From Rheinheimera sp. (lineage in GTDB: Bacteria > Pseudomonadota > Gammaproteobacteria > Enterobacterales > Alteromonadaceae), in NCBI GenBank assembly GCA_008015325.1, contig SSFI01000029.1, forward strand, positions 1-46,588: a stretch of 46,588 bases of DNA, given 5' to 3'. Positions 1-46,588 of the stretch are shown piece by piece (the first letter of the stretch is position 1; every line of letters begins with the position of its first letter). The notes below the pieces were generated by a model. It was not told the DNA's origin. It did no database searches and saw nothing but the letters and a program-made list of their open reading frames with translations. The translations under genes were made by a program, and so were the position numbers.

Positions 1-240
1 CTCCCGGACGGGCGATACCAGAATGGCCGCATGCGGCGTTAAATTTTCTCGCTTTAGAACCACTAAAGCTTCAAAAATCTGCCTTGCCTGCGGCCATTCT
101 GCTTATCGCTGCTGCCGCTTTTTTAAACTATATGGTGCTCTCGAACTTGCTGAAATTCAGCGGAATTTTCAGCAGCCTGGGCTATGCTCAGCTCAGCCCT
201 TTATCATTTACCCCCCTTTTTGCCTGAAGGACTTTGCCAC

Positions 241-1812
241 ATGCGTCAGAATTTACCTGTTACCAACCATGAACGAACGTTTCCGCCCGGCCAGAAACTG
301 ATTTCAACCACAGATTTAAAAGGCACTATCACTTACGCCAATGATGCTTTTGTTGCCATCAGCGGTTTTTCGCGCGAGGAACTGATCGGTGCGCATCATA
401 ATATTGTCCGGCATCCGGACATGCCGCCGGCCGCTTTTAAAACCATGTGGCAGTACTTGCAACAAGGCAAACCCTGGATGGGACTGGTGAAAAACCGCTG
501 CAAAAACGGCGACTTTTATTGGGTGCATGCCTATGTCACGCCGATCAGCGAACTGGGCAAAGTGGTCGGCTATGAATCGGTGCGGGTCTCACCTGACCGC
601 CAGCTGGTGCAACATGCCAGCACTTTATATGCGCAGATTAACGCCGGCAAAACACCGCAAGGCCGCAGCTCAGCGTTTGCCTACTTCAGCCAGTGGTTTG
701 CTGTGCCGCTGGCAAGCCTGCTGGGGGCTGGTATCGCCGCGACCGCAGGAGCCACGGGCTGGGCGGCCGGCCTGGCAGCAGTCTCTGCCATTGCCGCCAT
801 GGCGGCGACGCAACTGCGCAGCAACAGTGAAATGGCCGTATTAAAAGCCCAAATGCAACATCCTTTTACCGATCCGCTGGCCGTACTGACCTACGCCAGA
901 CACAGCGGTGCCTTAGGCTCGCTGGAAGTGGCTTTGCGCGCCAACAATTCCCATTTGGATACCATGCTGACGCGGATTGAAGACACCGCAACGACAGTGG
1001 CGCAGCGGTCCGTATCCGCTTATGAGCTGTCGAGCCAGGCCGTGCAACAGTTACAGCAGCAACAGCAGCAAACTGAGCTGGTCGCAACTGCGATGCACCA
1101 GATGTCCACCACTATCGCCGAAGTCGCCAGTCATGTGCAGGAAACCGCCAACAAGGCCAATGATGCTGATGGCCTGGCCCGTCAGGGCTCTGCGATTGCC
1201 CGCCAGACCCGCGAAGCGATTTTACAGCTGCAGCAAACCGTCAATGGTGTCAGTCAGGCGGTGACGACGCTGGCCGACCAGACCAGCATGATCAATCAGG
1301 CAGCACAAATTATTGAACAAATTGCCGATCAGACCAATTTACTGGCACTGAATGCCGCCATTGAAGCTGCCCGAGCCGGTGAACAGGGCCGTGGTTTTGC
1401 CGTCGTCGCCGATGAAGTGCGGCATTTAGCCTCCCGCACGACTGAATCGACCCGGCAGATTTACCAGATCATCCGCCAGTTATCTGAGCAGGCAAAAAGC
1501 TCAGTCACTGTGGCAGAAAATGGTGTGCAGGACGCTGCCAACGGCGTGTCAAAAGTGCAGGAAGCGGAGCAGATGCTCAGTGGCATCAGCGATGTGGTGA
1601 TTGGCATTGCCAGCATGGCGACGCAAATGGCGGCAGCGGTAGAACAGCAGTCGCATGTGGCCGAAGACATCAATCAGCAGGTGGTGTCGATTTCGACGCT
1701 GGCCAATGAGAGTATGCAAAGTGGCAGCGAAGTTTGTCACAGCAGCGAAGAGCTCAATAACACGGCTGAAGCATTACACGAGCTGGTGCTGCGTTTTCGG
1801 CGCGATGCCTGA
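241..1812 (+). CDS. Aer-type PAS methyl-accepting chemotaxis protein
   Basis: Energy/redox-taxis receptor that would signal to the CheA/CheW array at the inner membrane. The N-terminus matches Aer: residues 19-31 contain [13 protein letters not shown], followed by [11 protein letters not shown] and KNGDFYWV, the FAD-binding PAS fold of the family (about residues 20-115). A hydrophobic Gly/Ala-rich segment (about 155-205) is the membrane anchor; there is no periplasmic sensor domain. The signalling hairpin is near residues 357-395 ([20 protein letters not shown] ... [10 protein letters not shown]). I chose the ATG at 241 because Aer homologues begin with M-R-x-N-x-PVT; an upstream in-frame ATG at 184 would add 19 unlikely residues. 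No CheR-docking pentapeptide is visible at the C-terminus. It stands alone, with the palindrome at 1861-1914 directly downstream. The class is very secure; the ligand (FAD/redox) is inferred from family resemblance. Confidence 0.95.
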
Positions 1813-1843
1813 ACCGGTTTCAGGCGGTTAGCCTGTGGAGAGC

Positions 1844-1914
1844 TTTGGGGTCAAGTGCTTTGGGGTCAGGTCTTGAATCGTGCACTGACGCGCACGATTC
1901 AAGACCTGACCCCA
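1844..1914. repeat. REP-like perfect palindrome with GGGGTCAGGTCTTG core
   Basis: A perfect 23-base inverted repeat: arm 1861-1883 begins TGGGGTCAGGTCTTGAAT, arm 1892-1914 is its exact reverse complement, and the loop is 8 bases. A truncated extra copy of the outer motif (GGGGTCAAG) lies just upstream at 1847-1855. It fills the gap between two convergent genes. From memory, the GGGGTCAGGTCTTG / CAAGACCTGACCCC core resembles short palindromes associated with REP-associated tyrosine transposases (IS200-like) in gammaproteobacteria. It could also terminate transcription, but there is no T-tract. The palindrome itself is certain; the REP assignment is inference. Confidence 0.75.
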
Positions 1915-1917
1915 CGG

Positions 1918-2736
1918 CTAAATCCCGGCGCACTCCGTCAGCAGCACTTCCTGCTCCAAAAACCGCCTGGTATTTAACAAGGCCTGCGCCAGCCCATACA
2001 GCTGGTGCTGGTCCGCCAGCTCCACCGCCCGCTGCAGCTGCACCGCGGATTTAGGTTCAGCGCGAAAACCACTGAGCCAGGGCGTTAAATCCGGCGGTAC
2101 AACAAAACGCACCTTGTCGCCGTAACGTTTCGTCAGATGATCAAATACTTCAAGCCCGGCGCTGTCAAAATCAAAAGCACAATAAATCTGCTGATAGCCA
2201 GCCAGCAGCGGACTTAACAGCGCCGAACTAATCCGCGACCCGGCCGCCAGCGCCACATCACAATTTTCCAGCGCAAAGGAGTCAGCAAGCATCTGCTGAC
2301 ACAGCGTCAACACCTGTGGGTAACAGAAAAAATTTTCTTCGTTTTCAATCAATAACAAGGTCGGTTTTGGCCCGAACCCCAGACTGAGCTGTGCCTGACC
2401 TGTGCCCTCGGTAGTACCGGAGGCCAGCACCAGATCTGGCCGCGGCCCGGAGCAAGCGGCATGATAGACCAGCAGGTAACAATGTGAAGTCTGCACCCGG
2501 TGTGAATCGCCCTGTAAACTGGCGGTGGCCCGGTCTGCCGGCGCGGCGGCACTTTGCAGCAAAGCGTCAAACAGTACCGGATCGGCAATACTGACCTGCC
2601 ACTTGCCGGCGCCACTGGCTTTGACCTTAAACAACTCAGTGCGGCGCTGATAAAAAGCCGGCGGCAGTAACGACAGCATTTTCTGATAATTGACCGGTTT
2701 ACCCTGTTGCACATTTTGCAGATATTTCAACAGCAT
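1918..2736 (-). CDS. Toprim-domain protein, JetD/DUF2220-like C-terminus
   Basis: Predicted 272-residue soluble protein. The C-terminal half has Toprim-type acidic motifs: a Glu in LLLIENEENF (middle of the protein) and a DxD in YCAFDFDSAGLEVFDHL. This order, with 'IENxxxF' then 'hydrophobic-DxDxxG', resembles the Toprim domain of DUF2220/JetD and topoisomerase VI-like proteins. The N-terminal half (KYLQNVQQGKPVNYQKMLSLL) may be a small DNA-binding or adaptor domain but is not recognised. The ATG at 2736 shares one base with the glpK stop (TGATG), so translation is probably coupled; an upstream in-frame extension lies wholly inside glpK and was rejected. A nucleic-acid function beside glycerol kinase is unexpected. 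Substrate and role are unknown; the Toprim assignment rests on motifs only. Confidence 0.7.
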   Translation of the reverse strand: MLLKYLQNVQQGKPVNYQKMLSLLPPAFYQRRTELFKVKASGAGKWQVSIADPVLFDALLQSAAAPADRATASLQGDSHRVQTSHCYLLVYHAACSGPRPDLVLASGTTEGTGQAQLSLGFGPKPTLLLIENEENFFCYPQVLTLCQQMLADSFALENCDVALAAGSRISSALLSPLLAGYQQIYCAFDFDSAGLEVFDHLTKRYGDKVRFVVPPDLTPWLSGFRAEPKSAVQLQRAVELADQHQLYGLAQALLNTRRFLEQEVLLTECAGI

Positions 2737-4265
2737 CAGTGCACCTCTGCCGTCAGCAGCGCAGTCACAGCCCGCTGCCAGCCGGCCAGTAATTCCGCGC
2801 GCTGACCGCTGCTGCACTCCGGATAAAACCAGGATTCAGCCCGGACCAGCGCAGGCAAGGCGTCCAAATCGGCGTACCAGTTCAGCTGAATGCCTGCCAA
2901 TAAAGCCACGCCAAAAGCGGTGGTTTCGGTCTGCAGCGGCCGCATCACATTGATATTCAGCACATCGGCGAGGAACTGACAAAACCAGCTGTTATTGACC
3001 ATGCCACCATCGACCTGCAGGCTTAACAGCGCGGCACCGTCTGAGCGCATAGCCTGCAACAGGTCAGCGGTCTGATAAGCCACCGCCTCCAGCACCGCCC
3101 GCGCCAGATGCGCTTTGCCGGTGCCCAGGGTTAAACCGGACCATTGTGCTTTGAGTTCAGGCCGCCAATGTGGCGCGCCGAGGCCGGTAAAAGCCGGCAC
3201 TAAATAGACGCCGCCATTGTCCGGTAAGCTGGCCGCCAGCGTCTCGGTTTCGTTGGCATCCCTGATGAGACCCAGCTGGTCACGTAGCCATTTCACCGCC
3301 GCACCGGCAACAAATATCGCGCCTTCCAGCGCATATTGCGTCTGGCCCTGCACCGTGCAGGCGACGGTGCTGAGCAGCTGATGCTTCGATTGCAATAGCT
3401 GTTCGCCGGTATTAAGCAAGGCAAAACAACCGGTGCCGTAAGTACTTTTTAAGCCGCCGGACCGCACACAACCCTGACCGATAGCCGCCGCCTGCTGGTC
3501 ACCCGCGACTGCCACAATCGGAATGGACCGGCCGAACCAATGCGTATCGGTAGTACCAAAATCATCGGCGCTCTGGCGCACTTCTGGCAGCAAGGCTGCA
3601 GGGATCTCAAATAGCTCCAGTAATTCAGCGTCCCACTGCAGGTGATGAATATCCAGTAATAAAGTCCGGCTGGCATTGGTGGTATCCGTCGCATGAACCC
3701 GGCCACGGGTCAGCCGCCACAATAAAAAACTGTCGACGGTGCCAAAAGCCAGCTCACCTTGCGCTGCAGCCTGGCGCAGCGCCGGGTCCTGTAACAGCCA
3801 ATGTAATTTGGACGCCGAGAAATACGGGTCCAGGCAAAGGCCGGTGCGCGCACTCACCCAATCCTGATGGCCGCGTTGCTGCAATTGCTGGCAATAATCC
3901 AGTGTGCGGCGGTCCTGCCAGACAATGGCCGGCGCCACGACTTCGCCCGTATCGCGTCGCCACAGCAGTGTGGTTTCGCGCTGATTGGTGATGCCGATGC
4001 CACAAACTTGCAGTTGCAGCGCGTCAGCCTCTGCCAGTACTTCTCGACAGACCGTCAGCACTGACAACCATAAAGCCTCTGCGTCCTGTTCTACCCAGCC
4101 GCTGTGCGGAAATGCACAGGCCAGCTCTTGCTGCGCCTGCGCCCGCAGCGTACCGTTGCGGTCAAACAACATGGCGCGGCTGGAAGAAGTGCCCTGATCT
4201 ATCGCCAGGATCACCTGATTGTCGGGCGCAGTGGCTTGCTCTGTTGATATCCGGTGTGCTGACAT
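2736..4265 (-). CDS. glpK: Glycerol kinase
   Basis: Phosphorylates glycerol with ATP to sn-glycerol 3-phosphate in the cytoplasm. The 509-residue protein is close to the usual FGGY-family length of about 500. Recognisable blocks include LAIDQGTSSSRAM (phosphate loop, near residue 20), GITNQRETT, the GTVDSFLLWRLT segment, AVAGDQQAAAIGQ, STYGTGCF and LVPAFTGLGAPHW, all co-linear with E. coli GlpK. The N-terminus is about a dozen residues longer than E. coli's; the ATG at 4265 has a good AGGAGT site 6 bases upstream, which supports this start. It lies 14 bases after the phospholipase gene and overlaps the Toprim gene by one base, so a three-gene operon is likely. No glpF or glpD is in the window. 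Glycerol could come from lipid breakdown by the upstream enzyme (inference). Confidence 0.97.
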   Translation of the reverse strand: MSAHRISTEQATAPDNQVILAIDQGTSSSRAMLFDRNGTLRAQAQQELACAFPHSGWVEQDAEALWLSVLTVCREVLAEADALQLQVCGIGITNQRETTLLWRRDTGEVVAPAIVWQDRRTLDYCQQLQQRGHQDWVSARTGLCLDPYFSASKLHWLLQDPALRQAAAQGELAFGTVDSFLLWRLTRGRVHATDTTNASRTLLLDIHHLQWDAELLELFEIPAALLPEVRQSADDFGTTDTHWFGRSIPIVAVAGDQQAAAIGQGCVRSGGLKSTYGTGCFALLNTGEQLLQSKHQLLSTVACTVQGQTQYALEGAIFVAGAAVKWLRDQLGLIRDANETETLAASLPDNGGVYLVPAFTGLGAPHWRPELKAQWSGLTLGTGKAHLARAVLEAVAYQTADLLQAMRSDGAALLSLQVDGGMVNNSWFCQFLADVLNINVMRPLQTETTAFGVALLAGIQLNWYADLDALPALVRAESWFYPECSSGQRAELLAGWQRAVTALLTAEVH

Positions 4266-4279
4266 AAAAACTCCTGAAG

Positions 4280-6562
4280 TCAGAAGGTCTGACCTAATGA
4301 TAGATAAAACCGGTACGGCTGCTCAGAAGCATCCGACTCGGCCTGACCATACCCCAGATACAATGGCCCAAGCGGGCTGTCCCAGCCGGCAAAAATACTG
4401 CCGGCCCAAATCCAGTCATCAGCCTGCACATCCCGCATGGCACTGAAACGCGACTGGCGCACCAGCCCGCGTTCCAGCGAGGTCCCCAGGTAAAACGGTG
4501 CTTTAAACAGACTGAGCCGTGATTCTGGCAACTGATATTGATAAACCAGACTGGCGAACTGAATTTCCGAGCCAAATAAGAAATTCTTCGGGTAACCGGA
4601 TAAGTTCAGCAAGCCGCCGAGCGAAAACTGATCAAGTTCGACCAGATTATCGGCACCGTCGGCGCGCTCAAACCGCAGCCGGCCACGCAGGATATGCGAC
4701 TGCCACTGCCGGGCAGCCTGTGCCTGCACGCCATAAGTCTGACTTTGACTCCGGTTATCCAGATAATCATCATTGAGATGTTGCCAGTTAGCTTCCAGGC
4801 GCATGCCACGACTGGGGAAACTGCGGCTGTCCAGCGTGTCATAACTCAGCTGCCAAAGACTGCCACGACGCAAGTAAGGCAGGCTGTCAAACAGCAGCGC
4901 ACCAGCCAGCACCGCCGGTAAACGGAAACGGCCATCGCGGCGTTGCACCCCAACTGAGAGCTGTAGCGGATCTATTGGCTCCCAGCCCAGCGCAGCGCTG
5001 AGCGCCAGTTCGCGCTGATTCAGCTCGCCACCGGAGCGACCCGCTTCATCTTCCAGCGCAAACACAGTGCGGCTTTGCTCAGCATGCAATTCGGTGAAAA
5101 AACCAGAAAGGCCCAACGGCCAATATAAAGTGCTGGCCAGCTGCTTATCAGTGCCAAGCGCCAGCACATTTTGTAACGACGCACCATAAGGCGACAGCCC
5201 GGTCGACAAATGTGACGCCGCCAGCTGATAGTTGTGGGTATTTTCAAAATCGTCTTCCAGCTGAAAGCGAAAATCCAGATAAGCCGGCCCCCAGCTTTTC
5301 GGTTCGGCGCGCAGCAACAGCCGCTGCTGACCGCTGGCGTCGAGCTGCAAAGTGCTGCTGACCCGCTCCAGCGTGTCGAGGCCATAAATGCGCCGCACGC
5401 CTTGTTGCAAAGTCTGGAGTGAAACTGGCTGTGCCAGCGGTACATCAAGGCGCTGCAGCAACAACGCATCGGCAAGACCGGTACGGTTTTCCAGAGTGAC
5501 CGCAGCTAGTTCGATGGTTGCCGGCGCTTGCCGGCGCTGCTGTTGCCACTGCGCGTGCCGGGCCGGCTGGCTCAAACGCCCCAGCTGGTTTCGCACTGCG
5601 ATGACCGCAGTTTGACCCGCCGCAATCGCCTGCGGCATTTTGTCAAAATCCAGCGTGCCGACGCTTCTCAGCTCAGGCCGGATTAACACATCGTCCGGCC
5701 CCAGCAACGCCAGTTGCGAACTGACGACTTCAGCCACCAGAAAATTGGTCAGTTGCTCGGTGATCGCCATTGCGCTGTTCAGCTCTTTACCGGATAACAG
5801 CGGCGCATCAATAGACACAGCAATAATACGTTCTGCGCCAAGTGCTTTAGCGACACTAACCGGCAGATTATTCGCGACGCCACCATCGACCAGCAGATGA
5901 TTCTGCAGCTGCATCGGCCGCACCACGCCGGGAATAGACATCGACGCCTGTACTGCATGTAATAAATTGCCCTGACTTAACACCACGGCTTCGCGGTTAG
6001 TCAAATCAGTCGCCACAGCGCGAAATGGCACTGCCAGTTGATCAAAACTGCCAAGCTCAGGCACCAGACCATAAGCCTGTTGTAACAGCGCGGCCATCGC
6101 CTGACCGTGCAAAATCCCTTTGGGCACCCGCAAGCCCTCGGGACCGACGCCTAAATCCAGATTGATTGGAAACTGGTCGCGTTGCTCTTTCCGCCGCACC
6201 GGCACTTCGTCGCGATCAACCCGGTCGCGAAAACCTTCATTCCAGGGTAGCTGCAGTAATAATCGCTCGATCTCGGCTGGCGTTTTGCCCTGTGCATAAA
6301 GCCCGCCGACAAAAGCGCCGATGCTGGTGCCGACAATCAGATCCACCGGGATTTGCTGCGCTTCTAACTGCCGCAGCACCGCCACATGCGCGCCACCGCG
6401 GGCACCACCACCGCCCAGCACCAATGCAACACAAGGCCGGCCCTGAACACGGCTGCAAGGGCCGCTGTCTGCCGGGTTCTGCTCAGCCCATGCCTGTGCA
6501 GTCCACAGCAAAGCGGCGACACAACAACTCAGGCCAGGCCAGCCCCTTGGTCTTACCTGCAT
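4280..6562 (-). CDS. PlpD-like patatin phospholipase with outer-membrane barrel
   Basis: Predicted type Vd-like autotransporter of 760 residues. A signal peptide ends near residue 26 (QAWA). The patatin domain follows: oxyanion loop GGGGARGG (50-57), nucleophile Ser80 in GTSIG, catalytic Asp226 in VDGGVANNLP. A POTRA-like linker comes next (about 330-410), then a C-terminal barrel ending in Phe (SLGQTF), the pattern of Omp85/BamA-type surface antigens. By analogy with Pseudomonas PlpD it should act on phospholipids at or outside the outer membrane. GAGGGAAC lies just upstream of the ATG. It is first in an operon with glpK. It is transcribed divergently from the nuclease pseudogene across about 295 bases in which I see no other gene. 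Domain assignment is strong; substrate is inferred. Confidence 0.93.
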   Translation of the reverse strand: MQVRPRGWPGLSCCVAALLWTAQAWAEQNPADSGPCSRVQGRPCVALVLGGGGARGGAHVAVLRQLEAQQIPVDLIVGTSIGAFVGGLYAQGKTPAEIERLLLQLPWNEGFRDRVDRDEVPVRRKEQRDQFPINLDLGVGPEGLRVPKGILHGQAMAALLQQAYGLVPELGSFDQLAVPFRAVATDLTNREAVVLSQGNLLHAVQASMSIPGVVRPMQLQNHLLVDGGVANNLPVSVAKALGAERIIAVSIDAPLLSGKELNSAMAITEQLTNFLVAEVVSSQLALLGPDDVLIRPELRSVGTLDFDKMPQAIAAGQTAVIAVRNQLGRLSQPARHAQWQQQRRQAPATIELAAVTLENRTGLADALLLQRLDVPLAQPVSLQTLQQGVRRIYGLDTLERVSSTLQLDASGQQRLLLRAEPKSWGPAYLDFRFQLEDDFENTHNYQLAASHLSTGLSPYGASLQNVLALGTDKQLASTLYWPLGLSGFFTELHAEQSRTVFALEDEAGRSGGELNQRELALSAALGWEPIDPLQLSVGVQRRDGRFRLPAVLAGALLFDSLPYLRRGSLWQLSYDTLDSRSFPSRGMRLEANWQHLNDDYLDNRSQSQTYGVQAQAARQWQSHILRGRLRFERADGADNLVELDQFSLGGLLNLSGYPKNFLFGSEIQFASLVYQYQLPESRLSLFKAPFYLGTSLERGLVRQSRFSAMRDVQADDWIWAGSIFAGWDSPLGPLYLGYGQAESDASEQPYRFYLSLGQTF

Positions 6563-6857
6563 GATGTTCCCTCGCCCGTTACTGCACCGGTTAAAAATAA
6601 TGCTTTAGTGTAAATAAAAGTGCCAGCCCTTTCCTGCTCTCAGATCAATAGCTTAGTAAAAAATATGTCAACTTATTTTACAGTAACTGCAATATTTTCT
6701 GAAAACCTTAATAAGAGTTTATTCAAATTGTCACAAAGGTTATTTAACGTGCCAACCCCTGGTCGGAGCAGAGGCAAAATAACAACTGGTCAGGGCGCTC
6801 GCTTCCGTGTCAGCGAAGCTGGCAATTAAATCTAAGCTCTTACAAACGGACGTCACC

Positions 6858-8856
6858 ATGAAACTAAATATGTTGTTGCTGGCGATGCTGCTGGCCCCGG
6901 CAGTGCATGCAGAACCTTTTATCTCTGAATATGTGGAAGGCTCATCGAGCAATAAAGCGCTGGAGATCTACAACCCGGCCGATGTTGCGCTGGATCTGAG
7001 CGGTTATTCAATCAAAGTATTCTCCAACGGTGCCACAACTGCCGGAAAAACAGTTGCGCTGAAAGGTACGCTGGCCGCCAAAAGCACCCTAGTGTTAACA
7101 GACACTGGCTCAGTCGCAACGCTGGCCGCCAAAAGCAATATGACTTTTGGCACCAGTAACTTCAACGGTGACGATGCCATCGCTTTATTCAAAGGCACAG
7201 AAATCATCGATGTAGTCGGCCAGATTGGCACTGATCCTGGGGAACAACAGACAAAGGGACCAAAGACAACACTTTAGTCCGCAAAGCCAGTGTGACCCAG
7301 GGCGACGCCAATGGCAGCGACGCCTTTGACCCGAGTGTGGAATGGGATTTTTACGCCAAAGACGATTTCTCTAATCTCGGCGCCCATACCGGTTCAGGTA
7401 GCGGTAGCGGTGAAAGTGGTGGCGGCGTTGTCGTTCCGCCAGAAGGGCCGGCCATCGGCAACTGTGGCGACAGCGCGACGCTGATCAGCGCCGTGCAAGG
7501 CAGCGGCGCTGCGTCGCCGGAAGCGGGCAAAACAATGGTCGTTGAAGCCGTGGTCAGCCGCGTTACCGCCTTTGCCAGCGGTTTTTATATTCAGGAAGAA
7601 GCCAACGATTCGGATAATAACCCGGCGACTTCAGAAGGCATTTTTGTCTATAACGATACAGCCACTGACTATCCGGTCGTCGGCGACAAAGTGCGGGTAC
7701 TGGGTAAAGTGGAAGAATACTTCACCAAAACCCAAATCCGCCGCAGCAGCCTGCTGGCATGCGGCACGGCCACAGTGCCATAACCAGTCAGCGTGACACT
7801 GCCAGTCAGCAATCTGAACGTCAGGCCAGCAAAATAGTCGCCGCGTTAAGCAACATCAACGCCGATGTGGTTGGTCTGATGGAAATTGAAAACGACGGTT
7901 ATGGCAGCCAAAGCGCTATCGCTGATTTAGTCAGCCGGCTGAATCAGCAACTGGGTGCTGGTACTTACCAGTTTGTGCAGGTGCCAGGCACCACGCAACT
8001 GGGCACTGATGAGATCAGTGTGGGCATGTTGTACAAACCCGCCAAAGTGACGCCGGTTGGTAATGCCGTCACCACCAGCGCCGGGGTGTTTGGTTATGGC
8101 AACCGCCAGCCGCTGGTACAAAGCTTTAAACAAAACTCCAACAATGAAGTGTTCACTTTTGCTGTGAACCACTTCAAGTCGAAAGGCAGCTGCCCAAGCG
8201 GTTCCACCAATCCTGATCGGGATTTCAAAGACGGCCAGAGCTGCTGGAATGCAACCCGCGTGCAGGCCGCCACTGAGCTGACAGCATGGCTGGCGACGAA
8301 CCCAACTGGTTCTGCCGACAAAGACGTGCTGATCATGGGTGATTTAAACGCTTACGCCAAAGAAGACCCGATTGTGACGCTGACCAACAAAGGCTTTATC
8401 AATCTTGTAGAGAAGTTCCAGGGTAACCGTGGTTATTCGTACCTGTTTGGTGGCGAAAGTGGTTATCTCGACCACGCCTTAGCCAGCGCGGCATTGTCGC
8501 CGCAAGTCAGTTATGCAATGGAATGGCATATCAATGCCGACGAAAGCACCGTATTTGACTACAACCTGGAAAATAAAACTGTGCAGCAGCAGGCGGACTT
8601 CTACCAGCCTACACCGTTCCGCGGTTCTGACCATGACCCGGTGGTGGTTGAACTGGCATTAAAAGCGACGAACCCGGCTGACCTGGATAAAGACGGTGAC
8701 GTCGATAGCAACGACATCACTTTGTTTAACAACCTGCTGAAATCAGGCGTGAAACTGGGTCTGGAATACGATTTTAACAAAGATGGCGTGGTTTCCAGCA
8801 GTGACGCCCGTGCGATGGCAACACTCTGTACCTACGCCCGTTGCGCTATCAAATAA
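6858..8856 (+). pseudogene. ExeM/NucH-type extracellular nuclease, disrupted, dockerin-like C-terminus
   Basis: Three consecutive fragments in three different frames make up one secreted DNase of the ExeM/NucH family. Fragment 1 (6858-7277): signal peptide ending AVHA and a lamin-tail domain (FISEYVEGSSSNKALEIYN). Fragment 2 (resuming in another frame near 7262, ending at a TAA at 7781-7783): an OB-fold-like domain (FYIQEEANDSDNNPATSEG). Fragment 3 (from about 7825): the C-terminal part of an endonuclease/exonuclease/phosphatase domain with VVGLMEIEND, VNHFKSKG, MGDLNAY and GSDHDPVV. The catalytic-domain start, including the usual FNVLNYF-type motif, is absent, so an internal deletion near 7826 is likely besides the frameshift near 7240-7262. 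The end (about 8679-8853) carries two calcium-loop repeats, DLDKDGDVDSNDITLF and DFNKDGVVSSSDARAM, a dockerin-like pair. A real pseudogene is more likely than sequencing error because of the missing segment. Confidence 0.85.
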
Positions 8857-8889
8857 CTATCAAATCATTTGTTGTTGAAGGAATTTAGT

Positions 8890-9438
8890 ATGAAAAAGTT
8901 AATCGCATTGTTTGCGCTGTGTATCGCCTTTAGCAGCCAGGCGACAGTCATTAAAATTGAGCTGGATAAAACCCAATATCAAAAAGACGACCTGGTACAG
9001 GCGCAAATTCGGTTACAGGGTTATACCGACGGTCTGGCTGGTTTTAAACTGGACCTGAGCTACTGGGCGGCGGCGCTGGGTTTTGAATCTGTCACTTTTG
9101 GTCCACATTTTACCGCTTTTACCACCAGCACCTCTGACGTTTTAAAAACCGGCAGTATCTTAACTCTCAGTGATATGAATTACCTGGATTTCGATTACGA
9201 ACTGGCAGCTATGCAAAACGCCGATTTTGTTGCTGCGACAGTGATATTCAAAGCATTAGGCGGCGGGATGCACAAACTGACGCTGAGTAATATCGAGCTG
9301 ACCGATGCCTTAGGTCTTGAGGTGAAAGACTTCACTGCAGAAAACGCCCTGGTGAATGTCGCTGGACCTGCAGTGCCTGCTCCGGCTACAGCTCTGCTGT
9401 TATTGCCTGCACTGCTGTTGCTGCGCCGTCGCAGCTAA
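8890..9438 (+). CDS. Cohesin-like domain protein with PEP-CTERM-like sorting tail
   Basis: Small exported protein of 182 residues. A signal peptide ends SSQA (residue 18). Residues about 20-155 look like a cohesin-type beta-sandwich: LDKTQYQKDDLVQAQIRL, then GLAGFKLDLSYWAAALGFESVTFG and ADFVAATVIFKALGGG, the arrangement seen in cohesin domains attached to PEP-CTERM proteins. The C-terminus has VPAPAT, a hydrophobic stretch and RRRS, a PEP-CTERM-like signal recognised by exosortases, with PAPA in place of PEP. The ATG at 8890 has AAGGA 8 bases upstream; an ATG at 8869 lacks this. It begins 33 bases after a nuclease gene that ends in a dockerin-like module, so a cohesin-dockerin partnership is plausible. 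A terminator follows at 9459. No exosortase gene is in the window. Confidence 0.8.
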   Translation: MKKLIALFALCIAFSSQATVIKIELDKTQYQKDDLVQAQIRLQGYTDGLAGFKLDLSYWAAALGFESVTFGPHFTAFTTSTSDVLKTGSILTLSDMNYLDFDYELAAMQNADFVAATVIFKALGGGMHKLTLSNIELTDALGLEVKDFTAENALVNVAGPAVPAPATALLLLPALLLLRRRS

Positions 9439-9458
9439 GAGTGTATCCAGTATCAGGA

Positions 9459-9485
9459 AGCCGGCGCAATGCCGGCTCTTTTATT
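9459..9485 (+). terminator. Rho-independent terminator after cohesin-like gene
   Basis: A 7-base stem AGCCGGC (9459-9465), 5-base loop and perfect complement (9471-9477), followed by CTTTTATT. It lies 20 bases after the stop codon of the cohesin-like gene. It closes the nuclease/cohesin unit and separates it from the GGDEF-EAL operon. Confidence 0.85.
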
Positions 9486-9710
9486 GCTAAATACCACTCT
9501 GCACCAGTGTCACAGCCATCCCAACCCTCCCTGCATCCGAAAGCCGGACTATCGCAGCAGAGATCTTTGAGTCAGCAGAGTTTTACTGCTATCGTTGTAA
9601 CGTTTACTCATCCGGGTAAAACGCTTTTAATTCATTGTATCAATTGAACAATCAGTATCTTGGCTCGCGACGCCCCCGCGAGATTAACTGAACCGGCTTG
9701 CTGAGGTTGC

Positions 9711-12017
9711 ATGTTAGATTCGTTGCGTAGTCGACTCATCCTGTTGTTGCTTGGCATGCTTGCCTTTATGACGGTTGCAATGGGATACGCTGCACTTGGC
9801 GCCATGCAACGCGACAGCGCCGCCCAGGCACGTCAGGCGCTGGATGTCGCCAGCCGGGTCTTCCAGGAAGCATTGAGCAATAGAGCCACTCAGCTTGGCA
9901 ATTCTGTTCGCCTGGTTGCCAGCGATTTTGGCTTCCGTCAGGCCGTTGCGCTGCGCGAACAGGACACTATCGCCTCAGTGCTCGAGAATCATGGCAGCCG
10001 TATCGATGCGACTTTAACCGTACTACTGACACCACAAGGCGATCTGATCGCCAGCAGTGGCCAGCAGGTCAGTCAGGCCCAGATCAGTCAGTTGTTTAAA
10101 GATATGCGGTTGTCCGGACAAGACTCAGTATCCGACATTGCCCATATCGGCGGTCAGGCTTATCAGATGGTGATGGTACCGGTCAAAGCACCACAGCTAA
10201 TCGCCTGGGTGGCGATGGGTTTTTCATTGGATACCGCCCTGGCTAATCAGATTAAAGCGCTCACCGACCTCGATATCAGCTTTGTTTTTGCCGGCGGCAC
10301 TGCCAATGCCGCACTGCTGGCCAGCACTTTACCGGCCGATTTGCACCCCGAACATACCAGCATGAGCGGCGATCAACAGTTAGCGGTGCTGGATCAGCCG
10401 TTACTGACCACGCAAAAAGCTTTAGATCGGGCTGGGACCATCCAGGCGTTATTACATTTGTCGACAGCCCCCTGGCAGGAAACTTATCAGCAGGCGCGGG
10501 CACAATTGCTGGCGATTTTTGGCTTAGGTCTGACGCTGGCTGTGTTGTTTGCGGTCACACTGGCGCGCAGTATCACTGAACCGCTGCAGTTACTGACGCA
10601 ATTCGCCCGGGCCATCGGTTTAGGTCAAGCCTTGCCACCTCCAGCCATCAAAGGCGGTGAAGTCGGTCTGCTCAGTGACACCTTACAAAAAATGCAGCAC
10701 GACATCCGCCAGCGTGAACAACAGATTCTGTTTCAGGCGCAACACGACACTTTAACCGGGCTGGCAAACCGTTATCTGGTCGAACTGCAGCTGCCGACGC
10801 GGCTCAGCAATCAGCCGTTGTGGCTGCTGCTGGTCAATATCAAAGATTTTAAACACGTCAACGACGCCTTTGGCTATAAAAACGGCGATTCGTTACTCGA
10901 GCAGCTGGCGCAGCGGTTACGCAGTGCTTTTCCGCTCGCGGCGATGATTGCACGCCTCGGCGGTGATGAGTTTCTGCTGGTCAGCCCGACAGCGCTGCAA
11001 CCAGCGGACCTGCCGGCGCTGCAACACCAGTTGTCGACGGATTTTAGTCTGGACAATTCGCGGTTGAATCTGAAGCTGGCGATGGCGCTGTATCAGGTGC
11101 CGGCCTACACCGACAACGCCAATGACGCGCTGCGTCGGGTTGAAATTGCCATGGTGCACGCCAAAGCAAGTCACCAGCTGATTGCTGAATACCAGCCTGG
11201 TCAGGATGAAAGCCATCAGCGCGAACTGACTTTATTACATGATTTACCGCTGTCGTTGCAGTCTGGCCATATGTTTGTGGTCTACCAGCCAAAAGTCAGC
11301 CTGCGCCAGCGTCAGGCCAGCTCTGCTGAAGCGCTGATCCGCTGGCAACACCCGCAGCTGGGGTTTGTACCGCCGGATGAATTTATCCGGCTGGCCGAGC
11401 ACTCTGGGCTGATTTCCCGCGTCACCGACTGGATGATAGTACAGGTGATTAGCCAGCTGGCGAGTTGGCGCGACCAGGGCATTGAGCTGACCGTTGCCGT
11501 CAATCTGTCGGCCTATGATTTACTCAGCAGCGACTTACCCGGCCAAATCGCAGCGCTGTTGCAACAACATCAATTACCGGCTTCAGCGCTGGCGCTGGAG
11601 GTCACCGAAGGCGCAGTGATGCAGGACCCGCAACAGGTCATTCAGAACCTGCAAATCCTGCGGCAGATGGGCATAGAACTGGCGATAGATGATTTTGGCA
11701 CCGGTCAGTCCTCACTGGCCTATTTAAAGCGCCTGCCGGTGCACGAAGTGAAAATAGACCGGGCTTTTGTCAAAGATATTGAGCATAATCATAACGATGC
11801 GCTGATAGTCCAAACCACAGCTGAACTGGCGCACGGCCTGGGTTTACTGGTCACTGCCGAAGGCCTGGAAAACCTGGCGGGCCTCGCCAAACTGCAGGCT
11901 GCCGGTATTGATAAAGTACAGGGTTATTATTTCTCCAAACCGCTCAAAGCCGCCGATTTTGCGCAGTGGCTGGCGGAATTCCAGCAACAACACCAGCAAT
12001 GGTTTCCAGAGGTCTGA
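9711..12017 (+). CDS. Cache-HAMP-GGDEF-EAL c-di-GMP phosphodiesterase
   Basis: Inner-membrane c-di-GMP enzyme of 768 residues. TM1 is near residues 8-30, then a periplasmic double-Cache-like sensor, TM2 near 263-285, HAMP (about 285-335), GGDEF (about 345-500) and EAL (515-760). The EAL active site looks intact: E540 in EALIRW, LEVTE, IDDFGTG, VKIDR, TAEGLEN and VQGYYFSKPL. The GGDEF signature (417-421) is present, but the first metal-binding Asp of the PleD-type D-x-D-x-FK motif is Asn376 (VNIKDFKHVND) and the RxxD inhibitory site is missing. The domain may therefore bind GTP as a regulator rather than make c-di-GMP. The stop overlaps the DUF3034 start (TGATG), so the two are probably co-translated. 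Family secure; net phosphodiesterase direction inferred. Confidence 0.95.
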   Translation: MLDSLRSRLILLLLGMLAFMTVAMGYAALGAMQRDSAAQARQALDVASRVFQEALSNRATQLGNSVRLVASDFGFRQAVALREQDTIASVLENHGSRIDATLTVLLTPQGDLIASSGQQVSQAQISQLFKDMRLSGQDSVSDIAHIGGQAYQMVMVPVKAPQLIAWVAMGFSLDTALANQIKALTDLDISFVFAGGTANAALLASTLPADLHPEHTSMSGDQQLAVLDQPLLTTQKALDRAGTIQALLHLSTAPWQETYQQARAQLLAIFGLGLTLAVLFAVTLARSITEPLQLLTQFARAIGLGQALPPPAIKGGEVGLLSDTLQKMQHDIRQREQQILFQAQHDTLTGLANRYLVELQLPTRLSNQPLWLLLVNIKDFKHVNDAFGYKNGDSLLEQLAQRLRSAFPLAAMIARLGGDEFLLVSPTALQPADLPALQHQLSTDFSLDNSRLNLKLAMALYQVPAYTDNANDALRRVEIAMVHAKASHQLIAEYQPGQDESHQRELTLLHDLPLSLQSGHMFVVYQPKVSLRQRQASSAEALIRWQHPQLGFVPPDEFIRLAEHSGLISRVTDWMIVQVISQLASWRDQGIELTVAVNLSAYDLLSSDLPGQIAALLQQHQLPASALALEVTEGAVMQDPQQVIQNLQILRQMGIELAIDDFGTGQSSLAYLKRLPVHEVKIDRAFVKDIEHNHNDALIVQTTAELAHGLGLLVTAEGLENLAGLAKLQAAGIDKVQGYYFSKPLKAADFAQWLAEFQQQHQQWFPEV

Positions 12018-12862
12018 TGCAAACATTCGCTAAAAACATTGCCGCCCTGCTGTTGCTGAGCAGCCTTGACGCTTATGGCGCTGGCAGCAAAGTACTGGCT
12101 ACCGGCGGCGCAACCAGTATTGAAGGCGGTGCCGGCGGCGGTATTGTGCCCTGGGCAGTGATCAATGGTTACGGCAGCTCTGGCCAGTGGTCGGTCACAG
12201 GCGCCGTCAGTCAGGTCGGTGTCGACGACTTTACCCTCAACAGCCGCAGCATCAGCCTGTCTTATGACAATAAATATGAACTCAGCCTGGGCCGCCAGCA
12301 GCTGCAACTGGACAGCATGGGCGGCGAGCTGAACCAGCAAATCATTGGCCTGAAATACAAAATTGCCGGTGAGTTGCTGTATAGCGCCATGCCGCAAATC
12401 AGCATCGGCGTGCAGCAGAAAAAACAACTGGATTTTGCCGTCCCGGCAGCCGTAGGCGCACGTGATGAACAAGGTACTGACATCTATCTGGCTGCCAGCA
12501 AAGTCTGGCTGGACGCAGTCTGGGGCCGCAATGTGCTGCTCAATGCCACAGTGCGGGCCACCAAAGGGCTGCAAACCGGTCTGCTTGGTTTTGGCACCAG
12601 CAGTGACAATGGCTATCAATATGTTGGCGAATTCTCCGCCGTTTTGCTGCTAACCCCGCAATGGGCTATTGGGGCTGAATTCAAACAGAAACCGGATGAA
12701 CTGGCTTTTGCCCGCGAAGATCACTGGCGCGACCTGTTTGTCGCCTGGTTTGCCAACAAACATCTGAGTGTTGTGGCCGGTCACGTCGACCTTGGCAGCA
12801 TCGCTACTTTCCGCAATCAGACCGGCTATTATCTGGCCCTGGAGTCGACATGGGCATTTTGA
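12017..12862 (+). CDS. DUF3034-family outer-membrane-like protein
   Basis: A 281-residue exported protein whose signal peptide ends DAYG/AGS. The mature start GGATSIEGGAGGGIVPWA is the hallmark of DUF3034 proteins. The rest is rich in alternating beta-strand sequence and ends in aromatic Phe (LALESTWAF), as expected for an outer-membrane barrel. I chose the ATG at 12017 because it overlaps the upstream stop codon by one base and gives a clean signal peptide; an ATG at 11966 would start inside the EAL domain. It overlaps the truncated hemoglobin gene by 13 bases. Molecular function is not established for this family to my knowledge; the operon suggests a link with c-di-GMP or oxygen/NO sensing. 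Confidence 0.88.
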   Translation: MQTFAKNIAALLLLSSLDAYGAGSKVLATGGATSIEGGAGGGIVPWAVINGYGSSGQWSVTGAVSQVGVDDFTLNSRSISLSYDNKYELSLGRQQLQLDSMGGELNQQIIGLKYKIAGELLYSAMPQISIGVQQKKQLDFAVPAAVGARDEQGTDIYLAASKVWLDAVWGRNVLLNATVRATKGLQTGLLGFGTSSDNGYQYVGEFSAVLLLTPQWAIGAEFKQKPDELAFAREDHWRDLFVAWFANKHLSVVAGHVDLGSIATFRNQTGYYLALESTWAF

Positions 12863-13272
12863 TCCGCGCACTGCTGCTGTTGGTACTAACCGGCTGCAGC
12901 AGCTCCCCCGAACCAAAAGACTGGTTATATCAGCAGCTTGGTGGAGCGCCTGGCCTCGAACAACTGGCCGACGGCCTGCTGCGCGAAATTGAACAAGACC
13001 GGCAAATCGTCCATCACTTTAAGGACACGGATATCGCCAGATTCCGCAAGCTGTTAATTGAGCAATTCTGCGAACTCAGCGGCGGCCCCTGTAAATACAG
13101 CGGCGCGACCATGCAGGAAAGCCATACCGGCTTTCAGATCACCGAAGCAGATTTTGATAATCTGGTCGGGCATTTAATCAAAGTGATGACAGAACAGCAG
13201 GTACCGGTCGCAGCGCAAAACCGCTTATTGGCCAAGTTAGCACCGATGTACAAGGACGTGGTTTATCGCTGA
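12850..13272 (+). CDS. Group 1-like truncated hemoglobin, lipoprotein form
   Basis: A 140-residue protein. The first 16 residues form a lipoprotein signal with lipobox LTGC (Cys16), so the heme protein should be exported and lipid-anchored. The remainder follows the truncated-hemoglobin pattern: LYQQLGGAPGLEQLADGLL, then ELSGGPCKYSGATMQESHTGFQIT, where His92 fits the proximal F8 heme ligand, then DFDNLVGHLIKVM. Truncated hemoglobins bind O2 or NO; most are cytoplasmic, which makes the lipobox notable. It overlaps DUF3034 by 13 bases at the start. At the 3' end it overlaps the convergent solute-binding gene by 10 bases. Fold assignment is strong; heme ligand chemistry and location are inferred. 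Confidence 0.9.
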   Translation: MGILIRALLLLVLTGCSSSPEPKDWLYQQLGGAPGLEQLADGLLREIEQDRQIVHHFKDTDIARFRKLLIEQFCELSGGPCKYSGATMQESHTGFQITEADFDNLVGHLIKVMTEQQVPVAAQNRLLAKLAPMYKDVVYR

Positions 13273-14051
13273 GCCGGCGGAAAACCGGCCTGTTGATAAT
13301 AAGACCCATACAGCTGTTGCAGTTGGCCAGTCTGATACAACTTTTGCATGCCACGGTCAAAGTCAGCGGCCAGTTGCCGGCCGGCGAAAGTATTCTGAAA
13401 TACCGGATACAACGCCTGAGCAGGCGCTAGTTGTCGCTGTTGCAGCTTCTTACGCAGTTCGTCCGGCACATTATCCTGATAGCTGATATAAGCGTCTAAC
13501 CGGCCGTATTGCAGCATATCAAAGCCAAATTTTTCCGCTGAGACTTCAATCCCATTCACCGTGACCGGCAGATAGTCGCCATAGTCATAGCCCAGCATCC
13601 AGCCAACGGCTTTGCCTTGCAGCGATTGCAAATCATTCACCTGCTGCAGGCTGAACAGCTGCACTGGTGGGTCCATATTCAGCTGCCACTGTGGCACGAA
13701 GCGCCGCTCCCCGTTGCCAAGAAAATCGGCCAGCAACACATCAGCCCAGCCGGCATAAAACATTTGTTTGGCGCGTTTCCAGTTGGTTACCCGGATATTC
13801 AGCTCGATGTCCGACTGCGCTAACGCGGCTCGCAGCACATCAAAATACAGGCCGGTACCATCGGGTTTAGTGAAATCCCCCCAGGCCCCAGCGACCACAG
13901 TCAGGGTTTTGGCCTGAGTCAGTGCAGAACTACAGAGCAAAATCACCGCAAACACCAGCGGAATCCCAGCGCTGAGAACACCGCGCCCTTGCGGCTTGCA
14001 CTGTTGTTTGCACCGGCGTCTGTATTGCTGTCTGCACCAGGCTAAAGCCAA
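13263..14051 (-). CDS. Periplasmic solute-binding-type protein (SBP_bac_3)
   Basis: Transporter-substrate-binding domain of the amino-acid-binding type: TLTVVAGAWGDFTKPDGTGLYFDVLRAAL, WKRAKQMFYAGWADVLLADF, then a second lobe (GKAVGWMLGYDYGDYLP, YGRLDAYISYQDN). A hydrophobic signal (GIPLVFAVILLCSSALTQA) precedes the domain. No permease or ATPase genes adjoin it, so it may be a stand-alone sensor or scavenger. Start: the longest frame begins with ATG at 14150 but would overlap the divergent dehydrogenase start and put about 60 basic residues before the signal. A TTG at 14051 has GGAG 7 bases upstream, so I propose it, though it still leaves a long basic N-region. The start is uncertain; the body is secure. 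Confidence 0.8.
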   Translation of the reverse strand: MALAWCRQQYRRRCKQQCKPQGRGVLSAGIPLVFAVILLCSSALTQAKTLTVVAGAWGDFTKPDGTGLYFDVLRAALAQSDIELNIRVTNWKRAKQMFYAGWADVLLADFLGNGERRFVPQWQLNMDPPVQLFSLQQVNDLQSLQGKAVGWMLGYDYGDYLPVTVNGIEVSAEKFGFDMLQYGRLDAYISYQDNVPDELRKKLQQRQLAPAQALYPVFQNTFAGRQLAADFDRGMQKLYQTGQLQQLYGSYYQQAGFPPAQR

Positions 14052-14141
14052 GGCTGTACTCCGGATAAGTTTAAAAAGTGCTTTATTTTTAGAGTGATGC
14101 TCTGGTAAAAGCAACCTTTTGCCGAAGATGGATAAAGTTTT

Positions 14142-15128
14142 ATGCATCACATCGTGTTGCTGGACGCGGACACGCTCCAGGGCGCCGATTTATCTGCACT
14201 GCAGCTGCATGGCTGTACTCTGCAGCTGTACCCGTCCACCACAGCTGCCGAACTACCGCACCGGCTGCAACAAGCCACTGTAGTGATCAGCAATAAAGTA
14301 GTGTTAGATGCCAGCATGCTGGCGCAGGCACCGCAGTTACAGCTGATTTGTGTCGCCGCTACCGGCACCAATAATGTTGACCTGGCGGCGGCAACAGCCC
14401 GCAATATTCAGGTCTGTAATGTGCGGGATTATGCGCTGGATGCCGTGCCGCAGCACGCTATGGCATTATTGCTGGCGCTGAACAATCAGATTGTGTTGCA
14501 GCAACAAGCCATTTATCGCGGCGACTGGAGCCGCAGTCCGGTGTTCTGCCTGCATCAGCAGCCGATCCAAAGTCTGGCCGGCAAGATTTTTACCGTGGTG
14601 GGTTATGGCGGACTAGGCCAGGCCACGGCCGCTTTAGCCAAAGCCTTTGGCATGCACATTTGTGTGGCTGAACGCCCGGGTGCTGCGGCCATCCGGCCAG
14701 GTCGGGTGCGCTTTCGTGATGCGCTGGCCCAAGCCGACGTGTTAAGCCTGCATTGCCCGGCGATTGCCGGCGCGCCAGCGTTACTTGGCGCAGAGGAATT
14801 AAGCTGGCTGAAACCGCAGGCGCTGCTGATTAATACTGCCCGCGGCGCGCTGATTGATGAACCGGCTCTGCTGCTGGCGTTACAGCAAAAGCAGCTGGCT
14901 GGTGCAGCGTTGGACGTGCTTTGTACCGAGCCGCCTGATCTGAACCATCCCTTTCTTCAAGCCCGACTGCCGAATTTGTTATTAAGCCCGCATCTGGCAT
15001 GGGCAACTACAGAATCAATGCAACGTCTGGTCGGCCAACTGGCGGAAAATATCCTGGCATTTAATGCTGGCATGCCAGTGCGGACATGCAATATCATCAA
15101 ATCTTGTCCCTGTTCCCGGAGCTGCTGA
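14142..15128 (+). CDS. D-2-hydroxyacid dehydrogenase, hydroxypyruvate reductase-like
   Basis: NAD(P)H-dependent reductase of 2-oxoacids, 328 residues. The nucleotide-binding motif GYGGLG is at 154-159, with Glu177 in VAERPG ending the second strand, which points to NAD(H). The catalytic residues are all present: Arg234 (NTARGALID), Glu263 (CTEPP) and His284 (LSPHLAWAT). The HLAWAT ending and AERPG segment resemble HprA glycerate dehydrogenases more than PdxB or lactate dehydrogenase. Its stop overlaps the start of the TPR gene (TGATG). The ATG at 14142 is the first in frame; the ribosome site is weak. Family certain, exact substrate inferred. Confidence 0.9.
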   Translation: MHHIVLLDADTLQGADLSALQLHGCTLQLYPSTTAAELPHRLQQATVVISNKVVLDASMLAQAPQLQLICVAATGTNNVDLAAATARNIQVCNVRDYALDAVPQHAMALLLALNNQIVLQQQAIYRGDWSRSPVFCLHQQPIQSLAGKIFTVVGYGGLGQATAALAKAFGMHICVAERPGAAAIRPGRVRFRDALAQADVLSLHCPAIAGAPALLGAEELSWLKPQALLINTARGALIDEPALLLALQQKQLAGAALDVLCTEPPDLNHPFLQARLPNLLLSPHLAWATTESMQRLVGQLAENILAFNAGMPVRTCNIIKSCPCSRSC

Positions 15129-17119
15129 TGCGACTGATTTGCCTGATCCCTGCCCTGTTCTGGCTTGGCCATGCCAATGCACTGGATTTTCAGGCTGAAC
15201 GGAAAAACATCGAAGCAGACGCAAAAGCCACAGTGAATAAGCTCAGCACACTGCCAGCCGCCGAGCAAAATGCCGAATACTGGCTGCTGCTCAGTTACGG
15301 CTATATGCAGCTGCTGAATAAAGAAGGCGCCATCACTGCGGTGAATAAAGCACTGACCAGCACGCTGAGTGCGGCACGGAAAATCGAGGCGCTGCACCAC
15401 AAAGCACTGGTCTACGGCATTATGTTCCGTGACAGCAAAGCCGCGCTGGAACAACTGAAGCTGGCTGAAGCTGAACTGGACCAATACAACGGCGACGACA
15501 AACCAGAGCTTCAGACCAGTCTCTACGAAAGTTTTGCCCAAGGTTACAATCAACGGGGTGAGATTACTCAAGCGTTAAAATATGCCGAGCTCAGCGTGGC
15601 CATTGCTACAGAATTTCAACTGGAAAATGCCGAGTTAAAAAGCCGAATCACGGCTGGCCGGCTGGCGCTGCAACAAAACAACTACGCGCTGGCACAGCAA
15701 CAGCTGAGTAGGGCGTTGGAACTGGCGCAGCGCAGCGGCGATAAAGCATCAATTGGCTCTATTCATCTGCGTCTGGGCATGGCCTACGACAAACTAGAAC
15801 TCTACGCTTTAGCAGGTGACCATCTGCTGCAGGCCGAACAGTTTTTGCAAATGCCGGAGCGACGTAACCAACTCACAACGGTCTTTTTGACCCAAATTGA
15901 ACACTTCCGGCAAACAGGCGAACTGAATAAAGCTGCGACGGCGGTCGAAAAAGCCCAACGTTTATTAACGGAACTGAAAGACCCATATTTAACCGCCCAA
16001 TTATTATCTGCGGAAGCACAGCTATTTCTGGCGCAACAGCAACCAGCCAAGGCTGAACAACAGTTACTGAAAGCGGCGCAGCTGTTCCAGCAGCTCGGTA
16101 ACCGCAGCATGCAGCATGAAACCAGTGTCGCATTGACCGAAATCGCCCTACAGCAACAACAACTGGCTAAAGCGCGTGCTTATCTGCCGCAGAACTTACA
16201 AATCGAGCAGCAACCAGTGTTTTTGCAGCGCAAATATTGGGACGCCCTGTCCCGCATCCATGCCAGCAGCGGCGAATGGCAACAAGCTTATCAGGCTGCC
16301 GTTGCCGCCAGCAAAGCCCAGTTTGAGATCCAGGCCAACCAGCAACGCCAGCATCTGGGGCAGCTGAGTACCGATTTACAGCAACAAAAACAATTGCAAC
16401 AGACGGGCCTGCAACACAGCCAGTGGCAAACCAGCACCTGGGCATTACTCGCCGCCTTACTGGCAAGCTGGCTCGGCATCTGGGGAGGCCTGCTGCGCCG
16501 AAAACGGCAACATCAGGACATTCCAAGCAGTCAGGTCTGGCTGAAAAACTGGGCAGAATTTACCCGGCAGCTGCGCAAGGATCAGCAAAAAGACGCATCA
16601 GTTTGTTTGTTTGCCTTACAAATTCAGCAAATTAGTGAATATAAACTCAAAGCAGGTGAACAAGGCCTGCGTAAAGCCATCAGCCGTCTGCTGGAACAAC
16701 TGCGCGGCCCACAGCTGCTGGATTCCACAGTGCACACCGACGTGTTGTGGCTGTCGGTACGACAGCCTGACGAGCGCTGGTTACAACAACTGCAACAGGC
16801 TTTGCTGGGGATCCAGCAACAATTGCCGGAGCAACCGGCTATTCGGCTTTGGCAGGGCGAACTCGAGACATTACTTGGCCACGACTGGCAGGAAGCGGAC
16901 CTCTACGGCTTACGGGAACTGGTGTGGTACAGCTGGCAGCAGCAAGTTGCAGCACCAGCTCAGATCTTACATTTTCAGCTGACCGCAACCCAGCCGGCGC
17001 CTTGCAGCTGGCAGGCTGATAATTTGCGTCAGGATATCAACAATGCCCTGACACTTGGATTGCTGCGTTTGCAATTCCAGCCGCTGACGCCAGAAGCGCC
17101 GGGCGCATCAACGCAATAA
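15128..17119 (+). CDS. TPR membrane protein with degenerate GGDEF domain
   Basis: A 663-residue exported TPR protein. Signal peptide MRLICLIPALFWLGHANA, helical TPR-type repeats to about residue 420, a TM helix near 438-457 (WALLAALLASWLGIWGGLL) followed by RRKRQ, then a cytoplasmic domain. That domain (about 475-590) follows GGDEF topology (VCLFALQIQQISEYKLKAGEQG ... RKAISRLLEQL) but the signature loop reads HTDVL where GGDEF should be, and the metal Asp residues are absent, so it cannot be a cyclase. The last 20 residues (NNALTLGLLRLQFQPL) look like the first helix and strand of an EAL domain, then the protein ends. I chose the ATG at 15128 because it overlaps the upstream stop and gives the signal peptide. 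It probably acts as a binding platform; function unknown. Confidence 0.85.
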   Translation: MRLICLIPALFWLGHANALDFQAERKNIEADAKATVNKLSTLPAAEQNAEYWLLLSYGYMQLLNKEGAITAVNKALTSTLSAARKIEALHHKALVYGIMFRDSKAALEQLKLAEAELDQYNGDDKPELQTSLYESFAQGYNQRGEITQALKYAELSVAIATEFQLENAELKSRITAGRLALQQNNYALAQQQLSRALELAQRSGDKASIGSIHLRLGMAYDKLELYALAGDHLLQAEQFLQMPERRNQLTTVFLTQIEHFRQTGELNKAATAVEKAQRLLTELKDPYLTAQLLSAEAQLFLAQQQPAKAEQQLLKAAQLFQQLGNRSMQHETSVALTEIALQQQQLAKARAYLPQNLQIEQQPVFLQRKYWDALSRIHASSGEWQQAYQAAVAASKAQFEIQANQQRQHLGQLSTDLQQQKQLQQTGLQHSQWQTSTWALLAALLASWLGIWGGLLRRKRQHQDIPSSQVWLKNWAEFTRQLRKDQQKDASVCLFALQIQQISEYKLKAGEQGLRKAISRLLEQLRGPQLLDSTVHTDVLWLSVRQPDERWLQQLQQALLGIQQQLPEQPAIRLWQGELETLLGHDWQEADLYGLRELVWYSWQQQVAAPAQILHFQLTATQPAPCSWQADNLRQDINNALTLGLLRLQFQPLTPEAPGASTQ

Positions 17120-17935
17120 AGCAGCCGGCACAGCGTATTGCCGCGCACCTTTGCCCGGCAACTCAAATGCCAGCTGCACGGCTTGAAGCGCCAGGCCTGC
17201 AGCGTCCTGATTACCCTGGCCATATTGCGGGTCACCCATTACCGGGTGACCAATCGCAGCGAAATGCCGCCGGATCTGATGCTTACGTCCACTAATCAGC
17301 GCCACATCCAGCACAGTACGCGACGGATTTTGCAGCTCGACGGCCAGACGAAATTGGGTACAACTGGCTTTACCATCCAGCGGCAGATTGATTTCGCCTT
17401 GTTGCAATAAAGCAGGCGCCAATGTTCCTAATACGGTGATGCGATAAGTTTTGCTGATACGCTGCTGCTGGATCAACTGGCTCAGAGTCGCGGCCATTGT
17501 TTTGTGATGGGCAATCAGCACCAGCCCGCTGGCTTCCCGGTCCAGCCGGTGCAGCAAAAACACCGGGCGCTGATTGGCGAAATGTTGCTCGACCTGCCGC
17601 AGCAGCGCCAGATGATCGCCCCACTCATTGCCTTGTGACAACAGACCAGGCGGCTTAAACCAGACGCTGTAAGTGCGCTCGTCAGCAAGCAACACCGGCT
17701 CGGGCGCTTTGCGCTGCAGAATGTCCTCATCATAATGCAGCTCCAGCACTGTCCCGCTGCCCACTTCGGTTTGTGCCCGGCGTAGCCTTTTATGCTGCTT
17801 GCCTTGCACAAGCTGCACAGCACCTTTATTCATCGCGTCTTTCAGCCGGCCTTTGGACAATTCAGGACAGGCCTGAACTAATAAATCTATCGCCTGAGCG
17901 GGCGCCGTGACCGGGATACGTCGGGTTAATTTCAT
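17108..17935 (-). CDS. RluA-family pseudouridine synthase
   Basis: RNA-modifying enzyme of 275 residues that would isomerise uridine to pseudouridine in rRNA or tRNA. The catalytic motif is HRLDREASGLV with Asp132; the family consensus HRLDxxTSG has Thr where this has Ala. Downstream blocks KTYRITVLG, SGRKHQIRRHFAAIGHPVMGDPQYG are typical. The N-terminus (KLTRRIPVT ... LSKGRLKDAMNKGAVQLV) fits an S4-like RNA-binding domain. Length is close to short RluA-type enzymes. The 3' end overlaps the convergent TPR gene by 12 bases. Target nucleotide cannot be named from sequence. Confidence 0.92.
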   Translation of the reverse strand: MKLTRRIPVTAPAQAIDLLVQACPELSKGRLKDAMNKGAVQLVQGKQHKRLRRAQTEVGSGTVLELHYDEDILQRKAPEPVLLADERTYSVWFKPPGLLSQGNEWGDHLALLRQVEQHFANQRPVFLLHRLDREASGLVLIAHHKTMAATLSQLIQQQRISKTYRITVLGTLAPALLQQGEINLPLDGKASCTQFRLAVELQNPSRTVLDVALISGRKHQIRRHFAAIGHPVMGDPQYGQGNQDAAGLALQAVQLAFELPGKGARQYAVPAALLR

Positions 17936-18039
17936 AAATAATTCAGCTTTTTAACAATAATTCAGCGGCTCTGCGGCAGTTCAGCCGGGATTCAGAGCCT
18001 TGGGCTGAGGATCATACCAAAGCCCCCGGAGAATCAGCT

Positions 18040-18693
18040 ATGAAAAACCGTCTGTTTGCCTGTTTAATCGCGTTATGCAGTTGCCAGTTGTCCGCCGCTG
18101 AACTGACAGAACAACCACTCCCTACCCGCGAAATGCACCTCGATGCCAGTATTGCAGCAGCCAATACCGATGCCGCCACAGCCCCCGCAGCCATCACACT
18201 GAATCAGGATTTTTCCAGCAGCAGCTGGTTCGATTCAGTGGACTTGACGTTACGGCACGACCAAGATGGCGACCGTTTCTATAGCCAGCTCTATGTTCGC
18301 TTTGATGCGCACACCCAATACACTGAACAGCCGGTTTATGCCGTATATAGCCTGATTGGCACAGGTCTGAACCGGATTTTCCACACCAGCAGTATTTTCA
18401 CCCTGTATGGCAGCAGCCGTTCTGACTGGTTTGCCATTGAGGCGGATATGCGTGATTTACCGCGAGGATATTACAAACTAAAAATAGAACTGCGTGATGC
18501 CCGCAGTGGCGCGAAACTGGCAGAAATTTCCGGTTATGAAGCGGCTGCACTGAATAACCTGGCACTGGAAGACGGTAGTGCCGACACACCGGTCAGCGTC
18601 ATCGTGCATGAAAGTTCGGGTGGCAGTCTTGGCTTTTTCTGGCCAATGGCTTTAAGCTGGCTATATCTGAAACGCCGGACTCTTCGCCAGTGA
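18040..18693 (+). CDS. Choice-of-anchor H-like protein with GlyGly-CTERM tail
   Basis: Exported 217-residue protein. The signal peptide ends QLSAA; the middle is a beta-rich domain with an acidic, possibly calcium-binding stretch (LRHDQDGDRFYSQLYVRFD). The C-terminus has ESSGGSLGFF, a hydrophobic segment and KRRT, the layout of GlyGly-CTERM sorting signals processed by rhombosortase in type II secreting bacteria. The body resembles proteins named 'choice-of-anchor H', which carry alternative C-terminal anchors. The stop overlaps the next gene's GTG start by 3 bases (GTGA), so the transglutaminase-like protein is co-expressed. Function unknown; sorting tail fairly sure, family name recalled from general knowledge. 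Confidence 0.8.
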   Translation: MKNRLFACLIALCSCQLSAAELTEQPLPTREMHLDASIAAANTDAATAPAAITLNQDFSSSSWFDSVDLTLRHDQDGDRFYSQLYVRFDAHTQYTEQPVYAVYSLIGTGLNRIFHTSSIFTLYGSSRSDWFAIEADMRDLPRGYYKLKIELRDARSGAKLAEISGYEAAALNNLALEDGSADTPVSVIVHESSGGSLGFFWPMALSWLYLKRRTLRQ

Positions 18694-19622
18694 AACGAGC
18701 TTTATGTTTTGTGTTGCTGTTGAGCTGCAGTACTGCATCCGCAGAGATGCAGCTGCAGCGTATCAATGAAGGCCAGACGACTGAATTCATCTATCAGCTG
18801 AATACCAACTCAACCTTAAAGTTCAAACTCGAAAACAAGCTGCTGAATCAGTATCGTGGGATGCGGCGTTATATGCCGCATCTGGCCGACCAGGCGGTCA
18901 GACACGCGCTGCTGCGCAAGGCTGCAGCGCTGCAACACAACGGCGTGCGGATCCAATTCTCACCGCCAAATTTGCCACTGCAATATAGTGTGCAGGCGGC
19001 AGAGCCGGAAAAAGCCCGGCAGATCTCAGCAACGCTGGTCGCAGAGCAAAACAAAGCAATGAATGACTATCTGGCGAAGGGCTATTACTACCTGCTCAAC
19101 GACCCGGTAAAAGGTAAAGGGGTAATCCCGGATCACCTGTTGTTTATGCGGGACGCGCTCGGCCAACTGCAACCGGTCGCAGACGCTTTTATTGCTAATT
19201 ATGGCAAAAGCAATATTCGTCAGATTGCCGCTCAGCTGACCGCCTGGATACAGCAAATCCCTTACCGAGACCTGGATAACCGCCTCGAATCCAACGGCAA
19301 CGGCTATGCCCCGCCGGCGCAGCTCATATTTGATCATAGTGGTGATTGCGACAGTAAAGCCGTGCTGTGGGCAACGGTGATGCGGCTGATTTTTCCAACG
19401 ATGATGATTAAAATCATCTATCTGCCAAACCACGCGGTGATCGCAGCGCAGGTGCCGGCAACAGATACAGAACAAGTGATTGATTTTGCTGATTCATCTT
19501 TACTGCTGATTGACACGACCGGCCCAGCTCAGCTGAAACTTGGGCAGGTCAGTGACGAATATCAGGCTGCCTTGCAAAGTAAACAATTTAGTCAGCGGAC
19601 TTTTCCGACCCTCGCTCCCTGA
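18690..19622 (+). CDS. Exported transglutaminase-like cysteine protein
   Basis: A 310-residue protein with a short signal peptide (cleavage near STASA). The transglutaminase-like core has Cys220 in HSGDCDSKAVLWA and His248 in PNHAVIA, with a later Asp (LLIDTTG region) completing a possible Cys-His-Asp triad. Such domains act as peptidases, amidases or crosslinkers. The start is GTG, forming a GTGA overlap with the GlyGly-CTERM gene, so the pair is one operon; a protease acting on the anchored partner or on cell-surface proteins is a reasonable guess. The 3' end overlaps the convergent Cache-HAMP gene by 35 bases. Catalytic fold likely, substrate unknown. Confidence 0.8.
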   Translation: MKRALCFVLLLSCSTASAEMQLQRINEGQTTEFIYQLNTNSTLKFKLENKLLNQYRGMRRYMPHLADQAVRHALLRKAAALQHNGVRIQFSPPNLPLQYSVQAAEPEKARQISATLVAEQNKAMNDYLAKGYYYLLNDPVKGKGVIPDHLLFMRDALGQLQPVADAFIANYGKSNIRQIAAQLTAWIQQIPYRDLDNRLESNGNGYAPPAQLIFDHSGDCDSKAVLWATVMRLIFPTMMIKIIYLPNHAVIAAQVPATDTEQVIDFADSSLLLIDTTGPAQLKLGQVSDEYQAALQSKQFSQRTFPTLAP

Positions 19623-20679
19623 GCTGCTCTGTTTGTTTGAATACAGCTTCCCATTCCAGCGGAACATGGCGCACGCCATGCACATCGCCACGCTCCAAGC
19701 GCGCGGTGTGGATTAACAAACGCGTTATCGGACGCAACACCTTGCGTTTAAAGCGGAAAAGCATATACAAGTACAGCACCAGTAATGGCACGCTGTAAAA
19801 CAGCAGCTCGGCGAAAAATCGTTTTAATTCCATTTGGGTATCATGTAACCGGTCCGGCTGAATGTGCAATACCAGTGGGACTATGTCCAAATGTTGCAGG
19901 CTGTCGTTTGCATCCTGACCATCATAAAGTGCTGTCGAACTCAGCTGGTTATCTTTAGCTGCTATAAGCACGGCAGCATCCTTGTCCATCAACATCAGTG
20001 TCGAACCTGTCTGCGGGATTGTTGCCTGCTTTAAGATTGCCGCCAGGTCAATTTCTAACAGCAGATGCCCGACGATATTTTTGTTATTGCGCACGACACT
20101 GTGTAAAGCAAAGATTTGATTCTCTTGATTCACAGCTATCAAATTGACGGGTTCAGCATTTAAGGTTAATAACGGCAGGCTGTTAATTTGACGGAATGCA
20201 ACCCTTGCAGTCTCTGCAGCCGCCGCCCCACGGTCTGATAACTGAAACAGCTGCCCATCCGCAGAGATGTAGGAAATATTCCGCAGATAACGCGATGATT
20301 TTAATTGCTGACGAAACCAGGGCTCAAGCTGGTTCAGCAGACTAATCTCTCCGGCCGTCAGTGGCGTGACCGCCCCAGCTGAATCAGCAGACGGTAAAGC
20401 AGTGACATGTCCTGCTTTGAGCTGCGCAGCCTGACCGCCTTGTTGTAACATCAGCTCCGCTTCCTGTTGCAGGGCATGGGTCAGATGCAACAGCGGGAGT
20501 AATTGATGATCCAGATCTGCAGTGGCAGCATTGAGCTGAGCCTGTCGCAGAGCCTGCCGGTCAGACAAAGCAATAAGATAGTCAAGCAGAGCCATTGAAG
20601 CAGCTAACAGCAGCAGCAAGACCACACTATTTCTGCGCAGTCTTTTTTGTTCATTCAGTAACGGGTTGCTAATTTTCAT
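19588..20679 (-). CDS. Cache-HAMP membrane sensor without output domain
   Basis: A 363-residue protein: TM1 near residues 19-37, a large periplasmic region to about 285 with Cache-like strands (YLRNISYISADGQLFQL, FALHSVVRNNKNIVGHLLLEIDL), TM2 near 290-310 (LLFYSVPLLVLYLYMLF), then a HAMP-like segment (LRPITRLLIHTARLERGDV). It stops about 30 residues later, with no kinase, cyclase or chemotaxis domain. It overlaps the upstream degenerate kinase gene by 11 bases, so it is translationally coupled to it and probably pairs with it. It may be a truncated receptor or a dedicated co-sensor; the sequence shows no frameshift. Confidence 0.82.
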   Translation of the reverse strand: MKISNPLLNEQKRLRRNSVVLLLLLAASMALLDYLIALSDRQALRQAQLNAATADLDHQLLPLLHLTHALQQEAELMLQQGGQAAQLKAGHVTALPSADSAGAVTPLTAGEISLLNQLEPWFRQQLKSSRYLRNISYISADGQLFQLSDRGAAAAETARVAFRQINSLPLLTLNAEPVNLIAVNQENQIFALHSVVRNNKNIVGHLLLEIDLAAILKQATIPQTGSTLMLMDKDAAVLIAAKDNQLSSTALYDGQDANDSLQHLDIVPLVLHIQPDRLHDTQMELKRFFAELLFYSVPLLVLYLYMLFRFKRKVLRPITRLLIHTARLERGDVHGVRHVPLEWEAVFKQTEQLRERGSEKSAD

Positions 20680-23107
20680 CCGTCGTTGGTCTTGTTGCTA
20701 GTTGAAACAAATGGCGACTCAATACAACAGGTCCCTGCTCAAAAGTCCAAACCGGTTGTGTCATGTCCTGTGCATGCAAAGATATCTCTTCAGCGGTGTA
20801 CCACAGCAACAGCGGCAAATCTCTTTTTGCAACATCTGTGTTGTTTTCCAGCGCCAGCATCAGCAGCGCATCGTCAGGTAAAGGTATATCGGGCTGCAGC
20901 TGCAAAGGCAAGTAGCCCAATTGTTCAAGTTGATGACGCAGCAGCCAGTCGTTGACATCCTGGGTACTTTCAAACCAGACGGGACGCAAACCAGGTTCCA
21001 GTGTCGCCGGCTCCTGACAGAGCAGTGCTTGTTGCAGCTCATGGCGTAACACGGGTTTACTGACCAGCCGCAGCGCAAAGGTCTGCTGCAATTGAAGCCA
21101 TTGTTCAGGCTGACGAACAAACATAATCAGCACTAATTGTGGGAAATAGCGCCGGACAATCTGGAAAACCTGCGCAGCAATTTGCTGGTCGCCGTGAATA
21201 AACACTTCATCCAGAATAAGGTAATCAAGGCGGGCATCACTTTGTGCACCGCACCATTGCATAAATTGGGCGGCATCATCCAGCGGCATCAGACCCAGTC
21301 CGGTTTGATTGAGCATCCGGCGATACAGCTGCTGCGCATCGCCAGCCGGACACAACAACAATGCGGAGCCATCCACTAACTGTAATTCGTCGCGCTCACA
21401 ACCTGCCGTTAACTCCAGCATCGGTAATACCAACAACAACTTATTGCCACTGAATTGCTGCTGCGCGGCACTCAGGTGCCCGCCTGCACTTTTTAATTGT
21501 TGCAACTCCGCTGGCCAATTGCTGCTCTCTTGCGATTGGTGCAACAAGTTCATCCACTGACCAGCACCTAAGGATTCACCATCATCAAAAATTTCTATCA
21601 TCAGCTGCAGCGGTTCAAGTACCACCAACTTGACCATTAAAGTTGTTACGTCATGATGTGACGCTCTGGTACGGATCACCCACCCCAGACTTGCAGCCAC
21701 GGCATTGAGGTCCAGCTCGGCCCAGGACGGCACATCAGCAGCGACATCAAATAGCAGTTCTTTATTGGTTTCTTTCTGGATTTTGGTCAGTAGCGCGCTG
21801 ATAAAACCAACCGGCTGACAGGCTACACGGACAGATTGCTCAGTTTGGCTTAACCAGCGTAACGAAATCTGCTTAAGGTTTTGTTCGGCGCCAGGCTGGC
21901 ACAACCAGGCCTGAAGTAAATTTCTGGCAGTTTTCAGTTGATGCTCATGAGTGAATGTTGCCTGTTCAAACTCAACCGGAACCACCGCCGATGGTTGGGA
22001 GGACGCCACCTGCTGCGTCAACTCAGTCGCTGCGCTGGCAGCTAACAGCTCTGCGCTGACAACCGATGGTTCTTCGATGACCGGCGGCTGAGCGACTGGC
22101 ACTGCCGGTTCCTGGCGTTTAATGCCACGCTGAATCAGCCAAAACAACAATAATAACACGGCACTCAGTGCTGACAGCCCCGCCAGCAAGTACTGCCTCA
22201 ATTGTTTACGCTGCTGCTGTAACCCGGATAAATCGCGTTCAGCAACCAGATACGCCTGCCAGCCGTCCGACCAGCGCCAGCTGGCAACACTGGGTCTGCC
22301 GAGATAATTTGGCACAAACAAAGCGGTCTGGCCCTGCTTGGTCCGGGTCATGGCTTGCGCCAGCGCTGTCGCAGGCCAGGCCATGCTGCCGTCATAGCGC
22401 TGACTGCTACGCGTTAAGTCTTCCGGTGGCCGTTTCAGCTGAAATTTCAGGCTCTGGTCATCACGCAGATCCGACAGACCAAAACGTGCCAGTAACGTCT
22501 GTTGATAACGGCTCGGCGACACCAGCTGCCCTGTCGCAGACACCAGTAATATTTCGCCGGCTGCCTGTTGCTGCGCTTTCAGCAGCTTCTGTTTTAACGC
22601 GGCTAAATCGAACCAGAACAACAGATGCTGTGAATTGAATTCAAGATGCACCGGCGCCACCCATTGCGCAGGCAGCACCATCGGTGTCAGAAACTGATGA
22701 TTGCTGCTGAAATCGGTATGAGTGATGGCAAACAACTGGCCGGCGACGCTGTTACTGAGCCGCACTGCACGGCCGCTTTCGTCGAGTAAAGCGTAGCCAA
22801 GCAGTGCATCAGGCCAGGGTGCGTGCTGGATTTTGTCATCCAGTTCCTGCCAGGGCTCGTACATCAGATTGTCGGTGGAAGGTGGCGTCATTTTCGCCAG
22901 ATCGGCGCGCAGATAATCCAGGTGTAACCGGTAATTCCGTTGCCAGTCCTCCAACAACACCTCGCTGCGTTCCAGTTGCAAACTTAACTGACTTGTCAGC
23001 TGAACGTGCTGACTTTGGTTAGTCTGTAACCAGACCCAATAACCACAGCCCCACAAAAAGCTCAATGACAAGATAAAAAACAGACTGGACCAGGAAAACA
23101 GTTTCAC
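20669..23107 (-). CDS. Degenerate hybrid histidine kinase (pseudo-kinase) with Cache sensor
   Basis: An 812-residue membrane protein: TM1 (9-29), periplasmic Cache-like sensor to about 300, TM2 (303-325), Pro/Ala/Val-rich linker, then domains arranged like a hybrid kinase but without catalytic motifs. In the HATPase-like part the N-box is replaced by SLGWVIRTR, the G1 box is DDGESLG instead of DxGxG, and no G2 GLGL is present, yet the terminal pattern SAGGHLSAAQQQF ... LLLVLPM is kept. No HisKA His is evident. A receiver-like domain follows, with a possible phospho-acceptor (LILDEVF) and the conserved Lys (VSKPV) but no acidic pair, and a last receiver-like segment is more eroded. The frame is long and intact, so it is probably a functional non-catalytic signalling protein. 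A close BarA-like origin is inferred. Confidence 0.78.
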   Translation of the reverse strand: MKLFSWSSLFFILSLSFLWGCGYWVWLQTNQSQHVQLTSQLSLQLERSEVLLEDWQRNYRLHLDYLRADLAKMTPPSTDNLMYEPWQELDDKIQHAPWPDALLGYALLDESGRAVRLSNSVAGQLFAITHTDFSSNHQFLTPMVLPAQWVAPVHLEFNSQHLLFWFDLAALKQKLLKAQQQAAGEILLVSATGQLVSPSRYQQTLLARFGLSDLRDDQSLKFQLKRPPEDLTRSSQRYDGSMAWPATALAQAMTRTKQGQTALFVPNYLGRPSVASWRWSDGWQAYLVAERDLSGLQQQRKQLRQYLLAGLSALSAVLLLLFWLIQRGIKRQEPAVPVAQPPVIEEPSVVSAELLAASAATELTQQVASSQPSAVVPVEFEQATFTHEHQLKTARNLLQAWLCQPGAEQNLKQISLRWLSQTEQSVRVACQPVGFISALLTKIQKETNKELLFDVAADVPSWAELDLNAVAASLGWVIRTRASHHDVTTLMVKLVVLEPLQLMIEIFDDGESLGAGQWMNLLHQSQESSNWPAELQQLKSAGGHLSAAQQQFSGNKLLLVLPMLELTAGCERDELQLVDGSALLLCPAGDAQQLYRRMLNQTGLGLMPLDDAAQFMQWCGAQSDARLDYLILDEVFIHGDQQIAAQVFQIVRRYFPQLVLIMFVRQPEQWLQLQQTFALRLVSKPVLRHELQQALLCQEPATLEPGLRPVWFESTQDVNDWLLRHQLEQLGYLPLQLQPDIPLPDDALLMLALENNTDVAKRDLPLLLWYTAEEISLHAQDMTQPVWTFEQGPVVLSRHLFQLATRPTTDEN

Positions 23108-23145
23108 GGTGGGACGGCATCCTTGTGCTTGTTTATCGCGGAAAC

Positions 23146-23191
23146 AACAGATTGACTAGCCTAACGGATTACGCCGGCAAGTCAATCTGTT
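23146..23191 (-). promoter_or_regulatory. 12-base perfect dyad upstream of pseudo-kinase operon
   Basis: AACAGATTGACT (23146-23157) and its exact complement AGTCAATCTGTT (23180-23191) are separated by 22 bases. The dyad lies 39-84 bases upstream of the minus-strand start at 23107. Within it the minus strand reads TTGACT, a good -35 match, but the -10 (TAGGCT/AGGCTA region) is weak. It could be a paired operator around a promoter or a hairpin in the leader. Confidence 0.45.
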
Positions 23192-23208
23192 AACATCTGT
23201 AAAACCGT

Positions 23209-23503
23209 TAGGGCGTGTTGATGTTTGGTGTTTGTTTTTGCAGCAGTTTGGCCGCTTTTTATGCAAGGCAGTGCGAGAGCCGTACGTGGTACCCAGTGTG
23301 TTATTCTACACAAACGAGCACTAACGCAGCAGAAAGAGCTGCCAAACGCTGCCCTGCGGGTTCGTTTGGTGGCGCTTTGGGCTTTGTCACTCGTTGCTCA
23401 CATAGAATCACTATGCCAGGCGCCTCGTTTCGCGCCCAAAACGCCACCACCACGCGGTGGCCGAAACGAACAAAATTCAACCACCAAACACCAACACGCC
23501 CTA
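23209..23503 (+). mobile_element. MITE copy 1 with TA duplications
   Basis: A 291-base non-coding element (23211-23501) flanked by TA on each side. The ends GGGCGTGTTGATGTTTGGTG and CACCAAACACCAACACGCCC are inverted repeats with one mismatch over 20 bases. The same element recurs in inverse orientation at 38210-38407, there lacking about 100 internal bases. TA duplication with terminal inverted repeats fits miniature elements mobilised by IS630/Tc1-type transposases. Most of the 500-base gap between the pseudo-kinase and trkH is this element; short frames inside it are unlikely genes. The remaining 23504-23607 holds the trkH leader, where I see no other feature. Confidence 0.8.
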
Positions 23504-23607
23504 CGCTGTCAGGCCATGCCAGCAGCCTTTCTTCTATGCGAAGAAGCCGCTACACTGAACCATCTTGTCGTGAATCACTTTTCTGACTGCATTGACCCCG
23601 GGCCCTC

Positions 23608-25077
23608 ATGATCATTGAAGTACAAACTGCAAAAAGTCGTTATCTGTTTTACCGGGTGATTGGATATCTGCTGGTGATTTTGTCGATGTTTATGCTGCTG
23701 ACCACCGGTGTCGCCGTGTACTTCGATGAGCAGAGTTTCTGGAGCTATCTCATCAGCAGCCTGTTAACGGTCAGCGTCGGGTATAGCCTGGTTTACAAAG
23801 GCCGGCATGACTTTGTGCTGATGAAACGCCAGCTGTTTTTACTGACCACCTTATGCTGGGTATCGATTTGTTTATTCGCCACTTTGCCTTTTGTGCTGGT
23901 GTTGCCGCAGCTCAGTTACGTCGATGCGGTGTTTGAAACCGTGTCGGCGATCACCACCACGGGCGCCACAGTGCTCAAAGGGCTGGACAACATGCCCAGA
24001 GGCCTGTTGTTCTGGCGGGCGGTGCTGCAGTGGATTGGTGGCGTCGGTATTATCGTGATGGCGATTGCCATTTTGCCAGCGTTAAAAATCGGTGGGATGA
24101 AGTTATTTAAAACCGAAAACTCAGACATTTCTGAAAAAATCCTGCCACGCAGTTCCAGCCTGAGTCTGATGATTGGCGTGGTGTATCTGACCATGTCCGC
24201 CAGTTGTATGACGTTGTTTTATCTGTTTGGCATGAATGGCTTTGATGCCATTACCCATGGTATGACGACAGTTGCCACAGGTGGTTTCGCCAATTACGAC
24301 GCCTCTTTTGGTCACTTTAATGACAAGCCGGCACTGTTGTGGATTTCGTCGCTGTTTATGCTGCTGTCGGCGCTGCCGTTGGTATTGCTGGTCGGCACTG
24401 TGCGTGGCCATAAAATGTTGTTGCTGCGTGACCCGCAAGTGCGGGCCTTTTTAGCTATCACAGCGTTTAGCGTGGTTTTATTGACCTTGTATCAATACCA
24501 GCATAATGGCCGGCCTTTGCTTGATGCATTGACTCACACCACTTTTAACGTGGTTTCCATTATTACCACTTGTGGTTATGCCAGCGAAAACTATGCGGCC
24601 TGGGGTGGACTGGCGCTGATCCTGTTCTTTTATTTAACCTTTTCCGGGGGATGCTCAGGGTCAACTACCGGTGGTCTGAAGATTTTCCGCACCCAGCTGG
24701 CCGGTTTGCTATTGATTAAACAGTTTAAATTGCTGGTACACCCGAATGCGGTCTGGGTGCAGAAATACGGCAGCAAACCGGTCAACGACCAGTTATTGGG
24801 TTCAGTACTGGCGTTTTGTTTTATCTATTTTGCCTCTATTGCTGCGCTGGCACTGGGTTTGTCGATGTATGAACTGGATTTTGTTACTGCGCTGACCGGT
24901 GCCGCGACAGCGATCAGTAACGTCGGCCCCGGGCTTGGGCCTGTGATTGGTCCGGATGGCACTTTTGCCAGTTTACCCGATGGCGCCAAGTGGCTGATTA
25001 GCTTTGGTATGTTATTGGGCCGGCTGGAAATTCTGACAGTATTGTTATTGTTTACGCCGATGTACTGGCGCTTCTGA
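23608..25077 (+). CDS. trkH: Trk-type potassium transporter membrane subunit
   Basis: Inner-membrane K+ uptake channel subunit of 489 residues, close to E. coli TrkH (483). The four P-loop selectivity segments can be read in order: SAITTTGATVL, TTVATGGFANY, SIITTCGYASE and AISNVGPGLGP. The GGVGIIVMAIAILPALKIGGMKLFKTE stretch and FSGGCSGSTTGGLKIFR loop are typical of TrkH/TrkG. It needs TrkA for gating; trkA is not in the window. The ATG at 23608 is the first in frame and matches the usual N-terminus; the ribosome site is weak. MITE copy 1 lies about 100 bases upstream and may affect expression. Confidence 0.95.
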   Translation: MIIEVQTAKSRYLFYRVIGYLLVILSMFMLLTTGVAVYFDEQSFWSYLISSLLTVSVGYSLVYKGRHDFVLMKRQLFLLTTLCWVSICLFATLPFVLVLPQLSYVDAVFETVSAITTTGATVLKGLDNMPRGLLFWRAVLQWIGGVGIIVMAIAILPALKIGGMKLFKTENSDISEKILPRSSSLSLMIGVVYLTMSASCMTLFYLFGMNGFDAITHGMTTVATGGFANYDASFGHFNDKPALLWISSLFMLLSALPLVLLVGTVRGHKMLLLRDPQVRAFLAITAFSVVLLTLYQYQHNGRPLLDALTHTTFNVVSIITTCGYASENYAAWGGLALILFFYLTFSGGCSGSTTGGLKIFRTQLAGLLLIKQFKLLVHPNAVWVQKYGSKPVNDQLLGSVLAFCFIYFASIAALALGLSMYELDFVTALTGAATAISNVGPGLGPVIGPDGTFASLPDGAKWLISFGMLLGRLEILTVLLLFTPMYWRF

Positions 25078-25117
25078 GCCCTGAGTTCGACCGCTGGTTG
25101 ATTTTTCTGCTGTGACC

Positions 25118-25157
25118 TTGCGTTGTAGCCGTTTTCACCTAGAATGACGATTCGTCA
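25118..25157 (+). promoter_or_regulatory. Promoter with palindromic operator for TetR operon
   Basis: A sigma70-like promoter TTGCGT (25118-25123), 16 bases, TAGAAT (25140-25145) overlaps a 13-base palindrome TGACGATTCGTCA (25145-25157). The start codon of the TetR-type gene is 20 bases after the palindrome. A dyad over the -10/+1 region in front of a TetR gene suggests autorepression of the whole cluster. Prediction from pattern only. Confidence 0.6.
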
Positions 25158-25177
25158 ATTTTTTAACGGTTCTGCTC

Positions 25178-25960
25178 ATGCTCCCTCAGCCGCCATTGCA
25201 AAATTCGCGCAGCCAGGCCCGACAACAGCGTGAGCTGGCGCTGCTGCAGCTGGCGCAGCAGATTTTACGGCAGGACGGTTTTACCGGCCTGACCATGGAC
25301 CGGCTGACAGCCTTATCCGACGTGTCCAAAGGCACTTTATATAATCATTTCAGCAGCAAAGAAGACGTGCTGACCGCCCTCAGCGTCGACTCATTAGAGC
25401 GACTGCAATACCTTTTCCAGCTGGCACTTGGCTTTAACGGTCATAGCCGGGAACGCGCGCTGGCTCTGCATTATGCCTATCATCGTTTCAGCGCCGCCGA
25501 ACCAACCTTGTTTTTATGTTTACTGACCGCCGCTACGCCTGGAGTGATGGAAAAAAGTTCGCCAGCGCGGCTGCAACGTCGTCAGCAGCTGGAAACCGAA
25601 TTATTAACTATGTGCCAGACCGTGCTTGCAGCTGCGCTGGCAGATGACAGTTTAACCCTGCCGGCTGGTACTGCGGTCGAGCAATATGCCTTTATCAACT
25701 GGGCGCTGGCTTTTGGTTGTAATGCGCTTTTTATGCCGCTGCGCCAGCTAGGTTTGTTTGCCGGTCTTGAGGCAGGACAGGTCAATATTCACAGTCTCAG
25801 TTTGTTATTTGATGGCATGGGCTGGTTACCTTTGTCGCCAGACTGGGATTATCAGGCCAGCTGGCAACGGATTGACCACATGTTTAGCCAGCAGCTGACT
25901 GGCGCCGGATCAGACAGTTTTATCCACCCGATGTTATGCAATGTACAGGAGCTCGCATGA
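25178..25960 (+). CDS. TetR/AcrR-family transcriptional regulator
   Basis: A 260-residue DNA-binding repressor-type protein. The N-terminal helix-turn-helix reads LTMDRLTALSDVSKGTLYNHFSSKEDVL (about residues 38-65), a standard TetR domain; the C-terminal ligand domain is unlike any I can name. It is the first gene of a unit with the MMPL/RND transporter; its TGA overlaps the transporter ATG (ATGA). Together with the palindrome at 25145-25157, this implies it controls itself and the downstream export genes. The ligand is unknown, possibly a lipid or hydrophobic compound given the neighbours. Confidence 0.93.
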   Translation: MLPQPPLQNSRSQARQQRELALLQLAQQILRQDGFTGLTMDRLTALSDVSKGTLYNHFSSKEDVLTALSVDSLERLQYLFQLALGFNGHSRERALALHYAYHRFSAAEPTLFLCLLTAATPGVMEKSSPARLQRRQQLETELLTMCQTVLAAALADDSLTLPAGTAVEQYAFINWALAFGCNALFMPLRQLGLFAGLEAGQVNIHSLSLLFDGMGWLPLSPDWDYQASWQRIDHMFSQQLTGAGSDSFIHPMLCNVQELA

Positions 25961-28269
25961 ATCATCCCTGGTTAGACAATGCGATAAAAAGGCCATGGCT
26001 GGCGGTTTTTCTGGTCTTGCTGGTCACAGTGTTATTTAGCTGGGGCGCGAAAAATCTGTATTTTCGCGGCGATTTCCGTATTTTCTTTTCGGCCGACAAC
26101 CCGCAAATGCAGGCATTTGAACGGATGCAGGCGCAGTTTAACAAAAGCGACAATATTCTGGTCGCGGTGTTGCCGGCTAAAGGCGATGTGTTCACGCCAG
26201 AAGTGCTGACGGTGGTGAAAAAATTAACCGACGCCGCCTGGCAAACGCCTTATTCGCTGCGAGTCGATTCCATCACTAATTTCCAGCACACCGAAGCTCA
26301 GGAGGATGACTTACTGGTAGAAGATTTGCTGCTGGATGTTGCGGATTTATCTGCAGAGAAAATCAGTAAAATCAAACAAGTGGTGCTTAGCGAGCCAGCC
26401 TTGCTGAAGCGGCTGGTGTCGGCCGACGGCAGCATGACTGCGGTGAATATCACGGTACAGCTGCCAGAGAAAGACCAGAACAAAGAAGTGGCGGATGTTT
26501 ATGTCGCGGTGACGGCTTTGACCGAACAGCTGGCGAAAGAACACCCAACGGTCAGTTTTAAGCTTGCTGGCGTGATCGCACTCAACAATGCCTTTACTGC
26601 TGAAGCGCAGCATGATGCCAGCGTGCTAGTGCCGCTGATGTTTGGCACTATCATCCTGTTGCTGGCACTGATGCTGCGCTCTGCGCTGGCGGCGCTGGCC
26701 GTAGTGATTATTATTCTTCTGACGATAAGTTCAACGCTGGGTCTGGCCGGCTGGGCCGGTGTTTTCCTCAGCACCGCCACGGTGAATGTGCCGACCCTGG
26801 TAATGACACTCGCTGTCGCTGACAGTGTACATCTGATAGCTTCCTGCCAGTTTTTGATGCGGCAAGGCCAGCCTAAACCTGATGCGATCCGCCAAGCACT
26901 GGTGATAAATACCATGCCGGTGTTTATCACCAGTGCAACGACGGCGGTGGGTTTTCTGACGCTGAATTTTTCAGAGGTACCTATTTTGCGCGACTTCGGC
27001 AATATGGTTGCCGTGGGTGTGATGCTGGCCTGGTTGTTAACCATATTGCTGTTGCCGGCGTTATTGGCGTTATTCCCGATCAGCGCAGGTCATGATTCAA
27101 AAGCCATCGGCGGTATGGACCGCTTAGCCGAATTTGTCATCCGCCGGCAGGGGCCGATTTTAATCGGCACTGTGCTGCTGACGCTGGCCGGGGGTTATCT
27201 GACGTTGCAAAACCGCGTCAATGACGAGGCGGTCAAATATTTTGGCTCTCAGACCGAATATCGTCAGGCAGTTGATTTATTAGAAGAAAAGCTGGGCGGC
27301 GTGTCACTGATGGATTTTGCCATTAAAAGCGGCGGCGAATCCGGCGTCAATGACCCGGCTTTTATCGCCGCCATTGATGCCTTTGGTGATTACTTGCAGA
27401 CCTTTCCGGAAGTTATCCATGTCAACCGGATCAGTGACACCTATAAACGGCTGAATAAAAGTATGCATGGCGACGATCCGGCGTTTTACCGGCTGCCGGA
27501 AAGTCAGGAACTGGCGGCGCAATATCTGCTGATGTATGAAATGTCGTTGCCTTTTGGTCTGGATTTAAGCAATCAACTGAATATGGATAAAAGCGCGACC
27601 AAGGTAGGCATCACGATGCAAAATCTTGGCAGTAAAGAAATGACGGCGATTGAAGACAAAACCATTGCCTGGTTTCAACAGCATTACCCGCAGTATCCGA
27701 TTGAAGCATCCAGTGCCGCGCTGATGTTTGCACATATTGGCGAGCGTAATATGGCCAGTATGATGCAAAGCTTGCCGCTGGCGGCATTGATGATTTCCGC
27801 CCTGTTGATTTTAAGCCTGCGCTCCTGGAAGCTGGGTTCTATCAGTTTATTGCCAAATATCGTGCCGGCGCTGATGGGCTTTGGTGTCTGGCAATTGTTA
27901 TCCGGCGAAATCAACTTAGGTTTGTCGGTGGTCGCTTCGATGAGTCTTGGCATTATTGTTGATGATACCGTGCATTTTCTCGCCAAATATCAGCACGCCC
28001 GTATTGAAGGCCGCAATGCCGAAGATGCGGTGCGTTATGCGTTTCACAGTGTCGGCTGGGCTTTGGTGGTGACTACTGTGGTGCTGGTGATTGGCTTCTC
28101 AGTGCTGCTGCTGTCTGATTTCCGGCTGAATTCTGATATGGGCCTGCTGACTGCTATTATTTTGCTGATTGCACTGATTATCGATTTCCTGTTTTTACCG
28201 GCGGTGCTGCTGAAACTGGACCGCAAAGCCTATTCCCCGGCATCTGCTACTCATCCGAACGGAGTCTGA
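25957..28269 (+). CDS. MMPL/RND-family transporter
   Basis: A 770-residue inner-membrane transporter driven by the proton gradient. TM1 is near residues 14-34, then a periplasmic loop containing DFRIFFSADNPQ, then two homologous membrane blocks. The intramembrane acidic residues of the family are visible: VMTLAVADSVHLI in the first half and LGIIVDDTVHFLAKYQ in the second. The size (one TM1-loop-TM bundle repeat twice) fits MMPL/HpnN-type hydrophobe exporters rather than 1000-residue drug RND pumps, and no membrane-fusion protein is adjacent. The ATG at 25957 overlaps the TetR stop; an earlier frame start (25936) was rejected. The LolA-like gene begins 1 base after its stop. A lipid-like substrate is inferred. 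Confidence 0.93.
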   Translation: MNHPWLDNAIKRPWLAVFLVLLVTVLFSWGAKNLYFRGDFRIFFSADNPQMQAFERMQAQFNKSDNILVAVLPAKGDVFTPEVLTVVKKLTDAAWQTPYSLRVDSITNFQHTEAQEDDLLVEDLLLDVADLSAEKISKIKQVVLSEPALLKRLVSADGSMTAVNITVQLPEKDQNKEVADVYVAVTALTEQLAKEHPTVSFKLAGVIALNNAFTAEAQHDASVLVPLMFGTIILLLALMLRSALAALAVVIIILLTISSTLGLAGWAGVFLSTATVNVPTLVMTLAVADSVHLIASCQFLMRQGQPKPDAIRQALVINTMPVFITSATTAVGFLTLNFSEVPILRDFGNMVAVGVMLAWLLTILLLPALLALFPISAGHDSKAIGGMDRLAEFVIRRQGPILIGTVLLTLAGGYLTLQNRVNDEAVKYFGSQTEYRQAVDLLEEKLGGVSLMDFAIKSGGESGVNDPAFIAAIDAFGDYLQTFPEVIHVNRISDTYKRLNKSMHGDDPAFYRLPESQELAAQYLLMYEMSLPFGLDLSNQLNMDKSATKVGITMQNLGSKEMTAIEDKTIAWFQQHYPQYPIEASSAALMFAHIGERNMASMMQSLPLAALMISALLILSLRSWKLGSISLLPNIVPALMGFGVWQLLSGEINLGLSVVASMSLGIIVDDTVHFLAKYQHARIEGRNAEDAVRYAFHSVGWALVVTTVVLVIGFSVLLLSDFRLNSDMGLLTAIILLIALIIDFLFLPAVLLKLDRKAYSPASATHPNGV

Positions 28270-28270
28270 T

Positions 28271-29113
28271 ATGAATACCACTTCTATGATGTTGAATCGC
28301 CCAAAAGCAGCAGTGCTGCGAACTGTATTATTGACCGGCTGCCTGTGTTTAGGCTCGTTGAGTGTTGGCGCTTTCAGCGCAGCAGCGCTGGCTGACGACG
28401 GCGGCAAAGGCCTGCAAATCGCCACAGAGCGCAAAACCCGCGATGAAGGCTGGAAAGACAGCGAGTCAAAAACCACGATGGTGCTGCGCAATGCTCAAGG
28501 TGAAGAAAGTACAAGGGAGATCCGCAGCCTCAGCCTGGAAGTCGCCAACGACGGTGACAAAGGCCTGACCATTTTTGACGAACCGAAAGACGTGCGTGGC
28601 ACCGCGTTTCTGAACCACTCCCATACCGGCAAACCGGACGATCAATGGCTGTATCTGCCCTCGGTCAAACGGGTCAAACGCATCGCCTCACGCAATAAAT
28701 CCGGCCCCTTTATGGCCAGTGAATTTGCCTACGAAGACTTAAGTTCGTTTGAACTGGAGAAATTCAAATTTACCTGGTTGCGTGACGAGCAGCTCAATGG
28801 CGAAGCCGTCTTTGTCGTGGAACAGGTGCCGCTCGACGAATTTTCCGGTTACAGCAAAAGTGTGGTCTGGATTGATCAGACGGAGTACCGCGCCCGCAAA
28901 ATCGAATTTTATGACCGGAAAAATGCATTGTTAAAAACGCTGGTGATGAGTGACTACAAACAGTATCTGAATAAATACTGGCGGCCGCTGAAACTGCAAA
29001 TGACCAACCACCAAACCGGCAAAAGTACCGATTTACTCGTGCGCGATATTGAATTTGGCAAAGGCCGGACAGATGCCGATTTTGATACCAATGCCCTGCA
29101 ACGCAGCCGGTAA
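28271..29113 (+). CDS. LolA-like outer-membrane lipoprotein-sorting protein
   Basis: Periplasmic 280-residue protein with a long signal region ending ALADD. The body matches the LolA-like fold that accompanies MMPL transporters: TMVLRNAQGEESTREIRSLSLE, KPDDQWLYLPSVKRVKRIASRNKSGPFMASEFAYEDL, VVWIDQTEYRARKIEFYDR and YWRPLKLQMTNHQTGKST. Such proteins probably ferry a hydrophobic molecule from the inner-membrane pump to the outer membrane. CGGAG 6 bases before the ATG at 28271 supports this start. A hairpin with a T-rich tail follows at 29121 and may lower expression of the barrel gene. Family placement firm; cargo unknown. Confidence 0.9.
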   Translation: MNTTSMMLNRPKAAVLRTVLLTGCLCLGSLSVGAFSAAALADDGGKGLQIATERKTRDEGWKDSESKTTMVLRNAQGEESTREIRSLSLEVANDGDKGLTIFDEPKDVRGTAFLNHSHTGKPDDQWLYLPSVKRVKRIASRNKSGPFMASEFAYEDLSSFELEKFKFTWLRDEQLNGEAVFVVEQVPLDEFSGYSKSVVWIDQTEYRARKIEFYDRKNALLKTLVMSDYKQYLNKYWRPLKLQMTNHQTGKSTDLLVRDIEFGKGRTDADFDTNALQRSR

Positions 29114-29120
29114 GCGCAGC

Positions 29121-29170
29121 GACTCAGCAGTCTCAAGCCTGGCCCGAGATTTGCTGAGTCAGTTGTTTTA
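29121..29170 (+). terminator. Imperfect hairpin with T-rich tail between LolA-like and barrel genes
   Basis: GACTCAGCAGTCTC (29121-29134) pairs with GAGATTTGCTGAGTC (29146-29160) with a small internal bulge, followed by AGTTGTTTTA. It could be a partial terminator or attenuator inside the transporter operon, or end the first transcript. Confidence 0.55.
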
Positions 29171-29248
29171 CTGTGGCGTACAGTGGAAAAAACGTAGCGA
29201 ACAGCCATGCTGAAAACAGCTTCCAGTGCCAGATCCCGGAACCGAATT

Positions 29249-30991
29249 ATGCAATTAAATATCTGTTTGGTGTTATGTGCGGCGGCTTTTGCCGCTGCAA
29301 CACCATTGCAAGCCGCAACCCTCGGGCCTGTCACCGGCAAAGAGACGTTATGGAGTCTGGCCCGCGCCGCCCGTGGTGATGCGCCTTATTCGATGTATCA
29401 GGCTATCATCGCGCTGCAACAGAAAAATCCAACCGCCTTTATTGGCGACAATGTGCATCATGTCAAACAAGGTGCCGTACTGGAGTTACCGACAGCAGCT
29501 GAAATTGCTGCTGTTGACGCGCGCAGCGCTGAACAAAAAGTCGAAGCCGATGCCGCAGCGTGGCGGCAATGGGTTGCCACCCTGCAAGCTGTGGACGGCA
29601 GTCAGCAAGGCATTGGTGCCACTGTGGGGAAAACCGGAGGTTTATCGTCGCAGGCCACTGCGGCTTTAGCCCGGCAGGTACAACAACAAAGTAAAGCCGT
29701 GCCGCTGCTGTCAGCCGCGCCGGCAGAAACACCAGCTGAAACAGTTGAGGCTGCGCCGGTAGCAGCAGTTTCAGCGCCACTGGCACCTTTGCCGCCAGAA
29801 CCTTCGGCACCTGACATCGCGGAAGCGCCGGCAGTGCCCGCGCGTGAAGTGCGCAGTGACTGGACTGAACGTTTGCAAACCGATACCACTTTGGGGCTAG
29901 ACTGGCGCTGGTTTGCCAAGCGCGGCTTACAGGGCCAGAGCCGCAATGCATTGAGCGGCAGCGCTTTGGTTGAATGGTACTGGCAATCGGAAGATGAGCG
30001 CAGCAGCTGGACTGTCAGTCCTTATCTGCGCTGGGATCAACGTGATAACGAACGTAATTTGGTCGATTTGCGTCAGGCTTATTGGCTGAGCGTGGGGGAC
30101 GGCTGGGAGTTTAAAGCCGGCGTCGACAAAATCTTCTGGGGCGTCACTGAGTCGATCCATCTGGTGGATATCATCAACCAAACCGACTGGGTGGATGCGG
30201 TGGATGGTGAATCGAAATTAGGCCAGCCGCTGCTGCAATTTAACCTGAGCGGCGACTGGGGCAATCTGCAAAGCTTTGTGTTGCCCTATTTTCGCGAGCG
30301 CACCTTAAGCGGTGAACAAGGCCGCCTGCGCCTGCCATTGCCGGTGTTTTCCGATGATGCTGTGTATCAGTCGTCGCACGAACAGCGGCATATCGACCTG
30401 GCGCTGCGTTACAGCCAACAAATCGATCAAATGGATCTGGCGCTGTCGTATTTTACCGGCACCAACCGGGACCCGCGGTTTATGCCGGTGGGTCAGGGCA
30501 GTGCACTGGTGCCGTATTACGAACAAATCAATCAGCTTGGACTCGAAGGCCAGTGGATTGTCGACAGCTGGATCTGGAAGCTCGAAGCCATCCGCCGCAG
30601 CAGCGATATCGAGAGCTTCACCTCAGCGGTAGCCGGTTTTGAATACAGCAGTGTCGGCGTGTTTGATTCGGCGGTTGACCTAGGCTGGTTGGTGGAATAT
30701 CAATACGACAACCGCGGGCAATTTGCGCCGGTGCCGGGGCAGCGTGATCTGTTTGCCGGCGTGCGCGTAGCTCTGAATGATGAAGCTGGCAGCGAACTGT
30801 TGTTTGGTATCGCGCAGGATTTACAAAATGGCGGCACCCGTAGCGGTATGCTTGAAGCTTCGATGCGTTTCAGCAACAATCTGCGTGTGCGGCTGGATGC
30901 CTGGTTTTTTCAGACTATGTCGCTGCAACAGCCGACCTGGTGGCTCAGACAGGATGATTATATTCAGTTAGGCTTTGATTATTATTTCTGA
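29249..30991 (+). CDS. Outer-membrane barrel with FimV-like LysM N-terminus
   Basis: A 580-residue exported protein. After a signal peptide (ending LQAA, residue 23), residues 25-88 closely follow the FimV/HubP LysM segment: LGPVTGKETLWSLARAARGD, QAIIALQQKNPTAFIGDN and VKQGAVLELPTAAEI. A Pro/Ala-rich linker (about 145-195) leads to a barrel-like region of alternating strands ending in Tyr-Phe (FDYYF), the usual barrel terminus. The LysM part could hold the barrel to peptidoglycan. It completes the TetR-MMPL-LolA-like set as the likely outer-membrane receiver or pore. The ATG at 29249 is chosen for the clean signal peptide; one at 29207 would add 14 basic residues. The barrel is predicted from pattern only. 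Confidence 0.85.
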   Translation: MQLNICLVLCAAAFAAATPLQAATLGPVTGKETLWSLARAARGDAPYSMYQAIIALQQKNPTAFIGDNVHHVKQGAVLELPTAAEIAAVDARSAEQKVEADAAAWRQWVATLQAVDGSQQGIGATVGKTGGLSSQATAALARQVQQQSKAVPLLSAAPAETPAETVEAAPVAAVSAPLAPLPPEPSAPDIAEAPAVPAREVRSDWTERLQTDTTLGLDWRWFAKRGLQGQSRNALSGSALVEWYWQSEDERSSWTVSPYLRWDQRDNERNLVDLRQAYWLSVGDGWEFKAGVDKIFWGVTESIHLVDIINQTDWVDAVDGESKLGQPLLQFNLSGDWGNLQSFVLPYFRERTLSGEQGRLRLPLPVFSDDAVYQSSHEQRHIDLALRYSQQIDQMDLALSYFTGTNRDPRFMPVGQGSALVPYYEQINQLGLEGQWIVDSWIWKLEAIRRSSDIESFTSAVAGFEYSSVGVFDSAVDLGWLVEYQYDNRGQFAPVPGQRDLFAGVRVALNDEAGSELLFGIAQDLQNGGTRSGMLEASMRFSNNLRVRLDAWFFQTMSLQQPTWWLRQDDYIQLGFDYYF

Positions 30992-31010
30992 CATTTCCGG
31001 GGTATGTGGT

Positions 31011-31769
31011 ATGAAATTGTGGCTGGCGGCAGTGTTGTTATGTTGGTCTGCACTTGCCAAAACTGAACCCCGGTCCATTGTGGTGGGGATTGAGCAAATC
31101 GATTATTACCCACATTACGATTTCAGCCCCGGTCAGCAGCGTGGTTTTTTCTACGATTTGATGCAGCTGTTTGGCAAAACTGCCGGTTATCAAATCCGTT
31201 TTTCCGCTTTACCAGTCAAACGTCTTTATCAGGAAGCCAACAGCGGTATTGATTTGATTTATCCGGACAATCCGGCCTGGCAACAATATCTGGTGGCGGA
31301 ATATCCAAAAACCTTCAGTGACCCGGTGATCTACACCTTGGGCAGTACTATGGTGCTGCCGAAAAACCAGCAGATGCCGCTGGAAACGTTCCGCTCGCTG
31401 GCGGTGATCCACGGTTTTGCGCCGCATCGCTGGCTGGAACTGCAAAAACGCTACAAATTCCGCATGGTCGATGTGGCAGACAGTGCGTCCGCATTGGGGT
31501 TGGTGCTCAGGGGGCGGGTGCATGGTGCTTCGATTGAGCTGAATGTCGCCAATGAATATCTGCGTCGGATAGGCCAGCCCGGTGCGCTGGTGGCGGCGGA
31601 AACTTTACCTTTTTCTGAGTTGCCGTTTTTGTTATCCAGCGTCAATCAGCCAGCACTTATCATTGAATTTAATCGCTTTTTGCGCCAACAACAGCGGGCA
31701 ATCCAGCAGCTGAAAAACAAATATCAACTGCTGGAACACAAAGAACAGCTCAAAACCTCAACGAATTAA
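31011..31769 (+). CDS. Periplasmic solute-binding-type protein
   Basis: A 252-residue secreted protein. The signal peptide is MKLWLAAVLLCWSALAKT; the mature part has the two-lobe SBP_bac_3 layout: IVVGIEQIDYYPHYDF, GFFYDLMQLFGKTAGYQIRF, VIYTLGSTMVLPKNQQMPL and LVLRGRVHGASIEL. No ABC permease is nearby, so it may be a sensor, or serve the adjoining export cluster. The ATG at 31011 begins 19 bases after the barrel gene, probably in the same transcript. The stop TAA overlaps the convergent amidohydrolase stop on the other strand by 4 bases. Confidence 0.78.
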   Translation: MKLWLAAVLLCWSALAKTEPRSIVVGIEQIDYYPHYDFSPGQQRGFFYDLMQLFGKTAGYQIRFSALPVKRLYQEANSGIDLIYPDNPAWQQYLVAEYPKTFSDPVIYTLGSTMVLPKNQQMPLETFRSLAVIHGFAPHRWLELQKRYKFRMVDVADSASALGLVLRGRVHGASIELNVANEYLRRIGQPGALVAAETLPFSELPFLLSSVNQPALIIEFNRFLRQQQRAIQQLKNKYQLLEHKEQLKTSTN

Positions 31770-33103
31770 CGTGGCGCCTGCAGTAAATCAGTCAGCGCCC
31801 GCACTGTTGCTTCTACCCCGGTGCGAACTGCCGGTTCAGGTTCAATCTTAAATAACGGGCTGTGATGGCTCGGCACGGCAGGCCCGCCGTTTTTCTCCGC
31901 GGCAAAAGCTGCAGCCGGGGTGCCGCCGACGGCAAAATACACGCTGGGGATATGTGGGTCTGTGGTCAGGAACGGAAAGTCTTCCGCGCCCATGCCAAGC
32001 CGTTTGTAATTCTGGTCAAAAATATCGGCACCCATTTGCTTGGCCCAGGTGGCTTTGAGCCGCTGCGTCAGTGGGATGTCATTGACGGTCGGCGGCGTGG
32101 TGCCATCGCGCACTATCACTTCCGGCAGTTTATCTTCCGGCAAGCCGGCAACCCGTCCCATATTCACTGCGACGCGTTTAATCGCCTCAATCAGCTGGTT
32201 GCGCGTGTCCATATTGTCATTGCGAACCGTCAGCTGCAGCACCGCCTGGTCGGAAATAATGTTGTGTTTGGTGCCGGATTGAAACGAGCCGACGGTGATC
32301 ACACCCGGCTCTTTCGGCGGTAGTTCCCGGCTGATGATGGTTTGCAGTGCTAACACAATCTGCGCGCCCAGCACTATCGGGTCTTTACCACGATGCGGGC
32401 TGGCGCCATGCGCGCCGACACCGTGGATGATGATATCGACACTGTCGACGCCGGAATAAGGTGAGCCTTCCACAGCGACCAGTTTACCGGCTTCAATTTC
32501 GCTTGATACATGAAACGCCAGCGCATAATCCGGTTTGCCGAATTTCTGATACAAACCATCCTGCATCATGCCCAAAGCACCGCCGCTGCGCTCTTCGGCC
32601 GGCTGGCCAATCAGCATCAGGGTGCCAGACCAATCTTTTTTCCGCGCTGCCATCTGCCGGGCAGTGCCGACCAGACTGGTGATATGTACGTCGTGGCCAC
32701 AGGCGTGCATCACCGACACTTCGTGGCCGTCCCAGTCTTTGGTTTTTACTTTGGACGCATAAGGCAAACCGGATTTTTCTTCGACCGGCAGACCATCCAT
32801 ATCGGCCCGCATCATCACCAATGGCCCAGGGCCATTTTTCAGGATAGCGACCACACCGGTTTTACCGATGCCGGTGTGCACTTCAAAACCTGCCGCTTTG
32901 AGTTCCTTCGCCAGCCGGGCGGCTGTATTGACCTCCATATGCGACAGTTCCGGGTTCTTGTGAAAGTGGGTAAATAAGGCGCCGAGATGTTGTTGATAAT
33001 CGCTGGCTACCGATTGCGGTAATGCAGTGGTTGCATCCACGGCGGCCTGTGCGGACACAGCATATAACGCGGTACTCAGCAAAGTGAGGGAAAAGGTACG
33101 CAT
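31766..33103 (-). CDS. Secreted M20-family amidohydrolase/peptidase
   Basis: Zinc-dependent hydrolase of 445 residues with a signal peptide (MRTFSLTLLSTALYAVSAQA). The M20D metal and catalytic motifs are present: MRADMDGLPVEE, MHACGHDVHI, GQPAEERSGGAL and, near the end, SHHSPLF. Family members hydrolyse amide bonds of N-acyl amino acids or hippurate-like compounds; here export to the periplasm is predicted. The ATG at 33103 is chosen because the signal peptide starts there; an upstream in-frame ATG (33250) would add 49 residues without homology-like features. GGGAAC lies upstream. The gene stands alone. Confidence 0.93.
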   Translation of the reverse strand: MRTFSLTLLSTALYAVSAQAAVDATTALPQSVASDYQQHLGALFTHFHKNPELSHMEVNTAARLAKELKAAGFEVHTGIGKTGVVAILKNGPGPLVMMRADMDGLPVEEKSGLPYASKVKTKDWDGHEVSVMHACGHDVHITSLVGTARQMAARKKDWSGTLMLIGQPAEERSGGALGMMQDGLYQKFGKPDYALAFHVSSEIEAGKLVAVEGSPYSGVDSVDIIIHGVGAHGASPHRGKDPIVLGAQIVLALQTIISRELPPKEPGVITVGSFQSGTKHNIISDQAVLQLTVRNDNMDTRNQLIEAIKRVAVNMGRVAGLPEDKLPEVIVRDGTTPPTVNDIPLTQRLKATWAKQMGADIFDQNYKRLGMGAEDFPFLTTDPHIPSVYFAVGGTPAAAFAAEKNGGPAVPSHHSPLFKIEPEPAVRTGVEATVRALTDLLQAPR

Positions 33104-33292
33104 CTGGTTGTTCCCGGAACTGTTGAAAAATCCAGCATAACAGAGCGGTCGAGCATGCGTCCTGGTGTTCAGCGCTTCGCTGCTGACGTTCATCGCACTG
33201 GGGGAATTAGCGGAAAGCCACGTTTTCATTGGCACGGCAGGGCTTCGCAAGTAAACTAGCCGGCAGTTTTTAGCTTAACTTGTGAGATCAAT

Positions 33293-34036
33293 ATGTTTGA
33301 GTGGATTGCAAGCCCGGAGGCCTGGATAGCGCTTGGGACTCTGGCGGCGTTAGAAATCGTATTAGGTATTGATAATATTATCTTTTTATCAATTCTGGTT
33401 GGCCGGTTACCAGAAAAACAACGTGCCTTTGCCCGTCGCTTGGGTTTGGGCCTTGCGATGTTTGCCCGGCTGGCGCTGTTATTCTCGATCTCCTGGGTGA
33501 TGGGTCTGACCGAAACCTGGTTCACGGTGCTGGATAATGATATCTCCGGCCGTGATGTTATTCTGATCGGTGGTGGTCTGTTCCTGCTGGCGAAATCAAC
33601 GCAGGAAATTCACCATAGTCTGGAAGGCGCCGACGAAGAGCCGGGCGCACCAAAAGTGGTGGCGAACAGCCTGATGATGGTGCTGATCCAGATTATGATC
33701 CTCGACATCGTGTTCTCGTTAGATTCAGTGATCACTGCAGTTGGTCTGGTCAATAACATCGAAATTATGGCGATTGCAATTGTGGCTGCAGTAGGCGTGA
33801 TGATGTTTGCGGCTAAGCCGATCGGTGATTTTGTTGACGCGCATCCAACCATTAAAATTCTGGCACTGTCGTTCCTGATTTTAGTCGGCGTCACGCTGAT
33901 GATTGAAGGCTTTGATGTGCATGTACCAAAAGGTTACATCTACTTCGCGATGGCGTTCTCCTGCTGTGTTGAGATGGTCAATATCCGTCTGCGCAAGAAG
34001 TCGAACCCAGTGCAATTACACAAAGATTTGCCGTAA
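33293..34036 (+). CDS. TerC-family integral membrane protein
   Basis: A 247-residue inner-membrane protein with about seven hydrophobic helices. The signature acidic motifs are intact: LEIVLGIDNIIFLSI near residue 20 and LDIVFSLDSVITAVGLV near 135. TerC/YgdQ-type proteins are linked to metal (Mn2+) export or tellurite response; the exact role here is unknown. The ATG at 33293 with GAGAT upstream fits the family N-terminus (MFEWIASPEAW). A strong bidirectional terminator follows at 34066. Confidence 0.94.
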   Translation: MFEWIASPEAWIALGTLAALEIVLGIDNIIFLSILVGRLPEKQRAFARRLGLGLAMFARLALLFSISWVMGLTETWFTVLDNDISGRDVILIGGGLFLLAKSTQEIHHSLEGADEEPGAPKVVANSLMMVLIQIMILDIVFSLDSVITAVGLVNNIEIMAIAIVAAVGVMMFAAKPIGDFVDAHPTIKILALSFLILVGVTLMIEGFDVHVPKGYIYFAMAFSCCVEMVNIRLRKKSNPVQLHKDLP

Positions 34037-34065
34037 CACTGCATTTCTCTGCTTCTGTAAATTCA

Positions 34066-34089
34066 AAAGCCCGCAGTTGCGGGCTTTTT
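34066..34089. terminator. Bidirectional rho-independent terminator
   Basis: Stem AAAGCCCGC (34066-34074), loop AGTT, complement GCGGGCTTT (34079-34087) and TT. It lies between the convergent TerC and TRIC genes and has T-runs on both strands, so it can end both transcripts. Confidence 0.92.
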
Positions 34090-34105
34090 GCTGCTTAGCT
34101 GCTGG

Positions 34106-34732
34106 TTATTTGCCAATCTGGCCACTGCGGCCAAACACCGGAATGGTCAGATGCCAGCGAATAGCGGCAAGCCGCAGCAGCAGACAGGCCAGCATGCCGG
34201 CCAGCATGGCAGGCAGTGGCGCGACTTGCAGAGCCAGCGACTGGGTATAAACCAGACCGCCAAAAATACAGGTCACGGCATAAAGTTCACCACGAAACAC
34301 CAGCGGGATCTCCCGGCACAATACATCGCGGATCATGCCACCACAGACGCCACTCATAGTGCCCATCATGATGGCGACAAAATCTGAAGTGCCATACGCC
34401 AGCGCTTTTTGCGCGCCCATCACGACAAAAAATGCCAGACCAATAGCATCGGCGATTTGCAGGGCATTATTCGGAATGGTCAGGCGTTTGCGTACCAACA
34501 GAATCGTCAGGGCGGTCGCGCCGAAAATGGCATAGAAATAACTGTTGTCGCTGAGCCAAATCACCGGCACGTCCAGAATCAGATCGCGAATAGTGCCACC
34601 GCCAATCGCCGTGACAGTCGCGAGCACAATAACACCGAAGCCGTCCATTTGTTTGCGCCAGGCGGCCAGCGTGCCGGCGACGGCAAAAACCCCAATACCC
34701 ATTAAATCAAACCAGTGAAAAAGCTGTTCCAT
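34106..34732 (-). CDS. TRIC-like (YicG/UPF0126) membrane protein
   Basis: A 208-residue protein with seven predicted helices and an internal duplication. The first half has GVFAVAGTLAA and AIGGGTIRDLIL; the second has LAFFVVMGAQKA and GVCGGMIRDVLC. The paired GGG-x-IRD motifs define the prokaryotic TRIC cation channel family (E. coli YicG/YadS). Likely K+ or other ion permeability across the inner membrane. It is convergent with TerC and divergent from the M4 protease. Very secure family. Confidence 0.95.
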   Translation of the reverse strand: MEQLFHWFDLMGIGVFAVAGTLAAWRKQMDGFGVIVLATVTAIGGGTIRDLILDVPVIWLSDNSYFYAIFGATALTILLVRKRLTIPNNALQIADAIGLAFFVVMGAQKALAYGTSDFVAIMMGTMSGVCGGMIRDVLCREIPLVFRGELYAVTCIFGGLVYTQSLALQVAPLPAMLAGMLACLLLRLAAIRWHLTIPVFGRSGQIGK

Positions 34733-34820
34733 TCGCAGATCCCGGCAGAAAAAACGTCATAGTATCGCAGTTTGCCGTGAATGACGAAAACTGGCTCTCT
34801 GGCAACAGAGACAGGCGGGA

Positions 34821-36789
<1,969 letters not shown>

Positions 36790-36809
36790 CCACCTTCAGT
36801 GCAAGACAA

Positions 36810-36826
36810 AGCCCGCAGCGCGGGCT
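36810..36826 (-). terminator. GC-rich hairpin between convergent M4 and DUF2252 genes
   Basis: AGCCCGC (36810-36816), 3-base loop, GCGGGCT (36820-36826). On the minus strand it is followed by TTGTCTT, so it best terminates the DUF2252 gene; the plus-strand tail is not T-rich. Confidence 0.6.
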
Positions 36827-36832
36827 CTGCTG

Positions 36833-38176
36833 TCAGTCCTGTTTCTCTGCCGTTTGCGCCAATAAAGTCGCCAGCAACTGACAATCCTGTTGTTGCTGTA
36901 TGGCATATTGCTGGCAGGCTTGCAGTAGCGCTTCGGCCTCAACATCCAGCGCCTGCAGCATCTGAATGGCAAAACGGGCTGAGCGTCGATCAGCTCTGTT
37001 GTGTGCCAGTGAAAGCGCATGGCCGCAAGCCTCGGCATATTGGCGCAGCGATTTTGCCGGGTCCTGCATATGCAAACAGATATCTTCCGGGTCGACATCG
37101 ACATTGGCATGATGTAGCGACCGCACCAGATAATGCGCGCCTTCAAACTGCACTTCATCGAGTACTGAATCGGGCCGGCGCTGCATCAGACGCTGACAAT
37201 CCACCGTCAGGTGCGCGTCATTGAGCCGGTTGACTGGGCTTAAATCCGGGAAGAAAAACAGCGGTGCTGAACGGCGCTGCTGTTTCACTTCAACCACCTG
37301 ACACAAAGCCAAATCAGCATCGGATGCCAACTCGGCCGGGCCGACCAGCAAATAATAACGTTGCATATTCAGTGAGCCTGTACCGGCACCATGCCGGGTG
37401 ACGATATCCAGAATGCTATCGTGCACATAAGGGGCAAAAGCCTGTTCCAGTTCGGCATACCGATTGGCTGCAAGCCGGCTGAATTTACCGCTGTCTGCTT
37501 TAAACTGCAGCGGACGTTGGCTGAAATCCACCGATTTGGCCAGGGTACTTTTACCGAGAAAGTCGGGTCCGGCGGCTGAACGTTTAATGGCTTTTTTCAA
37601 AAACGGCTTCAGTACATGCTGTTTCGGGAAATCATCCTGGGTACTGAAACGAAATTCCGGGTCTTTGGCAACAGCAGCGCAGCAGTCGGCATAACTTTGC
37701 AGAAAATGGCGGGCGGCTGCGTGAGCATCTGCAGCGCTGGCGGCGGTCAACCCGGTCAGATCTGGCGCATCTTCGCTGAGATATTGCCCTGTGATCAGAC
37801 CGTGGCAATAGTCCGCAGCTAATAACAGACTGACGATAAAACGGCTTAAATCCCACACCGCCGGGCCAATACAGGCATCGTCAAAATCGTTTGGGGCAAA
37901 AATCACCCGTTCACCATAACTGCCATCTTCGGTGAAAAAGCCAAAATTAGAGATGTGGCAATCGCCCATCACTGTGGTTAGTGGCACTTGTGTGCTCAGA
38001 GTTGGCGGCAGTTGCAGCAGCCCCGACTGAATATCCGCATAAAACAAACCGGAGCTGCCACGTAGAAACCGAAACGGGTTTAATGCCATTTTCTGGTGTT
38101 TGGCCAGCAGTTGCTGGCTCGGGTCGATCTGGTCGGTGCGGCTGAATTCACTGATGATTTGGTGTAGGCGCTGCAT
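36833..38176 (-). CDS. DUF2252-family protein
   Basis: A 447-residue cytoplasmic protein. Family landmarks are visible: KHQKMALNPFRFLRGSSGLFYAD, VMGDCHISNFGFF, APNDFDDACIGPAVWDLSRF, DIVTRHGAGTGSLNMQRYY and a C-terminal RRSARFAIQ stretch. The GDxHxxNFG and DFDD pattern resembles aminoglycoside-phosphotransferase-like kinases, but activity of DUF2252 is not established to my knowledge. The ATG at 38176 has GGAGAT 8 bases upstream. The longer frame, starting at 38401, runs into MITE copy 2 and was rejected. The MITE lies 34 bases upstream and could supply or disturb its promoter. Confidence 0.9.
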   Translation of the reverse strand: MQRLHQIISEFSRTDQIDPSQQLLAKHQKMALNPFRFLRGSSGLFYADIQSGLLQLPPTLSTQVPLTTVMGDCHISNFGFFTEDGSYGERVIFAPNDFDDACIGPAVWDLSRFIVSLLLAADYCHGLITGQYLSEDAPDLTGLTAASAADAHAAARHFLQSYADCCAAVAKDPEFRFSTQDDFPKQHVLKPFLKKAIKRSAAGPDFLGKSTLAKSVDFSQRPLQFKADSGKFSRLAANRYAELEQAFAPYVHDSILDIVTRHGAGTGSLNMQRYYLLVGPAELASDADLALCQVVEVKQQRRSAPLFFFPDLSPVNRLNDAHLTVDCQRLMQRRPDSVLDEVQFEGAHYLVRSLHHANVDVDPEDICLHMQDPAKSLRQYAEACGHALSLAHNRADRRSARFAIQMLQALDVEAEALLQACQQYAIQQQQDCQLLATLLAQTAEKQD

Positions 38177-38209
38177 CTGAATATCTCCATTTCTGTGGCT
38201 GCAATAACC

Positions 38210-38407
38210 TAGGGCGTGTTGACGTTTGGTGGTTAAGTTTTGTTCGTTTCGGCCACCGCGTGGTGGTGGCGTTTTGGGCGCGAAACGAGGCGCGTGGCAT
38301 AGTGATTCTATGTGAGCAACGAGTGACAAAGCACAAAACGCCACCAAACGAACCCGTAGAGCTGCCAAACTGCTGCAAAAACAAACACCAAACGTCAACA
38401 CGCCCTA
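38210..38407 (-). mobile_element. MITE copy 2 with TA duplications
   Basis: A 194-base element (38212-38405) flanked by TA, the same family as 23209-23503 but in opposite orientation and lacking about 100 internal bases. Terminal repeats GGGCGTGTTGACGTTTGG and CCAAACGTCAACACGCCC are perfectly complementary over 18 bases. The shared body includes a CGTTTCGGCCACCGCGTGG stretch. It fills most of the 338-base gap between DUF2252 and the GGDEF-EAL gene; 38408-38514 contains only an AT-rich leader. Confidence 0.85.
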
Positions 38408-38514
38408 ATGCTAATGCAGAACTTTTGCGCTGGCGACAGAAAAAACCAGCCACTTTTGTAAGCAAAGGTCACAGATATCAATGGTCTGAGCAGCGTTGTT
38501 GCATATATTGAAAC

Positions 38515-41500
38515 TTGCTGCAGCCCGGGGTCTCTATTATCCTTGTCGGCATTGTCCGCGTTTTCGGGGCTGCCCTGTTGTCATTGCGTCAAAGGTTCAT
38601 TTTCATTGTTGTGCTGGCTTATCTGCTGATCGCGCTCAGCTGGATTTCTCTGTCTGACCAGCTGCTGTTATTGCTGATAAGCCCCGAGCAGCTGCTGAAA
38701 GTCTCAATGCTCAAAGGCATGTTGTTTGTGCTGGTCAGTGCCGTGGGCTTATCGCTGGCGCTGAAAAATGTGCCCCCGCCGGCGGGGGCAGAGCACAGTG
38801 TGCTGCCACTGAATCACCGGCAAAGCCAGATCCGGGATTATCTGCTGGCGGCGCTGCTGGTTGGCATGATGCTGTGGTTCCGGCTGTTATTACCGGTAGA
38901 TTTTTCCACCAAGCCAATGATGGTCCTGCAGTTATTCCCGGTCATTCTGGCGGCAGTTTTTGGTGGTTTTGGTCCCGGTATCTTTGCCACGCTGCTATCA
39001 AGCCTGGCGGTTGGCTGGATTGTCCGGCACACCTTAAGCGGGCCGGAGCAAAGCCTGTATATGCAGCTGCAATGGCTGTTTTTGACGATTAACGGGGTCA
39101 CAGTCAGCTGGTTATGTCAGCAACTGCGCAATAAAACGCATCATGTAGGTCAGCAACAGCGTTTGTTAGATGCGGTCATTGAAGGCACCGACGACGTGGT
39201 ATTTACCAAAGATAATACCGGACGCTACCAGTTAGTGAATCAGGCCGCCTGTCGTGCTTTTGGTCGTGATGCCAGTCAGATTATCGGCCGTACCGACATC
39301 GAATTACTGGACCCGGCGCAGGCCGTGCTCTGGCAGCAAAATGACGCTAAAGTCCGGCAACAACAGCAGGTTTTGCATTTTCAGGAACAAATTCAGGCGG
39401 CTGACGGCAACACCTTGTTGTATTCAGTCAGTAAAGGGCCCTTGTTTGACCATCGCCAGCAGTTCTGCGGCACCTTTGGTATCGCCCGCGATATCACCGC
39501 GATGGTTGAGCAAAAACGGCTGTTGCAGCGGGTGCTGGAGGGTTCAGAGCAGGGTTTCTGGGAGTGGGACCTGCAGCGGCAGCGGATGCAGGTCAGTGAT
39601 CGCTTTGAAACCATGCTGGGCTATCAGCCCGGTGAAATGAATGTGCGGCCGGAAAACTGGCCGCAGCTGGTCCACCCAGAGGACTTTGCTGCGATACAGC
39701 AGTCGATTGAACAGCATCTGCAAGGCCTGGCGCCGCTGCACGAAGTGGAGTTCCGTGCCCGCTGTAAAGATGACAGCTGGCGCTGGGTGCTGACCCGCGG
39801 CAAAGTAGTAACCCGCACTGCCGACGGCGCACCGCTGCAGCTGGCCGGTACGCATACCGATATCCAGCAGCGTCGGCATAATGAAGAAACATTGAGGCTG
39901 GCAGAGCTGATGTTTGCCGGCAGTTATGACGGTATGATGCTGGTCGATGCGGACAATCGGATCATCCGGGTCAATCCGGCGTTTTGCCGCATCACGGGCT
40001 ACAGCGCTGCAGAAGTTGAAGGCAAATCCCCGCGTCTTTTATCGTCCGGTCTGCATGAAAAAGGCTTTTATCAGCAGATGTGGCATCAGTTGCAGCAACA
40101 TGGCTTCTGGCGTGGCGAAATCATCAATAAACGCAAAGACGGCACTGTGTATACCGAAATGCTGTCGATTTCAGTGGTGCGCGGTGCGGACGGTTATATC
40201 CGGCAATACATCGGTATTTTTGCCGATATCAGCCAGCTTAAAGCCCATGCCGCTGAGCTGGATAAAGTGGCGAATTTTGACGCTTTAACCGGCCTGCCGA
40301 ACCGGCGTTTGTTGTTGTCGCGCTTTAATCAGACTTTGATCCGAGCCTTGCAGACCGGGCAGCGCTGTGCGGTTTGCCTGATTGATATTGACGGTTTTAA
40401 GCAGATCAACGAAGAACACGGCAGCGCCTTTGGCGACCGGGTGTTGCTGACGCTGAGTCATCAGCTGCAAGCTGTGCTGCGCCACGACGACACGCTGGCG
40501 CGGCTTGGCGGTGATGAGTTTGTCGTGTTGTTGTCGGATATGCCGGCACTGCCGGAGGGCAATCATATCGTCAAACGGCTGTTGCAGGCGGTCAACCGGC
40601 CTTTGCAGCTCGACAATATCGAAATCACGCTGACCAGCAGTATTGGCGTCAGCTTATATCCGGATGACAATGCCGACCCGGATACGCTGTTGCGCCATGC
40701 CGACAAAGCCATGTATCAGGCCAAAGAAGCCGGCCGCAACCGCATCCAGTGGTTTGACCCTGAGCACGAGCGTGAAGCGCAGGAACACCGGATGATGCTG
40801 GAACAACTGCATGAAGCGCTGCAACAACATCAGTTTGTGTTGTTTTACCAGCCGAAAGTGAATTTACGCAGTGGCGCAGTGGTCGGGGTTGAAGCGTTGA
40901 TCCGCTGGCAGCATCCGCAGCGCGGTTTATTGTCGCCGGCGGCATTTTTACCTTTTATCGAAGGCAGCGAGCTGGAAAGTCAGTTTGGCCAGTTTGTGTT
41001 ACATGCCGGTATCATGCAGGCCGACAGCTGGCTGACGGAAGGCATTCAGCTGGAAGTGGGTATTAATATCAGTGCCAGCCATCTGCTGAATGTCGATTTT
41101 GCCGCACAGTTGTCTGGCTTACTGCAGCATTACCCACAGCTCAGACCGGGGCAGATTGAACTGGAAATTCTGGAAAGCACCGCCATCCGTGATTTAGCCG
41201 CAGCGCGTGATGCCCTGGTCCGCTGTCAGGACTTTGGCGTGCGTTTTGCGCTGGATGATTTTGGTACCGGCTATTCGTCGCTGACTTATCTGCGTCAGCT
41301 GCCGGTGCATAGCCTGAAAATCGACCAGAGTTTTGTCCGCGATATGCTGGAAGACCCGGACGACCACAATATTGTCGCTGGTGTAGTGCAACTGGCGCAG
41401 GTGTTTGACCGTAGTGTGATTGCTGAAGGCGTTGAAACCATGGCGCACGCCAAAGCCTTATTAAGCATCGGTTGTGAACTGGCGCAGGGTTATGGTGTCG

Positions 41501-41592
41501 CCCGGCCTATGCCGGCCGCTGAGGTCACCGGTTGGATCCGGCGCTGGCAGAGTGCCCAACCTTGGCTGCAGCTACAGGATGACGACGGCTGA
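38515..41592 (+). CDS. Membrane PAS-GGDEF-EAL c-di-GMP signalling protein
   Basis: A bifunctional-type protein of up to 1025 residues. The N-terminus has about six hydrophobic helices (one resembling the DUF4118/KdpD membrane domain: FPVILAAVFGGFGPGIFATLL). Three PAS domains follow (near 215-335, 340-455, 460-575), then GGDEF at 665-669 and EAL at 793-795. GGDEF looks catalytic: LIDIDGFKQIN metal motif and an RHDD inhibitory site five residues before GGDEF. EAL is intact too (LEILEST, LDDFGTGYSS, LKIDQSFVRD, AEGVET). The start is a TTG at 38515 with no clear ribosome site; a TTG at 38578 with GGGG 9 bases upstream, just before SLRQRFIFIVV, is an alternative. Active synthase, hydrolase or both cannot be decided from sequence. 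Confidence 0.93.
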   Translation: MLQPGVSIILVGIVRVFGAALLSLRQRFIFIVVLAYLLIALSWISLSDQLLLLLISPEQLLKVSMLKGMLFVLVSAVGLSLALKNVPPPAGAEHSVLPLNHRQSQIRDYLLAALLVGMMLWFRLLLPVDFSTKPMMVLQLFPVILAAVFGGFGPGIFATLLSSLAVGWIVRHTLSGPEQSLYMQLQWLFLTINGVTVSWLCQQLRNKTHHVGQQQRLLDAVIEGTDDVVFTKDNTGRYQLVNQAACRAFGRDASQIIGRTDIELLDPAQAVLWQQNDAKVRQQQQVLHFQEQIQAADGNTLLYSVSKGPLFDHRQQFCGTFGIARDITAMVEQKRLLQRVLEGSEQGFWEWDLQRQRMQVSDRFETMLGYQPGEMNVRPENWPQLVHPEDFAAIQQSIEQHLQGLAPLHEVEFRARCKDDSWRWVLTRGKVVTRTADGAPLQLAGTHTDIQQRRHNEETLRLAELMFAGSYDGMMLVDADNRIIRVNPAFCRITGYSAAEVEGKSPRLLSSGLHEKGFYQQMWHQLQQHGFWRGEIINKRKDGTVYTEMLSISVVRGADGYIRQYIGIFADISQLKAHAAELDKVANFDALTGLPNRRLLLSRFNQTLIRALQTGQRCAVCLIDIDGFKQINEEHGSAFGDRVLLTLSHQLQAVLRHDDTLARLGGDEFVVLLSDMPALPEGNHIVKRLLQAVNRPLQLDNIEITLTSSIGVSLYPDDNADPDTLLRHADKAMYQAKEAGRNRIQWFDPEHEREAQEHRMMLEQLHEALQQHQFVLFYQPKVNLRSGAVVGVEALIRWQHPQRGLLSPAAFLPFIEGSELESQFGQFVLHAGIMQADSWLTEGIQLEVGINISASHLLNVDFAAQLSGLLQHYPQLRPGQIELEILESTAIRDLAAARDALVRCQDFGVRFALDDFGTGYSSLTYLRQLPVHSLKIDQSFVRDMLEDPDDHNIVAGVVQLAQVFDRSVIAEGVETMAHAKALLSIGCELAQGYGVARPMPAAEVTGWIRRWQSAQPWLQLQDDDG

Positions 41593-41676
41593 TTGCGACA
41601 AACTACGCTGCAGTTGCATAGCTTTTTGTTATCATCAGGCAAAATGTGCGGGTTGCAATAACATCTGGAGAATGAT

Positions 41677-43329
41677 ATGAAAAGCTGGATTTCAGGCGGC
41701 ATGGCGCTGCTGTCGCTGGTGTTACTTAATGCTTGTGGCGGTGGCGGGACTATCGGCGGCGACAGCAACAGTGGCACTAATCCCGGCACCACACCCGGCA
41801 CCGGTACCACAACGCCAACCACTCCGACAGCGCCAAGCTGGGTGGCCGGCCAATATGCTGCAGAGTCGACGCTGCAAAACTTCTGTGCCACGCCGCGGAC
41901 TGGCACAGACCCCTTCAGTAACAGCGCTTATCCGGACAAAGCCGGTACTGCCATGCATGAAAAGCTTTGGCTGCGGTCCTGGAGCAACAGAACTTACCTG
42001 TGGTACAAGGAATTACCTGATCTGGACCCGGCGGCCTACAGCACGCTGGCCTATTTTGACCTGCTGAAAACCAGCAACAAAACCGATTCCGGTGCTGCCA
42101 AAGACAATTTCCATTTTTATCAGGACACTGCCGAATACAAAAAGCAGACCCAGTCTGCCGTCACCAGCGGTTATGGCATCGAGTGGATTTTCACCGCGAC
42201 GCGGCCACCACGTCAGCTCACCGTCGCTTACACCGAACCCGGCAGCCCGGCAGCGACCGCATTGCTGAGCCGTGGTTCTAAGCTGCTGGAAGTCGATGGT
42301 ATCGATTTCGTCAATGACAATACCCAAGCCGGTGTTAACACTATCAACGCTGCGTTATTCCCGGCCAAAGCCGGTGAGAGTCATCAGTTCACGGTGCAAC
42401 AAGCCGACGGCAGCCGCAAATCTTTTACCCTGCAGTCGGCCGATGTCGCGACGGTGCCGGTGCATAACGTCAAAGTACTGCAAAGCGGTAGTAAAAAAGT
42501 CGGTTATCTGCAGTTTAATACCCACATCGCCGCAGCGCAGCCACAGCTGATTAGTGCGGTGGAGCAGTTCCGCAACGAAGCTGTCAGTGAACTGGTGGTG
42601 GACCTGCGCTATAACGGCGGTGGTTTGCTGGCGCTGGCGTCGCAGTTTGGTTATATGGTCAGCGGGCCGAATCAAATCCAGTCGCGTTATTTCGACAAGC
42701 TGCAATTTAATGACAAATATCCAAATACTGATCCGGTGACCGGTCAGGCGCTGGAGCCCACGCCATTTTATGGCCGCGGTATCGACTACAACGCTGGTCG
42801 GCTGACGAATCAGACCTTGCCTAACCTTAGCCTGAACCGGATATTTGTGCTGACGACCGACAACACCTGCTCGGCCAGCGAAGCCTTTATCAATGCCTTG
42901 CGCGGTATTGACGTGGAAGTGATTCAGATTGGCGGCAAAACCTGTGGCAAACCTTATGGTTTTTATCCAACTGACAACTGCGGCACGACTTATTTCACTA
43001 TTCAGTTCAGTGGCGTCAATGCCAAAGGTTTTGGTGACTATGCCGCCGGTTTCACACCAAAACCGGCCCCGCAGTTTGCCGCTGATATCAAAGGCTGTCC
43101 GGTGGCCGATGACCTGAGCAAACCACTCGGCGATACACAGGAAGGCCTGTTAAAAACCGCGCTGTTTTATGCCGGCAATAACAGCTGCCCGGTCGCTGTT
43201 GCATCGCAACAGGCCGATATGCCGGCAGCAGCGCCGGCCGATGTCAGCGGCTTATCCATCCGCGATCCGCGTCTGGATCAGCCACTGCGCGACATCAGTA
43301 TCCGTCAGCCGATTTCTGCCGGCCTCTGA
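41677..43329 (+). CDS. S41-family lipoprotein peptidase with PDZ-like domain
   Basis: A 550-residue predicted lipoprotein (lipobox LLNAC, Cys20) with a Gly/Thr/Pro-rich linker (about 21-55). A PDZ-like segment (AYTEPGSPAATALLSRGSKL) sits near residues 185-260, then the S41 catalytic domain: LVVDLRYNGGGLL, the serine motif DNTCSASEAFINAL (Ser399 or Ser401) and the Lys-containing GGKTCGKPYGF. C-terminal-processing-type proteases act in the periplasm or at the surface on misfolded or unneeded proteins. GGAG lies upstream of the ATG at 41677. It is 84 bases after the GGDEF-EAL gene. A palindromic hairpin follows. Confident family; target unknown. Confidence 0.92.
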   Translation: MKSWISGGMALLSLVLLNACGGGGTIGGDSNSGTNPGTTPGTGTTTPTTPTAPSWVAGQYAAESTLQNFCATPRTGTDPFSNSAYPDKAGTAMHEKLWLRSWSNRTYLWYKELPDLDPAAYSTLAYFDLLKTSNKTDSGAAKDNFHFYQDTAEYKKQTQSAVTSGYGIEWIFTATRPPRQLTVAYTEPGSPAATALLSRGSKLLEVDGIDFVNDNTQAGVNTINAALFPAKAGESHQFTVQQADGSRKSFTLQSADVATVPVHNVKVLQSGSKKVGYLQFNTHIAAAQPQLISAVEQFRNEAVSELVVDLRYNGGGLLALASQFGYMVSGPNQIQSRYFDKLQFNDKYPNTDPVTGQALEPTPFYGRGIDYNAGRLTNQTLPNLSLNRIFVLTTDNTCSASEAFINALRGIDVEVIQIGGKTCGKPYGFYPTDNCGTTYFTIQFSGVNAKGFGDYAAGFTPKPAPQFAADIKGCPVADDLSKPLGDTQEGLLKTALFYAGNNSCPVAVASQQADMPAAAPADVSGLSIRDPRLDQPLRDISIRQPISAGL

Positions 43330-43337
43330 ACCAGCAT

Positions 43338-43365
43338 CAGCACGGCTGAATATTCAGTCGTGCTG
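43338..43365. terminator. Hairpin between convergent S41 and Cys-rich genes
   Basis: CAGCACGGCTGAAT (43338-43351) abuts its complement ATTCAGTCGTGCTG (43352-43365) with one mismatch. It sits in the 37-base gap between convergent stops. No T-tract is obvious, so it may stop transcription from both sides only weakly or protect 3' ends. Confidence 0.5.
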
Positions 43366-43366
43366 T

Positions 43367-43828
43367 TCAGTCGACGCTGGGCCGCGGATTGATAATGATG
43401 GTCGGGTCAACCTCTTGGTTACGATAGAACACCAGATAAGTGATTGAACAGTCGGCTGATTGTGGATCAGCCTGTTCGCAGCCGCTTCGTAACCGGTGTA
43501 CATTGAGCTTACAGACAAAATCTTGGCCATCCGGGTGACAATTGACTTTTCCTTTGGTGGCGCTGTCAACCTGCTGCAACTCAATGCGACACTTGCCTGA
43601 GCCCGCCGGCATACAATCCTGCTTCATGCCCTGGAATACCCAAAACACTGAACGCTCTGTTGAATCGTTCAGCACCGGACAGTTTTTATCAGCCTCATCC
43701 GCAAAGCGCACCACGCCGGATTCTTTCTGCAACAGGATCCTGGCATCAGTACTTTGATTCGGGCAGGCAGCATTGGCGCTAAATGCAAAGCCAAAAAGGA
43801 ACATCAGCAAATACAATGGTTTGTACAT
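43367..43828 (-). CDS. Small secreted Cys-rich protein, unknown function
   Basis: A 153-residue protein with a clear signal peptide (MYKPLYLLMFLFGFAFSANA). The mature part has eight Cys residues (ACPNQ, NCPVL, DCMPAGSGKC, NCHPDGQDFVC, GCEQ, DCS), suggesting disulfide bonds, and ends in IIINPRPSVD. I do not recognise the family. It starts 2 bases after the cyclase-TPR stop, with AGGAC upstream, so the two genes share a transcript. This suggests a role linked to the cyclase, perhaps as its periplasmic partner, but nothing in the sequence shows it. Confidence 0.75.
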   Translation of the reverse strand: MYKPLYLLMFLFGFAFSANAACPNQSTDARILLQKESGVVRFADEADKNCPVLNDSTERSVFWVFQGMKQDCMPAGSGKCRIELQQVDSATKGKVNCHPDGQDFVCKLNVHRLRSGCEQADPQSADCSITYLVFYRNQEVDPTIIINPRPSVD

Positions 43829-43830
43829 AA

Positions 43831-46035
43831 TCAGCGTCCTGTGGTTGGGTTGATCAGTTTCTGAAATTCGGTTTTAGTGCTGAGCGTGGCCAGATCTGGC
43901 TCGACGGCCAGCAATTTGGCCGGAAAACCATACTGCAGCGCCTGGCGCACCGACGTCATGCCGGCCGCTGGCTGGCCCAGCCTGACTTGCAGCATCGCAT
44001 CCAGCAGCCAGATTTCGGCATTTTTGCTGTCCTGCGTTAAAGCGTTGGCCATCACACTGCTGGCCTGCTGCAGGTCGGAGTGGCTCAGGTAATGCGCCTG
44101 CAGCGCCAACTCACGCGGGTCCAGCCGGAGCTGCCGGCTCAGCAGTTGCAGCGCTTGCGCATAATGCCGGCTGGCGTCGGCGCTGGCGCCGCTCTGGCGA
44201 TAGGCGTCTGCAATATTACCGTGTAGTTCAAATTTATCTGGCAGTTGCAGCAGCGCCTGCTGATACAGCCGGATCGCATCCGGCATCCGGCCGAGGTAAT
44301 AATAAATGGTCGCCAGATTGGCCTGGGTTGATGCTTCAGCACTGAGTTCCAGCGCCGCCTGATAAGTGTCGGCAGCCGCCTGGATTTGGCCTTGTAGTAA
44401 ATAGGCGGAGCCCAGATTAGTCAGGGCATTGGCACTTTGCGGCAGCAGCGCAATCACTTTTTTAAAATTGGCGACGGCACTGTCGAGGTAACCGCGTTCC
44501 AGCTGAAATACCGCCAACGCCTGCAGCGCGTACCAGTGGTCCGGTTGCATCAGTACCGCCTGTTGATAAACCCGTTCTGCTTCCAGCGGCAAATTGGCGG
44601 CCTGATATAAGCGCGCGAGTTCAGTGTAGGCGGTGGCGGAGCCGGGCCGCAGCGCAATGGCCTGCTGTAAAGCCTGTTCGGCACTGTTAAATTCACCACG
44701 CACACTCTGATATTGCCCATACACCAGCCAGTCCGCCGCCGTCGCGGTCGGACCTGTCAAAGCCTGGCAGGCGGCATGGATTTGCTCCAGTGCTGCCGGT
44801 TGCTGACTGAGCTGAAAGAGCAGGGTGCCGGCGCTGCATTTGCTGCGTTGGGCGGGCCGGTATTGTTCTAGTGCGGCACCGTCCTGATCAAGCAACTGCA
44901 ACACCGTTTGCACCGCCGCCAGTTCGTTTTTTTGCCGCGCTGTGGATAATTGATATTCCGCTTTGAGCCAAAGCTGGAAAATCGCCGGGTCCAACTGACG
45001 CTGCGGCTGCGCTGTTTCCGGCTGACCGCCAAGCTGACGCACCACACTTTGACTGACTTTTTGCAGCAGGGCTTCGGTCTGGTCAGCGTGCCATTCCAGC
45101 GTCAACCCCGCGACGCCGGCTTTTTGAAAATGCACAGTGACTGTATTGGGCCTTGGATAAACCGCAGTGCTGACCTGGAGCCGGATCCTTTCAGCCGCCT
45201 GCGGCGCCGTTTGCTGATCGGCCGGATAATAACCGGGCACCTGTTCAATCGCCTGATGCACCGCATTGACCAGGCCAAATTGCTGCTCCGCGCTGAACGC
45301 CACTTCGTCCAGCGCCGGCGCGTCTACAGCAACATAACGCGCCGCCTTGGCTGGGGCTAACTGCGCTGGCAGGTTGGGTTGGAATTCTTGCTGTGGCCAA
45401 AACCACCAGCTTAGTCCGGCGCATAGTAGCAGCGCTGTCGCCACGAATGCACCGCGTTGCAGCGCCGGCTGGCTGACCGGCAACAAATCCGCGCTGTGGC
45501 TGCCAAAGGGCAGTGCCGGCGGCGCACAGTGGCAGACCTGATACAAATGTAAGGCATGGCTGAAACCTTCAAGCTGAAACAAACCGACCTCAGTGACCTG
45601 CACTTCAGTTTTATTCATCGCCAGAAACACCGCTTCAGACAGGTAAATTTCACCCGGCGGCGTTACAGCTTCAATACGGGATGCCAGGTTAACGGCTTCG
45701 CCAAAAATGTCATGGCGGGCGGTGCGGACTTCACCCAAATGCGCGGCGATACGAATGACGATGGGCTGTTCGTCCGGATGTTGCTGATGGTGCAGTGCCA
45801 GGCGGTCCTGCATGCGACAGGCGCATAACATAGCGTCGGTCGGCGAGCGGAACGTCAGCAGTAACGCGTCGCCAATCGATTTCACCAGCTGGCCGGAGAA
45901 CTTTTTAATTTGTGGTTTTAACAGGCTTTCAAAATTTTGCAGCAATGAGGCATTTTGCCGGCGCGACTGGCGGTTGGTGGTGGCGGTAAAGCCGGCAATA
46001 TCAACAAACAGGATCGTCAGATTTTCGGTATGCAC
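43831..46035 (-). CDS. Class III adenylate cyclase with TPR sensor region
   Basis: A 734-residue protein with an N-terminal cyclase domain, one TM helix (196-213) and a C-terminal TPR region (about 400-720). Metal Asp residues are D12 (FVDIAGFT) and D56; K52 (KSIGDALL) fits the purine-selecting Lys of adenylyl cyclases; D109 with N116 and R120 (DIFGEAVNLASR) complete the active site. The product is therefore likely cAMP rather than cGMP. The TPR part would lie outside the cytoplasm if the cyclase is inside, so it may sense periplasmic proteins. A small Cys-rich secreted protein follows in the operon. The ATG at 46035 is the first in frame and places the FVDIAG motif at the usual distance. Confidence 0.93.
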   Translation of the reverse strand: MHTENLTILFVDIAGFTATTNRQSRRQNASLLQNFESLLKPQIKKFSGQLVKSIGDALLLTFRSPTDAMLCACRMQDRLALHHQQHPDEQPIVIRIAAHLGEVRTARHDIFGEAVNLASRIEAVTPPGEIYLSEAVFLAMNKTEVQVTEVGLFQLEGFSHALHLYQVCHCAPPALPFGSHSADLLPVSQPALQRGAFVATALLLCAGLSWWFWPQQEFQPNLPAQLAPAKAARYVAVDAPALDEVAFSAEQQFGLVNAVHQAIEQVPGYYPADQQTAPQAAERIRLQVSTAVYPRPNTVTVHFQKAGVAGLTLEWHADQTEALLQKVSQSVVRQLGGQPETAQPQRQLDPAIFQLWLKAEYQLSTARQKNELAAVQTVLQLLDQDGAALEQYRPAQRSKCSAGTLLFQLSQQPAALEQIHAACQALTGPTATAADWLVYGQYQSVRGEFNSAEQALQQAIALRPGSATAYTELARLYQAANLPLEAERVYQQAVLMQPDHWYALQALAVFQLERGYLDSAVANFKKVIALLPQSANALTNLGSAYLLQGQIQAAADTYQAALELSAEASTQANLATIYYYLGRMPDAIRLYQQALLQLPDKFELHGNIADAYRQSGASADASRHYAQALQLLSRQLRLDPRELALQAHYLSHSDLQQASSVMANALTQDSKNAEIWLLDAMLQVRLGQPAAGMTSVRQALQYGFPAKLLAVEPDLATLSTKTEFQKLINPTTGR

Positions 46036-46245
46036 TGTCGAAGTGTCCTGCGCTGGTGGCCCCAGGTTCCGACAGCTTCACAGACCCTGATGTTTTTGAG
46101 TGTTACCGATCGAGCATAGTCAGGAAGTTATTGTTTTACACAATAATTTTCTACTTTTCCCTGTTATAGGGGCTCAGGTGAGTGAACTGTAAATGAAGAT
46201 TAATAAAAATGAATAGAAGATGCTGAAAACTTGCTGAAAGAAGAA

Positions 46246-46281
46246 GGAAAACAGCGATGTACTACGAAAGTACATCGCTGT
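46246..46281 (-). terminator. Rho-independent terminator of leuD
   Basis: Perfect 13-base stem ACAGCGATGTACT (46251-46263) and AGTACATCGCTGT (46269-46281), with a 5-base loop. On the minus strand it is followed by TTTCC, just past the leuD stop codon. Confidence 0.85.
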
Positions 46282-46291
46282 CGGCGAAGGC

Positions 46292-46588
46292 TTAACCTAA
46301 CCAGGGCTGGCTGGCGCGGCGTTTCGCTTCATAGGCATCAATCTGTGGGCTGAAGGTTTCGCTGGCGCCGATAAAATCCAGGCCACTGAGTAAGCGCTGT
46401 TTGATATCCGCGTCAATGCTAAAGCCAATAGCCGCATTATTGCCAAGCAAAATTTCCTGATTGGCCAAATCAATTTGCCACTGCTGCGGCCCTTGTTTGC
46501 AGCGGTTAAACAGGAAATCGATGTTGGCGGCGCTGAGGCTTATCAGCAACATGCCGTTGTTGATGCTGTTATTAAAGAAAATATCAGC
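46292..46588 (-). CDS. leuD: 3-isopropylmalate dehydratase small subunit, 3' end (partial)
   Basis: The C-terminal 98 residues of LeuD, cut by the window end. The reading continues past the first internal Met: the last bases encode ADIFFNNSINNG ahead of MLLISLSAANIDFLF. Family landmarks are FFNNSINNGMLL, FSIDADIKQRLLSGLDFIG and IDAYEAKR, as in E. coli LeuD. With LeuC it isomerises 2-isopropylmalate to 3-isopropylmalate in leucine synthesis. Its start lies outside the window. A strong hairpin terminator follows, so it is probably the last gene of a leu operon. Confidence 0.93.
   Translation of the reverse strand, partial: ADIFFNNSINNGMLLISLSAANIDFLFNRCKQGPQQWQIDLANQEILLGNNAAIGFSIDADIKQRLLSGLDFIGASETFSPQIDAYEAKRRASQPWLG

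Follow-up and report, generated by a model that had tools for sequence, protein, structure and literature searches.

The type I and type II systems of the cellulosome have several parts in common with the locus described here: a Dockerin_1 module, two calcium loops within it, its position at the C terminus of an enzyme, and a partner with the cohesin fold. Cohesins and dockerins also occur outside cellulosomes, as reportedly treated by Peer et al. in 2009 (cited in PMC5244752). The modules that we studied likewise lie outside cellulosomes, and the Foldseek search given below also lists the structures 2xdh and 2jh2 of that kind. A further relative is the PEP-CTERM/exosortase system, reportedly set out by Haft in 2006 (PMC1569441); its exosortase A (XrtA) version shares with our locus and its relatives a signal peptide, a tripartite C-terminal tail, co-occurrence with an exosortase and, in Rheinheimera texasensis, the XrtA gene set. 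To our knowledge, the role of most PEP-CTERM proteins is open. Among extracellular nucleases, members of the model NF033680 (exonuc_ExeM-GG) presumably bear GlyGly-CTERM, as the model name indicates. ExeM nucleases with GlyGly-CTERM (rhombosortase; accessible part of PMC3237569) belong to the same enzyme family as the nuclease of our locus (NF033681) and also have a C-terminal placement device. In the accessible part of PMC5244752, what cohesins and dockerins do apart from the cellulosome is stated as not known, and exosortase and dockerin are treated separately.

We analyzed a stretch of 46,588 nucleotides from Rheinheimera sp. (assembly GCA_008015325.1, the entire contig SSFI01000029.1), hereafter the window. 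We take the family of this genus to be Alteromonadaceae, as in GTDB; NCBI places it in Chromatiaceae. The window contains a nuclease gene, now in three pieces, that ends in a dockerin and is followed by a gene for a cohesin protein. The features, all on the forward strand, are as follows.

6849..7274, + strand: nuclease piece 1, N-terminal, with the Lamin Tail Domain (PF00932 LTD, E 4.9e-16; NF033680, E 1.3e-31)
7292..7783, + strand: nuclease piece 2, in another frame (NF033681, E 4.3e-17; NF033680, E 1.4e-17)
7759..8856, + strand: nuclease piece 3, with most of the endonuclease/exonuclease/phosphatase domain and the dockerin (NF033681, 397.8 bits; PF03372, E 1.6e-9)
8671..8856, + strand: type I dockerin (PF00404 Dockerin_1, above cut-off)
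8680-8715 and 8770-8805, + strand: calcium loops of the dockerin, both complete
Codons 8827-8829 and 8842-8844, + strand: C-terminal Cys pair of the dockerin, after the calcium loops
8877..8882, + strand: putative RBS-like GAAGGA, read directly, about 8 bases 5' of the ATG at 8890
8890..9438, + strand: cohesin gene (PF00963 below cut-off; relatives' profile and Foldseek match cohesins)
8890-8943, + strand: signal peptide of the cohesin protein, assigned by eye
About 8950-9276, + strand: single cohesin domain (PF00963, relatives' profile and Foldseek)
9373-9435, + strand: PEP-CTERM-like tail, VPAPA-hydrophobic-RRRS (pattern search)
9459..9477, + strand: terminator-like hairpin and T-run directly 3' of the cohesin gene (consensus scan; 8 pairs, 6 of them G-C)

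We consider it quite likely that this locus is one copy of a two-gene docking module that recurs in its family. The first-pass annotation had read the end of the nuclease as dockerin-like, with two calcium-loop repeats in the layout of type I, and had proposed a dockerin match of this tail as a check. Both were borne out: PF00404 matches positions 8671-8853 with 30.4 bits (cut-off 22.9, E 4.4e-7), and each loop is complete. A dockerin profile made from the 21 Rheinheimera members matches dockerins of the PDB (E 3.6e-4), and these matches end before the Cys pair. In the alignment, the Asp/Asn positions of the loops and both Cys residues near the end are invariant in 21/21 Rheinheimera dockerins; the Cys pair is also present in 89 of the 90 dockerins examined, with four longer dockerins left out. 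Four loci that we read have a variant order, with a Cys-bearing dockerin near the start of the protein encoded 3' of the cohesin. Judging from this position, the Cys pair seems to be part of the module rather than of a C-terminal signal. The two residues may form a disulfide.

The cohesin gene starts close behind. Between the end of the nuclease stop codon (8856) and the ATG of the cohesin (8890) lie 33 bases, the gap given earlier. A TTG at 8869 is an alternative start, and the ATG at 8890 is the likelier of the two because GAAGGA precedes it at about 8 bases. The hairpin at 9459..9477 is consistent with a two-gene transcription unit but is weak evidence on its own, since the region has 10 terminator-like sites compared with 4.2 in shuffled sequence. 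Taken alone, the window cohesin protein scores 20.2 bits against PF00963 (Pfam Cohesin; E 7.4e-4), under the curated cut-off of 24.1. With E allowed up to 1, the same model matches 19 of the 21 Rheinheimera members, the best of them at 5.4e-6; with E allowed up to 0.1, it matches 19/40 members from other genera. A profile of the 21 Rheinheimera cohesins matches scaffoldin cohesins of the PDB at E 3.7e-12; its best PDB sequence match is the scaffoldin adaptor chain 3l8q from Acetivibrio cellulolyticus, titled type II cohesins. For Foldseek, we used the first of two AlphaFold2 models (mean pLDDT 65, six-row alignment). Its best E against the PDB was 8.9e-10, and, judged by title, each of the 50 matches listed among 182 (E up to 0.001) is a cohesin or a chain that bears one. 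The cohesin fold, whose presence had been put forward as a check, is therefore found both by profile and among the listed structures.

The first-pass annotation had described this protein as a single cohesin-like domain with a signal peptide and a PEP-CTERM-like tail. The cohesin part stands by profile and by Foldseek; for the tail, none of the PEP-CTERM models passes on the window protein. A strict PEP-CTERM assignment of this protein is thus not supported by the models; what speaks for it is the layout of the tail, together with the relatives. Among the Rheinheimera tails, PF07589 and TIGR02595 each match 3/21 at E up to 1, and outside the genus they match 27/40 and 24/40, respectively, at E up to 0.1.

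The window genome holds a second locus of the same make. A whole-genome search found two Dockerin_1 matches, both over cut-off, and a profile search found two cohesins of this kind, which form two adjacent dockerin/cohesin pairs. In the second pair, a dockerin-ended frame is followed after 27 bases by a cohesin with a VPAPA tail. The enzyme of this pair is a long, M9 collagenase-like frame, and its R. texasensis counterpart is assigned to the M9 collagenases by PF01752 (E 5.5e-89). Both cohesin proteins found by the profile search have a single cohesin, and the two dockerins are on the nuclease and on the collagenase-like protein. Membership in a cellulosome was rejected because these two proteins have single cohesins, in agreement with the earlier statement that this bacterium shows no sign of a cellulosome.

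The nuclease belongs to the ExeM/NucH family, with NF033681 scores (cut-off 300) of 397.8 bits for window piece 3 and 657.7 bits for the open copy of R. texasensis. It is not one open frame in the window: the coding sequence is split into 6849-7274, 7292-7783, and 7759-8856, and no Pfam match was found for the second piece. Compared with the genome that we take to be R. texasensis (G021), the reading frame switches close to position 7240, and the early catalytic domain lacks about 500 bases near 7811-7825; tblastn and blastn find these bases in G021 and in a second Rheinheimera genome, G016. Elsewhere in the window genome, we found no other near-identical piece of the nuclease, only a shorter paralogue with 43% identity on another contig. 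A search of this genome for an exosortase (PF09721) gave no match, and the XrtA region of R. texasensis (19 kb) had no DNA match in it, in a search that had no positive control; the pair region itself is 83-85% identical at the DNA level between the two genomes (blastn).

Because the nuclease is broken and an exosortase was not found, the window copy is probably in decay or misassembled, and the module appears to be failing in this strain. For the same two reasons, the docking idea suits the relatives better than the window strain. We lean slightly toward the view that the locus of this particular strain is a relic or an assembly artifact with little left to anchor, as the frame change, the missing bases, the lack of a near-identical nuclease piece, and the exosortase searches suggest. 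Against this view, the enzyme frame of the second pair is long, the assembly is in 139 contigs and may hide genes, and the cohesin and the dockerin still look constrained. The dN/dS values, which are rough because several dS values exceed 1, are 0.13-0.15 (cohesin), 0.025-0.14 (dockerin), and 0.05-0.10 (C-terminal part of the nuclease). Since these ratios are low, the break in the nuclease is probably recent, or an assembly error.

The relatives were surveyed within the genus with a two-cohesin profile, which gave 23 matches, two of them weak and covering only the tails of unrelated proteins. Ten of the 22 Rheinheimera genomes carry a total of 21 dockerin/cohesin pairs. All 20 cohesins outside the window lie directly 3' of a dockerin-tailed frame, with gaps of 15-127 bases; at one of these loci, the M9-type enzyme frame of G016 is cut by the contig end. 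The enzymes are of three types, namely, the ExeM-like nuclease, the M9 collagenase-like protein, and a second protein of the endonuclease/phosphatase fold. In the nine other ExeM-type pairs, the nuclease is a long frame of 852-903 codons from stop to stop, whose family match was checked on one (R. texasensis). The pair is thus conserved at nine loci with a long open nuclease frame, as the first reading of the window had suggested one should look for.

An ExeM relative is present in all 22 Rheinheimera genomes, and its C terminus varies. A long ExeM-type nuclease with a dockerin occurs in 10/10 genomes that have the cohesin. Among the 12 genomes without cohesin, nine have a long nuclease, whose identity to the body of the R. 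texasensis enzyme is 47-48%, and none of these nine bears a dockerin; their tails consist of a short hydrophobic segment in eight cases and of a hydrophobic stretch with basic residues in one. The other three have the shorter paralogue only. The C-terminal device of the nuclease is therefore different in genomes with and without the cohesin.

In the family, the cohesin profile found matches in 144/395 genomes (31 of 52 genera) and the dockerin profile in 173/395 (36 of 52 genera). Both are present in 133 genomes, the cohesin only in 11, and the dockerin only in 40. At the 20 cohesin loci returned from outside the genus, one per genome, a dockerin-tailed frame lies directly upstream in every case. 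A listed dockerin lies upstream of 94 of the 150 listed cohesins; the distance is at most 226 bases in 91 cases and 759-788 bases in the other 3. We examined 40 of the other 56 and found the dockerin upstream in 29, downstream in 6, and absent in 4, with 1 locus unreadable. In total, the 134 cohesins examined comprise 123 with the dockerin upstream (6 of which rest on E above 1e-3), 6 with the dockerin downstream, 4 with none, and 1 unreadable. Of the listed dockerins, 56 have no listed cohesin, and we examined 40 of these: a cohesin lies downstream of 25 (2 of which rest on E above 1e-3), and none was found within the fetched stretch for 15. These locus counts leave aside 16 listed cohesins and 16 listed dockerins. 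In the whole class, the dockerin profile at E 1e-5 matched 8/369 genomes, 5 of them outside the family, and a cohesin-profile match lies downstream at two of these five loci.

From 120 pooled loci, we defined 94 pairs, with gaps of 4-265 bases; in 90 of them, the dockerin ends no more than 3 residues from the end of the protein. By blastp at E 1e-8, the partner proteins fall into 12 groups, with 36 ExeM-like and 22 M9-like members in the largest and the rest in smaller ones. Eight groups have long sequences, and the other four are based on about 98 residues; PF03372 is common to the ExeM and EEP groups. The domains seen among the scanned representatives are PKD, PASTA, propeller, and IgGFc-binding-like, the last from a group of three loci (one of the eight) that rests on weak dockerin matches (E 0.017-0.079). 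A chance adjacency was ruled out because the same arrangement recurs in different genera and with different partner proteins. The eight long-sequence groups also indicate that the pair is not peculiar to a DNase. Of the one-enzyme/one-scaffold system first proposed for the window, the pairing is thus strengthened by the second pair and by the family survey, and the restriction to a DNase is lost.

On balance, we favor a decentralized system, in which many secreted enzymes and surface-type proteins with a Cys-bearing dockerin would each have their own exosortase-sorted single cohesin, giving a scaffoldin-free patchwork of sockets in the surface matrix. Alternatively, docking might be shared, with any enzyme binding any cohesin of one cell and gene order setting dosage only. 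This is unlikely given copy numbers near one to one and adjacent genes. The two dockerins of the window genome also differ in the alignment at loop positions (SN/SS versus RR/QR) that correspond to known recognition positions. However, the modules are not sorted cleanly by enzyme type across genera, as sharing would have it: the nearest neighbor from outside the genus is of the same enzyme type for 13/19 cohesins and 11/19 dockerins, in a count that took in the Exe and M9 types and left out two EEP pairs. A private specificity by enzyme type across genera was accordingly set aside as weak. Sharing would also suit the modest co-evolution of dockerin and cohesin beyond linkage, a signal that is not free of shared history. 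With the enzyme body controlled for, the partial rank correlation of dockerin distances with cohesin distances was 0.28 for Exe (reached by 0/500 shuffles) and 0.21 for M9 (reached by 7/500). AlphaFold2 predictions of two dockerin-plus-cohesin pairs, read through the stop, gave pTM values of 0.50 and 0.55, with six alignment rows each, and neither yielded an interface that could be used.

The decentralized reading includes sorting by an exosortase, and the distribution of this enzyme is consistent with it. PF09721 is over cut-off in 8/22 Rheinheimera genomes, all among the 10 that have the cohesin; the two cohesin genomes without a match are the window genome and G012. The R. texasensis exosortase is exosortase A, within an XrtA gene set. 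In the family, an exosortase (E up to 1e-10) was found in 258/395 genomes, in 139 of the 144 with the cohesin, and in 129 of the 133 with both genes; the remaining four are the window genome and three others. The association with the presence of both profiles has a Fisher p of 4e-25, with phylogeny not corrected. The expectation that an exosortase accompanies the pair thus held for most relatives in genus and family and failed for the window genome. The co-occurrence with exosortase and the sorting-type tail, seen in the TIGR02595 matches outside the genus, both argue against the cohesin being a private escort that keeps its partner periplasmic or assists in exporting or folding it, without lasting anchorage. 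Adjacency and near one-to-one pairing would suit such an escort too, but we regard it as quite improbable. Least credible by far is that the dockerin is a mere calcium-stabilized end cap with an incidental cohesin neighbor, as the 15 dockerins without a detected cohesin might suggest, because the adjacency recurs with eight long-sequence partner groups, the Cys-bearing dockerin also stands near protein starts after the cohesin, and the nuclease tail differs in cohesin-free genomes.

For the docking module, the domain identities, the gene order, the near one-to-one pairing, its recurrence, the co-occurrence with exosortase, and the tail difference are observed, and we infer binding, tail processing, location, and benefit as follows. 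The upstream gene encodes a protein for secretion (in the window, a DNase) that ends in a calcium-binding dockerin of ∼60 residues with a conserved Cys pair, and the downstream gene encodes a small product for secretion in which a single cohesin is followed by a PEP-CTERM-type tail. After export of the cohesin protein, its tail would be processed by an exosortase, putatively exosortase A, and the processed cohesin may be held at the envelope or in an exopolysaccharide matrix. The enzyme, exported separately by its own route, would then dock on its partner cohesin by calcium-dependent binding of the dockerin and, once docked, might work near the cell.

If this is true, PEP-CTERM sorting and non-cellulosomal cohesins would share a concrete job, and a repeated pair of protein and socket with an exosortase would be one testable answer for both groups of proteins. 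As a natural anchor made of cohesin and dockerin, the module would also be very simple, with one socket per enzyme, and various cargo proteins can be compared in it. The recurrence of the pair with several secreted proteins suggests a simple way to fasten enzymes outside the cell. The parts are already known; the combination of cohesin, dockerin, and PEP-CTERM/exosortase was not found in the literature that we searched, partly as titles and abstracts, and the 2009 work of Peer et al. may mention it. Neither a dockerin on an extracellular nuclease nor an exosortase in Rheinheimera was found in this literature.

Compared with the cellulosome, the present system has one cohesin per protein, an adjacent partner gene, a Gram-negative host, and a PEP-CTERM-type tail. 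Its dockerins are on DNase and collagenase-like proteins, not on cellulases, and have at their end an extra Cys pair, which is outside the span matched in the PDB. Unlike the non-cellulosomal cohesins and dockerins, it consists of a gene pair that is defined and repeated and that comes with a sorting-type tail and an exosortase. The difference from the PEP-CTERM/XrtA system is that the sorted protein here would serve another protein as its docking socket, and the Rheinheimera motif is VPAPA-like and scores weakly. Finally, whereas ExeM nucleases of the other type presumably end in GlyGly-CTERM, the tail here is a dockerin, and placement would presumably be non-covalent.

Besides the nuclease pair, the genome of the window carries a second pair of this kind, on another contig:

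L033 (G000:C87), 170-3295: second dockerin-enzyme/cohesin pair of this genome, the enzyme being M9 collagenase-like.

At two Rheinheimera loci (L041 and L049), we found a third type, in which a dockerin-bearing protein of the endonuclease/phosphatase fold adjoins the cohesin.

The arrangement of the pair varied among the loci. At L121, L136, L142, and L144, the order was inverted, the cohesin gene lying upstream of a gene whose protein has at its start a signal peptide, together with a dockerin that bears the Cys residues. Judged by profile only, two further loci (L130 and L143) resemble these four. At L182, L186, and L195, where a cohesin gene also adjoins, the dockerin is internal and followed by ∼210 residues, which in L182 include PKD domains. 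The cohesin-like proteins of L125, L127, L132, and L139 each have one cohesin-like unit and a sorting-type tail, and no dockerin was found in the neighborhood of their genes.

The window also contains a further ORF:

Window 4280-6562: 760-amino-acid ORF.

It includes a GGGGARG stretch, which we take to be patatin-like, and its C-terminal half is presumably barrel-like.

An exosortase gene set is present in R. texasensis:

L205, 3241-13000: XrtA/PEP-CTERM exopolysaccharide gene set.

A DNA search of the window's genome with this XrtA region gave no match. The long ExeM-type nucleases of cohesin-free Rheinheimera (L217 to L225) have tails of other kinds, hydrophobic in eight and a hydrophobic stretch with basic residues in one. 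The VPAPA-hydrophobic-RR tail is also common to unrelated proteins at L026 and L027, as a sorting signal would predict.
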